A stretch of 64,000 nucleotides of DNA, taken from assembly GCA_947493035.1 (NCBI GenBank), contig CANLOW010000002.1, positions 372,001-436,000 on the forward strand, written 5' to 3'. Shown piece by piece: positions 1-64,000 of this stretch. Position numbers and translations under genes: made by a program. Origin of the DNA: an uncultured Aquimarina sp. Lineage in GTDB: Bacteria; Bacteroidota; Bacteroidia; Flavobacteriales; Flavobacteriaceae. The notes beneath the pieces were generated by a model. That model made no database searches. It was not told the origin of the DNA and saw nothing but the letters and a program-made list of their open reading frames with translations. Each line of letters starts with the position of its first letter. The stretch's first letter is position 1.

Positions 1-37
1 AATTAGTGTAGTTAGCTATTATCAAAACAAAGGAGAT

Positions 38-529
38 ATGAAAAGGACTCAATCGAGTCTTTTAGAAGAGTTAAGCTCTGAAAGAATGTTAACAGGAAAA
101 GAAATAGATACTATCAAAAAACTTTACAAGATTAATTTAGAAAATAATACTCCTGTTTATTCATTAACAGGTAGCGTAGGATATATTCTTTTTGAAACCA
201 ATGGCCAAGGGCAGAAAGAATGGCAAATTGCTAATATTTTAGTTGCTAATAAATCTGTGAAAATTTTAGAAAAAAAAGGGATTTCACTTGATAACTATAT
301 CGTAGATGAAAATGACATCAATCCTAAAATAGAAGCTATTAACAAGGAATTAGAAGCTCAAAAAATAACAGAAGAAGAAGCTCAAGAAAAAGCTAATTTG
401 ATTTTTGAGAAATATAACAATCATACGATTGATTTCATTTTAGCGAATCCTTCTAAAAAAGATAAACCTGTATATCTATTAAATTATCAAAATAATGAAA
501 TGGAATCTCCTATAAATTTACTCGTGTGA
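38..529 (+). CDS. hypothetical protein (163 aa)
   Basis: I do not recognise this protein. It is soluble-looking, has no signal peptide or membrane segment, and is rich in Lys, Glu and Asn. The middle third (residues about 95-130) is a charged, probably helical stretch. The start is well supported because AAAGGAGA lies just upstream of the ATG; a strong Shine-Dalgarno of this kind is uncommon in Bacteroidota. The window begins only 37 bases upstream, so its operon context is not visible. The next gene follows on the same strand after about 80 bp. Confidence 0.6.
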   Translation: MKRTQSSLLEELSSERMLTGKEIDTIKKLYKINLENNTPVYSLTGSVGYILFETNGQGQKEWQIANILVANKSVKILEKKGISLDNYIVDENDINPKIEAINKELEAQKITEEEAQEKANLIFEKYNNHTIDFILANPSKKDKPVYLLNYQNNEMESPINLLV

Positions 530-609
530 TATGAAAATATATTTTATGTGATAAAGCTTGATAAGCTTATATTATTCATTTGCTAATTATAAAATGTTCA
601 AGAGAAAGA

Positions 610-1047
610 ATGGCAAAAATAAATTTCAAAAAATATCTTTATTCATCATCTGGTTCATTATTAATATTTATCATATGGTTTTCTTTCTTAGTTATGAACA
701 TTGAAAGTAATTGGGAGTTTTATTTAATCCCATTATTTATTTTTATGATTTTCACTGCATTAATAGCTCACCATAGCCTATACTATTTTACAATCACCGA
801 ACACGAAATCATTATCAAAAATTTATGCTTTTTTTGGTTTACCAGATCTTTTAAAATTGAAAATATTGCGAAGATTACAAAAATCCAAAAAAACACCACA
901 AGAGGTGCTTGGAATGGTGTTATAATAAGCTTAAAAGAAACTGTTGAAGGTCACAAATTTTATATGGACTCTTTTAAAGAAGACTTCTGGAAAATTCTTG
1001 AAAAAGAATTAAATAATTTAAATATAAATTTTGATGACAAAAGCTAG
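610..1047 (+). CDS. small membrane protein with PH-like C-terminal region
   Basis: Two hydrophobic segments near the N-terminus (about residues 10-30 and 38-60) are followed by a soluble beta-rich part (EHEIIIKNLCFFWFTRSFKI). This layout resembles small bacterial membrane proteins with a PH-like domain, but the family is not certain. An upstream TTG at 580 would add ten residues; I prefer the ATG at 610 because it has AGAGAAAGA directly upstream and begins MAKINFKK. No function can be assigned. Confidence 0.55.
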   Translation: MAKINFKKYLYSSSGSLLIFIIWFSFLVMNIESNWEFYLIPLFIFMIFTALIAHHSLYYFTITEHEIIIKNLCFFWFTRSFKIENIAKITKIQKNTTRGAWNGVIISLKETVEGHKFYMDSFKEDFWKILEKELNNLNINFDDKS

Positions 1048-1265
1048 TAAACTAAATATCTAAATTATATAAATTAACTAAAGCCAGAACCACAAAAAAG
1101 AAGGGCTGTTTAAAACATGTATGAAAGAAATAGATTTATCCATTATTTCATAAAAAGGTCTGTTTCAAGATTTAAGATAAACACAAAATATTATATCTAG
1201 TTTTAGCCATAAATTAGAAATAAATGTTAAGCTACTAACCTATTACATTTACCTTTAGCAAAATA

Positions 1266-2066
1266 ATGACCTTCTATCGAAAATTAAATACTGTCGATTA
1301 TTCTTTAATTCGGAAGAAACATAAATCATTACATCTATTCACACATCAAGCAGATAATTTCATAGCAGAATCTGTTTTCAATATTGACTTTAATGAAATA
1401 GAAAATCAAGATATTCTTTTTGCCAATGATGAATTTCTTGTTTTTGATATTGAAAAAAAGTCTAGGTTAATGTATTCTTTAGCTGTATTACCTCTTTTAT
1501 CAATATTTAGCTACTTGATATATCTTGATGAACCATTAGACCCTAAAATTTTATTTTATATATTAAGTTTTGGATTATTTACAGCAATCATAAGCATAGC
1601 TATATATGTAATTTTTGCACCAAAAAAGGAATTAATTTTTGACAGAAAAAATGGATTGATAACATTTCCTAATATCTACATCCAAAAAAACATCACAATG
1701 CCTTTTAAAAATGTTATGTGGGATCATTTCACTAAACAAGGGAGATCCGCACGCATTATAAAAAACACAGAAATAATTATCAAAAGTCCAACAAGTATAT
1801 TTTATGGATTTTCTTTTTACCCATTTTTTAAAAGACCTACTAATAACCTTACATATCATTCAATGTTCTTTCCCGAAGAAACAATTTCATTCTTAAAATG
1901 GTATATGGACAAAAATAGACCCTTACCACCTTGTAAAATCTTTGATTCATTCAGAGAAAAGGATTTTTTACGTAGAAAAAGAGCAAATTTTAAAAAAGCT
2001 AAAACTAAGTTGAGTTTTAGAAATAAAATCGTAACACTATATAAATTCAATGAAACAGATATCTAA
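1266..2066 (+). CDS. hypothetical protein with two membrane segments (266 aa)
   Basis: The protein has a soluble N-terminal part of about 75 residues, then two adjacent transmembrane helices (about residues 76-95 and 105-125). After these comes a segment with the look of a PH-like or YdbT-like sheet (ELIFDRKNGLITFPN) and a strongly basic C-terminus. The topology is similar to the gene at 610-1047, so the two may belong to one class, but no family is recognised. It stands alone, with about 220 bp upstream and 190 bp downstream that hold no gene. Confidence 0.55.
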   Translation: MTFYRKLNTVDYSLIRKKHKSLHLFTHQADNFIAESVFNIDFNEIENQDILFANDEFLVFDIEKKSRLMYSLAVLPLLSIFSYLIYLDEPLDPKILFYILSFGLFTAIISIAIYVIFAPKKELIFDRKNGLITFPNIYIQKNITMPFKNVMWDHFTKQGRSARIIKNTEIIIKSPTSIFYGFSFYPFFKRPTNNLTYHSMFFPEETISFLKWYMDKNRPLPPCKIFDSFREKDFLRRKRANFKKAKTKLSFRNKIVTLYKFNETDI

Positions 2067-2259
2067 TTACTACCCCTAGTTACTTTTTAAATTATGTGAG
2101 CTAGGATTATTCAATAGATAATTGATATGATAAACCTATTGCATCTTTACATATAGAATTTAATATAATAAAGAAACACTATGTTATTTCTAAATTATAC
2201 ACAAAGAACTTATACTAAATTCTTTGTTTCTTATGCTTATTGATAGTAATAAACATTCT

Positions 2260-2787
2260 ATGAAAATAATAAGGCTAAAATATATTTCAGATGATTATTT
2301 TAATAAGGCTTGGGAGCTTTATGAAAATGCTTTCCCTTTTGAAGAGCGAAAATCATTAGAGGCTCAATCATATATTTTACTGAATAAAAATTATCATTTT
2401 GATGTTCTAATCGATAAAGACCAATTCATAGGGTTTATCTTATGGTGGAACTTTGACACATATAGATATATAGATCACTTTGCAACGGCTGTAGAAGAAA
2501 GAAATAAAGGAATCGGAAAATTAATGATAAATAAATTCATTAATAATAATGATAAACCTATCATTTTGGAAGTAGAACTACCTACATCCAACATTAATAA
2601 ACGTAGGATAAAATTTTATGAAAGAATAGGGTTTAAACTAAATGAACATCATTATGAAATACCTCCCGCAAAAGAGGATCAGTCCCCTTTGCAATTATTG
2701 CTAATGTCATACCCTTATTTCATATCTCAAAAAGATGTTAACTTGTTTATTGAAAAATATCACCCCATCATTTTCAGCATAAAATAG
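2260..2787 (+). CDS. GNAT family N-acetyltransferase
   Basis: Predicted acetyl-CoA-dependent N-acyltransferase; the substrate is unknown. The acetyl-CoA loop is visible as RNKGIGKLM (motif A, R/Q-x-x-G-x-G/A), preceded by the beta strand HFATAVEE and followed by the motif B region with KFYERIGFKL, typical of GNAT folds. The open frame can also start at the ATG at 2233 or a TTG at 2224. I chose 2260 because MKIIRLKYIS aligns with the usual first GNAT strand, but no start has a clear ribosome site. The gene is monocistronic, with no obvious partner. Confidence 0.7.
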   Translation: MKIIRLKYISDDYFNKAWELYENAFPFEERKSLEAQSYILLNKNYHFDVLIDKDQFIGFILWWNFDTYRYIDHFATAVEERNKGIGKLMINKFINNNDKPIILEVELPTSNINKRRIKFYERIGFKLNEHHYEIPPAKEDQSPLQLLLMSYPYFISQKDVNLFIEKYHPIIFSIK

Positions 2788-3026
2788 CATTCAAAAAATA
2801 TAAAAAACAAAACCACCTTATACCCAGTAGTCTTATATCAGTATATCTCTGAACAGTATCAATAAATATTGTTAGAATTCAATCAGAATAAAATTACATT
2901 CAAAAAAAGTAACATATTCTAGTCATCAAATGTAATTATCTTAATACTTTTTAGACTATTAATTTGTTAAAAGGTATCATTGACACCTCTCCCCATTTAT
3001 TACTCAAAACAAAGAGATTTCTGAAA

Positions 3027-3878
3027 ATGAATAACATAAATACAGTTGAAAGCTTTAACAATACTTCTACAAAAGGAAATCTCATTGTAGGAAATGAAGC
3101 ACTAATAAGAAATTATGATAATACAATACCTCTAAAAAATATACACCTTATTTTTAGTGCTGATAAACCTACAAATTTAATTGTAGATAATATTCCTATT
3201 AGTATTAAAAACGGAGAAGTAATTGCTTTATCAACAGGACAGTTATTAGAATATGTTAGTGGAAGTAATCTAATTGTATATCGCTTTAATAAAGAGTTTT
3301 ATTGTATCCAAGACCATGACCATGAAGTAAGTTGTGCTGGCACATTATTCTACAATCATTTTGATTTAAAATCGATTCAATTATCAGATAGATATATTAC
3401 CTATTTCCAACAAATTCATGAGAATATTCTTGAAGAATTTAAAAACACCGATAGCCTTAATAATGAAATGCTAAAGGTTTTAGTAAAACAATTGATCATA
3501 TCGTTGACACGGCTCATTAAAGCCCAGCAGATAAGTAAGCTACCCGAAAACTCTCAAAACGAATTATTAAGGCAATACAATTTATTAGTAGAGAAAAAAT
3601 TTAGGGAAAATCATCAAGTAAAGTTTTATGCCGAAGCACTTTTTAAATCGCCTAAAACCTTATCAAATACTTTTAAGAATTTTAATACTTCACCCTTACA
3701 AATAATACATCATCGCATAGCACTGGAAGCTAAAAGACTACTATCCTATTCTGAAAAAAGTTTCAAAGAGATTGCGTTCGACTTAGGTTTTAAAGACCCT
3801 TCACATCTTAGTCGACTTTTCAAAAAAGAAGTTGGTACTTCTATGTTAGAGTTCAAAAAGAACCGATTTAAAAAATAA
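3027..3878 (+). CDS. AraC family transcriptional regulator
   Basis: DNA-binding regulator. The C-terminal ~100 residues form the two helix-turn-helix motifs of AraC/XylS proteins, with the signature region KSFKEIAFDLGFKDPSHLSR and an FKKEVGTS end. The N-terminal ~160 residues are a beta-rich, cupin-like sensing region. The reading frame is open upstream to a TTG at 2964, but the ATG at 3027 has AAAGAG about ten bases upstream and gives a normal length of 283 residues. The secreted protein gene at 4051 lies 170 bp downstream on the same strand and is a plausible target, which is inference only. Confidence 0.8.
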   Translation: MNNINTVESFNNTSTKGNLIVGNEALIRNYDNTIPLKNIHLIFSADKPTNLIVDNIPISIKNGEVIALSTGQLLEYVSGSNLIVYRFNKEFYCIQDHDHEVSCAGTLFYNHFDLKSIQLSDRYITYFQQIHENILEEFKNTDSLNNEMLKVLVKQLIISLTRLIKAQQISKLPENSQNELLRQYNLLVEKKFRENHQVKFYAEALFKSPKTLSNTFKNFNTSPLQIIHHRIALEAKRLLSYSEKSFKEIAFDLGFKDPSHLSRLFKKEVGTSMLEFKKNRFKK

Positions 3879-4050
3879 ATAACTGCACGTTTTGAAAATG
3901 TAGGCAGCCATATTACTCCAATTACAAAAATTCTTCAAAAAAACTAAATACAGGAAGAATTGACATTCTATAAGGAAAAATTGACTGTTACTTAAAAAGT
4001 ATCTAACGACTTAACAAGTGTAATAATTAAAACTTTTAAAAATAAGAATT

Positions 4051-4413
4051 ATGAAAAAGCTAGTTAGTCTATTATTAATCACTGTTGGTTTCGCTTTTAA
4101 TGCAGTTGCACAAGATGTAAAAACAGTAAATCTTCAACAAACTGAAGGTGAATTCACTGTAAAAGAATTGAAATTAAGTGAAGGTACTTATGTTTTCGAA
4201 ATTGAAAACACAGGTGTAGACAAAGAAGTTGGTTTTGTTTTAGCTCCAGAAGGAAAAACAGACCAAGCACACCATATCAAAAACGCTTACGTACAAAAGT
4301 TAGTAGCTACAGGTGCTACTGAATCATCTAAAGAGGTGACTTTAACAAAAGGTAGCTATGTTTACTTTTGCCCATTAAACCCTACTCCTCAATATAAATT
4401 GATCGTAGAGTAA
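4051..4413 (+). CDS. secreted cupredoxin-like protein
   Basis: A 120-residue exported protein with a clear signal peptide (MKKLVSLLLITVGFAFNAVAQ, cleavage after AVA). The mature part is a small beta barrel with the cupredoxin-like ending YVYFCPLNP. One Cys in the usual copper-loop position and a His pair (AHH) are present, but the C-x-x-x-x-H-x-x-x-x-M copper loop of type 1 copper proteins is not. It may bind copper in another way or may have lost the metal. It follows the AraC gene and is closed by a strong terminator. Confidence 0.65.
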   Translation: MKKLVSLLLITVGFAFNAVAQDVKTVNLQQTEGEFTVKELKLSEGTYVFEIENTGVDKEVGFVLAPEGKTDQAHHIKNAYVQKLVATGATESSKEVTLTKGSYVYFCPLNPTPQYKLIVE

Positions 4414-4439
4414 TTTATACCAAAATACCCCAAAATATA

Positions 4440-4473
4440 AATCCTGCTCAAATTGAGCAGGATTTTTTGTTTT
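4440..4473 (+). terminator. rho-independent terminator after the cupredoxin-like gene
   Basis: A perfect 9-bp stem (ATCCTGCTC / GAGCAGGAT) with a five-base loop is followed by a run of six T, 27 bp after the stop codon. Confidence 0.9.
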
Positions 4474-4679
4474 ACGATAATTTCAATTACTTAATAAGTA
4501 CATGAAATTAAATAACTATATAAAACATCATTTAATTTTAAAAAACTCAGCGTATTATACTCTTTGGTAGAATCTAGAAATTACAGCATGAACCCTTTTT
4601 TAATTGATTAACATTTATAATGAATAGTGAAAGCTCGAAGAATGCCTTACAAACTACCTTCTTTAGCCATCAAAACCAA

Positions 4680-4713
4680 TAAAAAAGCGAGAATTCCTAA
4701 CTGGAAATCTCGC
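4680..4713 (-). terminator. terminator of guaB
   Basis: On the minus strand GCGAGATTTCC pairs with GGAATTCTCGC (one mismatch) around a five-base loop and runs into TTTTTT. It lies about 50 bp beyond the guaB stop. Confidence 0.85.
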
Positions 4714-4766
4714 TTCTCTATTACAGGACATTAAAGCCTTATAACTATATAACTATGTCTTAATTA

Positions 4767-6239
4767 TTATCTAGAATAATTTGGCGCTTCTTTAGTAATG
4801 GTTACATCATGTGGGTGACTTTCGTGAATTCCACTAGCCGTAATCTTAACAAATTTTCCTGTTTCTTTTAATGTTTCGATACTTCCTGCTCCACAATATC
4901 CCATACCAGCTCTTAGACCACCAACAAATTGATGAAGGCTTTCTTGTACCTCTCCTTTGTAAGCTACACGCCCAACAATACCTTCTGGCACTAACTTCTT
5001 TAAATCATCTTCTACATCTTGGAAGTAACGATCTTTAGAACCTTTTTGCATAGCTTCTACAGATCCCATTCCTCTATAAGACTTAAATTTTCTTCCTTCA
5101 AAGATAATAGTCTCACCTGGAGATTCTTTAGTACCTGCTAGTAGTGACCCTAACATAACTGTATCTGCACCAGCAGCAATAGCCTTAGGTATATCTCCTG
5201 TATAGCGTATACCACCATCTGCGATTACCGGTACACCAGAACCTTTGATAGCTGCCGCTACTTCTAGTACTGCCGAAAATTGAGGGAAACCAACACCTGC
5301 TACAACACGTGTTGTACAAATAGAACCAGGTCCTATTCCTACTTTAACCGCATCAGCACCAGCGTCTACTAAATATTTTGCAGCCTCTCCTGTAGCAATG
5401 TTACCTACAATAACATCTAAACCTGGATAAGCTGTTTTAACTTGTTTTAATACCGTAACAACACCTTCTGTATGACCGTGAGCTGTGTCAATAACAACAG
5501 CATCTACCCCTGCATTCACTAAAGCTCCTGCTCTCTCTACCGCATCAGCCGTAACTCCTAAAGCAGCTGCTACTCGCAAACGACCATATTCATCTTTGTT
5601 TGCATTTGGCTTCTGCGTTAGCTTTGTAATATCTCTAAAAGTAATTAACCCCACTAATGTATTATCATCATCAATTACGGGTAACTTTTCTATTTTATGA
5701 TCTTGTAGAATAATCTCAGCTTCTGCTAGTGTAGTCCCTTCACCTACAGTAACCAGATTCTTATCTGTCATTACCTCTACGATAGGACGCTCTAAATCTT
5801 TTTCGAAGCGTAAATCCCTATTCGTTACTATCCCTTTTAGCTTTCCTGCTTCATCGACTACAGGAATTCCTCCAATACTGTATTCGCGCATGTTGAATAA
5901 AGCATCTTTCACCTTAGAATCTAAAGATAAAGTAACCGGATCTATAATCATTCCACTTTCTGCACGTTTTACCTTACGAACTTCTTTTGCTTGACGCTCG
6001 ATAGACATATTTTTATGGATCACACCAATCCCCCCTTCACTAGCCATAGCAATTGCCATACTAGATTCGGTAACAGTATCCATTGCTGCAGAAATTACAG
6101 GAATGTTTATTGTAATATTTTTAGTGAATTTCGTTTTCGTGCTTACCTCTCTTGGAAGAATTTTTGAGTAAGCTGGAACTAATAAAACGTCATCATAAGT
6201 CAAACCTTCTCCGACGATTTTTGCCTCGTGTGCTTTCAT
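4767..6239 (-). CDS. guaB: IMP dehydrogenase
   Basis: Oxidises IMP to XMP with NAD, the committed step of GMP synthesis. The 490-residue length is typical. The catalytic-cysteine loop is [11 protein letters not shown]. Two CBS domains are inserted in the barrel (about residues 95-210), with strands such as [14 protein letters not shown] and [14 protein letters not shown]. The flap region [13 protein letters not shown] and the phosphate-binding [10 protein letters not shown] are also present. It is transcribed alone, from a -7 box about 25 bp upstream to a hairpin terminator. Confidence 0.98.
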
Positions 6240-6241
6240 AG

Positions 6242-6273
6242 TGCAATTAGGGATTTAATTGCATGCAAATATA
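6242..6273 (-). promoter_or_regulatory. guaB promoter -7 box and leader inverted repeat
   Basis: TATATTTG (minus strand, 6266-6273) matches the Bacteroidota -7 consensus TAnnTTTG. Immediately downstream, at 6242-6263, a perfect 8-bp inverted repeat (TGCAATTA / TAATTGCA, 6-nt spacer) sits around the expected transcription start and next to the ATG. It could be an operator or a short leader hairpin; which one is not shown by the sequence. Confidence 0.55.
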
Positions 6274-6411
6274 GTTCTTTTTTAAATGTAACTATATCAT
6301 AAATCGCAAGTATTATTTCTTTATTCATAATGAGACTAAAATAAAACTAATCTTTTTAAGAATCTATTAAGAAATTACTTCTAAAATTAATTGCTAATTT
6401 GATTTTTAACA

Positions 6412-6657
6412 ATGGAAAATAAAATAAAAATGAGTTCAAAATCTCCTGTAAAAGTAGCTTTAAAAGCTGATGAAAAATATGCATGGTGTACTTGTAGTTA
6501 CAGTGAAAACCAACCATTTTGCGACGGGTCACACAGAAAACATAATGCAACACCTTCTATGCCATTTAGTGTAACTGAAGATAAAGAAGCGTACCTATGT
6601 ACTTGTAAGCACACAAAAAACGCACCTTATTGTGATGGATCGCACAATAAGATCTAA
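6412..6657 (+). CDS. double CDGSH iron-sulfur protein
   Basis: An 81-residue protein with two CDGSH motifs, each matching C-x-C-x2-S/T-x3-P-x-C-D-G-S-H: one at about residues 27-42 (CTCSYSENQPFCDGSH) and one near the C-terminus (CTCKHTKNAPYCDGSH). Each should bind a [2Fe-2S] cluster with three Cys and one His. It is the small soluble tandem type of bacteria, without the membrane anchor of mitoNEET. The physiological partner is not known. The gene lies divergent from guaB and stands alone. Confidence 0.92.
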   Translation: MENKIKMSSKSPVKVALKADEKYAWCTCSYSENQPFCDGSHRKHNATPSMPFSVTEDKEAYLCTCKHTKNAPYCDGSHNKI

Positions 6658-6769
6658 GAAAATTTGATCATTATTACTCAGAAATTATTTTCATCACTAT
6701 TTTTGTTTACAACGTCTAATATTAAGTTTCAAAAGATAATTTTGAAACTTTGTATCAAACTTTTCAAAT

Positions 6770-6830
6770 AAAAGTAAATTACCTCGAGGCAAGCCTTTAG
6801 GTATTATATCTATTAGTGTTGCCAATAAAG
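6770..6830 (+). repeat. left arm of an inverted repeat flanking a DUF6973-like gene
   Basis: This stretch is nearly identical to the reverse complement of 7521-7583. The perfect core is at 6780-6809 (TACCTCGAGGCAAGCCTTTA followed by GGTATTATAT) and similarity extends to both sides (AGTAAA before, TGCCAATAAA after). It lies 50 bp upstream of the gene at 6884. Confidence 0.9.
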
Positions 6831-6883
6831 ATTAATACTTTTCTTTTACGCATGTTAATTGAAAATAATTTCTAAGTAATATT

Positions 6884-7510
6884 TTGAAAAAATTACTCCT
6901 ATTATCATTCTTATTTTTGATCACTTTAAGTGGTTATTCTCAATCTAGTTTCGAAAAATTCAAAAAACTATCTGGTCCAAAAAAGAGCTGGGTATTTTTT
7001 CATGTATTTAAAGCTAAAAAAGCATTACATATTTCATTAGAGACAAATCGTGTTGCTGACAGTATTCGAAAAACAAACCTATTAGATGGAGATCATTCGG
7101 GTGGTCAGGTTGATGCTTTTAGGCATTCGTATTGGATGGCTCGTTTACATCAAGAAATCGGTAAAAACGCTGCTAGGTCTCTTGGTAAAAGACATGAAAA
7201 AGAAAATTATTTAATGTATAAGAAAAGAAGACTCGAAGAAGGTATTCTACCTGACGAGTGTTCTAAGAAAATGGATTTATTTAATAATGAAATTGGACTA
7301 ACCCTCACCAATAAAAAGGATAATACAACTAAAAAAGCACTTATTCAACGTATTGTAAATGCTATTAAAAAGGGACGCATGCGCGTTATTAAAAAAAATA
7401 CGAAAGGTCAGTATCTTACTTGTAATGGAAACATTATTTCTAAAAAAGAATTACAAGGTAAATGGATAAATGATAAATGCTTAGTTCCTTCAAACTATCA
7501 AAAAAATTAA
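6884..7510 (+). CDS. exported DUF6973-like protein
   Basis: A 208-residue protein with an N-terminal signal peptide (MKKLLLLSFLFLITLSGYSQ). The core carries GDHSGGQVDAFRHSYWMARL and further on GKRHEKENY, a conserved His/Asp/Trp pattern that I associate with the uncharacterised DUF6973 family; this assignment is from memory and moderate in confidence. The C-terminal third is very basic. The start is TTG at 6884, since no ATG precedes the signal peptide. The gene is enclosed by two ~55-bp inverted repeats, suggesting it was moved or amplified as a cassette. Function unknown. Confidence 0.65.
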   Translation: MKKLLLLSFLFLITLSGYSQSSFEKFKKLSGPKKSWVFFHVFKAKKALHISLETNRVADSIRKTNLLDGDHSGGQVDAFRHSYWMARLHQEIGKNAARSLGKRHEKENYLMYKKRRLEEGILPDECSKKMDLFNNEIGLTLTNKKDNTTKKALIQRIVNAIKKGRMRVIKKNTKGQYLTCNGNIISKKELQGKWINDKCLVPSNYQKN

Positions 7511-7520
7511 TATACTTTTA

Positions 7521-7583
7521 AATTTATTGGCATCGCCATAAATATAATACCTAAAGGCTTGCCTCGAGGTAGTTTACTCAAGA
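7521..7583 (-). repeat. right arm of the inverted repeat flanking the DUF6973-like gene
   Basis: Reverse complement of the arm at 6770-6830, sharing the core TACCTCGAGGCAAGCCTTTA and flanks. It begins about 10 bp after the stop of the enclosed gene and ends 35 bp before the CPBP protease gene. Confidence 0.9.
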
Positions 7584-7617
7584 CATAACATAACTTTTGC
7601 TTCTAAAATAATTTCAC

Positions 7618-8574
7618 ATGTTTCTAACACAAATTAAGTCATTTCCAAAAACGCAATTTTGGAGATATATCGTAGGATTTTCCATAATGGCTTGGTGCTA
7701 TGTTTTAGGCCAATTACCCTTATTTGTTGGCTGGGTCTTAAAAAAGGGAGAAGAAGCTACTGAAAATGGTTTGTTAGGACAAATAATACAAGGATTTCAA
7801 AATCTTCAAAACACACCGCAAAGAGATTTTATGACTATCCTTCCTAATAACTCGACACTGGTATTAGCCTTACTTATGTTTGTGTTTACATTATTCGGAA
7901 TTATTCTAGCATTAAAATGGCTACATGGGTTAAAGTTGAAACATATCACTACTTCTCGCAAAAAAGTAGATTGGAATAGAATTTTATTTTCATTCTCACT
8001 TTTAGCTATTTTTTCAGTGGTCAGTACCCTAGCCAGTTACTGGGCAACTCCGGAAGATTATATTTGGAATTTTCAATGGAAACCTTTTCTTACACTACTA
8101 GTTATTGTTATCGTCCTTTTACCAATACAAACAAGTGTAGAAGAATGGATTTTTAGAGGATATTTGATGCAAGGGTTTACAGCCGTTTTTAAAAATCGTT
8201 TTATTCCTCTTATTATAACATCTGTCACTTTTGGATTGATGCACTTAGCTAATCCTGAAATGGAAGAATTAGGTTATTATGCAATGCTATTTTACATAGG
8301 TACAGGTTTATTTTTAGGGATACTAACTTTGATGGATGATGGTCTTGAATTAGCTTTGGGCTTCCACGCGGCTAATAATATGATCACTGCCTTATTAGTA
8401 ACTGCCGATTATAGTGTTTTGCAAACTGATGCTATTTTAAAACAAACTGGAGAGCCCGAAATTGGTTTTGAAATCATATTACCTGTCATCATTTTGTATC
8501 CTATATTCTTATTTATTTTTGCAAAAAAATATAAGTGGTCTAATTGGAAAAGTCGTTTGTTTGGTAGTGTTTAG
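7618..8574 (+). CDS. CPBP family intramembrane metalloprotease
   Basis: A 318-residue polytopic membrane protein of the CPBP (CAAX protease and bacteriocin-processing, Abi) family. The three catalytic motifs are present: EEWIFRGYLMQ (the EExxxR glutamates), FGLMHLANP (FxxxH) and LGFHAANN (HxxxN). Six or more hydrophobic segments surround them. Substrates of such proteins in Bacteroidota are mostly unknown. Its stop codon overlaps the stem of a strong terminator. Confidence 0.88.
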   Translation: MFLTQIKSFPKTQFWRYIVGFSIMAWCYVLGQLPLFVGWVLKKGEEATENGLLGQIIQGFQNLQNTPQRDFMTILPNNSTLVLALLMFVFTLFGIILALKWLHGLKLKHITTSRKKVDWNRILFSFSLLAIFSVVSTLASYWATPEDYIWNFQWKPFLTLLVIVIVLLPIQTSVEEWIFRGYLMQGFTAVFKNRFIPLIITSVTFGLMHLANPEMEELGYYAMLFYIGTGLFLGILTLMDDGLELALGFHAANNMITALLVTADYSVLQTDAILKQTGEPEIGFEIILPVIILYPIFLFIFAKKYKWSNWKSRLFGSV

Positions 8575-8607
8575 TTGCTTCTTTTAAAATTGGAAAGCAA
8601 CTTTTTT
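8573..8607 (+). terminator. terminator of the CPBP protease gene
   Basis: AGTTGCTT pairs with AAGCAACT, followed by six T. The 5' arm begins inside the TAG stop codon. Confidence 0.85.
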
Positions 8608-8643
8608 ATAGTGAAATTTACACCTTGAACGCTAATCATATTT

Positions 8644-9438
8644 ATGCCTTTTAATAAACGCTATTTTTACCTCATCGAACTTCAATACTTAGGGTTTCGT
8701 TATCATGGTTGGCAAAAACAGCCCACAGTTAACACGCTTCAACGTATGGTCGAGCGAACCCTTGCTTTTGTATTGAATCATAAAAACTTTAAAGTTTTAG
8801 CCACTGGGCGTACTGATGCAATGGTTTCTGCACAGCAGACTTATATAGAATTGTTTATCGATGATGACCCGCTTATTTTAGAAGAATTTCACCCACTATT
8901 CAATAAAAATTTACCCCCTGATATACGTTCGTTAAGTATCAAGGAAGTTGATGACAAATTTAACATCATACAACATCCTAAGGTAAAAGAATACCAATAC
9001 CTTTTTGCTTTAAAAGAAAAATTCCACCCTTTTTGTGCTCCATTTATGGTGAATATTCAAGAAGATTTAAATATCGAACTCATGCAAGAAGCTGCTAAAT
9101 TATTCGAAGGCAAACATGATTTTCGTTCGTATGCACATCGTTCTACTGAAAAAACACAAACTGAAGGAGAAATTATTCATTCTGAACTTGCATTAAATAC
9201 TACATACAAAGCAAATTTTTTCCCTAACGAAAGCTGGCTTTATACTGTTCGAGGTGCTGGGTTTAAAAGAAATCAAATACGATTAATGATGGGCGTACTC
9301 ATTGATGTTGGCCGAGGAAAAATTGATTTAGAATATGTTAAACAAACATTACAACCTCAACAATACCATATCAAGCTCGAGCATATCGCCCAGGCATCTG
9401 GGTTATTTTTAAACAAGGTAGATTTTTTAGATATTTAA
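8644..9438 (+). CDS. TruA-type tRNA pseudouridine synthase, variant
   Basis: Converts uridine to pseudouridine in tRNA (positions 38-40 in the classical TruA). The fold markers are the N-terminal QYLGFRYHGWQKQP and the catalytic-Asp motif ATGRTDAMVSA. Classical TruA has GRTDAGVHA, so the Gly after DA is replaced by Met and the His by Ser. Other landmarks are HDFRSYAHR and VRGAGFKRNQIRLMMG. The length of 264 residues is normal. The divergence at the active-site loop suggests a paralogue rather than the main housekeeping enzyme, but the rest of the genome is not visible. Confidence 0.8.
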   Translation: MPFNKRYFYLIELQYLGFRYHGWQKQPTVNTLQRMVERTLAFVLNHKNFKVLATGRTDAMVSAQQTYIELFIDDDPLILEEFHPLFNKNLPPDIRSLSIKEVDDKFNIIQHPKVKEYQYLFALKEKFHPFCAPFMVNIQEDLNIELMQEAAKLFEGKHDFRSYAHRSTEKTQTEGEIIHSELALNTTYKANFFPNESWLYTVRGAGFKRNQIRLMMGVLIDVGRGKIDLEYVKQTLQPQQYHIKLEHIAQASGLFLNKVDFLDI

Positions 9439-9516
9439 CCTTCATTATAACTAATAGCAATTTATTGTCTTTAAACACATACATTGTGTTTAATTCTAAA
9501 AACAGCTTAAATTATT

Positions 9517-10116
9517 ATGAAAGAATTGACATTTGAGATAATTTTCTTAGCGGTTTTAATACTCTCGTACTTTGGAGTTTATTACTTATCTAATTATTTG
9601 ATCAATTACGAGCCGAAAAAGAAAAACACGAATAGAATATCTAACGCTAAGACGTATAAAACAATAACAAGGAGAGGTCAAGAATATGATTATGAATTTC
9701 CTTTAAACCCAAATATTGGCGGATTTTGGATTAGATTCTTTGCCAAATTATCTGATTATAGTATTTATGCAGGGTCCTTCTACTTGTTTGACAAAATGTT
9801 TACGGAAATAAATTATTATCCTTTTGTAATAGCTTTTCTTTCCTTATTCATTATCAATCCGATTTTTGAATCATTAACTGGTAAAACATTAGGGAAATAT
9901 ATCTTTGGCATGAGAGTGATTGACGATTTTGGAGATAACCCATCATTTTTAACATCATTTATTAAAAACCTATTACAACTTTTTAGTATAATATTTTTAA
10001 TACTATCAGGTTCAACTTTATTGGAAGACGAAATGTTTTTTCATAATAAAAGGACATTTACATACACAATTTGGAACAAAGACAAAGAAAAAATTTTAAC
10101 GCAATTAAATAACTAA
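9517..10116 (+). CDS. RDD family membrane protein
   Basis: A 199-residue protein with an N-terminal membrane anchor (residues about 8-28) followed by an RDD-type domain of three predicted helices. The opening is GGFWIRFFAKLSDYSIY, with the characteristic Arg and Asp pair, and FESLTGKTLGKYIFGMRVID is the conserved GxTxGK..xGxRV segment. RDD proteins are proposed transporters or envelope proteins of mostly unknown function. The gene is on the same strand as the pseudouridine synthase but separated by 78 bp, so joint transcription is possible. Confidence 0.8.
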   Translation: MKELTFEIIFLAVLILSYFGVYYLSNYLINYEPKKKNTNRISNAKTYKTITRRGQEYDYEFPLNPNIGGFWIRFFAKLSDYSIYAGSFYLFDKMFTEINYYPFVIAFLSLFIINPIFESLTGKTLGKYIFGMRVIDDFGDNPSFLTSFIKNLLQLFSIIFLILSGSTLLEDEMFFHNKRTFTYTIWNKDKEKILTQLNN

Positions 10117-10119
10117 ACA

Positions 10120-10265
10120 CAACAAGGTGTATAAAACATAGGGCGGTTGGTAATTGTTCCAAAGGTTTGGACTTATACGCTTTGTCATCAAAATTAAAAT
10201 TTGGTGTTTATAGTAAGCCGTTAGTTTATAATTACATACTCCTACTAAAATTTGATGCAAGTATT
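10120..10265. other. structured intergenic element after the RDD gene
   Basis: This stretch has an imperfect direct repeat (GTATAAAACATAGGGCGGTT near its start and GTTTATAGTAAGCCGTTAGT near its end) and two small inverted repeats between them (CCAAA/TTTGG, and CATCAAA/TTTGGTG with a G-T pair). The GC-rich GGGCGG is out of character with the surroundings. It looks like a recombination or repeat element, perhaps attC-like, but I cannot identify it. Confidence 0.3.
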
Positions 10266-10314
10266 GGAGGACTCAACCTTATTTCAACTAGATATCACTT
10301 ATAACATTTTTTTA

Positions 10315-11295
10315 TTACTCTAATTCTTCATAAGTTAATAAAAATTCTTCCCTACAAGCCGTCATAGCATGTGGAAACCAAGGTATGATGTTTACACCAT
10401 CTTCTGTGAAAAACCAAACTGGATCTTCCCAATTAGAAGTATCTGAAAAGTAATCACATTCATTATGTAAATTAGAGTCCCCATCGTGTTTAGTCTTTAA
10501 CAATTCGAAAAAATCGATATTAGGATATATCTCTGAAAAGTTTGTAACCCTAGTCTTATTAACAAGATCGAAGTTATATCCCGTGATACCATGACTGGGA
10601 TGGGCTCCTCCACAAAAAACAGAAGAATAAACTGAAAAGCTTAAATAAGTATTTGAGACAAATTCTATAGTAGGGTTATATTCTAAACCATTACATTCTA
10701 AATCAATAAGCGCATTTCTTTTTTGGATTTCATCTAAAATAGGGTTCAAATATTCTCTTTGTGATGCTGAAAACCCATTTCCTAAACGAAATAATAATGG
10801 TTCAGTATATCTCTCTTTAATCCAAACAAACTCCTTTCCCTCTACCTTAGTTATAGTATCTCTAGAAAAAGCTAATCTTTCATGTTTATACTTTTCTAAA
10901 TCTTGATTATTCGCTGTAAGTTCAACATTGAGAAGTGTTGTTTTATTTTCCCAACTACCTATTAATTTACCTTCCGTTTGTTTCAGTTTAAATAACTCTA
11001 TTTTATCTTCTTTGTCCGAAAATAATTCATATAAATAAAGAAACTCCCCATCATACTCTCCCTCTAGCTTTATGTTTTGTAAAGATGACTTATAGAAATA
11101 ATATGCACTAAAATAGTCTGCTTCATAATCTGCTTCTAAATTTAAAAAAACAGGATATTTACCTAGTACTCCTTCGTATTGCTGGCTAAACAAAACAGAT
11201 GACTGTATAAATAAAAAAGTTAAAAACACATATCTACGCTGTAATGTTTTTGATTTTAAAACACCTTTTCTGAAATTTAAGATATTCGTTTTCAT
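10315..11295 (-). CDS. exported DUF3298-like protein
   Basis: A 326-residue protein with a signal peptide after a basic N-terminus (hydrophobic YVFLTFLFIQSSVLFSQQ). The C-terminal half has a DUF3298/RsiV-like pattern: VYSSVFCGGAHPSHGITGYN, then a statement of type NKTRVTNFSEIYP, and an ending with FFTEDGVNIIPWFPHAM. Proteins with this domain are usually extracytoplasmic and of unknown activity; RsiV of Bacillus binds lysozyme. The gene stands alone between convergent and divergent neighbours. Confidence 0.6.
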   Translation of the reverse strand: MKTNILNFRKGVLKSKTLQRRYVFLTFLFIQSSVLFSQQYEGVLGKYPVFLNLEADYEADYFSAYYFYKSSLQNIKLEGEYDGEFLYLYELFSDKEDKIELFKLKQTEGKLIGSWENKTTLLNVELTANNQDLEKYKHERLAFSRDTITKVEGKEFVWIKERYTEPLLFRLGNGFSASQREYLNPILDEIQKRNALIDLECNGLEYNPTIEFVSNTYLSFSVYSSVFCGGAHPSHGITGYNFDLVNKTRVTNFSEIYPNIDFFELLKTKHDGDSNLHNECDYFSDTSNWEDPVWFFTEDGVNIIPWFPHAMTACREEFLLTYEELE

Positions 11296-11401
11296 TTAAG
11301 TAGTATTAAATTTTTAGTAACTAAATTAGTGTTTAATTTACTGGTAAGTTAAAAGAGTAAAATCTCTAGATTTGCCTTGAAACTAAAAATTTGTTTCATA
11401 T

Positions 11402-11436
11402 GAATACTTCTTGGTCTTGCCATGAGGTAGTTTACT
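11402..11436 (+). repeat. degenerate copy of the repeat that flanks the DUF6973-like gene
   Basis: TCTTGCCATGAGGTAGTTTA corresponds to GCTTGCCTCGAGGTAGTTTA of the arm at 7521-7583, with similarity extending upstream (AATACxT) and downstream (CT..GA). It lies between the DUF3298-like gene and msrA. Confidence 0.6.
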
Positions 11437-11473
11437 TGAAATGTTATTTAGGAATAAAAGCATATTATTTATA

Positions 11474-12022
11474 ATGGAAAAAGCATATTTTGCTGGAGGT
11501 TGTTTTTGGTGCACAGAAGCTGTTTTCCAACGCATTAAAGGAGTCGATAATGTTCGTTCGGGTTTCTCTGGAGGAAATATAAAAAACCCTGCTTACAGAG
11601 AAGTAGTTACTGAACGTACCGGGCATGCTGAAACTATAGAAATTACTTTCAACCCTAGTGAAGTTTCTTATTTAAAATTGTTAGAGGTTTTTTTCGGCAC
11701 TCATGACCCTACTACACTTAATAGACAAGGTGCAGATAAAGGAACACATTATCGTAGCGCTATATTTTTTACTACTAAAGAGCAACAACTAACAGCTACT
11801 AGTATTATTGAACAATTGGACAGCGCCTCTATTTTTGAACATAAAATTGTTACTGAGGTATCGCCTTTCGATGTTTTCTACCCTGCCGAAGATTACCATA
11901 CAAATTATTATAATTTAAATACAGAACAAGGGTATTGTCAATTTGTAATTACTCCTAAAATTAAAAAATTAGAAGCTTATTTTAATGATATTTTAAAACA
12001 ACTATCTCGGGATAAGCACTGA
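11474..12022 (+). CDS. msrA: peptide-methionine (S)-S-oxide reductase
   Basis: Repairs oxidised methionine (the S epimer of the sulfoxide) in proteins using thioredoxin. The catalytic motif GCFWC is in AYFAGGCFWCTEAVFQRIKG. Substrate-binding landmarks GFSGGN, TGHAETIEITF, FFGTHDPTTLNRQGADKGTHYRS and YHTNYYN are all present. The frame is open to an ATG at 11441, but the family begins at the Met at 11474 (MEKAYFAGG), which gives 182 residues. No MsrB domain is fused. Confidence 0.95.
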   Translation: MEKAYFAGGCFWCTEAVFQRIKGVDNVRSGFSGGNIKNPAYREVVTERTGHAETIEITFNPSEVSYLKLLEVFFGTHDPTTLNRQGADKGTHYRSAIFFTTKEQQLTATSIIEQLDSASIFEHKIVTEVSPFDVFYPAEDYHTNYYNLNTEQGYCQFVITPKIKKLEAYFNDILKQLSRDKH

Positions 12023-12148
12023 AGTATTATTCCCTTTAGTAATACCAATAAAAAACACTATCTAATTCATAACAAATACTATATCAGCTTTCAAAAAATG
12101 GAATAGCTTTTGCTTATATTTAAGTATAACTATTCAAAATGCTAAAGA

Positions 12149-12442
12149 ATGAATAAAATCACTGCATTAATTTTCGGGTTACTATTAGATGGTATAGGAA
12201 TGCTATCTTATCTATTTCCTGGGATCGGAGAAGCTACTGATGCTATATGGGCTCCTTTATCAGCATTCTTAATGACCAAAATGTACAAAGGAAAAGAAGG
12301 AAAAATTGCTGCAATAATTTCTCTTATCGAAGAAGCTGTCCCTACAATGGATATAATACCGACTTTTACCTTAATGTGGATATACACTTATGTTATTTCT
12401 CCAAAAAAGAAAAAAGATAAAACTGTCGATGTAACTCCTTAA
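12149..12442 (+). CDS. small two-helix membrane protein
   Basis: A 97-residue hypothetical protein with hydrophobic segments at about residues 5-24 and 70-87, a short polar loop with KMYKGKEGK and a Lys-rich cytoplasmic tail. I recognise no family with a known function. The phrase IGEATDAIWAPLSAFLMT suggests a re-entrant or amphipathic middle part. The gene ends only 9 bp from the convergent VanW gene. Confidence 0.55.
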   Translation: MNKITALIFGLLLDGIGMLSYLFPGIGEATDAIWAPLSAFLMTKMYKGKEGKIAAIISLIEEAVPTMDIIPTFTLMWIYTYVISPKKKKDKTVDVTP

Positions 12443-12451
12443 AAAGTCAAT

Positions 12452-13159
12452 TCACACAACCTTATATGTTGATGTTGTAAACTCTTTATCATCAATCATT
12501 GTTTTTACTTCAGAAGAGCTTTTGGTTTGTAGTGTTGTAATAAATTCAACTGTATTTGTTGGCAGTTGCTTTAACGCATAAAGAGTAATTGTAATTTTAT
12601 CCTGATTCATCACAAAACCAAATTTTATTGGAGTACCAAGATTATTTTTTAATCTCAAATCTTTATAGCCATAGGCTACAGTAGCATCAGAACCTAAAGG
12701 CGTATAACGATCTTCTTCTTTGTAGATATCTACTGAATGATTAAATCGCTCTATAATTTCTAACCCGCAGTGTAAACTAAGGAAGTAAATTAAACCTGAT
12801 AATTGACAAAGACCACCTCCATAAGAACCTATTAGCTTACCTCCTACTAAAGAACGACTTTTTACAAAACCTCTGTTTTTTGATGGCTTCCCAACTATAT
12901 GCCAGAAAGAAAACACCTCACCTTCTTCGATAATGATCTGCTCTATATGATCTATTGCTTTACTTAAGTTTATTTTCTTAGCATCATTGGGCTTCAAATC
13001 TTGAGTAATCGTATGCACTTCCGAAAAGTTCATACCAAATTCTCCATTAGAAACCTTAGAGGCTTTAGCAAAAGAATGCCCTTCTTTAAGGTCTTTTATC
13101 TTCTTATTAAAAAGATGTATACTAATCTTTACATTACTAGGAATTATTTTTGAAATCAT
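12452..13159 (-). CDS. VanW family protein
   Basis: A 235-residue VanW-type protein. The core signature is SFWHIVGKPSKNRGF followed by GGLCQLSGLIYFL and the strand SDATVAYGYKDLR, as in VanW of the vanB resistance cluster and many unlinked homologues. The biochemical role of VanW is unknown. There is no signal peptide. The gene overlaps the upstream methyltransferase by four bases (ATGA), so the two are translationally coupled and probably act together. Confidence 0.85.
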   Translation of the reverse strand: MISKIIPSNVKISIHLFNKKIKDLKEGHSFAKASKVSNGEFGMNFSEVHTITQDLKPNDAKKINLSKAIDHIEQIIIEEGEVFSFWHIVGKPSKNRGFVKSRSLVGGKLIGSYGGGLCQLSGLIYFLSLHCGLEIIERFNHSVDIYKEEDRYTPLGSDATVAYGYKDLRLKNNLGTPIKFGFVMNQDKITITLYALKQLPTNTVEFITTLQTKSSSEVKTMIDDKEFTTSTYKVV

Positions 13160-13830
13160 TTCTTTTTTAGAATAAAAACTAAATGTGAACTATACTCTTT
13201 AAAAATTGAATTACACAATAACGAATCTAAACGTGTAAACCATTTTCTAAACCTCTTTGGTATTCTATGTATAGGAAAAAACGCAACTCCGTGATAAGAT
13301 ACTTCTTTCCACCCTTTTTTTGAAATTTCCACTAACTCTTCGACTGCAATTTGATACCCTCCATGCCATGATTGGGATTGATAATTCATTAACTTTCTTC
13401 TTTTCTTTGAAGGAATATCAAAAATAAAATACCCGTCTTTTTTACACACTCTATTTACTTCATCTAATATTTGAACTAATAATACTTTATCTAAATGCAT
13501 CATTAAATGAAAAGAAGTTACGTTATCAAAAAAGGAATCTTCAACATCTAAAGAAGTAGCATTACCAACTGAAATACTTTTTTGAGGATATTTTTGCCTA
13601 GAAACATTCACCATTTCAGGACTTAGGTCTACTCCATAATCAGCATAAGTTAAAAACCTACCTGTACCACAAGCAACATCCAAATTTTTAGAAATAGATT
13701 TAGCCGATAAATAACGTTCTATTATCTCTATCTCTTGTTTATGTATGTATTTCCCATAAGTATTGGAAAACCTATTCTCATCATAACTCTTAGCTAGAGT
13801 ATTGTAATATTCTAAAATTGTCTCTTTCAA
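13156..13830 (-). CDS. class I SAM-dependent methyltransferase
   Basis: A 224-residue methyltransferase with motif I LDVACGTGRFLTYA, the acidic loop GVDLSPEMVNVSR and the post-motif region DNVTSFHLMMHLD. The substrate is unknown. The only start that keeps the N-terminal helix (EYYNTLAKSYDENRF) is TTG at 13830, only a few bases from the end of the IS3-family remnant. The original start and promoter may therefore have been lost to the insertion. It is coupled to the VanW gene by a four-base overlap. Confidence 0.8.
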   Translation of the reverse strand: MKETILEYYNTLAKSYDENRFSNTYGKYIHKQEIEIIERYLSAKSISKNLDVACGTGRFLTYADYGVDLSPEMVNVSRQKYPQKSISVGNATSLDVEDSFFDNVTSFHLMMHLDKVLLVQILDEVNRVCKKDGYFIFDIPSKKRRKLMNYQSQSWHGGYQIAVEELVEISKKGWKEVSYHGVAFFPIHRIPKRFRKWFTRLDSLLCNSIFKEYSSHLVFILKKK

Positions 13831-13851
13831 CGGTCAAAAATTTTACCGTTG

Positions 13852-14759
13852 TTAATATAGCTTATTTTGCTGGTACATTTGATTAGGAGTCAGCATTGAG
13901 TTGGATAAATGTGATCTAATTTCATTATAAATTTCAATAGCATTTTTAATTGACTTTCTTCTAATTTTGATTGATGTATCATATTTATCGATGGAAAATT
14001 CTTGTTTAAGTATGCCATTTATTCTTTCTGCAATGGCATTTTCGTAGGGATCATATTTTTCAGTCATACTAGTACTAATACAGTTGTTTAATAACAACTT
14101 TTGATATTCATTCGAACAATATTTCAACCCTCTATCAGATTGATGTACAATAGGTTAATCTTTATATATTCTTCCAGAAATAGCCATTTCTAAAGCTCTT
14201 AATGATCCCTCTACATTTTAACTATTAGACACATCGTAACCCATTATTTTTTAGAATATGCATCTGTAACTAAAGCTAAATAACAAGGATTTTCTCGATT
14301 TCCTACGTAGGTAATATCACTTACCCAGACCTGCTCTGGTCTAATAAATTCAACATCTCTAATCTGATTTTTATGCTTTCTAAATCTATGATGCGAATCG
14401 GTAATTACATGATAATTTCTTTTAGGTTGAATCAATAAATTGTTAGCTCTTAGTATTCTAAATAATTTATCGCGACCAACTCCGAGTGCTTTTAATTCTG
14501 ATTCTAGTAAAGAATACAGTTTTCTTGTACCTAATCTAGGCATTGTTATACGAATAGAAAGAACTAAGTCAATTACCTTTTTACTAAGTATTAACTTATC
14601 CTTTGATGAACGAATAGCCCTATAATAAACCTGTCTATTCACCCCGAGTAAATCAAAGGTAGCAGTTATGCTTTCTTGTTTTTGGTAACTATATTTTTTG
14701 ATAACTCGAGTACGTGCTTTTTCTAATAGGAATATTAAATTCTTCCTCAGCAATATCAA
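13852..14759 (-). pseudogene. IS3 transposase orfB, broken
   Basis: DDE integrase of the IS3 family. The first catalytic Asp is in the WVSDITYVGNRENPCYLALV part (piece 14244-14759). The second is in IVHQSDRGLKYCS and the Glu in YDPYENAIAERINGILKQEF (piece 13852-14127 and just upstream). The HTH_21 region (LGTRKLYSLLESELKALGVG) precedes the core. Between the pieces the frame is lost after DAYSKK, and an in-frame stop lies just before PIVHQSD, so no intact protein is made. Confidence 0.88.
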
Positions 14760-15094
14760 TCATCATATCAAAAATAATAGCTTTTTTATCAGCTCGTTCA
14801 GCTAAAAATTCAGCTCTAGCCTTTTGCTTTTCTAAGAATTTTACTTGCTGCTCTAATTTTAATATACGTTGTTCGGGTGTTTTAGAAATGGATTGATTTA
14901 TGCTAAGGTCAAAATCAAATTTACCATATTATTTAACCAAGTGCGAATCGTAGATCTTGCTTGAATACCATATTTATCCAAAGCTTGGGTTCTTATTAAA
15001 ATACCTTGATCGATTTCTTAAAAAACCTTTAGTTTGAAGGACAGACTATAATCCTTTTGAGTACGCTTTACGTAATTTGAATGTGTTGATTCCA
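14689..15094 (-). pseudogene. IS3 transposase orfA, broken
   Basis: The translation begins MESTHSNYVKRTQKDYSLSF, has an in-frame TAA after LKVF, continues as EIDQGILIRTQALDKYGIQA, shifts frame near TWLN and resumes as KFDFDLSINQSISKTPEQR with a leucine-zipper-like coiled coil (LKLEQQVKFLEKQKARAEFL). This is the usual orfA layout of helix-turn-helix plus zipper. It overlaps orfB by about 70 bp, where the programmed frameshift of IS3 elements normally occurs. Confidence 0.82.
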
Positions 15095-15148
15095 TAAATA
15101 ACATTTGACTGTAACGCTATTTTAGGACGGGACATGTAACCAAAAGAA

Positions 15149-15173
15149 AAACCCATCGAAAATTCGATGGGTT
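15149..15173 (-). terminator. terminator of tRNA-Met
   Basis: AACCCATCGAA pairs with TTCGATGGGTT on the minus strand, followed by TTTTTCTTTT. It lies 6 bp beyond the tRNA and separates it from the IS3 remnant. Confidence 0.9.
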
Positions 15174-15179
15174 TTATCG

Positions 15180-15253
15180 TAGCGAGAACGAGATTTGAAC
15201 TCGTGACCTCTGGGTTATGAATCCAACGCTCTAACCAACTGAGCTACCTCGCC
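15180..15253 (-). tRNA. tRNA-Met (anticodon CAT)
   Basis: A 74-nt cloverleaf on the minus strand: acceptor GGCGAGG pairs with TCTCGCT (G-T pairs at both ends), D arm GCTCAGTTGGTTAGAGC, anticodon loop TTCATAA, T arm ACGAG-TTCAAAT-CTCGT, discriminator A. CCA is not encoded. The D arm and the GC content of the anticodon stem fit elongator Met rather than initiator; a lysidine-type tRNA-Ile with CAT cannot be fully excluded. Confidence 0.93.
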
Positions 15254-15265
15254 ATTTAGCGGGTG

Positions 15266-15296
15266 CAAATATACAAACAAGGATCAATTTCACAAA
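15266..15296 (-). promoter_or_regulatory. promoter of tRNA-Met
   Basis: A textbook Bacteroidota housekeeping promoter on the minus strand: TTTG (15293-15296), a 19-bp spacer, then TATATTTG (15266-15273), ending 12 bp before the mature tRNA. Confidence 0.8.
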
Positions 15297-15434
15297 TTAT
15301 TACCTCTCTTTTTTTATCTTTTTTTATCTTTTTTTTAATTCTGAATTTCATTCTAGATAAAAAGCTCCTCTTAAGCATTTTTGTTTAACATTTAATTTAA
15401 AAATTAAAACAAAATAAAAAATATCTTTGCTACT

Positions 15435-15896
15435 ATGAAGAAATACACTCTAGAGGATCAATTAATATTACCCGTGAATCTTGAAAAAGCTTGGGCTTTT
15501 ATATCAAACCCTAATAACTTAGATAAAATAATGCCTTCACATTTAGGTTTTAAAATTATTTCGAATCTAGAGTTACCTTTAAAAGAAGGACAAATGATTT
15601 CATATGAAGTCACACCACTCCCCTTTTTCAAAACCAAATGGGTTTCTAAAATCACTAATATTGATTATCCCAATCAATTCACCGATATTCAAACAGAAGG
15701 CCCTTACAAATCATGGAAACACACTCATAAACTTGAATCTACACCTGAAGGGTGCATCATGATAGATCATATAGAATACGAAGTACCTTTTGGAATACTA
15801 GGACAACTAATACATCCCATAATTGTAAAACCTCAATTGGATGCAATATTTGAGCATCGAAGAAAAAACATACAAATTCAACTCGCAAAAATTTAA
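15435..15896 (+). CDS. SRPBCC family ligand-binding protein
   Basis: A 153-residue START/Bet v 1-like cavity protein: the opening strand YTLEDQLILPVNLEKAWAFI, the FISNPNNLDKIMP helix, then antiparallel strands (ISYEVTPLPFFKTKWVSKI, FTDIQTEGPYKSWKHTHKL) and a C-terminal helix with EHRRKNIQ. In Bacteroidota such a gene commonly precedes an SDR and a photolyase, as here. TATCTTTG just upstream (15422-15429) is a -7-like box so close that the message would have almost no leader. Its ligand is unknown. Confidence 0.85.
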   Translation: MKKYTLEDQLILPVNLEKAWAFISNPNNLDKIMPSHLGFKIISNLELPLKEGQMISYEVTPLPFFKTKWVSKITNIDYPNQFTDIQTEGPYKSWKHTHKLESTPEGCIMIDHIEYEVPFGILGQLIHPIIVKPQLDAIFEHRRKNIQIQLAKI

Positions 15897-15897
15897 T

Positions 15898-16590
15898 ATG
15901 AAAAATATAGTAATCATTGGTGGTTCGCACGGCATAGGTAGGGCCTTAGCAACAAAACTAGCTACAGACTCTAATATTATAATTCTTTCTCGAAGTAATG
16001 ATCAGCCTATTCCTAATACGAAACACTACAAATTTGATGTGTTAACAGATGATATTACAACTATAGATCTACCTGAAACCATAGATGGTCTTGTTTACTG
16101 TCCTGGTTCTATCAATTTAAAACCTTTTAGCATGTTAAAACTTGATGTTTTTGAAAAAGATATACAACTTAACTTTTTAGCTGTGGTAAAGATTTTAAAG
16201 GCATTATACAATCGTTTAAAAGTTAGCAGTAACGCATCAGTTGTTTTATTTAGTACTGTAGCTGTTAAAGTAGGAATGCCTTTTCACACTAGCGTTGCTG
16301 CTGCAAAAGGAGCTCTAGAGGGATTTGCAAAAGCATTAGCAGCTGAGTGGGCACCGACTATTAGGGTAAACACTATTGCTCCCTCACTTACAGATACCCC
16401 CTTAGCATCTCGTTTATTAGGTAATAATGCCAAAAGAGAAAAAATGGACGCTCGACACCCCCTAAAACGTATTGGGACTGCCGATGATATTGCTGAAACA
16501 GCTGCTTTTCTTTTATCTGAAAAAGCATCTTGGATCACTGGACAAGTATTGGGTGTTGATGGCGGAATTGGTGCTTTAAATTTAAGTTAA
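15898..16590 (+). CDS. SDR family oxidoreductase
   Basis: Short-chain dehydrogenase/reductase. The NAD(P) site is IGGSHGIGRALA (GxxxGxG). The usual YxxxK is replaced by the context FHTSVAAAKGALEGFAKALA: the Lys is kept, but His-Thr-Ser-Val-Ala-Ala-Ala-Lys has no Tyr four residues before it, so the catalytic Tyr is missing. The C-terminal SDR region (ADDIAETAAFLLSEKASWIT, GQVLGVDGGIG) is intact. An earlier start (15841) would overlap the previous gene; the ATG at 15898 lies one base after its stop and gives MKNIVIIGG. It is the middle gene of a tight three-gene operon. Confidence 0.88.
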   Translation: MKNIVIIGGSHGIGRALATKLATDSNIIILSRSNDQPIPNTKHYKFDVLTDDITTIDLPETIDGLVYCPGSINLKPFSMLKLDVFEKDIQLNFLAVVKILKALYNRLKVSSNASVVLFSTVAVKVGMPFHTSVAAAKGALEGFAKALAAEWAPTIRVNTIAPSLTDTPLASRLLGNNAKREKMDARHPLKRIGTADDIAETAAFLLSEKASWITGQVLGVDGGIGALNLS

Positions 16591-16593
16591 TCC

Positions 16594-17898
16594 ATGAATA
16601 AACGTATACATATATTTTGGTTTCGTCGTGACCTAAGATTATTTGATAATCATGGATTCTTAAAAGCATTACAAAATGATGAATTGGTATTACCTATTTT
16701 CATTTTTGATAAAGAAATATTAGATAAGCTACCAAAAAATGATGCGAGAGTATCCTTTATTCATGAGACACTAACATCAATGAATGAAACTCTTAAATTG
16801 AAAAATAAGGGTATTAGCATTTATTACGGACAACCTTTATCAATATTTACTGAGTTAAAAAATAATTTTGAGATAGCCTCAATCTATACCAATCATGATT
16901 ATGAACCTTATGCTAGAGAGAGGGATGAGCAAGTAAGGGATTTCTGTAATCAGAATAGTATAGAATTTAAAACCTTCAAAGATCAGGTCTTTTTTGAAAA
17001 GAATGACATTGTAAAAGCTGATGGAAATCCATATTTAGTTTACACACCTTATAAAAATAAGTGGAAAGAGACTTTTCATAAAACTGATTTGAATTCATAT
17101 GAATCTGAAACATTACTAGATAATTGCGTTAATGATTTCTCTTTCAATTGGGTTCGATTAGAAGATATGGGGTTTGAAGAGAGCCTTATCAAAGTACTCC
17201 CTTACAAAGCAACTCCTGATTTAATTGAAGGATATGAAGATACTAGAAACTTCCCTGCTATTGATTATGGAACTTCTAAATTAGGCCCTCATTTACGCTT
17301 TGGTACTGTAAGTGTTAGACAAATGATCCAAAAGGCTATTGCTCAAAAAAATGAAATATTTTGGAGTGAATTAATTTGGCGAGAATTTTTTATGCAAATT
17401 CTTTGGCATTATCCACATACACTAACAAATGCATTTAAACCCAAATACGATGCTATACAATGGAGAAATAATAAAGAAGAATTCGAACGTTGGAAACAGG
17501 GTAAAACAGGATATCCTCTAGTCGATGCAGGAATGCGTGAATTAAACACTACTGGATATATGCATAATCGAGTAAGGATGCTTGTCGGTAGTTTCCTATG
17601 TAAACATTTACTCATTGATTGGCGTTGGGGAGAAGCCTACTTTGCTGAAAAACTTTTGGATTACGATATGTCTGCTAATATTGGCAACTGGCAATGGGTA
17701 GCAGGTACTGGTGTCGATGCTGCTCCATATTTTAGAATATTTAACCCTACTACTCAAATTCAAAAATTTGATAAGCAACATCTATATATAAAAAAATGGG
17801 TTAAAGATCTAGAAGAGTTAACATACCCTACTCCTATGATAGATCATAAGATGGCGCGAGAAAGGTGTCTTCAAACATATAAAGCAGCTGTTTCTTAG
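16594..17898 (+). CDS. phr: cryptochrome/photolyase family protein
   Basis: A 434-residue flavoprotein of the DNA photolyase family, predicted to repair cyclobutane pyrimidine dimers with blue light. The N-terminal alpha/beta antenna domain starts IHIFWFRRDLRLFDNHG. The FAD domain contains KLGPHLRFGTVSVRQM, LIWREFFMQILWHYP, GYPLVDAGMRELNTTGYMHN, RMLVGSFLCKHLLIDWRWGE and NIGNWQWVAGTGVDAAPYFR, with the electron-transfer Trp residues present. It starts 3 bp after the SDR stop, so it belongs to the same operon. Confidence 0.95.
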   Translation: MNKRIHIFWFRRDLRLFDNHGFLKALQNDELVLPIFIFDKEILDKLPKNDARVSFIHETLTSMNETLKLKNKGISIYYGQPLSIFTELKNNFEIASIYTNHDYEPYARERDEQVRDFCNQNSIEFKTFKDQVFFEKNDIVKADGNPYLVYTPYKNKWKETFHKTDLNSYESETLLDNCVNDFSFNWVRLEDMGFEESLIKVLPYKATPDLIEGYEDTRNFPAIDYGTSKLGPHLRFGTVSVRQMIQKAIAQKNEIFWSELIWREFFMQILWHYPHTLTNAFKPKYDAIQWRNNKEEFERWKQGKTGYPLVDAGMRELNTTGYMHNRVRMLVGSFLCKHLLIDWRWGEAYFAEKLLDYDMSANIGNWQWVAGTGVDAAPYFRIFNPTTQIQKFDKQHLYIKKWVKDLEELTYPTPMIDHKMARERCLQTYKAAVS

Positions 17899-17974
17899 CG
17901 ATAATATTTTTCAATTAAACTATCTAAATGCTAGTACAAGAGATATTTAACAGAAAAAATACTTTTTGTCAAAA

Positions 17975-17990
17975 TGCGAGGCAAGCCTAG
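17975..17990 (+). repeat. short match to the CGAGGCAAGCC repeat
   Basis: TGCGAGGCAAGCCTAG shares CGAGGCAAGCCT with the arms that flank the DUF6973-like gene. Only about 12 bp match, so it may be chance, but it again lies between genes. Confidence 0.35.
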
Positions 17991-18019
17991 GAAATTCGAC
18001 TCAAAGTGGAATTAAATGT

Positions 18020-18063
18020 AAAAAAGAATGGATTCCTGAAGCCTCAGAAATCCATTCTTTTTT
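18020..18063. terminator. bidirectional terminator between phr and acs
   Basis: A long stem, AAAAAAGAATGGATT with AATCCATTCTTTTTT, surrounds a ~13-nt loop. It can end transcription of both convergent genes. Confidence 0.85.
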
Positions 18064-18148
18064 ATATTTATAGCCTTATCAAAAAGGATAACACCCTTAA
18101 CTTATAGTTCAATTTTATAACATACAAAAGCTAGTAGCTAAGAGACAA

Positions 18149-20074
18149 TTACAAATGTTTCTTGTAAGCCAATATTATTTTCTCAACTGCCTCGGGGTTT
18201 AATAATGTAGAAATATCACCTAATTGATCTTCTTGACCAGAAGCTATCTTTCTTAAAATTCTTCTCATGATCTTTCCACTTCTAGTTTTCGGTAATGATG
18301 GGGTAAAAATGACTTTATCAGGTTTAGCAATAGGCCCAATTGTTGTTCCGATTAAAGATCTAATCTCTTTTATTAATTGATCCGATACTTGGATATCCTT
18401 GTGTAATGTAACGTAAGCACATAACGCATTTCCCTTAATCTCATGAGGAAAACCAATAACAGCAGATTCAGCTACACTAGCATGCTCGTTAATAGCATTC
18501 TCAATAGGTGCAGTACCTAAATTATGACCTGATACTATGATTACATCATCAACTCGCCCTGTAATTCTATAATTTCCACTGGCGTCTCTATAAGCACCAT
18601 CTCCTGTGAAATATTTTCCTTCAAACTGTGAAAAATATACTTTTTTGTATCGCTCATGATTTCCATATACCGTTCTAGCCATTGAAGGCCAAGGAAACTT
18701 AACAGCTAATCTTCCCTCCGCTTTTTCAGGTTTTTTTTCAATTTCTTTACCTTTTTCATCCATCAAAGCTAATTGTACACCTGGTAAAGGTTGTGTAGCA
18801 AAAGTTGGTCTAGTAGGCGTAATACCAGCTAACGGAGAAATCATAATAGCTCCTGTTTCAGTTTGCCACCAAGTATCAACAATTGGGCAATTACCATGAC
18901 CTACATAATCATTGTACCAATGCCAAGCTTCTTCATTTATTGGTTCTCCTACGGTACCTAAAACCTTCAACGATGATAAATCATACTTTTCTACAAAGGA
19001 CAATGGCTGTTTGGCTAAAGCTCGAATAGCAGTAGGTGCCGTGTAAAAATGAGTGATTTTTAGTTTTTCACAAATCTCCCAAAATCGCCCATAGTCAGGA
19101 TAACTAGGCACACCTTCAAACATTACAGTAGTTGCCCCAGCAGCTAGGGGACCATAAACAATATAAGAATGTCCTGTAATCCACCCTATATCTGCAGTAC
19201 ACCAATAAATATCATCGGACTGCATTTGAAACACATTTTGAAACGAAAATGTAGTTCCTACCATGTAACCCGCACAGGTATGCACCATTCCTTTAGGTTG
19301 CCCCGTAGAACCAGAAGTGTATAGAATAAATAACTCATCTTCTGCATCCATAATTTCAGCTTCGCAATCTTTACCTACTTTTTGTAATTCATCAAACCAA
19401 AATTTATCCCTTCCTATTTTCATAGGTGTAGGTTCTACTGTTCTTCTATAAACAATTACTGTTTCTATAGATGGAGTATTCTCTAAAGCTTCATCGCAAA
19501 TTGTTTTTAATTCCACTTTCTTTTCTCCACGATACACTTCATTAGCCGTAATTAACATTTTACAATGAGCATCATTTATCCTACTTGATAAAGCGGAGCT
19601 AGAAAAACCTGCAAACACTACCGAGTGAACAGCACCAATCCTAGCACATGCTAAAACTGCAATCGCTAATTCAGGAATCATGGGCATGTATAAGCAAACT
19701 TTATCGCCTTTTTGAATACCATTATTTTTAAGTACGTTGGCAAAATGAGATACTTTCACATAAAGTTGACGATAAGTAATATGTCTAGTTTCCTCATCTG
19801 GGTTATTAGGCTCCCAAATGATAGCTGTTTTGTTGGGTTGAGTTTTTAGGTATCGATCTAAACAGTTCTCTGTAATATTTAACTTCCCTCCTTCAAACCA
19901 CTTTACTTCTGGCTTCTTAAAATCATATGACAGTACATTATTCCACTTCTTTTTCCATTCAAATTGTTCAGCTATAGCAGACCAAAAGCTTTCAGGTGCA
20001 TTAACACTAGCTTGATACCATTCTTTATATTGTGCAAAGCTTGATATTTGAAGATTATCAGGAATCGTAAGCAT
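18149..20074 (-). CDS. acs: acetate-CoA ligase (acetyl-CoA synthetase)
   Basis: Makes acetyl-CoA from acetate, ATP and CoA. The 641-residue length is typical. The adenylation P-loop is YTSGSTGQPKGMVH; other core motifs are WWQTETGAIMISP and YFTGDGAYRD. The C-terminal Lys in PKTRSGKIMRRILRK is the residue that is reversibly acetylated in the family. The N-terminal ACAS domain has FWSAIAEQFEWKKKWN. It is a single gene, convergent with the photolyase operon. Confidence 0.97.
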   Translation of the reverse strand: MLTIPDNLQISSFAQYKEWYQASVNAPESFWSAIAEQFEWKKKWNNVLSYDFKKPEVKWFEGGKLNITENCLDRYLKTQPNKTAIIWEPNNPDEETRHITYRQLYVKVSHFANVLKNNGIQKGDKVCLYMPMIPELAIAVLACARIGAVHSVVFAGFSSSALSSRINDAHCKMLITANEVYRGEKKVELKTICDEALENTPSIETVIVYRRTVEPTPMKIGRDKFWFDELQKVGKDCEAEIMDAEDELFILYTSGSTGQPKGMVHTCAGYMVGTTFSFQNVFQMQSDDIYWCTADIGWITGHSYIVYGPLAAGATTVMFEGVPSYPDYGRFWEICEKLKITHFYTAPTAIRALAKQPLSFVEKYDLSSLKVLGTVGEPINEEAWHWYNDYVGHGNCPIVDTWWQTETGAIMISPLAGITPTRPTFATQPLPGVQLALMDEKGKEIEKKPEKAEGRLAVKFPWPSMARTVYGNHERYKKVYFSQFEGKYFTGDGAYRDASGNYRITGRVDDVIIVSGHNLGTAPIENAINEHASVAESAVIGFPHEIKGNALCAYVTLHKDIQVSDQLIKEIRSLIGTTIGPIAKPDKVIFTPSLPKTRSGKIMRRILRKIASGQEDQLGDISTLLNPEAVEKIILAYKKHL

Positions 20075-20191
20075 AGTTTAATTGTATTTAATTATTCTGT
20101 TAAAATAATTAAAATTATATACACTTAAAAAAGAAGTATTCACATATAACATCCTTTTTAGTCACATCTTTGAATAAGTGAAAAAAGGACA

Positions 20192-20220
20192 CAAAAAAAG
20201 GAAGACATAAATGCCTTCCT
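20192..20220 (-). terminator. terminator of the lipoprotein gene
   Basis: On the minus strand AGGAAGGC pairs with GTCTTCCT (one G-T pair), followed by TTTTTTT. Confidence 0.75.
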
Positions 20221-20246
20221 CTTATATATTTTTAATTTGATAAATA

Positions 20247-21344
20247 CTACATCATAGACTTTCCTTCCATAGGAGCAGCTGGTTGTACTTTTACATCAAT
20301 TACGATAAAGTCATCATTATTAAAACCTGGCTTAATTTCTTTTACTAAAATTAATCCTTTGTCGCCATAGTTATCAACAAACTCAATTACATCACCAACA
20401 CTAAGGTTTATAATATTTGTACTAGTAGATTTTATAATATCATCTAATTCACTAGAAATAACTATCCCATTGAAGTCAGCTTCAGTTTTATCAGAAGCAG
20501 AAAAATACATTTGATTCAATGTTTCATTCTCGAAATCTTCTTCACTTTCATTTGGCATTAATCCTTCCACTGGGAATCCAAAAGTTCCATCAAAATCTTT
20601 TACAGATACTAAACTTGCATTATGTCCTCTAGAAACTCCTGATGCTCCGAAATAATACCCAAAGTCCCATGTAGCACGGAATTCAGGACCTTCATTAATC
20701 TTATGTGGTTCTCCATTTAATAATGAAAAGAATGTATCGAATTTACCTTCTGAATCTGGAGCAAATAATTTAATATCTGAAAAGCTTCTTACAGTTGCAT
20801 TTGGATTTTCTCCAGTACCTACTTTTACTGTAACAGAACCAACTCCTAATAATAAACGTTTAGAAGCATCTCTAAAATCTCCTTTTCCTGTAGTTGACCA
20901 AAAATTATAAACAATTTCTCCGTCTTTGTCATTTGGAACTGGTAAATCGAAAGTAAAGTCTAATACTTTTTTTGTATCACCATCTAAATCTATAGATCCG
21001 TCTTTCTTAGTCCCTTTGTTACCCAACTCAGGAATCACTAGAGGTTCTGGAGTACCCCCAAATTCAGATCTAGTTACATATAACCTTCTCTGTTTCTTAT
21101 CTACTGTTGTGAAAATTACCCTAGCCTGAGTTGTTGTTCCTGCTTCACCGTTAGCCTCTGCAACAAAAATATCATCCGTTGAACCACCTTCTGTAATTCG
21201 AATTGTAGGTATAGCTGTATTCCCTCCGTTGTTATCTCCATTGTTACCTGTGCCCAATACGTCTTCAGAGTCTCCATCACCTCCACAACTAACAAATGCC
21301 ATTGCCCCTAGTAAAGCAACTAAACTTAATTTTAATTTTTTCAT
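20247..21344 (-). CDS. surface lipoprotein of unknown function
   Basis: A 365-residue lipoprotein. The signal peptide MKKLKLSLVALLGAMAFVSC ends at a lipobox Cys (residue 20), followed by a Gly/Asp/Asn-rich linker (GGDGDSEDVLGTGNNGDNNG); acidic residues after the Cys fit lipoprotein surface export in Bacteroidota. The rest is beta-rich, with Ig-like strands. I do not recognise a named domain. The frame extends upstream to 21413, but only the start at 21344 places the signal peptide at the N-terminus. Monocistronic. Confidence 0.7.
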   Translation of the reverse strand: MKKLKLSLVALLGAMAFVSCGGDGDSEDVLGTGNNGDNNGGNTAIPTIRITEGGSTDDIFVAEANGEAGTTTQARVIFTTVDKKQRRLYVTRSEFGGTPEPLVIPELGNKGTKKDGSIDLDGDTKKVLDFTFDLPVPNDKDGEIVYNFWSTTGKGDFRDASKRLLLGVGSVTVKVGTGENPNATVRSFSDIKLFAPDSEGKFDTFFSLLNGEPHKINEGPEFRATWDFGYYFGASGVSRGHNASLVSVKDFDGTFGFPVEGLMPNESEEDFENETLNQMYFSASDKTEADFNGIVISSELDDIIKSTSTNIINLSVGDVIEFVDNYGDKGLILVKEIKPGFNNDDFIVIDVKVQPAAPMEGKSMM

Positions 21345-21569
21345 GTTGATTGATTTTTGTGTTATTAGTATCAAAAATAGATTACTTCTGCTATATAGCA
21401 AACAACATACCAATATTTGATATTAAAAATATTAACTATAATGTTTTTTCTATACACAAAAATAAAGAACTCTAAAACAATATGTTAGATACAAGTTCAA
21501 TTAATTTCAAAAAAATATAATAACATAAGTTTAAATTATTAGAAATATATCCAGAAAAAAACATACAAT

Positions 21570-21600
21570 AAAAAACCTGATACAATTTCTTATATCAGGC
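21570..21600 (-). terminator. terminator of the nagK-like gene
   Basis: CCTGATA pairs with TATCAGG on the minus strand, followed by TTTTTT; it lies 28 bp after the stop. Confidence 0.8.
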
Positions 21601-21627
21601 GAGTAATAATTTTAGTGAAGTAAAAAC

Positions 21628-22482
21628 TTACGATAAAATTTGATTTTTATAGTAATCGATGATACCATCGATAGGTCTTCGAATGATATTCCCTAATGTT
21701 AAATGGTAAGGTAATAAAGCATCTCGAATGATATCTTGACTAAAATGCGCAATAGAACCTATAAAATGAATAGGTACGTTTTGAGCATCAGGGAAACAAA
21801 GAACACGATCTTCTACAAATCTTTTAATACCCTCGGTGATCAACAAATAGAAATACCCATTTCTTTCTTCACTCGTAAAAATAAATTCTGCAAAACTCGC
21901 CAAATAAGTATTTGGGTTTTCTTCTTGATAAACTTTATGCTTTATAGAATCAGGAGAAAGATCATATCTCTTTTCAAATTCTTCAGCAATTTGTTTTGGC
22001 ATACGTTTATAATAGTAATCCCTCAATAAACGTTTTCCAAAATAATTACCACTGGCTTCATCCATCAATACATATCCTAAAGACTCTACTTCCATATGAA
22101 TATTTTCACCATCATAAAAGCAGCTATTAGAACCTGTACCTAGAATACAAACGATTCCTGGTTCTGTAGTCGCAGCAAATACAGCAGCAACCATATCTTC
22201 TTTTACCATAATTTCAGAAGTAGTAAAGTAATCTTTAAAAATATCTTCTAAAATCTTAGTTGGCCCTGGAGTTCCGCAACCTGCTCCATAAAAATGTACA
22301 CTTTCTATTTTATTCTTATAGGCTCGGAGTTCATCATTGGCTAACAAACGTTCTTCCAATGCTTCTTTGGAAAATACCGCTGGGTTTAAACCTTTAGTAC
22401 GTGTTTTAAATACCTGCTCGCCATTATGGTCTAGAAGAATCCAATCACACTTTGTTGAACCTCCGTCTGCTAATAGAATCAT
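21628..22482 (-). CDS. BadF/BadG/BcrA/BcrD-type kinase, N-acetylglucosamine kinase-like
   Basis: A 284-residue sugar-kinase-fold protein. The phosphate-1 motif is at the N-terminus (LLADGGSTKCDWILLD), and the second nucleotide loop is CILGTGSNSCFYDGE, as in the N-acetylglucosamine kinase group of the ASKHA superfamily. A likely role is phosphorylation of GlcNAc or a related amino sugar in the cytoplasm. It lies downstream of gapA and pfkA on the same strand but beyond a terminator, so it is probably a separate unit. A non-sugar substrate cannot be excluded. Confidence 0.78.
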   Translation of the reverse strand: MILLADGGSTKCDWILLDHNGEQVFKTRTKGLNPAVFSKEALEERLLANDELRAYKNKIESVHFYGAGCGTPGPTKILEDIFKDYFTTSEIMVKEDMVAAVFAATTEPGIVCILGTGSNSCFYDGENIHMEVESLGYVLMDEASGNYFGKRLLRDYYYKRMPKQIAEEFEKRYDLSPDSIKHKVYQEENPNTYLASFAEFIFTSEERNGYFYLLITEGIKRFVEDRVLCFPDAQNVPIHFIGSIAHFSQDIIRDALLPYHLTLGNIIRRPIDGIIDYYKNQILS

Positions 22483-22545
22483 AGTAATTGTTTTTTTATA
22501 ATATTACATTTTTATGTGAGTCGTTTTGTAAGTAGTGTTTAAAGC

Positions 22546-22580
22546 CAAAAAAGCCTCATATAAAATTACATGAGGCTTTT
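22546..22580 (-). terminator. terminator of gapA
   Basis: AAGCCTCAT pairs with ATGAGGCTT on the minus strand with a ~10-nt loop, followed by TTTT. It lies just beyond the gapA stop. Confidence 0.85.
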
Positions 22581-22590
22581 GTTGAATTTA

Positions 22591-23607
<1,017 letters not shown>

Positions 23608-23622
23608 TTAATAATTAATTAT

Positions 23623-24609
23623 CTATAAAGAAGTAATATCCGCTACACGAAGTAACTCCTTATCTAGTTCTCTTTCTTTAGACAATGCTACTGAAAAGTC
23701 AACACAAACTGCTTGTCTGTGACTCACTCCAATCATAACATTTGTTTGTCCTTCTAATAAAGCATCTACTGCTTTCACTCCTAATTTACAAGCTAATACA
23801 CGATCAGCACAACTAGGTGCTCCTCCACGTTGCATATGACCCAATACGGAAACACGCACATCATAATCTGGTCTATGCTTACACACATAATCTCTCATTT
23901 CTAGGATATTCATCCCAGTATTTCCTTCAGCAACAATTACGATACTTGAAGTCTTCCCCGACTCTCTACTAGTATCTAAAGAATGCATTAGACGATCTAT
24001 TCCTAAGTTTTCAATTTCAGGAATTAAAATCTCTTCAGCACCAGCTCCAATACCAGCATTAAGTGCAATATCTCCGGCATCACGCCCCATAACCTCTACT
24101 AAAAAAAGACGATTATGTGAACTAGCCGTATCTCTAATTTTGTCTACAGCCTCAACTACAGTATTCAATGCAGTATCATAACCTATAGTATAATCTGTAC
24201 CACAGATATCATTATCTATTGTACCCGGAATTCCTACTACTTGAAAATTATGTTCTTTACTTAATTTCTGAGCACCAGTAAAGCTACCATCTCCACCAAT
24301 TACAACTAAGGCATCAATATTATTCTTCTTAATATTTTCATAGGCTTTAACTCGTCCTTCTGGCTCGATAAACTCAAGACATCTTGCTGAACGAAGAAAA
24401 GTTCCTCCTTTATTAATCGTATTTGCTACAGATCTTGCATATAAAGGAATCATATTATCTTCTATAAGTCCTTTATATCCTTCATAAATACCTAAACATT
24501 CAATACCGTGACTCGAACAAGCACGTACTACAGCTCTGATTGCAGCATTCATCCCTGGAGCATCTCCACCTGAGGTTAACACCCCTATTTTTTTAATCTC
24601 TTTAGTCAT
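23623..24609 (-). CDS. pfkA: 6-phosphofructokinase, ATP-dependent
   Basis: Phosphorylates fructose 6-phosphate. The N-terminal nucleotide loop is LTSGGDAPGMNAAIR. The motifs GGDGSFTGA and GIPGTIDNDI indicate the ATP-dependent class, because PPi-dependent enzymes have GGDD and PKTIDND. MGRDAGDIAL and GHMQRGGAPS are the other family signatures. The 328 residues match bacterial PfkA. First gene of a pfkA-gapA unit. Confidence 0.96.
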   Translation of the reverse strand: MTKEIKKIGVLTSGGDAPGMNAAIRAVVRACSSHGIECLGIYEGYKGLIEDNMIPLYARSVANTINKGGTFLRSARCLEFIEPEGRVKAYENIKKNNIDALVVIGGDGSFTGAQKLSKEHNFQVVGIPGTIDNDICGTDYTIGYDTALNTVVEAVDKIRDTASSHNRLFLVEVMGRDAGDIALNAGIGAGAEEILIPEIENLGIDRLMHSLDTSRESGKTSSIVIVAEGNTGMNILEMRDYVCKHRPDYDVRVSVLGHMQRGGAPSCADRVLACKLGVKAVDALLEGQTNVMIGVSHRQAVCVDFSVALSKERELDKELLRVADITSL

Positions 24610-24726
24610 TACGAATCAAAAGTATTTTAAACTTATCAATTTACCTAATATCACACGAAACTACATCGTTTTCGATTTACAAATTATCAGAAACTCATCA
24701 AAATATCGATTTTATTGTCAAAACCA

Positions 24727-24755
24727 AAAGGCATGAATGAAATCCATACCTTTTG
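24727..24755 (-). terminator. terminator of dsbD
   Basis: AAAAGGTATG pairs with CATGCCTTTT (one G-T pair) on the minus strand, about 40 bp beyond the dsbD stop. Confidence 0.6.
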
Positions 24756-24792
24756 TTAAATTATATATTACACTATTTGTTTTTTTAGAATT

Positions 24793-26790
24793 TTACTTGT
24801 TTTTTATCCCTTTTTTAAGCCATTTATAGAACATGTTTGCATCAGAAGTATATCCTACAGGTGTACTAAGCACAGTATAATTTGCATCCATCATTACATA
24901 ATAAGGCTGAGAATTATTTTTAAAGTTTATACTTTGAAGACTCGCCCATTTATCACCAATGGTCTTTACTTTCTTTATAATCTTCTTATTCGGGTATTTT
25001 ACATTGAATTGTTGAGCTTCAGGTAAGGCTTTATTATCATCTACATACAATGAGACTAATATTACCTCATCATCAATCACTTTATTAACTTCTGGGTCGA
25101 CCCAAACTTGTTCTTCCATCTTTCTACAGTTTACACATGCCCATCCTGTAAAATCTAACAATATAGGTTTCCCTTCTTTTTTTGAAGCTTCAATTCCTTC
25201 CTCAAGTGTATTATATGCTTTTAAATGACCTTCAGGAGTAGCATTTTCATAAATACTATAAAACGTAGGTGGAGGGAAACCACTTAACCATTTCAAAGAA
25301 GAATGATAAGGACTAGATGCTGGCAACATTCCCGGAATCAAACTCAAAGCAAAAACCAAAGAAATTCCGCCTAATATTTTCCTTACCCACGATATTTTCT
25401 GGTTAGGAGCATCATGTGGCATTTTATAAAAACCAAAAAGGTAAACAGCCAATGCCAGCGCAATTAAAACCCAAATTCCAATAAACACTTCTCTTTTCAA
25501 TAACCCCCAATGTTCTACCAAATCTGCATTAGATAAGAACTTCAAAGCAAAAGCTAACTCGGCAAACCCAAGTACTGCTTTTACTGTACTCATCCATCCT
25601 CCACTTTTAGGTAGCTTTTTTAACAAACTAGGAAATAGTGCAAAAAAGGCAAAAGGTAATGCCAATGCTAATCCAAACCCTGCTAAACCATAGGTTAATT
25701 GAATAGCTCCTCCGTCATTGCTTAATGACCCTCCCAACAAAGAACCTAAAATAGGACCTGTACAAGAAAATGACACTAAGGTCAATGTTAATGCCATAAA
25801 GAACACTCCTACAATACCTCCTACTTTTGATGCTTTAGCATCCATTGCATTACTCCAACTGCTCGGTAATGTTATTTCAAAGAAACCAAAAAAGGATATT
25901 GCGAAAATGACAAACACCACAAAGAACAAAACATTTAACCAAGTGTTTGTGGAAATATTATTTAGACTATCAGGACTAACAGTATCTAACAAATGAAAAG
26001 GCACACTAACAAGAATATAAATAACGAGTATAAAAACGCCATACATAATTGCCTTAAAAACACCTTGTGCTCTACCACCAGCACTATGAGAGAAGAAAGA
26101 AACTGTCAACGGGATCATTGGAAACACACATGGTGTCAAAAGAGCAATTAAACCACCTATAAACCCTAATACAAACAAATTCCACAAGCTTTTCTTCTCT
26201 GTTATTGAAAGCTTTACACCCTCTGCTAATTTTATTGGTAAAATTACCGACTGAGATAACACCTCATCATTAGTGGATACCGTTAATTTTTCAGAAGCGG
26301 CTGTCAATCTATCTAAATCAAATTCAAATGCTTTTTCCTCAGGAGGCAAACACCTTGTATCATCACAAGCCATAGATATAACAGAAACCTTTAAAGGAGA
26401 TTGAAAACCTGACTTTAACTTTATACGCTGTTTAAAAATAGCCTCTTTCTCAAAAAACTTAATATTTTCTTCCCAAGTCTTATCAAATTCCTCATGACCT
26501 TCGGGCTCTTCTACCCTACCGATACGCTCATAAGCTCCATCTGTAAAAATAAATTGAGTAGGAATAGGCCCTACTAAATCATCTTTTAAGAATTGAGAAT
26601 ATATATGAAACTTACCTTGTAAACTTACCTTAAAAAATAAATCATATTCTGTATCGGAAATTTTCTCAGTACTAACCGTCCATTCTACAGGCTCAGTAAT
26701 TTTCGCTTGGATTGAGAAAAGAGAAAATAATGATAAAATTACCCCTAAAAAGGTCTTATAAAATGCTTTTGAAAGTGATTTGTACGGCAT
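24793..26790 (-). CDS. dsbD: DsbD-type thiol:disulfide interchange protein
   Basis: Carries reducing power from cytoplasmic thioredoxin across the inner membrane. Three parts are visible. After the signal peptide, a periplasmic DsbD-alpha domain has the Cys pair in ACDDTRCLPPE (about residues 140-150). A transmembrane CcdA-like part has LLTPCVFPMIPL and SFSCTGPILG, one Cys in each half. A C-terminal thioredoxin domain has GWACVNCRKME (CxxC). The length is 665 residues. The start overlaps the end of tilS by 35 bp, suggesting coupling. Confidence 0.93.
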   Translation of the reverse strand: MPYKSLSKAFYKTFLGVILSLFSLFSIQAKITEPVEWTVSTEKISDTEYDLFFKVSLQGKFHIYSQFLKDDLVGPIPTQFIFTDGAYERIGRVEEPEGHEEFDKTWEENIKFFEKEAIFKQRIKLKSGFQSPLKVSVISMACDDTRCLPPEEKAFEFDLDRLTAASEKLTVSTNDEVLSQSVILPIKLAEGVKLSITEKKSLWNLFVLGFIGGLIALLTPCVFPMIPLTVSFFSHSAGGRAQGVFKAIMYGVFILVIYILVSVPFHLLDTVSPDSLNNISTNTWLNVLFFVVFVIFAISFFGFFEITLPSSWSNAMDAKASKVGGIVGVFFMALTLTLVSFSCTGPILGSLLGGSLSNDGGAIQLTYGLAGFGLALALPFAFFALFPSLLKKLPKSGGWMSTVKAVLGFAELAFALKFLSNADLVEHWGLLKREVFIGIWVLIALALAVYLFGFYKMPHDAPNQKISWVRKILGGISLVFALSLIPGMLPASSPYHSSLKWLSGFPPPTFYSIYENATPEGHLKAYNTLEEGIEASKKEGKPILLDFTGWACVNCRKMEEQVWVDPEVNKVIDDEVILVSLYVDDNKALPEAQQFNVKYPNKKIIKKVKTIGDKWASLQSINFKNNSQPYYVMMDANYTVLSTPVGYTSDANMFYKWLKKGIKNK

Positions 26791-28081
26791 GTTTGGTTTC
26801 TGTAGTTGCTATAAATCTTTGATCTGCTCGATGACCGATAATCCATACGATCTCATCATCAGAACATAACAATAATGTTTTTTCCTTTTGTGGAAGAGAA
26901 AACTTTTCATCTTTAAAGTATTTACCTACTTTCTTTTTCCCTTTCATTCCACTAGGATAAAAATAGTCGCCAATCTCCCAACTTCTTACATGAACTGGAA
27001 ATTTTAACTTGTTTTTATCAACAACTATACTTTGCTTAGAAATTGCTTCTTTTTGAGTGTTTTCTTCTTGAAACTTCAATATTCCTGATGGCAAGACTAC
27101 TTCAATATCATTTGCTGTTATTTCCATAATCGCTACACTTTCCTGTACTGAAGGAAATAATAATAGATCTGTTCTATCCTTTAATAACGTATAGGTAGGC
27201 GAAAAAATCTTTTTCCCTGATTGAGCCATCAGTAATTGATGAATATCTCCCCATGCGGTGAAACCATATTCTTTTAAAACCTCAAAAAGGACAATATCTA
27301 AAAAACCTTCCTTTTTTAATGCTTCTATAGAAATTTTATAGCCTTTGGTTAAAGGGTCGTACAAGAAATACAGGTCTCTAAATTGTTGAATTTTATCTTT
27401 AATATACGCTTGGCTTCGTTGTAAAAAATGTATTGTAGTATTAAAATTCTCTAAGACATCGGTATTCAAATCCTTCAACACTGGTATTATTTCGTGTCGT
27501 ATTTTATTCCTTAAATACTTAGTTTCAGCATTCGAAGCATCTTCTCGCCAATCGAATTGATTGACTTCTGCATAATTAATAATCTCTTGTTTCGAAAAAG
27601 GTAATAAAGGTCGTACAAAAAGATCGTTTACCTTAGGGATTCCTGTTAATCCATCCAATCCAGTACCTCTAGTTAGATTAATCATAAAGGTCTCCAAATT
27701 ATCATCATTATGATGAGCAGTCACCACTACATCTAAGTCATGCAATGTTGCTATTTGTTTAAACCAACGATACCTAAGCTCTCTTGCTGCTACCTGAATA
27801 GACATTTTATGAGCCTCAGCATAATTTTCTGTATTAAATTCAATTGTATAGAAAGGTACTTTAAGAGATTCTGCTAAACGTTTTACAAAAGATTGATCAC
27901 CATCACTAGCAGCTCCTCTTAACATAAAGTTACAGTGTAACAAACTTATGTGTGCTCCGCATTGCTGTAATAAATGTGCAAGAACTACACTATCTACTCC
28001 TCCACTAATGGCTACACCAATGCGTTGCTCTATTAAAACAGGGAAACTACTCTTGATGTGTTCTTTAAAATCGGATAACAT
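26756..28081 (-). CDS. tilS: tRNA(Ile)-lysidine synthase
   Basis: Converts C34 of tRNA-Ile (CAU) to lysidine so that AUA codons are read. The PP-loop is VAISGGVDSVVLAHLL, followed by LLHCNFMLRGAASDGD, TAHHNDDNLETFMINLTRGTGLDGL and RPLLPFSKQEI. A C-terminal TilS domain has KGKKKVGKYFKDEKFS. The frame extends to 28114, but MLSDFKEHIKSS at 28081 is the more natural start (441 residues). It is essential in most bacteria. It overlaps dsbD downstream. Confidence 0.95.
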   Translation of the reverse strand: MLSDFKEHIKSSFPVLIEQRIGVAISGGVDSVVLAHLLQQCGAHISLLHCNFMLRGAASDGDQSFVKRLAESLKVPFYTIEFNTENYAEAHKMSIQVAARELRYRWFKQIATLHDLDVVVTAHHNDDNLETFMINLTRGTGLDGLTGIPKVNDLFVRPLLPFSKQEIINYAEVNQFDWREDASNAETKYLRNKIRHEIIPVLKDLNTDVLENFNTTIHFLQRSQAYIKDKIQQFRDLYFLYDPLTKGYKISIEALKKEGFLDIVLFEVLKEYGFTAWGDIHQLLMAQSGKKIFSPTYTLLKDRTDLLLFPSVQESVAIMEITANDIEVVLPSGILKFQEENTQKEAISKQSIVVDKNKLKFPVHVRSWEIGDYFYPSGMKGKKKVGKYFKDEKFSLPQKEKTLLLCSDDEIVWIIGHRADQRFIATTETKHAVQITFKSIL

Positions 28082-28100
28082 ACTGATAAATTTACCTAAA

Positions 28101-28142
28101 AATAAACAACTCAAGAAGATTTACTCCTTGAGTTGTTTAAAA
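28101..28142 (-). terminator. terminator upstream of tilS
   Basis: AAACAACTCAAG pairs with CTTGAGTTGTTT on the minus strand, followed by ATTTTT. It would end the transcript of the phosphatase gene at 28245 and isolate tilS, whose own promoter must then lie within or after it. Confidence 0.8.
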
Positions 28143-28244
28143 TTTTATTATTAAATAATAATGATACTTATATCTATGTGACTAAAAGCTATCTTTAAAA
28201 AACAAAGATTATATTCTTTAGGGAAAGTCTATAAAGTATTCAAA

Positions 28245-28862
28245 TTAGCTATTCTTTACTTGTGAAAATGCATAATATAGTTCCGATGCTATTTGTAAAC
28301 TCCTTTCTTCGTACTTCTCTTCTTGTTGCGGAGTATTATCAAAAGCTTTTGGATCATCGAATGTTAAAGCAATTCTTTTATCACAACCTGAAACAAATGG
28401 ACATCCTTTATCAGCAGAAGAACAAGTCATAATTGCTGCAAAATTTTTGTCAGGATTAAATGCGTTGTCGAACGTTTTTGAAAATCCTATAACTGGATGC
28501 GCAACTGCTGAATATTTAATAGCCTGAATCGGGTTATTTCCTTCTGAAATTGCATTTATTTCAAAACCTTGCTTCACTAAGGTTTTTGCTGCCATATGGA
28601 ACATAGCCGTTGCTTCCGTTCCCCCTGAATAACAGTATACATTAGGAATATTGAAATACACTGCTAAAGCTTGTGCCCAAACCTGTGACAAATGACTTCT
28701 TCTAGAATTGTGAGTACAGATAAAATTTAAATTTATTGCTAAACCCTTATCTAACTTTTCCTGAACATAATCAGAAAATGTTTTTAATAGTATTTTCCTT
28801 TCTTCTGAGATTGAAGAAGTATCTAAGGTTTTTATGGTGTTTTGAATGGTTTCGAATAACAT
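28245..28862 (-). CDS. low-molecular-weight phosphatase/arsenate reductase-like protein
   Basis: A 205-residue protein with the LMW tyrosine phosphatase/ArsC fold. The P-loop is FICTHNSRRSHLSQ (C-x5-R-S), followed by YSGGTEATAMFHMAAKTL. A later part has MTCSSADKGCPFVSGCD, with several Cys that could supply the resolving thiols of a thioredoxin-linked arsenate reductase. Whether it acts on arsenate or phosphoproteins is undecided; no arsenic genes are adjacent. A -7 box at 28884-28891 lies just upstream of this start, which excludes the longer frame beginning at 28886. Confidence 0.85.
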   Translation of the reverse strand: MLFETIQNTIKTLDTSSISEERKILLKTFSDYVQEKLDKGLAINLNFICTHNSRRSHLSQVWAQALAVYFNIPNVYCYSGGTEATAMFHMAAKTLVKQGFEINAISEGNNPIQAIKYSAVAHPVIGFSKTFDNAFNPDKNFAAIMTCSSADKGCPFVSGCDKRIALTFDDPKAFDNTPQQEEKYEERSLQIASELYYAFSQVKNS

Positions 28863-28883
28863 AACTACAACAATTTTGAAGCG

Positions 28884-28891
28884 CAAATGTA
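28884..28891 (-). promoter_or_regulatory. -7 box of the phosphatase gene
   Basis: TACATTTG on the minus strand matches TAnnTTTG, about 22 bp before the chosen ATG. No convincing -33 element is seen. Confidence 0.45.
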
Positions 28892-29048
28892 ATATTTCAC
28901 ATTGCTTTAAATGTTTTCAGAATATTAAATATAATAGTATTATTTACTTTCAATAATATATAAAAGTGATTATCTGCACTTCAGAAAAAATGGTTTTATA
29001 ATATTATTCTGCTAAATTAAAACATAATACAAAAAATCTAATAATCAA

Positions 29049-29543
29049 TTAAACAACTTTAACCAAACATGCTTTAAGATGTAATTGTTGCTTTCTTACT
29101 TTTTTTGTTCTCATATACATTTCATAATTCAATTTTCCATCATCAAAATTCAATTTTCTTTTAGAAGCTTGCATTCTTTCATCATTAAAAATTAATCTTG
29201 ATGCAAATAAAAAATGAAAAGAATTCTTACCAAGCCTTTTAATATCATTTAAATCCATAAACTCCATTCTACCATTTTCGTGTACATTGTTCATAAAAGG
29301 TTGTTCATTATTTTCGAATGAAATAAATCCAGATTCCCAATGAGAATTTCTTCCTTTTTCTAATGTATTTGTTTTAAGCCAAGTTCGTTGCTCATAATGA
29401 ATAATAGCTCTTTCTTCATCCTTTTTAAATTCTAAAAGCTCAATAAACTCAAAACTTTCAATTGTTGGAAATATGCCTATCCCCTTACCTTTCCAAATTC
29501 CATCTATATTATTGGCAAATGTTTCAAAATTAAATACATTCAT
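29049..29543 (-). CDS. nitrobindin/FABP-like heme-binding beta-barrel protein
   Basis: A 164-residue protein with the nitrobindin pattern: GIWKGKGIGIFPTIESFEF at the start (GxWxGxGxGxxP), FIELLEF and IHYEQRTW strands, then HWESGFISFENN, and a C-terminal strand QLHLKACLVKV whose His is in the position of the axial heme ligand. Relatives bind ferric heme and react with nitric oxide or peroxynitrite; others are lipid-binding-like. Its ATG shares one base with the stop of the SDR gene (TAATG), so the two are translationally coupled. Confidence 0.8.
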   Translation of the reverse strand: MNVFNFETFANNIDGIWKGKGIGIFPTIESFEFIELLEFKKDEERAIIHYEQRTWLKTNTLEKGRNSHWESGFISFENNEQPFMNNVHENGRMEFMDLNDIKRLGKNSFHFLFASRLIFNDERMQASKRKLNFDDGKLNYEMYMRTKKVRKQQLHLKACLVKVV

Positions 29544-30301
29544 TATTTCTTATTTTTATGAATTGTTGTAGCAGCACTCTGAGCTGCTGGAAAAATAGTC
29601 ATATCTGCAATTTGTATATGCGTTGGTAAATCAATACAGTAAAAAACTACTTCCCCAACATCTTCAGCGACCAAGGGTTGATAGTTTTCGTACACAGCAT
29701 CTGCTCGTTTTTTATCTCCTTTAAAGCGAGTTGTAGAAAACTCAGTATGCACAGCTCCAGGGGCTATATTTGTGACTTTAATACCAAAAGGTACCAGCTC
29801 TAAACGCATACTTTTACTAATTGATTCTACTGCAGCTTTTGAAGCACAATAAACCATTCCCTTCTTATAGGCTTGCTTACCTGCAATTGAACTCATATTA
29901 ATTACATGCCCTCTGTTGTTCGAAATCATAGTAGGAATTATCAATTTTGAAATATAAAGCAGTCCTTTTAGATTAGAGTCAATTGTATTTTCTAAGTCTG
30001 TAATATCACTATCTACAAACGTGCTAAAACCATGAGCTCCACCCGCATTATTAATTAAAATGTCGATATTTTTCCAATATTCTGGTAAGCTCTCAATGCT
30101 ATTTTTAACTTCTTTAAAATTTTGAACATCAAAACATAAAGTATATACTTCTACATACTCTCTAAGTATTAAGGCTAAATTCTCTAACTTGTCTTTTCTT
30201 CTACCGCAAATAATTAAATTTATATTATTTTTTGCCAAAATTGTGGCGGTTGCCTTACCTATACCAGACGTGGCTCCTGTTATAAAAGCTATTTTACCCA
30301 T
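29543..30301 (-). CDS. SDR family NAD(P)-dependent oxidoreductase
   Basis: A 252-residue classical SDR: TGATSGIGKATA (TGxxxGxG), ICGRRKDKL (basic residues favouring NADP), NNAGG, the catalytic Ser in INMSSIAGK, and YxxxK in MVYCASKAAVES. The ending is of the type seen in serine 3-dehydrogenase/YdfG-like enzymes (VAEDVGEVVFYCIDLPTHIQ), which oxidise 3-hydroxy acids; the substrate is unproved. First gene of a pair with the nitrobindin-like gene, divergent from the MocR regulator 100 bp away. Confidence 0.9.
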   Translation of the reverse strand: MGKIAFITGATSGIGKATATILAKNNINLIICGRRKDKLENLALILREYVEVYTLCFDVQNFKEVKNSIESLPEYWKNIDILINNAGGAHGFSTFVDSDITDLENTIDSNLKGLLYISKLIIPTMISNNRGHVINMSSIAGKQAYKKGMVYCASKAAVESISKSMRLELVPFGIKVTNIAPGAVHTEFSTTRFKGDKKRADAVYENYQPLVAEDVGEVVFYCIDLPTHIQIADMTIFPAAQSAATTIHKNKK

Positions 30302-30400
30302 GTTTAATTACTTTTAAAATTATGACACAAAATTCTAACTTCTTTCAAACAAAAAACAGATTCAGATTTATATATTTATACCATATCAGATTAATTACTA

Positions 30401-31852
30401 ATGAATCATTTTAAATTCGAAAAAATAGCGCATTCAATTGAAGAAAAAATCTATCAAGGAATTTTGGAAGCTGGTCAAAAATTACCATCTGTTAGAATGG
30501 CTTGCATTGAGCTCTCTGTAAGTCCATCGACTATATTTAAGGCCTATTACGAACTTGAAGCCAAAGGCTTAATAGAAGCTAGAAATAAATCGGGTTACTA
30601 TGTAAGTTTAAGCCCTGCACAATTTAAAAAAGTAAAGCAATGGAAAGAACAAACTACATTTTCTAATAGCCAAACTACAAAGGCTAAAAATGTAGATGAA
30701 ATGATTGAAGAAATGGAGCGCTCTAAATTAAAAAATGATATAAAAGTAGATTTTAGCTCTGCAACACCATCTCTTGAAATGCTACCTATTAAAAAACTAT
30801 ATAAATCTCTTCAAACTTGCATTTTACACAAAAAACACACTTTAATTCCATATGAAAACCCGATGGGTTCCATTGAGCTTCGAAAACAAGTATTATTACA
30901 AACCGTAAAAGGTAATAAAGCCTATTCTATTGATGACGTAATTATTACATCTGGATGTTTAGAGGCTATTGGAATTTGTTTAAATACTTTAATAAAAAGT
31001 GGTGATAACGTTTTAATTGCCGATTCTAATTACTATAATATCATTTCATTATTAAAAAATAAGAATATAAAAATACATACATATAACTTTAACCAACCTT
31101 CAAAACTTAACAGCAAAAATTTTGAAAAAATTTTAATTGAAAAAGAAATTAGGTTATGTTTAATCACCTCTAATTTCCATAACCCAACAGGTTATAGTAT
31201 TAACAATTCTGATAAACAAAAAATAGTTTCTATAGCTACTCAAAATAACGTTAATGTTATTGAAGATGATGTCTATGGAGATTTATATTTTGGAAAGAAT
31301 AAACCAACCACATTAAAACAATTTGATACAAAAGGCATGGTATACTACTGTTCTTCTTTTTCCAAAACACTTGCCCCTGGGTTTAGAGTTGGATATTGTA
31401 TCTCAGGAAATAAAGCACAAGAATTTGCAAAAAACAAACGTCTTTTATCATTAGGCACCAATAGTATTACACAAGCTGCATTAATAGATTTTATGAAAAC
31501 AGGGCGTTATGACTTGAATCTTAAAAACCTTAGAAAACAATTGCATTTAAATATGTTAAAATATGGAAATGCAATTTTAAACTATTTCCCTAGTGAAATT
31601 AATTTTGAAATTCCTAATGGCGGCTATGTTTTTTGGATAAGGTTTCCTGAGCACTTTGATGGATACGCGTTTTACAGAAGCATACTGAAAGAAAAAATCT
31701 TAATAACCCCTGGCGAGATTTTTTCAGAAAAGGGATACTATAAAAATTTTATTCGAATAAGCTATTCCCAACTGTATAATGAGAAAACGGATTCTGCACT
31801 TAAGCAAATAGGTATCTTAGCTAAAAAAGTTCTAGAAAACAAAAACACATAG
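30401..31852 (+). CDS. MocR/PdxR family transcriptional regulator (GntR-aminotransferase fusion)
   Basis: A 483-residue fusion. A GntR-type winged helix occupies residues 1-70 (YQGILEAGQKLPSVRMACIE, SPSTIFKAYYELEAKGLIE), and a fold-type I aminotransferase-like domain fills the rest. The PLP Lys is in SSFSKTLAPGFRVGY, with NFHNPTGYS and EDDVYGDLYF as cofactor contacts. MocR proteins sense PLP or an amino compound and often regulate a divergent gene, here possibly the SDR-nitrobindin pair. The two-residue-spaced S-F-S-K motif is intact, so PLP binding is likely. Confidence 0.92.
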   Translation: MNHFKFEKIAHSIEEKIYQGILEAGQKLPSVRMACIELSVSPSTIFKAYYELEAKGLIEARNKSGYYVSLSPAQFKKVKQWKEQTTFSNSQTTKAKNVDEMIEEMERSKLKNDIKVDFSSATPSLEMLPIKKLYKSLQTCILHKKHTLIPYENPMGSIELRKQVLLQTVKGNKAYSIDDVIITSGCLEAIGICLNTLIKSGDNVLIADSNYYNIISLLKNKNIKIHTYNFNQPSKLNSKNFEKILIEKEIRLCLITSNFHNPTGYSINNSDKQKIVSIATQNNVNVIEDDVYGDLYFGKNKPTTLKQFDTKGMVYYCSSFSKTLAPGFRVGYCISGNKAQEFAKNKRLLSLGTNSITQAALIDFMKTGRYDLNLKNLRKQLHLNMLKYGNAILNYFPSEINFEIPNGGYVFWIRFPEHFDGYAFYRSILKEKILITPGEIFSEKGYYKNFIRISYSQLYNEKTDSALKQIGILAKKVLENKNT

Positions 31853-31997
31853 TCTTATTGAAATTTAATAAAACGATTGGGCTTTATATTATATATCAAG
31901 AAATATAATACAAAAGTAGTATTTTTTAACTAAAAACACAGAATTAGTAACAACTCTCTTCCCTGTATTTATGTATATTTTTATTACTAATAATTAA

Positions 31998-32021
31998 ACA
32001 AATCGATAATTATAGATTTGT
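31998..32021 (+). promoter_or_regulatory. inverted repeat upstream of the ArsR-like gene
   Basis: A perfect 7-bp inverted repeat (ACAAATC / GATTTGT) with a 10-nt spacer ends 12 bp before the ATG. Its position overlaps the expected promoter, as in autoregulated ArsR-type genes. Function is inferred only. Confidence 0.4.
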
Positions 32022-32033
32022 TATATTTACAAA

Positions 32034-32336
32034 ATGAATATTGTTGAAATTAATAAAGCTCTTTCTAATCAAACTAGAGTAGATATTTTATTTTGGTTAA
32101 AAATTCCTGAAAAAAATTTCCCTCCTCATTTAGAGTTAGGGCATTTTAATTATGGTGTATGTTTAGTTTACATTAAAAACAAAGCTGATTTATCTCAATC
32201 AACAATTTCTCAATATATGTCTCAATTACAAAAATCAGGTTTAGTCGATTCTAAGAGAATTGGAAAATGGACATATTTTAAAAGAAATGAAGAGAATATA
32301 AAAAAATATGTAGATTACTTAGCAAATCAGTTATAA
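32034..32336 (+). CDS. ArsR-like winged-helix regulator
   Basis: A 100-residue DNA-binding protein with an ArsR-type winged helix: NKALSNQTRVDILFWLK, the recognition helix in KADLSQSTISQYMSQLQKSGLV and the wing DSKRIGKWTYFKRNEENI. There is one Cys (GVCLVYI), and the classical ELCVCDL metal site is absent, so it is probably not an arsenic sensor. It precedes the phzF-like gene by 42 bp and probably forms an operon with it. Confidence 0.85.
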   Translation: MNIVEINKALSNQTRVDILFWLKIPEKNFPPHLELGHFNYGVCLVYIKNKADLSQSTISQYMSQLQKSGLVDSKRIGKWTYFKRNEENIKKYVDYLANQL

Positions 32337-32378
32337 AAATTTAAATACTCAAATCGACAAATACCAATTTATAAATAT

Positions 32379-33188
32379 ATGAAAACAATAGAATTTTATC
32401 AAATCAATACTTTTAACAACAAGTTATGTAAGGGTAATCCTGCTGGCGTTTGCCCGTTAGATGAATGGATTGATGAAAAGGTAATGCAATCAATAGCCTT
32501 TGAAAATAACTTATCGGAAACAGCATTTTATGTGAAATATGATGATAAATTTGAGATACGATGGTTTACTCCAACTACTGAAGTTGACTTATGTGGACAC
32601 GCAACATTAGCTAGTGCTTTTGTTGAATTCAACATCAAAGGAAACTTAAATGATCAAATAACGTTTAATTCAAAAAGAGGGGACTTGTTAGTATCAATAA
32701 AAAATGATTTATTGACTCTAGATTTCCCTAAGGATGAATATAATAAAATTGACATAAGCCATGACTTAACAGCTGCCTTTAAAACAAGACCTTTAGAAGC
32801 ATACAAAGGAAGCTCTGACATCATGCTAGTTTTTGAAAACGAAACAGATATAAGAGAAATGATTCCTTCTTTGGATAAAATTTCACAAATAAAAGCAAGA
32901 GGAATTACTGTTACAGCAAAAGGTGATTCGAGTGATTTTGTAAGCAGATTTTTTGCCCCACAATCTGGCATAAATGAAGACCCTGTAACTGGTTCAGCAC
33001 ACACATACTTAACACCATATTGGAGTAAAAGGTTAAACAAAAATACAATGATAGCTTTACAATTATCTCAAAGAGGAGGAATACTAAAATGCAAACAAAA
33101 TAAGAAAAGGGTAGAAATTTCAGGCAATGCAACACTATACCTAGATGGTAAAATAACTATTGATAATACTGCTAAAAAGCATAGATGA
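32379..33188 (+). CDS. PhzF family isomerase/epimerase
   Basis: A 269-residue PhzF-like protein of the diaminopimelate epimerase fold: the start IEFYQINTFNNKLCKGNPAG, then FENNLSETAFYV with the conserved catalytic-type Glu, RWFTPTTEVDLCGHATLASA, and the second-half copy FFAPQSGINEDPVTGSAHTY. Most such proteins outside phenazine clusters have unknown substrates, and no phenazine genes are nearby. It is probably controlled by the small ArsR-like protein encoded directly upstream. Confidence 0.9.
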   Translation: MKTIEFYQINTFNNKLCKGNPAGVCPLDEWIDEKVMQSIAFENNLSETAFYVKYDDKFEIRWFTPTTEVDLCGHATLASAFVEFNIKGNLNDQITFNSKRGDLLVSIKNDLLTLDFPKDEYNKIDISHDLTAAFKTRPLEAYKGSSDIMLVFENETDIREMIPSLDKISQIKARGITVTAKGDSSDFVSRFFAPQSGINEDPVTGSAHTYLTPYWSKRLNKNTMIALQLSQRGGILKCKQNKKRVEISGNATLYLDGKITIDNTAKKHR

Positions 33189-33325
33189 ATTAAGGCTATT
33201 CAAAAAACTCGGACTAATCATATATCACCAAATATAGCATTAGGTGTTTTAATATTTAAGATAAATGCTAAACATCACACTTAAATCTTCTATAAACATG
33301 AATTACAAATTTAATACAGTATAAA

Positions 33326-33412
33326 ATGATAAGAATTAGAATTGCTAAATCTGATGATATTAAAATACTCCTATCTAAAATTTTGGAATTGAGAATAAAT
33401 CTTGATAAATAA
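33326..33412 (+). pseudogene. N-terminal fragment of a GNAT acetyltransferase
   Basis: A 28-codon frame reading MIRIRIAKSDDIKILLSKIL, the typical first strand and helix of a GNAT protein, stops at the edge of an IS200-type remnant. The rest of the gene is missing. Confidence 0.45.
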
Positions 33413-33822
33413 CCACTATGGACTGGAAGTACCATAGTTTCCTTCGTGACCGAAAGGTCATTCTAGTATAAAATTGGAGCCATCATCGTTTGGTTTACGG
33501 TGATGTTCCAAATATTCATTCACCATTTCATACGTTATATTCCCTGAACGCCAACACCCATAACCTATACTCCCAAAATGTCGACCCAATAACACTTGCT
33601 TAATTCAGGTAATTCTTGCTGTAATTTTCTTCAGCTTCTACCTTTCAACTTTTTAACCAGATCACTAATTGATATGGATGGTTGATATTCAACATCCATG
33701 TGAATATGATTTGAGGGTACTAGATCTTTTAGAATTTGGACATCTTCTGATTCACAAATGTGTATTAATAGAGTACTACAACAAATCTTGATATCTCTTT
33801 GAAGTACATGATATCTATATTT
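33413..33822 (-). mobile_element. decayed IS200/IS605-type element
   Basis: Read on the minus strand, this is a TnpA remnant (HUH transposase) lacking its N-terminus and broken by a stop and frameshifts. A small hairpin (GACC-GAAA-GGTC, 33448-33459) at the coding end resembles the subterminal hairpins used by such elements. The boundaries are approximate. Confidence 0.75.
33458..33816 (-). pseudogene. IS200-type transposase TnpA, truncated and frameshifted
   Basis: The pieces read YHVLQRDIKICCSTLLIHIC, then ESEDVQILKDLVPSNHIHMD with the HUH motif (H-I-H), SISISDLVKKLKGRS ending in a TGA, then in other frames RKLQQELPELS, WGRHFGSIGYGCW and GNITYEMVNEYLEHHRKPND. This is the classical order of IS200 TnpA, where the catalytic Tyr lies near the C-terminal helix. 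The N-terminal ~25 residues are lost at the junction with an RHS fragment. Confidence 0.8.
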
Positions 33823-34008
33823 TTAACTCCAAACAATATGAACTGTTAATCGATTACCTAATTCATCATAGGTGTATTCTACGATGTCACCGTCAGCATA
33901 TGTTATTTTGCTTATGCGGTTGAGATTGTCATATGAGGAAAGTAATAATAGGCTACAAATAACAGGGCAAGAACTTATAAGTGATAATTCATCTTCATAT
34001 GTTTTCAA
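33823..34008 (-). pseudogene. RHS/YD-repeat protein fragment
   Basis: About 60 codons including [20 protein letters not shown] followed by [10 protein letters not shown], which is a canonical YD (RHS) repeat. It is a piece of a large RHS or polymorphic-toxin-type protein; nothing of the full gene remains on either side. The ATG at 34008 is a chance start. Confidence 0.7.
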
Positions 34009-34020
34009 TTTTCAATAAGG

Positions 34021-34278
34021 GATAATAAAAATGTCGAAACATTTGAACGTTTAACATTTGAACGTTTAACATTTAAAGTTGAAAATTGCGATGATAAAGT
34101 CAATATAAGTAAAGTAGGTACTACTTGGGTAAAAGGTAGTGTTAGAGAAAGAAGAGAAGTACAAGGGAACTATTTCGAATCTGGAACTTTTAATATTAGT
34201 AATGATGACGGAACTAATGAAGAATTTACAGGAACAGTTAAAATTTCTTTTTCTGGTGTAAAAAGTAGACCTTTATAA
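34021..34278 (+). pseudogene. C-terminal fragment of an unknown protein
   Basis: An open frame without a start codon, with a sensible composition: the end reads GTFNISNDDGTNEEFTGTVK and then ISFSGVKSRPL. Its 5' part holds a 15-bp tandem duplication (GAACGTTTAACATTT twice), which repeats ERLTF in the protein. It looks like the end of a beta-rich secreted or immunity-type protein, but I cannot name it. Confidence 0.4.
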
Positions 34279-34372
34279 ATACTATTATCAAAAAAAATTA
34301 CTTTATAACAAAATATTTAAACAAATAATGCCAACTGAATTAGTTGACATTATTTATTATAGATCAAACTAT

Positions 34373-37300
34373 TTACTTCTTATTCTCAACCCATTCTTTA
34401 GCATTTACAAATGCTTGTAACCATGGAGATACTTCATCTTTACGTCCCTGCGGATAGTTTGCCCAATTCCATTGGAAGATAGAGCGTTCGATATGTGGCA
34501 TCGTCGCTAAATGACGACCATCTTTAGTCGCTAACATCGCTGTATTATAGCTCGATCCATTTGGATTCGCTGGGTACCCTTCATAGCCATATTTTGCTAC
34601 AATATTATACTGCTCTTCGCTTAAAGGTAAATTAAACTTTCCTTCTCCATGAGAAATCCAAACTCCTAGTTTTGCTCCTTCCAAATTAGAAAGCATTACA
34701 GAATTATTCTTTTGAATCTCTACAGAAGTAAAGTTACTCTCGTGCTTATGAGAATCATTGTGAAGCATTTTAGCTTTTTCAGTATGCTCTTCATCCATTA
34801 AACCAAGCTCTACCCATAATTGACATCCATTACAGATTCCAACGGAAAGGGTATCTTCTCTTTTAAAGAAATTTTCCAATGCCGTTTTAGCTTTCTCATT
34901 ATACTTAAATGCACCAGCCCAACCTTTTGCTGAACCTAATACATCCGAATTTGAAAACCCTCCTACTGCACCAATAAACTGAATATCCTCTAAAGTTTCA
35001 CGACCAGAAATTAAATCTGTCATATGCACATCTTTCACATCAAATCCAGCTAAATAAAGTGAATTTGCCATCTCACGCTCAGAGTTACTTCCTTTTTCGC
35101 GGATGATGGCTGCCTTCGGTTTCGTTTGGCCTTCGACTGCACTCAGTCCGACACTAAGTTTACCAGTGAAATTCTCTGGGAATACGTAGTTTAACGGCTG
35201 ATTTTTATAGTTATCGTAACGCTCTTTAGCTTTAACTGCTCCACTTTGCTTTGTATCTAACAAGTAAGAAGTCTTAAACCAAGTATCTCTTAACTGTGGA
35301 ATATTAAAACTTACAGTACTTCCTGCATTATTAACCTCTAAAATACTCCCTGCAACTACTTCTCCTATTTTATTAAACGAGATACCCGCAGCAGATAATG
35401 TTGACTCTACAGCTGCATTATCATTCGCTTGAAATACTAAACCTATATTTTCTGCAAATAATACTTTAGTAGTATCTGCCTCTCCTAATCCTGATACATC
35501 AATAGTAGCACCAAGGTCATTATCCGCAAAACACAATTCTAACAACGTAGTAATTAAACCACCAGAACCGATATCGTGTCCGGCAACAATTTGATCCTCT
35601 TTTATTAAATGCTGTAACGTATTGAAAATTGTAGCAACGTTATTATCATTTACAATCGTTGGTGCTTCAGTTCCTATTTTATTCAAAATTTGAGCAAAAG
35701 AAGAACCTCCTAATTTGAAATCATCTCCAGAAACGTTGATATAATAAATACTTCCCGCTCCTTTTTGTAATACGGGCTCTACAACCTTACTAATATCAGA
35801 ACAATGTCCTGCTGCAGAAATGATAACCGTACCTGGAGCAATAACATCTTTGTCAGCATATTTTTGCTTCATTGATAACGAATCTTTCCCTGTAGGTACA
35901 TTGATTCCTAAATTGATAGCAAACTCTGAAACGGCTTCTACCGCACTATACAAACGAGCATCTTCCCCTTTATTATTACAAGGCCACATCCAGTTTGCTG
36001 ATAACGAAATAGACTTTAAACCTTCTTCTAAAGGAGCCCAAACAATATTCGTTAAGGATTCAGCAATAGCATTTTTACTTCCTGCCTTAGGATCAATTAA
36101 CCCTGTTAAAGGCGAATGTCCAATTGAATTAGCAACTCCATGTGTTGAAGCATAATCTAATGCCATTACCCCAACATTATTCAATGGTAATTGTAAAGAC
36201 CCGGCACATTGTTGCTTTGCTACACGACCACCAACACAGCGGTCTACTTTATTTGTTAACCAATCCTTACAAGCTACCGCCTCTAATTGTAATACTTGAC
36301 TAACGTAATCCTGAATTTTTGAACTATCATAAGAAACACCATCGTAGTTATACACTACAGTTTCATCGGTCATTATCGTTTTGGGAGAACTACCAAACAT
36401 ATCGTCCATAGCCAAATCCATTGGTTTATCACCATTGGTAGCAGATTCAAATGTAAAACGATCATCTCCTGTTACTTTTCCAACGGCATAAATCGGAGCT
36501 CTTTCACGCTCAGCAATTTCGGTAAGCGTTTCTAAACTCTTAGAATCGATTACAAGCCCCATACGTTCCTGAGACTCATTCCCTATGATTTCTTTTGCAG
36601 AAAGTGTTGGATCACCAACTGGAAGTTTATCTAAATCGATCTTCCCTCCTGTTTCTTCAACTAATTCAGAAAGACAGTTTAAGTGTCCCCCTGCTCCATG
36701 GTCATGAATAGAAACTATTGGGTTTTGATCACTTTCTACCATACCACGAATGGCATTAGCAGCACGTTTTTGCATTTCTGGATTAGAACGCTGAATCGCA
36801 TTTAACTCAATCCCTGAATTATTTCCTCCCGTATCTGCTGAAGAAACTGCTGCTCCTCCCATACCAATACGGTAATTTTCTCCTCCTAAGATAACAATCT
36901 CGTCATCTGTATTTGGTTTATCCTTTATCGCCTGCTCTGCTTTTCCGTATCCAATACCACCAGCTTGCATAATTACTTTATCGAAACCAATCAAACGCGC
37001 ATCTTCCTCGTGTTCGAACGTCAAAACAGAACCTGTAATTAAAGGCTGTCCAAATTTATTTCCAAAATCTGAAGCTCCATTAGAAGCCTTAATTAAGATA
37101 TCCATTGGTGTTTGATATAACCACTGGCGTTCTTCTACCTTTTGCTCCCAAGGTCTGTTCTCCTCTAAACGAGAATAAGAGGTCATGTATACTGCCGTAC
37201 CTGCTAATGGTAAAGATCCTTTACCCCCAGCTAAACGGTCACGAATTTCTCCTCCAGCTCCTGTAGCTGCTCCATTAAATGGCTCTACCGTTGTTGGGAA

Positions 37301-38050
37301 GTTATGTGTTTCTGCTTTTATAGAAATTACACTTTCAAATTCCTTCTCTTCGTAGTAATCTGGTTTGTTTGGAGATTTCGGTGCAAACTGAGTCACTTTT
37401 GGTCCTTTTACAAAAGCTACATTGTCTTTGTATGCAGAAACAATTCCATTGTGATGTTCTTGAGAAGTTTTCTTTATTAGTTTGAATAAAGAAGTTTCCT
37501 TTTCCTCTCCATCAATCACAAAAGTTCCATTAAAAATCTTGTGACGACAGTGTTCAGAATTTACTTGTGAGAAACCAAATACTTCTGAATCGGTTAATTT
37601 TCTTCCGATTTTTTCAGCTACGCCTTCCAAATAAGCAACTTCTTCATCGCTTAAAGAAAGTCCTTCTTGAATATTATAAGCGGCAATATCTTCTATAGGA
37701 AGAATAGCTTCTGGTTCAATATCAATAGTAAACGTATCTTGACGTAAACCTTCAAACTTAGCCGAAAGCATGGGGTCAAAATCATTGAAATCTTTTGCAA
37801 CGCTTTTGAATTCTTCGATACGAATGATTCCTGAAACTCCCATATTCTGAGTAATTTCTACAGCATTCGTACTCCAAGGAGTAATCATAGCTGCTCTAGG
37901 CCCCACAAAAGTTGCTGCTAAATTTTCTTTTTCAACTTTAGGTTGATCTCCAAATAACCAAGTTAGTTTTTGAATATCAACTTTGTCTAAATTTCCCTCG
38001 GTCTGAACAGCAAAAACTTTTGACTGCTCGCTTCCAAAAAAGTGAATCAT
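34373..38050 (-). CDS. purL: phosphoribosylformylglycinamidine synthase
   Basis: Fourth step of purine synthesis: FGAR plus glutamine gives FGAM. This is the large single-chain form (1225 residues) with an N-terminal PurS-like part, two AIRS-type halves (FGQPLITGSVLTFEHEED, SAKAETHNFPTTVEPFNGAATGAGG type motifs) and a C-terminal class I glutaminase (SVGICNGCQLWVELG with the Cys nucleophile, and MPHIERSIFQWNW carrying the His). The linker before the glutaminase contains LSVGLSAVEGQT, encoded by a copy of an intergenic-type repeat (35130-35155). Monocistronic. Confidence 0.97.
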   Translation of the reverse strand: MIHFFGSEQSKVFAVQTEGNLDKVDIQKLTWLFGDQPKVEKENLAATFVGPRAAMITPWSTNAVEITQNMGVSGIIRIEEFKSVAKDFNDFDPMLSAKFEGLRQDTFTIDIEPEAILPIEDIAAYNIQEGLSLSDEEVAYLEGVAEKIGRKLTDSEVFGFSQVNSEHCRHKIFNGTFVIDGEEKETSLFKLIKKTSQEHHNGIVSAYKDNVAFVKGPKVTQFAPKSPNKPDYYEEKEFESVISIKAETHNFPTTVEPFNGAATGAGGEIRDRLAGGKGSLPLAGTAVYMTSYSRLEENRPWEQKVEERQWLYQTPMDILIKASNGASDFGNKFGQPLITGSVLTFEHEEDARLIGFDKVIMQAGGIGYGKAEQAIKDKPNTDDEIVILGGENYRIGMGGAAVSSADTGGNNSGIELNAIQRSNPEMQKRAANAIRGMVESDQNPIVSIHDHGAGGHLNCLSELVEETGGKIDLDKLPVGDPTLSAKEIIGNESQERMGLVIDSKSLETLTEIAERERAPIYAVGKVTGDDRFTFESATNGDKPMDLAMDDMFGSSPKTIMTDETVVYNYDGVSYDSSKIQDYVSQVLQLEAVACKDWLTNKVDRCVGGRVAKQQCAGSLQLPLNNVGVMALDYASTHGVANSIGHSPLTGLIDPKAGSKNAIAESLTNIVWAPLEEGLKSISLSANWMWPCNNKGEDARLYSAVEAVSEFAINLGINVPTGKDSLSMKQKYADKDVIAPGTVIISAAGHCSDISKVVEPVLQKGAGSIYYINVSGDDFKLGGSSFAQILNKIGTEAPTIVNDNNVATIFNTLQHLIKEDQIVAGHDIGSGGLITTLLELCFADNDLGATIDVSGLGEADTTKVLFAENIGLVFQANDNAAVESTLSAAGISFNKIGEVVAGSILEVNNAGSTVSFNIPQLRDTWFKTSYLLDTKQSGAVKAKERYDNYKNQPLNYVFPENFTGKLSVGLSAVEGQTKPKAAIIREKGSNSEREMANSLYLAGFDVKDVHMTDLISGRETLEDIQFIGAVGGFSNSDVLGSAKGWAGAFKYNEKAKTALENFFKREDTLSVGICNGCQLWVELGLMDEEHTEKAKMLHNDSHKHESNFTSVEIQKNNSVMLSNLEGAKLGVWISHGEGKFNLPLSEEQYNIVAKYGYEGYPANPNGSSYNTAMLATKDGRHLATMPHIERSIFQWNWANYPQGRKDEVSPWLQAFVNAKEWVENKK
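35130..35155 (-). repeat. intergenic-type repeat inside purL
   Basis: CTTCGACTGCACTCAGTC (plus strand) matches CTTCGGCTCCGCTCAGTC of the sulfur operon gap at 54919-54945 in 15 of 18 positions. It encodes part of the inter-domain linker of PurL in frame. Confidence 0.55.
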
Positions 38051-38142
38051 ACGTATGGAATTGAAACGTTCAATAAAAATGCAAAATTACGGCTATTCCA
38101 ACAATTAGGTAACACCTAAATTAAATTTTGTTAACAGGAAAT

Positions 38143-38171
38143 GAAAAAGCCGAATCTTTACGATTCGGCTT
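38143..38171 (-). terminator. terminator of the larger GH16 gene
   Basis: AAGCCGAATC pairs with GATTCGGCTT on the minus strand, followed by TTT; it lies 33 bp beyond the stop. Confidence 0.85.
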
Positions 38172-38203
38172 AGTCTAAAATTGAATTACATAAAAAACCA
38201 ATC

Positions 38204-41200
38204 TTACCTTTTTATTACTTTAATAATCGATTTATTATCAATCTGAAGTAAGTAAACCCCTGTATTTAGAGAGCTTCCTTCTAAAACATTTGAATTCCCT
38301 TGTAATACTTTATGACCTTGAAGGTTAAATAAACTCCAAGACACATTAGCATCTACGCCTATTTGCAATTCATTTGTAAATGGATTAGGGCCTACAACAA
38401 TATCATTGTCTTCGAAATTCGTATCAATTGACAATGATCCTTCTTCAACAATAATGACATCTGTATTATCGTCGGAAAAAGCTGCATCCCCATCAACTGA
38501 CATAAAAACTAATAATACAAGCTTATGGTCTGTTGGCAAATTTTCTGTAGTTGGTACAGGACTATTATCATCAAATGTTGATGGTATTGTAAATTGATAA
38601 TCAACTGTACCTGCATTGGGAGCATCTCCTTCAATAGCAACATTAAATGCAGTCGTATTTACAGTTTCGCCACTAGCATTTAATTGTCTTAACATAACTG
38701 CAATATACCCCAGGTCTTCTTGCACCCCATTTTCTACTTGTGTACCATATGAAATCGTAAGGTCAATTCTTTGATTAAGTTCTAAAGTCGGTAATATCTC
38801 TCCTTCTAATACATAATCTGATTTATTATCAAAAGTAATAGAACGAACTCTAGGAGCTGGCTCTGCCAAAATAATATCTTCTGAACCTTCTTCAAAAGCT
38901 GCATCTTCATCTAATGACATAAAAATTAATAAAATCAGTTTATGTCCATCTGGTAAATCTTCTGTTTTTAATACTGGACTACCGTCAGAATATGTTGAAG
39001 GTATTGTAAATTCGTAATCAACTGTACCTGAATTGGCTTCATCTCCTGAAACAACGGCATTAAAGGCACTTGTTTTAACTTCAAAGCCATCAGCATCTAG
39101 CTGTCTCAACATTGTTCCTATATAAGCTAAATCTTCCTCCACTCCATCTTGAGAAACACCCGTTGCGTAGGTAACAGTTATACCTAGTGTTTGTCCCAAG
39201 TCGAAAGTAGGTAACGTTTCACCTGGAGCTATAAAATTAGAGACATTATCAAAAGTAATAGAACGTTCTCTTTGTTGCAATGGTATTAACACTACATCTT
39301 CATTATCATTAGAAAATGCAGCATCTCCATCTACCGACATAAAAATTAATAATACTAATTTATGACCATCTGGTAATTCTTCGCTAGTAGGCACAGCACT
39401 ATTATCGTCAAATGTTGCGGGTATTGTAAATTGATAATCAACTGTACTCATATTAACTGCGTCTCCTTCAATAACTACATTAAATTCACTTGTTTTGAAA
39501 GCATTTCCACTTTCATCTAACTGTCTTAACATAGTCGCAACATAATTTAAATCTTCTTCAGTTCCCCCTTCAATTCCCGTAGCATAAGAAACTGTCATAT
39601 CAACTGTCTGACCTGCTTCAAATGTTGGTAGCACTTCTCCTGATAGAATATAATCTGATTTATTATCGAAAGAGATAAAACGAGTACGGTCAGCTGCTTG
39701 AACTTCAGCATTAAGTATTATTTCTTCTGAAGCATCAGCTAAATTCGCATCAGCATTTACTGACATAAATAGTAACAATTCTAATTTGTGTCCTGCTGGT
39801 AAATCAGCCGAAATAGGAATTGAAGTAACTCCATCATTAAATGTAGAAGGGATTTGGTACTGAAATGAAGTAGAAACTGCATTCGCTTGGTTTCCATTAA
39901 TAGGAGTAACAAAGTCACTAATACCTACAACATTATCATTTTCATCTAATTGCCTTATTTGAGTTGCTACATAATGCAAATCTTCTTCAACTCCATTAGA
40001 AATCCCTGTAGCATAGGTGATATCAACTTCTGCTATTTCCCCTATAGAAAAACTTGGCAATGTTTCTCCTTCTTCAATATAATTTGATTTATTATCAAAA
40101 GTCAAACTGCGTGCTCTGTCTGCATTAGCTTCAGGTTTATATACTCTAATCCAATCCACCAACATTGTATTATCTTCTGTATTCAGAATCTCCGTATTAT
40201 TAGGTGAACGATTTGCTGTTGCTTGCCAACTTTGATCTTCTGTATTAATAATAATATCCATTTCTTTAGAAAATCTTCTACCATTCTGCAAATAGTTAAA
40301 TGGATCTATAACGCTTATTTTAGATAACTCTTTTGCTTCTTCTAGACTGGAAGCTATGTTTACAGCTTGAAAGCCTGCTCTAGACTCTCCATCAGGTATC
40401 CTTTCCAATACACCATTGCTTTCAGTACTTGTAACCCCCGCTGGATAAGTATATTCCCATGTACCATTTGGTAATAATGATGCAGTAGCGTCGTTATCTA
40501 AAATTCTAACAAGATTTCCATTTATATAATACTCTATAATTGTAGGAGATTTCCAATTTACTCCAACACGAACTTCCATTCCTCCCCATTGAGAAACTCC
40601 TGTTTGGGTATACCAACTATTCCAATCAGCAGGTTGATAATCTTGAAATGGACTTCGAATAAAAACATGGTGACTTAAGTGAATCCTAGAAGCAAAAAAA
40701 GCATTTCTATTATCACTCGTTGGTCCTCCATAAGCCTCTATAATATCTATTTCTTCGGTATCTTCAGGGCTTAATAACCATACATCAGAGGCTAATGATG
40801 AATTCATTACTTGTAATGATGCCTCTACAAAAACAGGGTAAATAACCCTTTTCGCTCCTGTAATACAACCTGATTGAGTTTCTGGTCTTGTAATACCACC
40901 ATATGTTTTCGTTATTGGTGATCCATCTGAATTAAAATCTCTATCGTTCAATATACGTAGATAACCTCCTGATACAGATACATTATTTTCTTCCCAATTT
41001 GTTGGCCCAGGGCCTTGAAAATTATTATGAAAAAAATTAATCCATTTGTCAGGGTCACTAGCCGGACCAAAAGAAGTTCTAGATGTAGTTGCATCAAAAT
41101 TATAATTAAAATCGTCCGATGCCTCTGCGTCTAAAACCCAGTCATATCCTATACCAGCGTCAGCAGGAATAGATACTGCATCCCAATCATTTTGTGCTTT

Positions 41201-41266
41201 TCCAAAATGAAAGGTCAATAATGTTAATAATAGTACTCTAAAAAGCGAGCATTCAGCTTTTTTCAT
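38204..41266 (-). CDS. secreted GH16 family glycoside hydrolase with four C-terminal modules and T9SS signal
   Basis: A 1020-residue exported enzyme. Order of parts: signal peptide (1-24), GH16 catalytic domain (about 45-380) with the catalytic site EEIDIIEAYGG (Glu172, Asp174, Glu177), four tandem ~140-residue modules (about 385-940, each starting RSxxFDNKSxY and containing EEDLxYVAxxxRQLD), and a T9SS type A sorting domain (950-1020, GPNPFTNELQIG to IIKVIKR). Features such as SDDFNY, the FQGPGPTNW segment and EAYGG fit agarases or porphyranases of marine Flavobacteriia rather than laminarinases. It should act on the cell surface or outside on red-algal galactans. A similar gene follows upstream at 41549. 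Confidence 0.88.
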   Translation of the reverse strand: MKKAECSLFRVLLLTLLTFHFGKAQNDWDAVSIPADAGIGYDWVLDAEASDDFNYNFDATTSRTSFGPASDPDKWINFFHNNFQGPGPTNWEENNVSVSGGYLRILNDRDFNSDGSPITKTYGGITRPETQSGCITGAKRVIYPVFVEASLQVMNSSLASDVWLLSPEDTEEIDIIEAYGGPTSDNRNAFFASRIHLSHHVFIRSPFQDYQPADWNSWYTQTGVSQWGGMEVRVGVNWKSPTIIEYYINGNLVRILDNDATASLLPNGTWEYTYPAGVTSTESNGVLERIPDGESRAGFQAVNIASSLEEAKELSKISVIDPFNYLQNGRRFSKEMDIIINTEDQSWQATANRSPNNTEILNTEDNTMLVDWIRVYKPEANADRARSLTFDNKSNYIEEGETLPSFSIGEIAEVDITYATGISNGVEEDLHYVATQIRQLDENDNVVGISDFVTPINGNQANAVSTSFQYQIPSTFNDGVTSIPISADLPAGHKLELLLFMSVNADANLADASEEIILNAEVQAADRTRFISFDNKSDYILSGEVLPTFEAGQTVDMTVSYATGIEGGTEEDLNYVATMLRQLDESGNAFKTSEFNVVIEGDAVNMSTVDYQFTIPATFDDNSAVPTSEELPDGHKLVLLIFMSVDGDAAFSNDNEDVVLIPLQQRERSITFDNVSNFIAPGETLPTFDLGQTLGITVTYATGVSQDGVEEDLAYIGTMLRQLDADGFEVKTSAFNAVVSGDEANSGTVDYEFTIPSTYSDGSPVLKTEDLPDGHKLILLIFMSLDEDAAFEEGSEDIILAEPAPRVRSITFDNKSDYVLEGEILPTLELNQRIDLTISYGTQVENGVQEDLGYIAVMLRQLNASGETVNTTAFNVAIEGDAPNAGTVDYQFTIPSTFDDNSPVPTTENLPTDHKLVLLVFMSVDGDAAFSDDNTDVIIVEEGSLSIDTNFEDNDIVVGPNPFTNELQIGVDANVSWSLFNLQGHKVLQGNSNVLEGSSLNTGVYLLQIDNKSIIKVIKR
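38447..40114 (-). repeat. four tandem ~140-residue modules in the GH16 protein
   Basis: Modules begin at about residues 385, 529, 668 and 808. Each shows RS(I/L)xFDNKS, GExLPxFxxGQ, ITYATG, EEDLxYVAxxLRQLD, a VxIEGDxxNxxTVDYxFTIP segment, and LPxGHKLxLLxFMSxDxDAAFxxxxEDxxL. The neighbouring GH16 protein has one copy (residues about 391-535). Confidence 0.9.
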
Positions 41267-41495
41267 AAATCGTTATTTGGTTAATTCACCCCTTAATTTA
41301 ATGAAAATATATTATTTTACTAAAATAATTACATATAACTAACATTTAACTTATAATAATTAACAAAATAATAACTCAAATAAAAAAACACACAAAAGTG
41401 TTTTATACTTGAATTTATCTACTCAACTTTACAGCCTAATTTTCCAAACAGCTGAGTTACTCATAAGTAAAAGGATTCGAAATCATTTGAAAAAG

Positions 41496-41520
41496 AAAAA
41501 GGCTGCCTAAAAAGGCAACC
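41496..41520 (-). terminator. terminator of the smaller GH16 gene
   Basis: GGTTGCC pairs with GGCAGCC (one G-T pair) around a T-rich loop on the minus strand, followed by TTTTTCTTTTTC. Confidence 0.7.
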
Positions 41521-41548
41521 TCTTCTAAAAATTATTGAATTTTAAAAT

Positions 41549-43387
41549 CTACTCTTTAATTACTTTAACGGTACTTCCACTTGCAGAAAGTAAATACACT
41601 CCCGAAGTTAAACCACTTCCATCAACTGTATTTCCTGTTCCTTTAGCTACAATTTTACCATTTAGATCATATAATTTCCATACTCCTTCAATTTGAGATT
41701 CAATCTTAAACTCAGAAGAAAAAGGATTGGGAGACAATACAATTTCATCTTTAGCGATATTATCTGAAATAGATAATGATTCAGCAACCAAAATAATATC
41801 AGTATCTGCATTAGCAAATTTAAGTTCCCCATCAACTTGCATAAAAATTATAAAAATTAATTTATGATCATCATCAAGTTCTGCTGTTGTAGGAATTGCC
41901 CCTGTAAAAGCTGCTGAATTATCTCCTGTTCTAGCATAATTTGAAGGAATGGTTACTTCAAAATTTTGAACTTGCCCCATATTACTATCTGTACCAGGAA
42001 CAACAGTTACAAAAGGTCCTAAAGCCACTCTATCTCCATTCTTATCTAATTCAGCAAGTTGAATAGCTACATAATCTAAATCTTCTTCGACACCACCTAC
42101 AATACCTGTTTGGTAAGTAAAATCCAATTGAACAGTATCACCGATTTCAAATTCAGGAATAGTTTGTCCCGAAGGAATAAACTCAGCTCTATTATCAAAA
42201 GAAATTGATCTCGTTCTATCTTCAACAACATCTATTGGAGAGTCTGGTGTATAAACTCTTATCCAGTCTACTAGTAAAACATTTTTTCCATCATCATTTA
42301 GATTTACAATATCCTCTAATGGTCTATTAAAATGTGATTCTGTATCTATAATGATGAAAGTTTCATCGTCCATTTGCCTATTTGGAAAAGGTGATCCTCC
42401 AGAGGATTGCCCTTGTACATTTGCTAATATCTCACTAGTCTTACACTCTTCACTTGTAGCATTAGGGTTAGGGCACTGTAATGGTGATGAAGCTAAACTT
42501 CCAGTTAATCCTGAAGTTTGTCTTCCTGTAACATAATGTCTTCCATTATCTCTGGCTACACCATCAATAAAATATTGCAAATTAGTTGGGCTTGTCCATA
42601 ACAAACCAAACGTATGAAATTCATCACGCCAGTTAGGTGTTGAATTGAAATTATTACTTGCAGGATCAGTCGTGAAGAAAGTTTGGTAAGTAAAATCTGT
42701 CAAAATACCTCCTCCACAATTTTCTAAACCATTATCTGTAGGTTCATTTTGATTTCCTAGCCTATGCCAAATATGAAAATTTGTTGACATTTGAGCTGAC
42801 CAAAACTTTTCGTCTCCACCTATTACTTCACCTTGATCATTTCTTAATTTTGCACCACCATAACATTCTAGTATATCTATTTCTTCATTATCACAAGCGT
42901 TTAGCATCCAAAAGTTAGAAGAATTTTCAAGATTTGACACCTTTATACGTGCTTCCATGTATATTGGGTATTTCACTTGATTTTTCCCTGTAACTACCCC
43001 ACATTGTATAAAACGATCTTTTTTTGGTTCACTACTTAATGTGTTGTTTGCCCCTGGGTATGCTCTAATTTCTAAATTACCAGCATTTACTTTGATCACT
43101 CCTGGATCCATAGCATCAGACGGATTTCTTTGCACCCATCTTGTTTGACCAGGACCAACAAAACCAGGGTCAGGCAAGTAACGCTCTGCCCATGTATCAG
43201 TAAACTTAGTGTTTGTCTTGTTTGCATAGTTGAAATCATCAGAAGCCGATGACATTACAGTCCAATCTGATAATGCCTGTACCTCTGAAGGTAAATCAGT
43301 GTTATCAAAATCGAACCCCATATCATTTCTTTGGGCATAAGTACTAGCACCTGCAAGAATGATCAATGAATAAATTAAGCTTTTCAT
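41549..43387 (-). CDS. secreted GH16 family glycoside hydrolase with one C-terminal module and T9SS signal
   Basis: A 612-residue exported enzyme and paralogue of the next protein. Parts: signal peptide MKSLIYSLIILAGASTYAQ; GH16 domain (about 40-382) with SDDFNY, FVGPGQTRW and the catalytic EEIDILECYGG (Glu169, Asp171, Glu174); one ~140-residue module (RTRSISFDNRAEF onward, 391-535); and a T9SS sorting domain (LSPNPFSSEFKIES to VKVIKE). DWIRVYTP closes the catalytic sandwich as in other GH16. The two genes lie in tandem with 282 bp between them and separate terminators, so they arose by duplication and can be regulated separately. Substrate probably agar- or porphyran-type, by inference. Confidence 0.88.
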   Translation of the reverse strand: MKSLIYSLIILAGASTYAQRNDMGFDFDNTDLPSEVQALSDWTVMSSASDDFNYANKTNTKFTDTWAERYLPDPGFVGPGQTRWVQRNPSDAMDPGVIKVNAGNLEIRAYPGANNTLSSEPKKDRFIQCGVVTGKNQVKYPIYMEARIKVSNLENSSNFWMLNACDNEEIDILECYGGAKLRNDQGEVIGGDEKFWSAQMSTNFHIWHRLGNQNEPTDNGLENCGGGILTDFTYQTFFTTDPASNNFNSTPNWRDEFHTFGLLWTSPTNLQYFIDGVARDNGRHYVTGRQTSGLTGSLASSPLQCPNPNATSEECKTSEILANVQGQSSGGSPFPNRQMDDETFIIIDTESHFNRPLEDIVNLNDDGKNVLLVDWIRVYTPDSPIDVVEDRTRSISFDNRAEFIPSGQTIPEFEIGDTVQLDFTYQTGIVGGVEEDLDYVAIQLAELDKNGDRVALGPFVTVVPGTDSNMGQVQNFEVTIPSNYARTGDNSAAFTGAIPTTAELDDDHKLIFIIFMQVDGELKFANADTDIILVAESLSISDNIAKDEIVLSPNPFSSEFKIESQIEGVWKLYDLNGKIVAKGTGNTVDGSGLTSGVYLLSASGSTVKVIKE

Positions 43388-43533
43388 AAAACCTAGTTAG
43401 TTATTAAATTTATTTTTGTTTTTATAGATTACTAAATTACAAAATGATAGCAACATCGTGCAAGGATTATATTCCATTACAAGTGTAATTTCACCTTAAT
43501 ATTAGCAATTAATAAAAGTACTTTTAAACTTTC

Positions 43534-44844
<1,311 letters not shown>

Positions 44845-45029
44845 TTATAATAAGCTTAAAGATAACAAAAAACCCATCTTATTTGAAATGAAATTCTACT
44901 TATACTTACTTTTTATCTCTCTATTTTTTTTGCATTCACTAATTATGTTTGACTACTCACTCAATAATAGGCAGGGCTTAAATAGCTTAACCTACCTTAC
45001 ACTTCAACTAATAATTTAAAACAGTAATT

Positions 45030-45293
45030 ATGTTTATTTCTTTTACATTCAATAACTCTAGATCAAATTCAATTTTATTGGTCTCTGCCACTAGTTCAGA
45101 CGGGATAAAAACCGATTTTAATGACATGGCAATAAAAACAAATACGTATCACGAAATAAGACCAGGAGGTCAAGGCCCATGGGAAATTGAATTAAGCGGA
45201 TACTATATTGGTCCAAAAATCAAAGTAACAAATATGAATGATATTATTTCAGCTTTTGAAGGAGCTGCATTTGTGTGCTCAAAAGCCAACTAA
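45030..45293 (+). CDS. hypothetical protein (87 aa)
   Basis: A short protein that I do not recognise: small, soluble and beta-rich, with INTYHEIRPGGQGPWEIEL-like composition (Gly-Gly-Gln-Gly-Pro-Trp in the centre) and a Cys near the end. It has no signal peptide. It is convergent with the rimK-like gene and shares the terminator at 45347-45380. The coding potential is supported mainly by composition and terminator placement. Confidence 0.5.
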   Translation: MFISFTFNNSRSNSILLVSATSSDGIKTDFNDMAIKTNTYHEIRPGGQGPWEIELSGYYIGPKIKVTNMNDIISAFEGAAFVCSKAN

Positions 45294-45346
45294 GGCTTAT
45301 CCTTTTTAATATCGCCAGACAATAAAAACTGAAAAACAAAAAGCAA

Positions 45347-45380
45347 AAGAGGTTGTTTAGAATCTTCTAAACAACCTCTT
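45347..45380. terminator. strong bidirectional terminator
   Basis: A 16-bp perfect stem (AAGAGGTTGTTTAGAA / TTCTAAACAACCTCTT) with almost no loop lies between two convergent genes, with A- and T-rich flanks. Confidence 0.8.
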
Positions 45381-45468
45381 AACTATTTCAAAACTAAAAT
45401 CTTTTACCTTGATATCAATATAACTTATGCATTCTTAATTATACACAATTGTTTGATCTGTATAATTT

Positions 45469-46848
45469 CTAATTATTATCAGAATTATATTTCAACTTCT
45501 TTTCAATAGCTTCAATCATCATATTCGCTACATCCAAACCTGTAGCAGATTCGATTCCTTGTAACCCTGGAGAAGAATTTACCTCTAACAATAAAGCCCC
45601 TTTATTTGATCGAATAATATCGACACCAGCCACTGGCAGGTTTAATATCTTAGCCGCTTTAATAGCTAGTTTTCTTTCTTCGGGTGTAATCTTAATCTTA
45701 GAAGCTGTACCTCCCTGATGAATGTTTGCTCGAAACTCTCCTTTCTCTGCTTGTCGTTGCATGGAAGCCACTACTTTTCCATTAATTACGAAACAACGAA
45801 TATCTTGTCCATTAGCTTCCTTTATAAATTCTTGCACAAGAATATTGGTTTTAACACTCTTAAAAGCATTAATTACACTTTCTGCTGCTTTGTTTGTTTC
45901 TGCTAAAATGACTCCTTTTCCTTGAGTGCTCTCTAAAAGCTTTACTATAAGAGGTGCTCCATTTACCATTTTGATTAAATCTTTCGTATCTAAAGGAGAG
46001 TTTGCAAACCCAGTAATTGGTATCTGAATATCATTCTTTGCAAAAATCTGTGTAGCCAATAATTTATCACGTGACTGTGTAATGGCCGAAGCCGAATTCA
46101 AACAATAAGTACCCATAGAATCAAATTGTCTAATAAGTGCACAAGCATAAAACGTTGCCGATGGTTTAATTCGTGGAATAATAGCATCGAACTCATCAAT
46201 AACGTTCCCTCCTCTGTACCTTATTTGAGGTTCCTTCGCATCGAATTTCATATAGGCTTGCTGTACATCTAAAAACACCATTTCATGACCCCTAGCTTTA
46301 CCCGCTTCCATTATCCTTTTATTGCTATACAATTCGGGATTACTTGCTAATAACGCTATTTTTAGCCCAGTACTTTCTTTCTTAAAAGCAGCATACTTTT
46401 CATCTAGCTCTTCTACAGATAAAGGTGACTGTAAAAATTTATCCGAAGAATTTACTAAATACCTATTATTTAATGCTTCTCGCCCCAATAGCATTTTAAA
46501 CTCCATGGAATCTCGATTGGCTAAGGTGAGTTCTATTTCAAAATTACCTTCTCCAATAGAAACATTAGATTTTATAACCAACCGCTCTTCTGATATACCC
46601 GTCGAACTCTTTACGTTTCTTCTATCAAAGATTTTGGCTTCACATTTTATTCCAATGCTTCGATTTTCTTTTAAAGGATTCACTTCAAAACGCACCCATT
46701 CTTCCAAATCTTTATAAAACACCTTGACTTTACTAGCTTGAATAGATGATGTCTGCGCTCCCGAATCAATACGGGCTTTAATTGCTGGGATTTCGAGTAA
46801 TGGAAAATCACACCACTCTTCACTTCCTATTATTTTTAAATTGTTCAT
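45469..46848 (-). CDS. rimK: RimB-like aspartic protease fused to RimK-like ATP-grasp ligase
   Basis: The protein (459 residues from the ATG at 46848) has two parts. Residues about 1-145 form the domain formerly called ATP-dependent zinc protease, now seen as a retropepsin-like RimB domain, with the DTGA-type motif [10 protein letters not shown] and LLGREALNN at the end. Residues about 165-455 are a RimK-type ATP-grasp ligase ([66 protein letters not shown]). RimK adds glutamates to the tail of ribosomal protein S6 and RimB trims them, so writer and trimmer are in one chain. Whether S6 is the target here is not shown. Confidence 0.88.
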
Positions 46849-46874
46849 TCTCTTTTTTAAATACAAAATCAGGT

Positions 46875-47300
46875 TTAACTTCTTCTTAATGACCTAAACA
46901 CTTCATTTTCATCTTTAAAGCATTTAAATTCTATATTATATCCATTAGGGTCTTTTATAAAGAAAGAAGTATGCTCACCAACATTATTTACAAAAAACTC
47001 TTTTTCAATACCGACTTCAATTCCTTTATCATATAGGTTATTATAAACATGATTCCATGTTCTAAAATTCAAAATAATCCCGAAATGAAAAACAGGTAAA
47101 TCGTGGTTTTCTAGTGTATATAATTGAAATAAAGGAGTGAAATTTGAAACCTCTGTAAAAGTCAATTGGTTTCCATGCATATTTACATCTATCCATTTTT
47201 CTCCTTCTCTACCAATATTGAAGCCCAAGATGTTTTTATAAAACAACTTTGTTTCACGCTTATTTCTACATTGAAGCGCTAAATGAAAACTTTGTCCCAT
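46875..47300 (-). CDS. VOC family protein
   Basis: A 141-residue vicinal-oxygen-chelate fold protein: [42 protein letters not shown] and a C-terminal [16 protein letters not shown], which supplies the metal-ligand Glu, with a His in FHLAL. It is probably a metal-dependent lyase, dioxygenase or resistance-type protein of unknown substrate. It sits in a row of small genes running from the polyamine operon to the rimK fusion, 9-26 bp from its neighbours. Confidence 0.85.
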
Positions 47301-47311
47301 TACAATACATT

Positions 47312-47719
47312 TTAATTTACTAGTTGTTTTTTCGAGAAAAAAGAGAGAATTGCTTTACGATCTTGTTTGTCTAAATAATCAGAAACTTCGAACCACAAAC
47401 ACCATTTTACTGCTTTAAATTTTTCAGATTCTAAATTCTTTGCAGTCCCTACTTTCTGATGATATGAATAGTAAGACTTATGTATCGTGCTATCTGATTT
47501 ATTTTTAAGTTCTGTACCTAAATATTTTAGATCTTTTTTATCAAGAATTAACCCTACCTCTTCTTTAACTTCACGAATCAATGCTTTCAATCCCGTTTCT
47601 TTAGTTTTCACTCTTCCTCCTGGCAGTGAAAATGTTCCATCTTGTTTCTCTAATGTCAAAATATGATCTCCTAAAGTAGCTACTAAGCGTACTTTAGAAA
47701 TAGACTTTTTTCTACTCAT
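47312..47719 (-). CDS. NUDIX hydrolase
   Basis: A 135-residue NUDIX protein. The NUDIX box is GGRVKTKETGLKALIREVKEEVGL, matching Gx5Ex7REUxEExGU. The preceding strand (LTLEKQDGTFSLPGG) and the short length suggest a house-cleaning nucleotide pyrophosphohydrolase; the substrate cannot be read from the sequence. It lies 12 bp after the small acidic hypothetical gene upstream. Confidence 0.9.
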   Translation of the reverse strand: MSRKKSISKVRLVATLGDHILTLEKQDGTFSLPGGRVKTKETGLKALIREVKEEVGLILDKKDLKYLGTELKNKSDSTIHKSYYSYHQKVGTAKNLESEKFKAVKWCLWFEVSDYLDKQDRKAILSFFSKKQLVN

Positions 47720-47730
47720 ACTTACAACTA

Positions 47731-48012
47731 TTACGTTTCGTTAATCGTTAAATCATCACTTCCCAAATCTTCATCTTCAAAGTGATCTTCTATGGCTTGA
47801 TCTAAACGCTTGCTCACTTTTACGAGGTAAATGGTATCTTCTGTCTCAATTTGAACACACTCGATATATTCGTTCTGTATGTTTTTAAAAGCAATAATAT
47901 CCCCGTCATTATACCCATCTGGATATTTTTCTACTAACAAATCAAGAATCTTCTTATTGAGTTTGTTGTAATCTACAATTACTCGTTTTTTATTGTTGTT
48001 TCTTCTTTCCAT
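47731..48012 (-). CDS. conserved small hypothetical protein (93 aa)
   Basis: A short, acidic protein with a basic N-terminus (MERRNNNKKRVIVDYNKLNK) and an acidic C-terminus (EDHFEDEDLGSDDLTINET). The middle reads YNDGDIIAFKNIQNEYIECV, suggesting a small beta barrel. It has no known domain that I recognise. It sits 18 bp after the deoxyhypusine synthase-like gene and may be co-transcribed with it. Confidence 0.6.
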   Translation of the reverse strand: MERRNNNKKRVIVDYNKLNKKILDLLVEKYPDGYNDGDIIAFKNIQNEYIECVQIETEDTIYLVKVSKRLDQAIEDHFEDEDLGSDDLTINET

Positions 48013-48030
48013 TTGATAACTGTTTACACA

Positions 48031-49005
48031 TTACATACCTAATAGATAAGCAAAGACTAAAGGCGCTACGATAGTCGCATCACTTTCAATAATGAATTTG
48101 GGTGTATCTATATCTAACTTCCCCCAAGTAATCTTTTCATTCGGAACAGCCCCTGAATAAGAACCATAACTAGTTGTGGAGTCACTTATTTGACAGAAGT
48201 AATTCCAAAAAGGGGTGTCTGTTCTTTCTAAATCTTGATATAACATAGGAACTACACAAATTGGAAAATCACCAGCAATCCCACCTCCTATTTGAAAAAA
48301 TCCAATACCATTTTTACTGTTTTCGGTATACCATTCAGCCAAAAAGGTCATGTATTCAATTCCTGACTTCATAGTGGAAGCTTTTAATTGCCCTTTCATG
48401 ACATAACTTGCAAAAATGTTCCCCATAGTACTGTCTTCCCATCCTGGTACTACAATCGGTAGATTTGCTTCAGCAGCAGCATACATCCACGAATCCTTAA
48501 TATCGATTTCGTAATATTGTTCTAATACCCCAGACAGCAATAATTTGTACATAAATTCATGTGGAAAATAGCGTTCCCCTTTGTCATCTGCTTCTTTCCA
48601 TATTTTAAAAATATGTTCTTGTAAACGTCGAAAAGCCTCTTCTTCAGGAATACAAGTATCCGTTACACGATTCAATCCTTTTTCTAATAATTCCCACTCT
48701 TGTTTAGGCGTTAAATCTCGATAATTAGGAATACGCTTGTAATGACTATGCGCCACTAGATTCATAATATCTTCTTCTAAATTTGCACCTGTACATGAAA
48801 TAATGTGCACTTTTTCTTGGCGAATTACCTCTGAAAGAATTTTCCCTAACTCGGCGGTACTCATCGCTCCTGCTAAAGAAATTAGCATTTTACCATCAGC
48901 AGCTAATTGTTCTTCATAACCCTTTGCGGCATCTACAACAGTCGCTGCATTAAAGTGTAAATAATATTTCTCTATAAAATCGGTAACTGTTCCTTTAGTT
49001 TTCAT
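48031..49005 (-). CDS. deoxyhypusine synthase-like protein
   Basis: A 324-residue member of the deoxyhypusine synthase family: N-terminal KGTVTDFIEKYYLHFNAATV, NAD-type loops LISLAGAMSTAELGK and HIISCTGANLEEDI, and the C-terminal IGFFQIGGGIAGDFPICVVP, SDSTTSYGSYSGAVPNEKITWGKL. The family catalytic Lys sits in GGGxxKH; here that place reads GGGIAGD, so the Lys is absent. Bacteria have no eIF5A, and related proteins make homospermidine or other polyamine adducts. It overlaps agmatinase by 11 bp, so it belongs to the same operon. Confidence 0.88.
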   Translation of the reverse strand: MKTKGTVTDFIEKYYLHFNAATVVDAAKGYEEQLAADGKMLISLAGAMSTAELGKILSEVIRQEKVHIISCTGANLEEDIMNLVAHSHYKRIPNYRDLTPKQEWELLEKGLNRVTDTCIPEEEAFRRLQEHIFKIWKEADDKGERYFPHEFMYKLLLSGVLEQYYEIDIKDSWMYAAAEANLPIVVPGWEDSTMGNIFASYVMKGQLKASTMKSGIEYMTFLAEWYTENSKNGIGFFQIGGGIAGDFPICVVPMLYQDLERTDTPFWNYFCQISDSTTSYGSYSGAVPNEKITWGKLDIDTPKFIIESDATIVAPLVFAYLLGM

Positions 49006-49942
49006 TGTTTACGTAAATTTCTTCTTTAAGTTTTCTTATGGGTTGTTTGTCTTCTTTAATGATAGTTTCATCATCAATACTCGTGTCATCATCTAGAAAT
49101 TTATAGCTCAGCATTTTATAATATAATTTCGCAGCAGTAAAATTAGACGCCTGGCTACGAGCATGAGGACACAATTCTACTATATCAAACCCAACTACGT
49201 TTTTCTCTGAAAATACACGTCGTAAAAAATCTAAGGTCTCATACCACATCAGTCCTCCTGGCTCTGGAGTTCCTGTTGCGGGTAGTACTGAAGGGTCAAA
49301 AGCATCTAGATCGAAAGTGATGTATACATTCTCTGTTAAAGCATCAATTGCATTATCCATCCAATACTCATCACTTGCCATTTCATGAGCAAAAAACACA
49401 TTATCTTCATTCATAACAAGTCTTTCACTATAATCCATACTCCTAATACCTACTTGTACCAAATTGGTTGTTTCATTGGCCTCATACATTGCACACGCAT
49501 GGTTATAAGGTGAGCCCTCGTATGCTGCACGCAAATCTGCATGAGCATCAATTTGTAATACAGATAAGTTTTTAAATTCCTCATTAAAAGCACGAATAGC
49601 ACCTATAGAAACAGAATGCTCTCCACCAATCATGGTAGTAAACTTTCCTCGCTTCAGATATGTTTTCACTACATCATGTACATTAACTACCATATCTTCT
49701 GGAGTTAAATATTCTTCCAATGGTTGTGTTAAATACACTCCTTGTTTATATACCTCTGTATCGGTTTCGATATCGTATAATTCCATGTTTTCTGATGCCT
49801 CTAAAAAAGCTTCTGGCCCTCTATCCGCTCCCTTTCCCCATGTGCTTGTTTCATCATAAGCCACAGGAATTAAAACGATTTTCGCAGTTTCTTTTACTCC
49901 ATATTTGTTAGGAATACCGGCATAGGTTCCTTGGTTATTCAT
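48995..49942 (-). CDS. speB: agmatinase
   Basis: Hydrolyses agmatine to putrescine and urea. A 315-residue arginase-fold enzyme with two Mn ions: GGEHSVSIGAIRAF, LQIDAHADLRAAYEGSPYNH (DAHxD) and ITFDLDAFDPSVLPATGTPE (DxDxxDP). It lies directly downstream of arginine decarboxylase and overlaps the deoxyhypusine synthase-like gene, which supports agmatine rather than arginine as substrate. Confidence 0.94.
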   Translation of the reverse strand: MNNQGTYAGIPNKYGVKETAKIVLIPVAYDETSTWGKGADRGPEAFLEASENMELYDIETDTEVYKQGVYLTQPLEEYLTPEDMVVNVHDVVKTYLKRGKFTTMIGGEHSVSIGAIRAFNEEFKNLSVLQIDAHADLRAAYEGSPYNHACAMYEANETTNLVQVGIRSMDYSERLVMNEDNVFFAHEMASDEYWMDNAIDALTENVYITFDLDAFDPSVLPATGTPEPGGLMWYETLDFLRRVFSEKNVVGFDIVELCPHARSQASNFTAAKLYYKMLSYKFLDDDTSIDDETIIKEDKQPIRKLKEEIYVNNEN

Positions 49943-49952
49943 TCTAATTGAT

Positions 49953-51410
49953 TTAAGTGTTAATAAGCTGGCTTTTTGTCTTATTTGCGCTAAGACTATA
50001 TTTATTTAAGAGATAATTATATCCTAAGATCTCTAGTAATTCTTCTGCTTTTTGTTGCCCTTTAAATACCTCGACTGTCAATTCGTTAGTAAGTGAATCT
50101 CGATCAATTAATAAGTGTTTGGGCTGTGGGATCAAACAATGATTCAACCCACCAAAACCACCGATCGTTTCCTGATATGCTCCAGTATTAAAAAAACCGA
50201 TATATAGCGGCTTATCAGCATCGTATTTAGGTAAGTAAATTCCGTTTACGTGCTGCTCCGAGTTGTAATAATCATCACTATCGCAAGTCAACCCTCCGAG
50301 TAATACACGTTCATATTCATCATTCCAACGATTGACAGCCAACATTAGAAAGCGCTTATTGATTGCCCATGAATCAGGAAGCGTAGTTATAAAAGAAGAA
50401 TCTATCATGTTCCACTTTTCACGATCGTTTTGCTGTTTTTGATACAATACTTTGTAGATCGCTGCTCCACTTTCTCCAACTGTAAAACTTCCAAATTCAG
50501 TAAATAAATGTGGTACTTCGACTCCTTCTTCATCACAAGCCAACTGTATTTGATTTACAATTTCGTACACCATGTACTGATAGTCATATTCAAAAGAAAG
50601 TGAGTTTTTAATAGGGAATCCTCCTCCGATATTTAAACTATCTAGACTAGGGCATATTTTTTTTAGGGCGATGTACACCTTCATGCATTTCCCTAATTCA
50701 TTCCAATAATAGGCCGTATCTCTGATCCCTGTATTTATAAAGAAATGCAACATCTTTAATTGCACTTTGGGGTTTGCCTTTATTTGAGCTTCATAAAATG
50801 AAACAATGTTTTTATAACCAATCCCTAAACGTGAGGTATAGAATTCAAATTTTGGTTCTTCCTCCGATGCAATGCGAATTCCTACATTAAATTGATCATC
50901 TACCCTCTCTTCCAATAAGGTGAGTTCTTCATAATTATCAATCACAGGAATACATTTTTTATGTCCACTATTGATAAGACGAGCTATATTTTCTATATAT
51001 TGATCTCTCTTAAAACCGTTACAAACGATATAGGTGTTATCGTTTATTTTCCCTTGTGCTTTAAGGTTTTCAACGATATCTATATCAAAGGCTGAAGAAG
51101 TTTCGATATGAATATCATTTTTTAGTGCCTCTTGTAACACATGCTGAAAGTGAGCGCTTTTTGTGCAATAGCAATAGTTATAAGTCCCTTTATAACTGTG
51201 GGCTTCTAAAGCGTTTTTAAACCAATCTTTAGCCCTCCGAATATTTTCTGATATTTTTGGCAGATACGTAAGCTTCAATGGTGCTCCATAGCGATTTACT
51301 AATTTCATGATATCTATACCATGAAAGTGTAACTGATTGTTTTCCAACTGAAATTCTTGTTGTGGGAAAACATGAGTTTGATCGATTAGATCGATATATC
51401 GAGTTTTCAT
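49953..51410 (-). CDS. speA: arginine decarboxylase, biosynthetic type
   Basis: Decarboxylates arginine to agmatine with PLP. A 485-residue fold-type III enzyme: the Schiff-base Lys is in YNYCYCTKSAHFQHVLQEAL, the alpha/beta barrel part continues with GIRIASEEEPKFEFYTSRLG and HFFINTGIRDTAYYW, and LNIGGGFPIK binds the phosphate. The C-terminal barrel has the PYLDCDSDD-type loop GGLTCDSDDYYN. First gene of speA-speB-dhs-like, with only 10 bp to agmatinase. A 350-nt leader precedes it. Confidence 0.92.
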   Translation of the reverse strand: MKTRYIDLIDQTHVFPQQEFQLENNQLHFHGIDIMKLVNRYGAPLKLTYLPKISENIRRAKDWFKNALEAHSYKGTYNYCYCTKSAHFQHVLQEALKNDIHIETSSAFDIDIVENLKAQGKINDNTYIVCNGFKRDQYIENIARLINSGHKKCIPVIDNYEELTLLEERVDDQFNVGIRIASEEEPKFEFYTSRLGIGYKNIVSFYEAQIKANPKVQLKMLHFFINTGIRDTAYYWNELGKCMKVYIALKKICPSLDSLNIGGGFPIKNSLSFEYDYQYMVYEIVNQIQLACDEEGVEVPHLFTEFGSFTVGESGAAIYKVLYQKQQNDREKWNMIDSSFITTLPDSWAINKRFLMLAVNRWNDEYERVLLGGLTCDSDDYYNSEQHVNGIYLPKYDADKPLYIGFFNTGAYQETIGGFGGLNHCLIPQPKHLLIDRDSLTNELTVEVFKGQQKAEELLEILGYNYLLNKYSLSANKTKSQLINT

Positions 51411-51764
51411 TTTCGTAAATTTTAAGTTGATTCAGATTAAAATAAGGGGTAAGAATCCCTAGCAGACTATAAATAGATACAATCTGCAACCCAAAAAAGG
51501 TGAGACAATAAAGCTTAGTAAAAAAGCTTGCTATATGCTCTTCCTATATAAGTTCAACTCAAATACGAAAAATAAATACCGTGGACGGTGAAAATTGAAG
51601 AGACTTCAATAATTGTAATGTAGTTCTAATTTCAAAAGTCAGCCTGTTGATTCGGTTCTTTATCCCTAAAGCAGCTTTTGGAGCAGACTTCTTTATGCTC
51701 CTAAGCCCGAACATGAAATTCGTTTTCATCAGTAAATAGGCAATGCGTCTCTTTGGACTCATTA
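51411..51764 (-). promoter_or_regulatory. long leader of the polyamine operon
   Basis: From the promoter at 51770-51803 to the speA ATG there are about 350 nt. They contain a 67-codon basic open frame (51559-51762, starts MSPKRRIAYLLMKTNFMFGL) beginning about where transcription should start, and an AAGCTT-rich segment near 51505-51535. I cannot tell whether the frame is translated; it has no Shine-Dalgarno and no recognised family. Confidence 0.35.
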
Positions 51765-51769
51765 TATTT

Positions 51770-51803
51770 CAAATGTATGAAATTAATCTTTTTAAAAAAC
51801 AAA
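51770..51803 (-). promoter_or_regulatory. promoter upstream of the speA leader
   Basis: TTTG (51800-51803), a 22-bp AT-rich spacer and TACATTTG (51770-51777) on the minus strand match the Bacteroidota -33/-7 pattern. Confidence 0.55.
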
Positions 51804-51875
51804 TTTTATATTGATTTTTTCTTCTAAAAAATTCAATGAAATCTACTAACGAGGGAAATTAGTTAGTTCTGACTA

Positions 51876-51906
51876 TAAAAAAACCACACTTTAAAAAAGT
51901 GTGGTC
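51876..51906 (-). terminator. terminator of the sulfur assimilation operon
   Basis: ACCACACTT pairs with AAGTGTGGT on the minus strand, followed by TTTTTTT, 26 bp beyond the ferredoxin stop. Confidence 0.9.
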
Positions 51907-51931
51907 GTAAAATATATAAAAAGAAATCTTA

Positions 51932-52246
51932 TTACTCCGGTGCCAATGTAACTTCTAAACCATCCAATTCTGGAGTGATTGGAATTTGACATCCTAAACG
52001 CGAATTATCTTCTACGTGAAAGGCTTCAGCTAACATTAAATCTTCATCTGTACCCATTTCTGGCAAGGTTGTTTCTGAAGTAACATAACACTGACAAGAA
52101 GCACACATAGCCATTCCTCCGCAAGTACCTTCGACAGGTAACTCGTAAGCTTTACAAACCTCCATTAGGTTCATTGCCATATCCGTTGGGGCTTGTACCT
52201 CATGTACTACTCCTTCTCTATCTGTAATTTTTATAGTAACGTCCAT
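51932..52246 (-). CDS. [2Fe-2S] ferredoxin, adrenodoxin type
   Basis: A 104-residue electron carrier. Cluster ligands are Cys42, Cys48 and Cys51 (CGGMAMCASC) and Cys86 (RLGCQI). The acidic surface around GTDEDLMLAEAFHVEDNSR is typical of adrenodoxin-like ferredoxins. As the last gene of the sulfate reduction operon, directly after a ferredoxin-NADP reductase, it probably feeds electrons to the sulfite reductase encoded upstream. Such ferredoxins also serve Fe-S assembly or P450s, but the context argues for sulfite. Confidence 0.92.
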   Translation of the reverse strand: MDVTIKITDREGVVHEVQAPTDMAMNLMEVCKAYELPVEGTCGGMAMCASCQCYVTSETTLPEMGTDEDLMLAEAFHVEDNSRLGCQIPITPELDGLEVTLAPE

Positions 52247-52270
52247 ATTTCGCTATCGCTCAATGGCTTT

Positions 52271-52328
52271 CAGCAATCAGGTATCAGCAATCAGCAAAAA
52301 CTGATACCTGATACCTGATACCTGATAG
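52271..52328. repeat. heptad-period repeat hairpin, ferredoxin/FNR gap
   Basis: Units ATCAGGT, ATCAGCA and then, after a CAAAAA loop, three exact copies of ACCTGAT. The two arms (52271-52294 and 52301-52328) are near reverse complements, giving a stem of about 17 bp with two mismatches. The period is 7 nt. Confidence 0.85.
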
Positions 52329-52335
52329 CCTAAAA

Positions 52336-53391
52336 TTAATCTATTGATTTCACTACTGCTTTTGGAGCTTCTTTTTTAGTTCCATCGAAACCTTCAACTC
52401 CACCTACTGTAGTATACTTCATCACGTACTTTTTATCTGGAAAAATACGTTGAAAAGCACTTTGACACATTAAAGTTGCTTCGTGGAAACCACACAAGAT
52501 TAACTTTAATTTCCCTGGATATGTATTTACATCACCGATCGCATAAATTCCAGGAATATTCGTTTGGTAATCCAACGCATTATTTACTTTGATCGCATTT
52601 TTCTCAATCTCTAATCCCCAGTTTGCGATAGGACCCAATTTTGGCGACAATCCAAATAATGGAATAAAGTGATCTGTTTTCAAAATATATGGATCTTCTC
52701 CTTTTGTAACAATCTCTACTCCCGTAACATGATCATCTCCTTCGATACCCTTAACTTCCGATGGAGTAATTAAGTTGATTTTACCAGCGTCTTTTAACTC
52801 TTGTACTTTCTCTACTGAATCTAAAGCACCTCTAAATTCGTTACGTCTATGTACTAAAGTCACAGATTTCGCAACATCAGTTAAAAAGATAGACCAGTCT
52901 AAAGCAGAATCTCCTCCTCCAGCAATTACCACATCTTTATCACGATACAATTCTGGCTCTCTAATCATATACTCTACTCCTTTATCCTCGAAATTCGCGA
53001 TATTTGGAATAGGTGGTTTTCTAGGTTCGAAAGATCCTAAACCTCCAGCAATAGCAACTACTGGTGCATGATGTTTCGTTCCTTTATTTGTGGTTACGAT
53101 AAAAGTTCCGTCTTCTTGCTTATCAATAGTTTCAGCACGCTCCCCCAACGTAAACCCTGGCTCAAATTGTTTAATTTGTTCCATTAGGTTATCCGTAAGA
53201 TCACCAGCTAAAATTTCTGGATATGCTGGAATATCATAAATAGGCTTCTTAGGATAAATTTCAGAACATTGCCCTCCTGGTTGTGGTAAAGCATCGATTA
53301 AATGACACTTCAATTTTAATAAACCTGCTTCAAAAACAGTGAATAATCCTGTCGGACCCGCTCCAATAATAAGAATATCCGTCTTTATCAT
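52336..53391 (-). CDS. ferredoxin-NADP reductase, thioredoxin-reductase-like type
   Basis: A 351-residue FAD enzyme. The FAD site is ILIIGAGPTGLFTVFEAGLL and the NADP site VVIAGGGDSALDWSIFL with the following VTLVHRRNEF. The CxxC redox pair of thioredoxin reductase is absent, and the C-terminal GDVNTYPGKLKLILCGFHEA region matches the YumC-type ferredoxin-NADP reductases. It should pass electrons from NADPH to the adjacent ferredoxin for sulfite reduction. It ends 90 bp before the ferredoxin gene. Confidence 0.92.
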   Translation of the reverse strand: MIKTDILIIGAGPTGLFTVFEAGLLKLKCHLIDALPQPGGQCSEIYPKKPIYDIPAYPEILAGDLTDNLMEQIKQFEPGFTLGERAETIDKQEDGTFIVTTNKGTKHHAPVVAIAGGLGSFEPRKPPIPNIANFEDKGVEYMIREPELYRDKDVVIAGGGDSALDWSIFLTDVAKSVTLVHRRNEFRGALDSVEKVQELKDAGKINLITPSEVKGIEGDDHVTGVEIVTKGEDPYILKTDHFIPLFGLSPKLGPIANWGLEIEKNAIKVNNALDYQTNIPGIYAIGDVNTYPGKLKLILCGFHEATLMCQSAFQRIFPDKKYVMKYTTVGGVEGFDGTKKEAPKAVVKSID

Positions 53392-53395
53392 TATG

Positions 53396-53974
53396 CTACT
53401 TTTTTTCTATTAATCCCTTGGTGAATTCATTGAGTGTTTCCACTTTTTCTTCAAAATCACCTTTTATTGTTTTTCTAAACTCGTTTAAGTTTTTTACTAA
53501 ATCATCGATATTTTCAGGAATTACTTCCTCAAAAAATTGACGTAATCTTTTGGCTGTTGTTGGTGATTTCCCATTGGTCGAAATCGCTACTTTTACATTT
53601 CCTTTGGTAACAATTCCTCCCATATAGAAATCACAATAAGGTGGGTTATCCGCTACATTAACAAGCTTAGCTTCTGCTCTACAATCTTTCCAAACTTGAA
53701 CATTCACTTCTGGAATATCTGTAGTAGCCACCACCATATGTCGACCTTCTAAATACTTTTTATCATAAACATCTGTAACCAGAGTTACACAATGCTTATT
53801 TGCCAATTCAATAGTTCCTTCTCGGAACATCGGCGAAACCATAGTCACCTTTGCATCGGGACTTGATTTTGTTAGAAAGTGTAATTTTTCTTCCGCTACA
53901 TTTCCTCCTCCTACAATCAATACATTAAGGTTCTTGACCTTTAGAAATATCGGATATAAATTGTTTCTTTCCAT
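53396..53974 (-). CDS. precorrin-2 dehydrogenase/sirohydrochlorin ferrochelatase
   Basis: A 192-residue protein equivalent to the N-terminal half of CysG or to Met8p. The NAD site is NVLIVGGGNVAEEKLHFL, followed by VNVADNPPYCDFYMGGIVTKGNVKVAISTNGKSP, the conserved catalytic Asp/Ser region. It oxidises precorrin-2 and inserts iron to give siroheme for sulfite reductase. It lies 4 bp upstream of the ferredoxin reductase in the same operon, and its partner methyltransferase is a separate gene (54070). Confidence 0.92.
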   Translation of the reverse strand: MERNNLYPIFLKVKNLNVLIVGGGNVAEEKLHFLTKSSPDAKVTMVSPMFREGTIELANKHCVTLVTDVYDKKYLEGRHMVVATTDIPEVNVQVWKDCRAEAKLVNVADNPPYCDFYMGGIVTKGNVKVAISTNGKSPTTAKRLRQFFEEVIPENIDDLVKNLNEFRKTIKGDFEEKVETLNEFTKGLIEKK

Positions 53975-53980
53975 TTATTA

Positions 53981-54066
53981 GCTATCAGCTGTCAGCTTTC
54001 GGCTATCAGCACATTATACTTTTCAAAAATACAATCGGCTGCTGAGATCCGAGACCTGATACCTAT
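53981..54066. repeat. heptad-period repeats, siroheme gene gap
   Basis: The left tract 53981-54010 is made of TATCAGC, TGTCAGC, TTTCGGC, TATCAGC. The right tract 54036-54066 (TGAGATC, CGAGACC, TGATACC) is its imperfect reverse complement. Both have a 7-nt period. Confidence 0.85.
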
Positions 54067-54069
54067 ATA

Positions 54070-54828
54070 TTATATTTCACTTAACTTTTGTTGCAATTCA
54101 GCTAACTGAATTTTATGCTTTACTACATGTCCCACAACAATAATCGCTGGAGCTCCTAATCCTTTTTCAGCAACAATGGCTTCTATCGTTTCAATGGTTC
54201 CTACACCTACATTTTCTTCAGCACGTGTTCCATTTTGAATAATCGCAATCGGTAAACTAGCTTTATCTTTTGCTTTAAATGCTTCTACTATTTTAGCTAG
54301 TTTATGCATTCCCATTAAAATAACCACAGTCGCATCACTCTTAGCAGCCACCAATATATCATTGGATAGCTTGTGCTCTTTCGTGGTTGCTGTAATCACC
54401 CAGAAACTTTCTGAATAGCCACGCTTCGTAACAGGAATATTTTGCATTGCTGGTACAGATACTGATGATGACAACCCTGGCACCATTGCAACTTCCATAC
54501 CATGCTTTGCCGCATAATCCATTTCCTCTGCTCCTCTTCCGAAAATAAAAGGATCACCTCCTTTTAATCGAATTACATGACCATGAGATTTACCATACTG
54601 AACAATTAAATCATTAATCTGCTCTTGTTGATAAGCATAACAACCTTTACGTTTACCTACATATAGCAATTCTGCATTCTTACAATAATCCAGTAACTCA
54701 GGATTCACTAAAGCATCATACAAAACTGCATCGGCACTTTCCATAGCTTTAATGGCTTTAAGGGTAATTAACTCTACATCACCTGGCCCTGCACCTACTA
54801 CTGTTAATTTTCCTTTTCCGTTACTCAC
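54070..54828 (-). CDS. cobA: uroporphyrinogen-III C-methyltransferase
   Basis: Makes precorrin-2 from uroporphyrinogen III and two SAM. A 252-residue SUMT: TVVGAGPGDVELITLKAIKA (SAM site), ADAVLYDALVNPELL, VIRLKGGDPFIFGRGAEEM, VPGLSSSVSVPAMQNIPVTKRG. It supplies precorrin-2 to the dehydrogenase/ferrochelatase of the next gene. Repeat-containing spacers of about 95 bp and 120 bp separate it from its neighbours. Confidence 0.95.
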   Translation of the reverse strand: MSNGKGKLTVVGAGPGDVELITLKAIKAMESADAVLYDALVNPELLDYCKNAELLYVGKRKGCYAYQQEQINDLIVQYGKSHGHVIRLKGGDPFIFGRGAEEMDYAAKHGMEVAMVPGLSSSVSVPAMQNIPVTKRGYSESFWVITATTKEHKLSNDILVAAKSDATVVILMGMHKLAKIVEAFKAKDKASLPIAIIQNGTRAEENVGVGTIETIEAIVAEKGLGAPAIIVVGHVVKHKIQLAELQQKLSEI

Positions 54829-54877
54829 TACTATTGATCTATTATTTTAAAGAACTTTTGATCTCTATTCGAAGGTT

Positions 54878-54945
54878 GAGCGAAGTCGAAACCTGATAGT
54901 ATTTACTCAGATTTTCAGACTTCGGCTCCGCTCAGTCTTCGTTTT
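54878..54945. repeat. long inverted repeat in the sir/cobA gap
   Basis: GAAGGTTGAGCGAAGTCGAA (arm 54878-54904) and the reverse complement of the arm 54919-54945 (GAAGACTGAGCGGAGCCGAA) agree over about 27 nt with six differences. They belong to a different repeat family from the 7-nt tracts. Partial copies are at 58473-58496 and inside purL. Confidence 0.8.
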
Positions 54946-54947
54946 AT

Positions 54948-57035
54948 TTACACACTAGCAGCTCTAAAAGCTCTAACACTAGCTAAGAATTTTTCAGCCA
55001 CAGCAATGTAATCTGTAGCAAATTCCTTAGTTGGTTCGTTTTGATTGATTGCAAATACTTGCTGTGAAAACGATCCTGCTTCGATAGCAATCTGACCATT
55101 ACCAACAAACTCGTTATCAAAATTCTTAACGATATCAGCTTGTGTATTTGTTTTCTTCTTTTCTGCTAATAAAATCGCTTTTGCAGAATTTATTTGAGAG
55201 GTATAAGCAAAGTAAATCGCATCACTCCACTTACCTTCTTCAAAAGCTGCCTTAGCATTCGCTATTTTCTCATCGCTTTCTAAAAACAAGGTCTCAATTA
55301 AATCGATTACCACACCAGCACATTCTCCTACACCAATCGCTTTAACATATTCTTCTTTATTACCCCAGTCTACAAAGAAATCTGCTGGTAACTCATCTGC
55401 TTCAGAAAGATCCGTTAAGAAATCATAGAAATAACGCTCTCCTTTTTCTATATAATATTCAACAAAAGGCAATCCGTTTGCATTCGCTTCGTAATCGTTA
55501 AAAATTCTACGAAGTGCTTCAGGACCACGTTTAGCTGGTATTTTAACTACCTTATCTGCAAAACGCGCATCTCCATTTCCTAAATTACCTCCACCCAATA
55601 ATACTTGAAGTGCAGGAGCTACTTTCTTATCTTTTGTACGGATAGTCATTCCTTGAAAACCAATGTTTGCCATATTGTGTTGACCACACGCATTCATACA
55701 TCCACTAATCTTAATGACAAGGTCTGTATTATTTACATAAGAAGGATATTCTTCTTTAATAACACGCTCTAATTCTTCAGCAATACCTGTACTACTTGCA
55801 ATACCTAAATTACAAGTATCTGTACCTGGACAAGCTGTAATATCAACTGCTTTATTATATCCAGCCTCTACAAAACCAAGTTTCTCTAATTCTGTATAGA
55901 CTACTGGAAGTAACTCTTCTTTTACAAAAGGAATTACAATATTCTGACGTAATGTTAAACGTACTTCTCCTGCAGCATATTTATCTACTAAATCGGCTAA
56001 TAAACGTGCTTCTTTAGTATAGAAATCTCCTAACAACACTTTGATCCCTACAGCTACGTAACCTTCTTGTTTCTGTGGAATTAAATTCGCTTTCTTCCAG
56101 TTTTCGTAAGCTGCTTGATCTTTAATAGCTACTTGTGGAATATCCTTAACTTCTGCAATTACAGGTTGTGGATATGCCTCTGCATCAATCGCTACTTTTT
56201 TATAAGGAACTGCAATACGTTGCTCTTCTACCAATGCTTTAAATCCGTCTAAACCAATTTTAGCCATTAAGAACTTCATACGTGCTTTAGCACGACTTTT
56301 ACGTTCTCCATGACGATCGAATACACGTAAAATAGCATTCATTAATGGAATGATTTCATCAGAAGGCAAGAATTCGTATAATGCTTCAGCAGCACGAGGT
56401 TGAGACCCTAATCCTCCAGCAACCATTATTTTAAATCCACGAACACCATTTTCTTCTTTAGCGATAAAACCGATATCATGCATGTAAGAAAGTCCCGTAT
56501 CTTCTTCTGTAGAAGAAAAAGAAACTTTGAATTTACGTCCCATTTCTTGACAAATTGGGTTACGTAAAAACTCTTCAAAAATAGCATGTGCATATGGTTG
56601 AATATCGAATGGTTCATTCACATCAAAACCAGCAGTTTCAGATGCAGTTACGTTACGCACTACATTACCACAAGCTTCACGAAGCGTTACATTATCTTTT
56701 TCTAATTCTGCCCACAACTCAGGAGTTCTATTTAAATCCACATAGTGAATTTGAATATCTTGACGTGTCGTAATATGTAGACGTCCACGAGAATATTCGT
56801 CAGAAACATCCGAAATACGACGTAACTGATTCGAAGCTACTTTACCATATGGTAACTTAATGCGAATCATTTGTACTCCTTCTTGACGTTGTCCATAAAC
56901 TCCACGTGCTAAACGTAGACTACGGAATTTTTCTTCATCAATTTTCCCATTGTGAAACATCTCGATTTTATTAGCTAATTCGACGATGTCCTTTTCTACA
57001 ATTGGATTTTCTATTTCTGATCTAAAACTTTGCAT
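54948..57035 (-). CDS. sir: ferredoxin-type sulfite (nitrite) reductase with C-terminal extension
   Basis: Six-electron reduction of sulfite to sulfide. Residues 1-550 contain the two symmetric NiR/SiR halves: RGVYGQRQEGVQMIRIKLPY, GRLHITTRQDIQIHYV, then ITACPGTDTCNLGIASSTG and KISGCMNACGQHNMANIGFQ, whose four Cys bind the 4Fe-4S cluster bridged to siroheme. Residues about 570-695 form an extra helical HEPN-like domain (GECAGVVIDLIETLFLESDE, AYFAYTSQINSAKAILL type) not present in plant or E. coli enzymes. Operon context supports sulfite rather than nitrite as the substrate. Confidence 0.93.
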   Translation of the reverse strand: MQSFRSEIENPIVEKDIVELANKIEMFHNGKIDEEKFRSLRLARGVYGQRQEGVQMIRIKLPYGKVASNQLRRISDVSDEYSRGRLHITTRQDIQIHYVDLNRTPELWAELEKDNVTLREACGNVVRNVTASETAGFDVNEPFDIQPYAHAIFEEFLRNPICQEMGRKFKVSFSSTEEDTGLSYMHDIGFIAKEENGVRGFKIMVAGGLGSQPRAAEALYEFLPSDEIIPLMNAILRVFDRHGERKSRAKARMKFLMAKIGLDGFKALVEEQRIAVPYKKVAIDAEAYPQPVIAEVKDIPQVAIKDQAAYENWKKANLIPQKQEGYVAVGIKVLLGDFYTKEARLLADLVDKYAAGEVRLTLRQNIVIPFVKEELLPVVYTELEKLGFVEAGYNKAVDITACPGTDTCNLGIASSTGIAEELERVIKEEYPSYVNNTDLVIKISGCMNACGQHNMANIGFQGMTIRTKDKKVAPALQVLLGGGNLGNGDARFADKVVKIPAKRGPEALRRIFNDYEANANGLPFVEYYIEKGERYFYDFLTDLSEADELPADFFVDWGNKEEYVKAIGVGECAGVVIDLIETLFLESDEKIANAKAAFEEGKWSDAIYFAYTSQINSAKAILLAEKKKTNTQADIVKNFDNEFVGNGQIAIEAGSFSQQVFAINQNEPTKEFATDYIAVAEKFLASVRAFRAASV

Positions 57036-57043
57036 ACCTATTT

Positions 57044-57180
57044 AGTATTAAGTAGTCAGTATTAAGTATTAAGACTTATGTACCACTACAATATTTTATT
57101 TCAATACCTCACTAAAAATGAGATTCTAATTTTAATTTAAACAAATCTTTATACTCAGTACTTAATACTTTGTACTGTAG
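57044..57180. repeat. heptad-period repeats, cysN/sir gap
   Basis: The left tract 57044-57075 has units AGTATTA, AGTAGTC, AGTATTA, AGTATTA. The right tract 57153-57180 has ACTCAGT, ACTTAAT, ACTTTGT, ACTGTAG. They are approximate reverse complements, about 80 nt apart, and can pair over some 18 bp with three mismatches. Confidence 0.85.
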
Positions 57181-57187
57181 CTTTTGG

Positions 57188-58432
57188 CTACTCAATAAAC
57201 CCTACTCCAGCAGTATGATTTGTTTGTGGATCGATTAAGATAAACGCACCATTTTGCTTATTGTCAGTATACTTGTCAAAAAACACTGGTTTTGCTAACT
57301 TAATTTCTACTTCTCCTATTTGATTTAAGCTTAAAGCATCTGCTTTTTCAGCTCCAGAAAAATCTGTTGCTTGTACATTATCTACAGATTGAATCATCGC
57401 TTGTACACGATTTACACCATGTTGTAATAAATATTTAGTACGTGGCACTAAATTATTGCTATCCATCCAACATACTTTAGCTTTCAATTGCTTTTCAGAA
57501 CTTGGCTCTTCTCCAGACTTTACTATCATGTCTCCACGAGAAACATTGATATTATCTTCTAAAGTCACATTGATAGAACTTCCTCTTCCTGCTTTATCGA
57601 ACTTCTTATCGAAGAAATAAATTTCTTTAATTTTTGATTTATTTAAAGATGGTAAAACCGTGATTTCATCACCCACAGCTAAATCTCCTCCATATAGTTT
57701 CCCTGCATATCCACGGAAATCATGAAATTCATCTTTCTTAGGACGAATTACCGTTTGAATTGGCAAACGTGCTTTCCCAGCTTCAAATACATCCTGTGCT
57801 TTCAAGTCTTCTAAATGCTGAAGAATAGATTGTCCATTGTACCAAGGTGTTTTTTCTGAACCGTCTACCACATTATCCCCTTTCAATGCACTGATAGGAA
57901 TAAACGTAATATTTTGACCTTTATAATCTGCCTTTTCTTTCAGTCTTTCGAACTCAGCCTTAATATTATTAAATTTCTCTTCCGAGTAATCTACTAAGTC
58001 CATTTTATTTACGGCAACGATCACATCTTTAATTCTCAATAAGTTATTGATAAAGAAGTGACGATACGTCTGCTCGATTACTCCATTACGAGCATCTACC
58101 AAAATGATTGATGCTTGAGAAGTCGAAGCTCCCGTAACCATGTTACGAGTATACTCTACGTGACCAGGAGTATCGGCAATAATGTAACTCTTCTTTCTTG
58201 TCGAGAAATAGATATGTGCTACATCAATGGTAATTCCTTGCTCGCGTTCTGCTACTAAACCGTCAGTTGCCAATGAAAAATCCAAATAATCGAATCCATT
58301 TGCTTTACTACGCTTTTCTATAGCTTCTAATTTATCTGTAGTCAGGGATTTTGTATCGTAAAGAATACGTCCGATTAACGTACTTTTTCCGTCATCTACA
58401 CTTCCTGCTGTTGCTATTTTTAATACTTCCAT
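57188..58432 (-). CDS. cysN: sulfate adenylyltransferase subunit 1
   Basis: GTPase subunit of ATP sulfurylase. G1 is ATAGSVDDGKSTLIGRIL, the switch region is EREQGITIDVAHIYF, G3 is DTPGHVEYTRNMVTGAS, and G4 is VNKMDLVD. The 414 residues end after the EF-Tu-like beta-barrel domains, so no APS kinase (CysC) domain is fused. It works with CysD, encoded immediately upstream, to form APS from sulfate and ATP. Confidence 0.96.
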   Translation of the reverse strand: MEVLKIATAGSVDDGKSTLIGRILYDTKSLTTDKLEAIEKRSKANGFDYLDFSLATDGLVAEREQGITIDVAHIYFSTRKKSYIIADTPGHVEYTRNMVTGASTSQASIILVDARNGVIEQTYRHFFINNLLRIKDVIVAVNKMDLVDYSEEKFNNIKAEFERLKEKADYKGQNITFIPISALKGDNVVDGSEKTPWYNGQSILQHLEDLKAQDVFEAGKARLPIQTVIRPKKDEFHDFRGYAGKLYGGDLAVGDEITVLPSLNKSKIKEIYFFDKKFDKAGRGSSINVTLEDNINVSRGDMIVKSGEEPSSEKQLKAKVCWMDSNNLVPRTKYLLQHGVNRVQAMIQSVDNVQATDFSGAEKADALSLNQIGEVEIKLAKPVFFDKYTDNKQNGAFILIDPQTNHTAGVGFIE

Positions 58433-58440
58433 CCTATTTT

Positions 58441-58571
58441 GGCTATCAGCTGTCAGCTATCGGCTATCAGCTATGAAGGTTTCGCTATGCTCAACCTAAT
58501 TTTATTGAATTAATATAGAGTATAGTTGTTTTCTAAATACTAACAACTATGAACTAATAACTATCGACTAA
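58441..58571. repeat. heptad-period repeats and hairpin, cysD/cysN gap
   Basis: The first tract 58441-58470 has TATCAGC, TGTCAGC, TATCGGC, TATCAGC. It is followed at 58473-58496 by AGGTTTCGCTATGCTCAACC, a relative of the 54878 repeat. The second tract 58537-58571 has ACAACTA, TGAACTA, ATAACTA, TCGACTA and runs into the cysD stop. ATAGTTGTT (58522-58530) and AACAACTAT (58542-58550) form a perfect 9-bp stem. Confidence 0.85.
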
Positions 58572-59470
58572 AAATACCCTTGTTGCTTACGTACTTCCAT
58601 TGCTGCTTCGGAACGTTTATCATCGATACGTGCTCCTCGTTCTGAAATCGTACTTTCTTTGATTTCTTCAACAACTTTACCAATGCTTACCGCATCAGAA
58701 AGTACTGCTGCTGTACATGACATATCTCCTACAGTACGGAAACGCACTAAACGTTCTTCTACAATTTCATCTTCTTCTCTGTAAACGATGTCGTCTTCTG
58801 CTGACCAAATCATTCCGTCACGTACAAATGTTTTACGCTTATGAGCAAAGTAAATTGAAGGAATTTCTATTTCTTCTTGCTCGATATAACTCCAAACATC
58901 TAATTCTGTCCAGTTACTGATTGGAAATACACGTACATTTTGTCCTAAATCAATCTTTCCATTTAACATATCAAACAACTCTGGACGTTGGTTTTTTTCA
59001 TCCCATTGACCAAAATCATCTCTTACTGAAAAAATACGCTCTTTAGCACGTGCTTTTTCTTCATCACGACGTGCTCCACCAATCGCTGCATCGAACTTAA
59101 ACTCATCTAATGCATTTAAAAGTGTAGTTGTCTGTAATGAATTACGACTTGCATACTTTCCTGACTCTTCTTTAACAAGACCTTTGTCAATATCATCTTG
59201 TACGTAACGTACAATCAACTCGACACCTAACTCTTCGGCTAAACGATCACGAAACTCAATAGTCTCTGGAAAGTTATGCCCTGTATCTACATGCAATAAA
59301 GGAAAAGGGATCTTAGCTGGCCAGAAAGCCTTTTGTGCTAAACGTACTAATGTAATCGAATCCTTACCTCCTGAAAATAATAATACAGGCTTTTCGAATT
59401 GAGAAGCTACTTCACGAAAAATGTGAATTGCTTCTGCTTCTAATGGATTTATGTTTAAAATATCACTCAT
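58568..59470 (-). CDS. cysD: sulfate adenylyltransferase subunit 2
   Basis: Adenylyl-transferring subunit of ATP sulfurylase (PP-loop family). The P-loop is PVLLFSGGKDSITLVRLAQK, then HVDTGHNFPETIEFRDRL, AAIGGARRDEEKARAKERIF, RVFPISNWTELDVWSYIEQE and GDMSCTAAVLSDA. The frame begins at 59491, but the ATG at 59470 (MSDILNINPLEAEAIHIFRE) matches the family start, giving 300 residues. It lies between cysH and cysN in the operon. Confidence 0.96.
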   Translation of the reverse strand: MSDILNINPLEAEAIHIFREVASQFEKPVLLFSGGKDSITLVRLAQKAFWPAKIPFPLLHVDTGHNFPETIEFRDRLAEELGVELIVRYVQDDIDKGLVKEESGKYASRNSLQTTTLLNALDEFKFDAAIGGARRDEEKARAKERIFSVRDDFGQWDEKNQRPELFDMLNGKIDLGQNVRVFPISNWTELDVWSYIEQEEIEIPSIYFAHKRKTFVRDGMIWSAEDDIVYREEDEIVEERLVRFRTVGDMSCTAAVLSDAVSIGKVVEEIKESTISERGARIDDKRSEAAMEVRKQQGYF

Positions 59471-59573
59471 TTTAATTCTATCTATCTTCAAGCTTCATTT
59501 TCGGTTTGCAAAGATAAGGCTTGGATGTTCTTGATTCAATTTTATTTCAGCTATACTAGTTATCTAGCTACTA

Positions 59574-60197
59574 CTATGTGTGTAACCCACACTCTCTATT
59601 TCCTAATACTTTCGTTGGATCGAAATATTTATGCTCATTTGGCAATCCTTTCTCTTCTAAATAGACATCTAAATCTTCATCAGAATAGCTATAAAAAGGG
59701 CTCACTTTCAACACACCATCTTTACCAAGACTCAAAATATCTAAAGAGTCTCGTAATGCCGTCTGTCCTTTTCTTAAGTTCGTAAACCAAACATCTGGTT
59801 TATGCTCTGCCATTGCACGACCAAAAGGCTCTAACTTCACTTGCTTCGTAAACTCAGCATGCTTAGGATCATCTATTCCAGGAACTCCTAAAACTACATC
59901 TCTGTGTGCTACTGTTTGCTGTGGCACGTATAACTTAACATTTAAGCTTAATTGAGCGATTACTGCTTCAGCATGACGATAAGTATTTGGTGTATTATAT
60001 CCAGAATCGCACCATATCACAGGCATATCAGCTTGCGCAGCTACACACACTTCTAAAATAGACGCTTCATAAGGCCTAAAATTGGTGGTTACTACTGGTT
60101 TTTTGGCAACACTTACTGCCCATTGCACAATCTCTAAAGGAGTCTTTCCTTTAAGCTCTTCATTGTACTTCGCTACTTGTTCTGCTGTAAAACTCAT
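59574..60197 (-). CDS. cysH: phosphoadenylyl-sulfate (or adenylyl-sulfate) reductase
   Basis: Reduces activated sulfate to sulfite with thioredoxin. The PP-loop-like start is PVVTTNFRPYEASILEVC, with WCDSGYNTPNTYRHAEAVIA and WFTNLRKGQTALR further on. The catalytic Cys is in NRECGLH at the very C-terminus. The two Cys pairs that hold the 4Fe-4S cluster in APS reductases are missing (the position reads VKLEPFGRAM). The frame extends to 60251, but that part is repeat sequence; MSFTAEQVAKYNEEL at 60197 is the natural start. No APS kinase is in this operon. Confidence 0.9.
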   Translation of the reverse strand: MSFTAEQVAKYNEELKGKTPLEIVQWAVSVAKKPVVTTNFRPYEASILEVCVAAQADMPVIWCDSGYNTPNTYRHAEAVIAQLSLNVKLYVPQQTVAHRDVVLGVPGIDDPKHAEFTKQVKLEPFGRAMAEHKPDVWFTNLRKGQTALRDSLDILSLGKDGVLKVSPFYSYSDEDLDVYLEEKGLPNEHKYFDPTKVLGNRECGLHT

Positions 60198-60203
60198 TTT
60201 TTT

Positions 60204-60237
60204 AGCTATCAGCTGCCAGCTATTGGCTATCAGCTTG
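60204..60237. repeat. heptad-period repeat, DUF2061/cysH gap
   Basis: TATCAGC, TGCCAGC, TATTGGC, TATCAGC at 60207-60234, nearly the same tract as at 53981 and 58441. A separate perfect 8-bp hairpin (AAGTTCAA / TTGAACTT) lies at 60280-60297 in the same gap. Confidence 0.85.
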
Positions 60238-60302
60238 GTTAATGGCATCACTCAGTTCTGCCGTTATATTCTCAAATTCAAGTTCAATCTTGAACTTTTA
60301 AT

Positions 60303-60560
60303 TTACCTACCCCATTTGATTTTATTCCACACTCTTTCGTGGAAAAAATACAATATCATCTTATTAATAAAATCTATCAGTGTTATCCACCCTGCATCTC
60401 CTAAACTTTCTTTCCCTAGCACTAAATAAGACACTACAAAAGTATCAATCGTACCTACTAAACGCCAACTAAGCGCCTTCACAACACTTCGAATCGGTTT
60501 TTCCGACTGAACATCTTGCTCATATGTGGTATTCGCTCCTGCTACTTTCTCTGTTATCAT
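60303..60560 (-). CDS. DUF2061 family membrane protein
   Basis: An 85-residue integral membrane protein with the DUF2061 signature RSVVKALSWRLVGTIDTFVV, the second helix GWITLIDFINKMILYFFHER and a final WNKIKWG. Genes of this family frequently head sulfate assimilation operons in Bacteroidota and Proteobacteria, and it is the first gene here. A role in sulfate uptake or the envelope is suspected from context but not shown. Confidence 0.9.
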   Translation of the reverse strand: MITEKVAGANTTYEQDVQSEKPIRSVVKALSWRLVGTIDTFVVSYLVLGKESLGDAGWITLIDFINKMILYFFHERVWNKIKWGR

Positions 60561-60587
60561 ACTCCCTTTGTCGTTAACTTATTTAAT

Positions 60588-60648
60588 TCCTATCGGGTTA
60601 GTAGGATTTAAATCCGAATGCAAATATACAAATAAATTCAAAACCAAA
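60588..60648 (-). promoter_or_regulatory. promoter and operator-like site of the sulfur operon
   Basis: On the minus strand TTTG (60645-60648) and TATATTTG (60621-60628) form a promoter with a 16-bp spacer. Just downstream, at 60588-60606, lies TCCTACTAACCCGATAGGA, whose ends TCCTA/TAGGA are inverted around a 9-nt centre. It sits where a repressor such as an Rrf2/CymR-type or LysR-type protein could block transcription; the binding protein is unknown. Confidence 0.5.
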
Positions 60649-60668
60649 TTCAGTAAAGGATTACAAAC

Positions 60669-60699
60669 AAAAAAGAGACACTATTTATGTCTCTTTTTT
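60669..60699 (-). terminator. terminator of hisIE
   Basis: AAAAAAGAGACA pairs with TGTCTCTTTTTT around a 7-nt loop. The arm overlaps the last codons and stop of hisIE. Confidence 0.9.
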
Positions 60700-61280
60700 A
60701 ATACTTCTGCTATATCTTTTAATTTAAACCCTTTAGCTTGTAAGAGTATTAAGTAATGAAAAAGTAAATCGGCACTTTCACTTAAAAACAAATCGTCATT
60801 ATTATCTTTTGCTTCTATCACCACTTCAACAGCTTCTTCTCCTACTTTCTGCGCTACTTTATTTATACCTTTTTTCAATAGCGATGCTACATAGCTCTTT
60901 GCTGTATCTGCATCCTCTATACGATCAGTTATCACATCTTCTAAAGTAGATATAAAACCATAATTTTCATTATTTGACTCATCCCAACAAGTGTCAGTAC
61001 CTGTGTGACATGTAGGCCCTACAGGGTTTACCTTTACTAATAAAGTATCTTTATCACAATCATTCTTTACAGATACTAAATTCAAAAAATTCCCACTTTC
61101 TTCACCCTTAGTCCACAACCTTTCTTTAGTGCGACTATAGAAAGTAACCTTTTTAGTAGCTACTGTCTTCTCGTATGCATCTTGATTCATATAACCAAGC
61201 ATTAGAACGTTGTTCGTAATTGCATCTTGAATAATTGCAGGGACTAAACCATCTGGATTTTTATCGAAATCTATTTTCAT
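60681..61280 (-). CDS. hisIE: bifunctional phosphoribosyl-AMP cyclohydrolase/phosphoribosyl-ATP diphosphatase
   Basis: Steps 2 and 3 of histidine synthesis. Residues 1-105 are HisI (MLGYMNQDAYEKTVATKKVTFYSR and the Zn/catalytic segment KDTLLVKVNPVGPTCHTGTDTCW). Residues 110-199 are HisE, a MazG-like helical domain (GINKVAQKVGEEAVEVVIEA, ESADLLFHYLILL). The 199-residue fusion is normal for Bacteroidota. It is not joined to other his genes in this window and has its own terminator; the rest of the his operon must be elsewhere. Confidence 0.96.
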   Translation of the reverse strand: MKIDFDKNPDGLVPAIIQDAITNNVLMLGYMNQDAYEKTVATKKVTFYSRTKERLWTKGEESGNFLNLVSVKNDCDKDTLLVKVNPVGPTCHTGTDTCWDESNNENYGFISTLEDVITDRIEDADTAKSYVASLLKKGINKVAQKVGEEAVEVVIEAKDNNDDLFLSESADLLFHYLILLQAKGFKLKDIAEVLKKRHK

Positions 61281-61306
61281 ATACTTTTATAAAAGAAGTG
61301 CCAAAG

Positions 61307-61348
61307 TTCGTGGTAAACATTTAATTGAACAACAAAAGCTACCACGAA
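61307..61348. promoter_or_regulatory. inverted repeat between porin and hisIE
   Basis: TTCGTGGTA (61307-61315) and TACCACGAA (61340-61348) are a perfect 9-bp inverted repeat, 24 nt apart. One arm overlaps a weak -7-like sequence (GAACTTTG) for hisIE. It may be a terminator of the porin gene without a T run, or an operator. Confidence 0.4.
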
Positions 61349-61412
61349 TTGAATAAATAGTCTAATTTCTATTGAAGATTTTTTTTAAAGCTAAAACAAG
61401 CTACCTAAATTC

Positions 61413-63413
61413 TTACAAAAAGAAATTCCAAACTAAACCAAAACGTACTATAAAATCTCTAGTTGGATGACCTTCTGTTAAAAATTCATCATTAGTACTT
61501 ATTACATTTTGCAAATTTTCTAACGTAAAGAAAATACGTGTTTGACGCACTTTAGCATTTAAAAAGAAATCTAGAAAAGGAACTCCTCCAAATTTCTTGT
61601 CATTTTGTACGTAAAACTCAGCCAACAACGGATCATAACCATCAGCATTATATTCGCTATAATACTTAAATGTAAATCCTGTTTGTAGAAACATAGCTCT
61701 TTTAAAAACATCACTGCTAAAGTAAAAGCTATTTCTAGTTACAAAACTGGGCACATTATAGTTTTCCTTACCACTTCCTCCTACATTTTGCAACAATAAT
61801 GTATTATCTAGATTCCATTTTCTAAACCTAAAAGTATTATTCGCTTTTACCTTTAATACTTGTATAGGATCATTCGATTGATTAGGAGCTGAAACACTAA
61901 TTTGAGGGATATCTTCAGTTAGTATACTCGTTGAATCATTAATTTGTCTTCTTCTAAAGTATAAATAATTGCTAATTACAGAATAGTCGACAGCAATATT
62001 TACATATCGTTTAGCTCGTAAATTAGCTGAAAGAATATTTTTAACTTCATTATCAAAATTGGTATTCCATAAATACTGAGAGTAATTGCTTTGATGCAAC
62101 TGGTAATTGAATGAAGGAGCTTCTGAGGTCACTTGATACCCAAAATCAAAATACCAAGTATCATTAACTTTATAACCTGCAGTTCCTTTAAATTTTTGAT
62201 TCTTGAATTCACCCGAAATACTAGATTCAAGATCACCTTGCAACAAAACACCTTTGTAATAATTTTTATAAGTACCACCAAAAGAAACCGCTTCTCCTGA
62301 AATACGTGCTGGTATCACCGATAAATCACTTCTTACAAAAACACTATTGTAACCATAATCATAATTTGTATGTTTTATGAAAGCTTTTAGACTGCCTAAA
62401 TACTTGTTACTGTAATCTAAATATAGACTATTAGAAAAGGACTCTAACTCTCTTCTATCAGTAAATGCATCTATGTTTTGCGCTTGACCGAAAAACGACT
62501 CTAACGCCTGTTCTTGATTAAATCTAAATTTCTTCGTTTCTCTAGAAAATATATGCCCAATCCCTATTTGATTAGAACTGACAGAATCTTTTACCCTTAA
62601 ACGAAATTGATGATCTATATGGAAACGTTTACCATCTAATAAATTTTCAGCATTTTCAAAATTCACTTCTAATGTCCCTCTATCGTCAAACTCGGGGTCT
62701 CCTCCCGAAAATTGAGAAGCACTAGCCGTATTTAAACCTCCATTCTCTTCATTTAAAATACGTTGATCTGTGTAATGCAGATTAGCAACATACTTTTTAC
62801 TTGGATGCTGGTAGCTTAACGTTCCTCGAAAACTTTTTGTACTAGTTAGTTGATTCCTGAATTTCCCTAAAGAACGCTCTCCTTTGTAGGCTAAAGACAA
62901 ATTTAAATTTGGTGAAGTATTGGTAGTAAAAAAAGCATCTAAATTCTGCCCCTGCTCAAAAGCCGACCTATAATAGAGATCTGATAAAGGAGTAGGTACT
63001 TGGTAATAATTGATATCTTCTTTTTCAAAATATCCTAAATGCCTAGCTTTTGCGCCAAAATGTGGCAAAGGATTCACATAGGTTTCCTGTTTAGCTAATT
63101 CTAGATACGGCCTACCCGTATTAACAAAGTGCTGTAATTCAAAATTATCCTTCCTTAAATAATTGAATTTATAATGCTTTTTAATAGACAATGTGGTGTC
63201 CAGAAAAGTCGTATCACGTTCGTAAGAAATGATTTTATACAATTCGATAGGAGCCCTCTCGATCTTCTTTTTTTCTACTGAAAATTTACGCTTTGACTCT
63301 GTTGTCTCTTCACCTTCTTCTTCTATTTCTCTCTGTCCAAAAACGGAAGTAACAGCAAAAAAGCTACACAATACCAAAATTAAAAGCGTCTTACCTTCTA
63401 ATAACTTACCCAT
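61413..63413 (-). CDS. putative outer-membrane porin
   Basis: A 666-residue Bacteroidota 'putative porin' (Porin_10-type) protein. The signal peptide is MGKLLEGKTLLILVLCSFFA, then a charged linker (REIEEEGEETTESKRKF). The rest is a series of alternating beta strands with many Tyr/Phe/Asn and terminates with FIVRFGLVWNFFL, an aromatic end that suits an outer-membrane beta barrel. It probably forms a channel, though substrate and partners are unknown. It is divergent from rnhB. Confidence 0.8.
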   Translation of the reverse strand: MGKLLEGKTLLILVLCSFFAVTSVFGQREIEEEGEETTESKRKFSVEKKKIERAPIELYKIISYERDTTFLDTTLSIKKHYKFNYLRKDNFELQHFVNTGRPYLELAKQETYVNPLPHFGAKARHLGYFEKEDINYYQVPTPLSDLYYRSAFEQGQNLDAFFTTNTSPNLNLSLAYKGERSLGKFRNQLTSTKSFRGTLSYQHPSKKYVANLHYTDQRILNEENGGLNTASASQFSGGDPEFDDRGTLEVNFENAENLLDGKRFHIDHQFRLRVKDSVSSNQIGIGHIFSRETKKFRFNQEQALESFFGQAQNIDAFTDRRELESFSNSLYLDYSNKYLGSLKAFIKHTNYDYGYNSVFVRSDLSVIPARISGEAVSFGGTYKNYYKGVLLQGDLESSISGEFKNQKFKGTAGYKVNDTWYFDFGYQVTSEAPSFNYQLHQSNYSQYLWNTNFDNEVKNILSANLRAKRYVNIAVDYSVISNYLYFRRRQINDSTSILTEDIPQISVSAPNQSNDPIQVLKVKANNTFRFRKWNLDNTLLLQNVGGSGKENYNVPSFVTRNSFYFSSDVFKRAMFLQTGFTFKYYSEYNADGYDPLLAEFYVQNDKKFGGVPFLDFFLNAKVRQTRIFFTLENLQNVISTNDEFLTEGHPTRDFIVRFGLVWNFFL

Positions 63414-63571
63414 ACAAGAGCGTTTACTTTTCTTATTTGATAAATAGAATACTTTCTATTGTTATTTAGTAATTAATAATACCACTAAAAAACTGCGAAA
63501 AAAACTATTTTTGAATTCTATTGCAATATTACTTAGTAATACTGATTTATTAGATAAACGTAGCACTTTTT

Positions 63572-64000
63572 ATGCTCGAACTGAAAAAAAATATCCATTT
63601 ACGTGAATGTGGAACTGACGAAGCTGGACGTGGTTGTCTGGCTGGACCTGTTACTGCTGCGGCCGTCTTACTTCCTGACAATTTTACTTGTGACTTACTA
63701 AATGACTCAAAAAAACTAAGTGAGAAACAGCGCGAATCACTACGCATACTTATTGAAAAAGAAGCTATCAGTTATAAAGTAACCCATGTCTTCATGGACG
63801 AAATAGAAAAACTGAATATTTTACATGCTTCAATTACAGGAATGCGACGTTCTATTTTAGAATTAACTCCTACTCCTGAATTTATTTTAGTGGATGGCAA
63901 TAAATTCAAGCCCATTCCCAATATTCCACACGAATGTATCGTTAAAGGAGATGGAAAATACATGAATATTGCTGCTGCTTCCATTTTAGCAAAAACATAT
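63572..64000 (+). CDS. rnhB: ribonuclease HII, partial at window end
   Basis: Removes ribonucleotides from RNA/DNA duplexes. The visible 143 codons read [20 protein letters not shown] at the start; [12 protein letters not shown] carries the Asp-Glu-...-Gly active-site motif of RNase [27 protein letters not shown] and [17 protein letters not shown] (the catalytic Asp and Lys region) follow. The frame is still open at base 64000. The ATG at 63572 is the only start that fits the family. Confidence 0.92.

Follow-up and report, generated by a model that had tools for sequence, protein, structure and literature searches.

Gaps between the genes of a sulfur-metabolism operon contain degenerate tandem arrays with a period of 7 nt, whose otherwise different units share an AG recurring at 7-nt intervals on the strand that reads out of the neighbouring gene into the gap. 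This AG phase and orientation across different units is new here, as is the replacement of the unit of a whole gap between close species with period, orientation and place retained. The tracts belong with the heptanucleotide STRRs known from cyanobacteria, Beggiatoaceae and Xanthomonas, and here they are degenerate and in many cases paired. In our preferred reading, to which we give a probability of roughly 45%, they are slippage-born arrays retained at gene borders, in many cases as stems spanning the gap; a function is a proposal.

Period-7 tracts in the operon gaps

The window, i.e. the whole stretch of 64 kb that was analysed, was examined by local self-alignment at shift 7. Four segments scored at least 11, all of them inside the sulfur-metabolism operon (52270-52327, 53976-54010, 57039-57073 and 58442-58474). 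Weaker period-7 stretches are also present in the window, since seven segments scored at least 9. Tandem Repeats Finder (TRF) disclosed the same four operon tracts and another one at 58539-58571, and elsewhere in the window three short period-7 items (at 7459, 12403 and 34002). The signal of the cysH-side tract (60202-60235) resided chiefly at periods 14 and 21 in the shift self-alignment. The following features were recorded:

52270..52297, minus strand: sense-CT arm of the fdx|fnr gap and inverted counterpart of 52301-52327 (sequence, TRF, folding)
52301..52327, minus strand: fdx|fnr gap, sense-AG arm past the reductase stop codon, mRNA unit TATCAGG (sequence, TRF, shift-7, folding)
53976..54010, minus strand: sense-CT heptad arm immediately 5' of the sirohaem-synthesis gene, mRNA unit GCTGATA (TRF, shift-7, shuffles)
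54037..54063, minus strand: degenerate partner arm in the gap shared with 53976..54010, mRNA GGTATCAGGTCTCGGATCTCAGCAGCC (read by eye from the sequence, folding)
54870..54941, no strand: cobA|sir gap, free of heptads, with two REP-like palindromes (sequence reading, shuffle test)
57039..57073, minus strand: sense-CT heptad arm 5' of the sulfite reductase gene, plus-strand unit AGTATTA (TRF, shift-7, shuffles)
57150..57177, minus strand: sense-AG partner arm past the cysN stop codon (sequence reading, folding)
58442..58474, minus strand: sense-CT heptad arm 5' of cysN (TRF, shift-7, shuffles)
58475..58497, no strand: REP-like palindrome (our own label) in the cysN|cysD gap (sequence reading, stem in folding)
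58539..58571, minus strand: sense-AG heptad arm past cysD (sequence, TRF)
60202..60235, minus strand: weaker sense-CT heptad arm 5' of cysH, periods 14 and 21 (shift self-alignment, shuffles)

Seven operon gaps were compared with 2000 dinucleotide shuffles each; the 4-nt spacer separating the sirohaem gene from the reductase lies outside this set. In four of them the period-7 score exceeded all shuffles, the cysH|DUF2061 gap was marginal (P=0.04), and cobA|sir (P=0.85) and cysD|cysH (P=0.17) exhibited no period-7 excess over their 2000 shuffles. A score of at least 9 was reached by four of the seven real gaps, versus a shuffle mean of 0.013 and a maximum of 2. The period-7 tracts are confirmed as a real observation. 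A sequence-only reading of this DNA had listed five such gaps, of which four hold far above shuffles and the cysH-side gap only marginally; it had rightly stated that the period is constant while the unit varies, and that tracts nearly identical to each other turn up in several gaps.

The fdx|fnr and sir|cysN gaps show clear inverted partners, the cysG|cobA gap a partial one. The two arms of cysN|cysD are built of different units, and the array 58539..58571 there is in phase with the TAG stop codon of cysD; the cysH gap possesses a single heptad arm. That the spacers can fold was borne out: against shuffles, z was -7.55 for fdx|fnr, -2.51 for sir|cysN, and -2.89, -1.76 and -3.34 for three further operon gaps. 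For Rfam structured RNAs, the region 51700-61400 gave two sub-threshold matches and none at the gathering score.

Distribution in the genome and in other genomes

Searching the genome for the unit GCTATCAGCTATCAGC with up to 2 mismatches gave 32 overlapping matches at 16 separate places, 4 of them in the sulfur operon, whereas the reversed control matched twice. In 32 tiles, tracts were about 13-fold denser between genes (7 in 75.8 kb intergenic versus 4 in 564 kb coding DNA). Gap copies sharing a unit occur in other gaps of the genome. An element specific to this operon, as implied by the earlier reading, was rejected, because tracts also exist genome-wide, in the same gaps of the closest congener and in other genera. 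Coding periodicity was likewise rejected, as coding DNA has periods that are multiples of 3.

Several tract clusters reside in biosynthetic operons (cys, arg-pro, trp, his; in arg-pro, argG and argD were named by best matches under their cut-offs). A rule of amino-acid operons is unsupported, since the gaps beside two leuB genes lack a tract and one cluster (L064) comprises other genes. The host genes of the tracts have no common role. Promoter and terminator scans with models of the sigma-70 type only were at chance level.

Among 36 congeners compared, same-gap tracts were found in the closest. Relatives whose sulfite reductase is about 84% or 99% identical carry tracts in several of these gaps, while most remoter congeners lack them; genome G036 contained no period-7 tract in 8 tiles. 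In a scan of 149 genomes AGTAYTN was present in 32 (control in 8) and the CAGTTRT pattern in 5 (reversed control in 4).

Short gaps could have been filled by miniature mobile elements whose terminal inverted repeats are heptad-periodic. This would explain inverted arms at both ends of a gap, like units in dispersed copies, and several gaps far longer than in distant congeners (e.g., cobA-cysG, 95 nt versus about 20 nt in several). We nevertheless consider it very unlikely: units and loops vary among copies, inspection of gap sequences by eye revealed no common core, arms within one gap can differ in unit, and an informal look noticed no target duplication. Moreover, 32 of 37 congeners, many of them with few tracts, encode Y1 transposases (PF01797), whose presence does not track tract number in this set.

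AG phase and outward orientation

The common pattern is a sense-AG arm past a stop codon and a sense-CT arm ahead of a start codon. AGTAYTN obeyed this outward AG rule in 58 of 62 places (outside the genome of this operon in 56 of 60), which are non-independent as 25 of the 62 stem from two genomes (G116, G132). For CAGTTRT the rule held in 58 of 64 places across phyla, many of these loci being from Okeania or Microcystis, and in 31 of 33 of a held-out set; the 58/64 refers to core matches, an earlier count with extended tract ends having given 56/65. Small extra sets comprised 8 of 10 CAGTTRT loci from the 149-genome scan and 2 of the last 3 AGTAYTN loci. Convergent gaps obeyed in 15/15 (AGTAYTN) and 14/16 (CAGTTRT) cases, and CAGTTRT start edges in 31/31. 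Eighteen of 31 start-side tracts end 6-13 nt 5' of the start codon, and on the stop side 18 of 29 start at most 7 nt from the stop codon.

ORFs were called by a simple longest-ORF method. Excluded were places without two flanking ORFs (15 from the main count, 5 from the held-out count and 1 from the AGTAYTN set), places within ORFs (7, 2 and 2) and repeats with identical context. All nine CAGTTRT places within ORFs (7 + 2) were AG-sense, on the strand devoid of stops, so that some may be start-edge exceptions masked by this way of calling ORFs.

Distances between AGs at gene edges peaked at 7, 14 and 21 (268, 234 and 175 versus about 105). In G035 the peak was weak after removal of detected tracts (80, 74 and 52 versus about 54), and CT distances there likewise peaked at 7 (133 versus about 45). 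In 63 of 84 tracts, the strand leading into the gap had more G than C. In 88 tracts of G000, a set which includes one run of N (L154), AG[GT] was phase-locked in one direction in 27 (26 in, 1 out) and in neither in 61, TAG alone gave 12 in and 12 out, and HAG 33 in, 10 out, 15 both and 30 neither. Plain AG versus CT at start edges was mixed (14 versus 8 in G000, 5 versus 11 in G035) because the GCTATCA unit contains AGCT. The sequence-only reading mentions neither the phase-locking of AG nor how it is oriented relative to gene edges.

AGTAYTC, with stops on the CT strand only, obeyed in 10/10 cases and AGTAYTG, with stops on the AG strand only, in 9/11. Since the two behave alike, stop-codon content or a bias of ORF calling was rejected as sole cause. 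It is rather unlikely that the arrays, neutral in themselves, owe their orientation to selection on the sequence around start and stop codons, which would purge the opposite orientation. CT-sense arrays ahead of starts are G-poor and often stop-rich, the CT-sense units inspected lack ATG, GTG and TTG, the CAGTTRT start edges are strict (31/31), and a related coding-potential argument appears in the covered sections of MacGregor 2015 (PMC4679880). Yet convergent gaps, which have no start codon, follow the rule as well, and so do AGTAYTC and AGTAYTG despite stops on opposite strands.

A DNA- or RNA-binding factor reading AG, often YAG, at 7-nt spacing is quite unlikely. RNA leaving a gene, either as sense transcript beyond the stop codon or as antisense transcript beyond the start codon, would be terminated, trimmed or bound where it carries AG heptads. 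Such a signal would be in accordance with a single rule for start and stop edges in co-directional, divergent and convergent gaps, with units that have only the AG phase in common, and with tracts close to the border (18/31 and 18/29). On the other hand, no such factor is known, tracts inside one operon would impede expression of the next gene, and the majority of gaps has no tract. We regard with similar scepticism the broader idea that outward AG each 7 nt is a cross-phylum gene-border code acting on transcripts leaving a gene either way, in which TAACTGA, CAGTTRT, AGTAYTN, GCTATCA and perhaps G-rich heptads would be interchangeable spellings, their units turning over fast since only AG phase, spacing and orientation would be read. 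TRAP targets consist of NAG triplets spaced by 2-3 nt and go together with a TRAP protein; the AG spacing of 7 nt here does not match them.

Turnover and pairing of the arrays

Between close species the unit of a whole gap may be exchanged for a different heptad, with period, orientation and location preserved. Such replacements were seen at L079_9879, L080_8765, L079_10954, L122_15629 and window position 57036, and at L064_15386 the length changed by 21 nt (three units). Heptad gaps were no more divergent than other gaps.

According to the preferred reading, arrays would arise and change length by replication slippage, be renewed as units are copied or replaced inside gaps, and last because they spare coding sequence and provide a stem that bridges the intercistronic gap; the stem may separate translation units or protect mRNA ends. 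Heptads as slippage products are a proposal of others, cited second-hand from parts of MacGregor 2015 (PMC4679880) and Rehm 2015 (PMC4692102). Mean folding z was -3.41 for 18 heptad gaps versus -2.02 for 50 other gaps in G000, and -3.74 versus -1.53 for the same numbers in G035. Matched arms paired better than arms swapped between gaps (P=0.0002 in G000, P=0.02 in G035). Stems are not heptad-specific, because ordinary gaps of G000 also out-paired swapped ones (P=0.0004; G035, P=0.26). Several heptad gaps have mismatched arms or fold at shuffle level (e.g., L080 11637, L085 18559, L064 12517). The arm-swap test with other genera, on 19 gaps with a common unit, gave a negative result (P=0.35), though an uninformative one. 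Compensatory arm changes were not observed, which was counted against the stem. The stem also leaves the outward AG of convergent gaps (15/15 AGTAYTN, 14/16 CAGTTRT) unaccounted for.

Mutational polarity alone, i.e. functionless replication or repair making heptads and favouring AG-phased units that read out of constrained DNA, would fit the occurrence of different units across phyla and the lack of a shared role among host genes. We judge it most improbable, as no known mutational process recognises gene edges irrespective of gene direction, and pairing within gaps surpassed that of swapped arms in two genomes. Overall, the sequence-only interpretation is partly supported, and none of the outcomes it had named as refuting came about; the RNA role and the spreading repeat it envisaged are candidate readings.

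Relation to known heptanucleotide repeats

Heptanucleotide repeats in bacteria have been noted for decades, with no agreement on their cause. STRR families are usually described as having one fixed unit each. The operon tracts consist of 7-bp tandem units and are dispersed in the genome and intergenic, but they represent an STRR variant rather than a plain member because units vary within tracts and between gaps. The comparison with STRRs drawn from the sequence was correct. According to the parts seen of PMC2670836, cyanobacterial STRRs are mostly 7 bp long, with transcript stability or translational coupling suggested and the function given as unknown; they resemble our tracts in being intergenic, foldable and of period 7, whereas our tracts have a unit that varies within and between gaps and a measured orientation to gene edges, and belong to a different phylum.

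In the sections covered, MacGregor 2015 (PMC4679880) describes TAACTGA repeats in Beggiatoaceae, cyanobacteria and five Bacteroidetes, in one orientation close 5' of start codons, one set past a stop codon of Flexibacter litoralis being reversed. They fit the AG rule (reverse complement TCAGTTA), but form a single exact unit without a stem in the array itself, and no general AG phase is stated in those sections. Titles and beginnings of abstracts in the open-licence literature gave no statement of an AG-phase rule, which is hence weak evidence. Rehm 2015 (PMC4692102), as far as seen, discusses the Xanthomonas/Nostoc heptads GGGAATC and GGGGA(C/T)T as G-quadruplexes, with the G-rich strand non-coding upstream and coding downstream of ORFs, mostly within 50 bp. 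Orientation is the same, the G-bearing strand pointing outward, and unit lengths there differ between close species. In contrast, AGTAYTN and CAGTTRT contain isolated Gs, and our units mostly have isolated G or at most GG instead of runs of at least three, so that G-quadruplexes should not be expected from them. The Geobacter metallireducens heptads GGGACCG and MTYCTGA, four or five tandem units of which are proposed to be regulatory in the part of PMC2700814 consulted, include a CT-type unit (MTYCTGA), but are fixed and partly inside genes.

A single measurable rule (AG phase, period 7, outward) spans several phyla, including units without G-runs, and merges seemingly unrelated repeats into one question: mutational polarity, selection at mRNA borders or a binding factor. 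The outward orientation regardless of letters narrows the possible roles of a long-known repeat kind, and unit replacements in the same gap between close species are natural experiments. The stem P6b of the Nostoc trnL intron likewise has degenerate heptads on both hairpin arms, and one repeat class replaced the other several times in evolution (PMC4476775 and PMC3488679, in the parts seen); it differs in lying within an intron, not at a gene border, and in having only two classes.

Period-7 tracts in the sulfate-assimilation operon

The sulfate-assimilation operon resides on the minus strand of the window (51932-60560). Its domains were identified by Pfam, and the short gene names are our own assignment:

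DUF2061 gene, minus strand
cysH and cysD, both PAPS_reduct, minus strand
cysN, GTP_EFTU, minus strand
Sulfite reductase gene, NIR_SIR, 54948-57035, minus strand
Tetrapyrrole methylase gene, minus strand
Sirohaem-synthesis gene, minus strand
Pyridine-nucleotide reductase gene, minus strand
Fer2 ferredoxin gene, minus strand

Within the 64 kb, degenerate 7-nt tandem arrays scoring at least 11 (local self-alignment at shift 7) were confined to the gaps of this operon. Four of its seven gaps exceeded every one of 2000 dinucleotide shuffles for period 7, the cysH-side gap gave a marginal signal (P=0.04), and heptads were absent from two gaps by the same test. The stop codon of cysD, a TAG, shares its phase with the first unit of the adjoining array. 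The C-terminal residues 581-687 of the sulfite reductase gave a sub-threshold HEPN match (20.3 vs 22 bits).

Distribution in the genome

Allowing up to two mismatches, the unit GCTATCAGCTATCAGC had 32 overlapping matches at 16 separate places of the genome holding the window (G000), the reversed control two. Over 37 genomes of the genus this unit is spread very unevenly (62 matches in the closest congener G035, 32 in G000, 20 in G021, 16 in G036, 0-5 in the rest). Units are diverse, TATCAGG, AGTACTG, TAGAGAA, AGTTGTC and AAGCCTA being found among others. In 32 tiles (640 kb), period 7 at a score of at least 10 gave seven intergenic segments in 75.8 kb vs four coding ones in 564 kb, counts that are underestimates because the tiles were sited away from the listed matches; other periods from 5 to 15 gave 0-3 intergenic segments each. 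Neighbouring gaps both carried tracts nine times in G000 (shuffled mean 1.64) and ten times in G035 (2.26), both counts being inflated by some tiles picked for holding matches. Four of the clusters inspected fall in biosynthetic operons of this genome:

Window, 51932-60560: cys operon
Locus L079, 8.0-13.5 kb: argG-argC-argD-proA operon
Locus L080, 8.0-13.5 kb: trpG-D-C-B-A operon
Locus L118, 12.4-19.8 kb: hisG-D-C-B-H-A operon

A further cluster (L064) sits among genes of other kinds, and the checked gaps adjoining two leuB genes held no tracts. Longer arrays were also seen, namely CAG-heptads arranged into a higher-order repeat unit of some 20 nt in a gap of L314, an AGTATTG stretch of 219 bp (L321, 1501-1719) and about ten GCTTCGG units (L084, 6329).

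The tracts keep close to the genes. Eighteen of 31 start-side tracts stop 6-13 nt short of the start codon, and 18 of 29 stop-side tracts begin within 7 nt past the stop codon. Near AGTAYTN tracts TAG stops are over-represented (12/22 within 25 nt vs 87/307 ORFs of the same loci, L308-L375), and eight of these 12 share the phase of the adjoining array.

A common AG phase

The common denominator of the units is an AG that recurs each 7 nt when reading inward from the gene on either side of the gap. Among 88 tracts in gaps below 400 nt, a set including one run of N, AGT was phase-locked into the gap 23 times and out of it once, CAG 13 times and twice, respectively; by the AG[GT] test, 61 were locked neither way. 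Counted without any tract threshold at 830 gene edges of G000, AG-AG distances of 7, 14 and 21 occurred 268, 234 and 175 times, other distances about 105 times. After removal of the detected tracts the values were still 157, 151 and 117 vs about 96. At the stop edges in both G000 and G035, and likewise at the start edges in the congener G007, AG was the most enriched of the 16 dinucleotides; at the remaining edges of these genomes GC or GT ranked first and AG second or third. E. coli K-12 revealed no AG peak at 152 edges (22, 19 and 14 at 7, 14 and 21; others 13-27).

Of 149 genomes in the family, 32 contain AGTAYTN arrays and eight the reversed control. The AGTAYTN arrays yielded 65 places, from 27 of 30 search loci and 38 of 40 fetched stretches. 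In 58 of the 62 places with two flanking ORFs, two of them belonging to G000 itself, the motif reads into the gap (start edges 28/31, stop edges 30/31), including all 15 convergent gaps. CAGTTRT arrays were found in at least 113 stretches from cyanobacteria, planctomycetes, acidobacteria, deltaproteobacteria, Bacteroidetes and others. Eighty of these loci gave 58 of 64 intergenic places oriented into the gap; the 33 held out gave 31/33. With the queried arrays removed, AG at distances 7, 14 and 21 on the remaining gene edges reached 136, 115 and 81 in other flavobacterial genera (vs about 35), 67, 43 and 36 in 33 other loci (vs 29), and 146, 110 and 93 in 47 cyanobacterial loci (vs a mean of 69), where one further distance likewise reached 110. 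CT peaks at 7 were smaller (49 vs about 21, 43 vs 24 and 75 vs 55, respectively). All these loci were chosen for holding heptads and are not representative of whole phyla.

Arm pairing and a proposed stem model

Heptad gaps fold more stably relative to shuffles than other gaps, with mean z values of -3.41 (n=18) vs -2.02 (n=50) in G000 and -3.74 (n=18) vs -1.53 (n=50) in G035; the five window gaps ranged from -7.55 to -1.76. Arms at the two ends of a heptad gap paired better with each other than when exchanged between gaps (P=0.0002 in G000, P=0.02 in G035). Own ends also paired better than swapped ones in co-directional gaps of G000 devoid of heptads (P=0.0004, n=40), so stems spanning gaps may be common in this genome; in non-heptad gaps of G035 no such excess was found (P=0.26). 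Several heptad gaps have non-matching arms, and the arm-swap test was negative in 19 gaps of other genera (P=0.35).

Heptanucleotide repeats as such are already known. G-rich heptads of Xanthomonas and Nostoc are reported to have a matching orientation and are discussed as G-quadruplexes (PMC4692102); here the orientation also holds for units with isolated G. The TAACTGA repeats presented in PMC4679880 likewise obey it. A stem model covers the pairing of arms but does not explain the orientation in convergent gaps.

Turnover between relatives

Among 36 congeners the closest is G035, whose sulfite reductase is 99% identical; it carries tracts in gaps matching those of the window. Three of these gaps are 0.96-0.99 identical; that between sir and cysN (0.56) has a different heptad hairpin in place. 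In other gaps, arms of the AGTAC type in one genome correspond to arms of the TAGTCAC or GCTGATA type in the other, an array of ACCTGAT units corresponds to one of AGCCCGA units, and a 21-nt length difference was found in one array. Switches of the heptad-stem class are described for a Nostoc intron (PMC4476775). In 78 paired gaps of at least 20 nt, those with heptads were not more divergent (identity 0.75, n=20) than those without (0.69, n=58); therefore, fast turnover is a general property of gaps here. The congeners G007, G005 and G036 (sulfite reductase 84-85% identical) have heptads of other units in several corresponding gaps, and most of 14-15 more distant congeners have few.

REP-like palindromes occupy gaps of the operon (52249-52264 and 58475-58497, alongside heptads, and 54870-54941, in the heptad-free gap between cobA and sir; e.g., GGTTGAGCGAAGTCGAAACC) and were also seen in G035 gaps (L081 and L085; e.g., GTCATCCTGAATTTATTTCAGGATCTC). 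The palindrome pair between cobA and sir of G000 corresponds to another kind of palindrome in G035. A broken Y1-transposase match (PF01797), interrupted by a TGA and a TAA, lies on the minus strand at 33586-33852 of the window (G000:C2:405586-405852).
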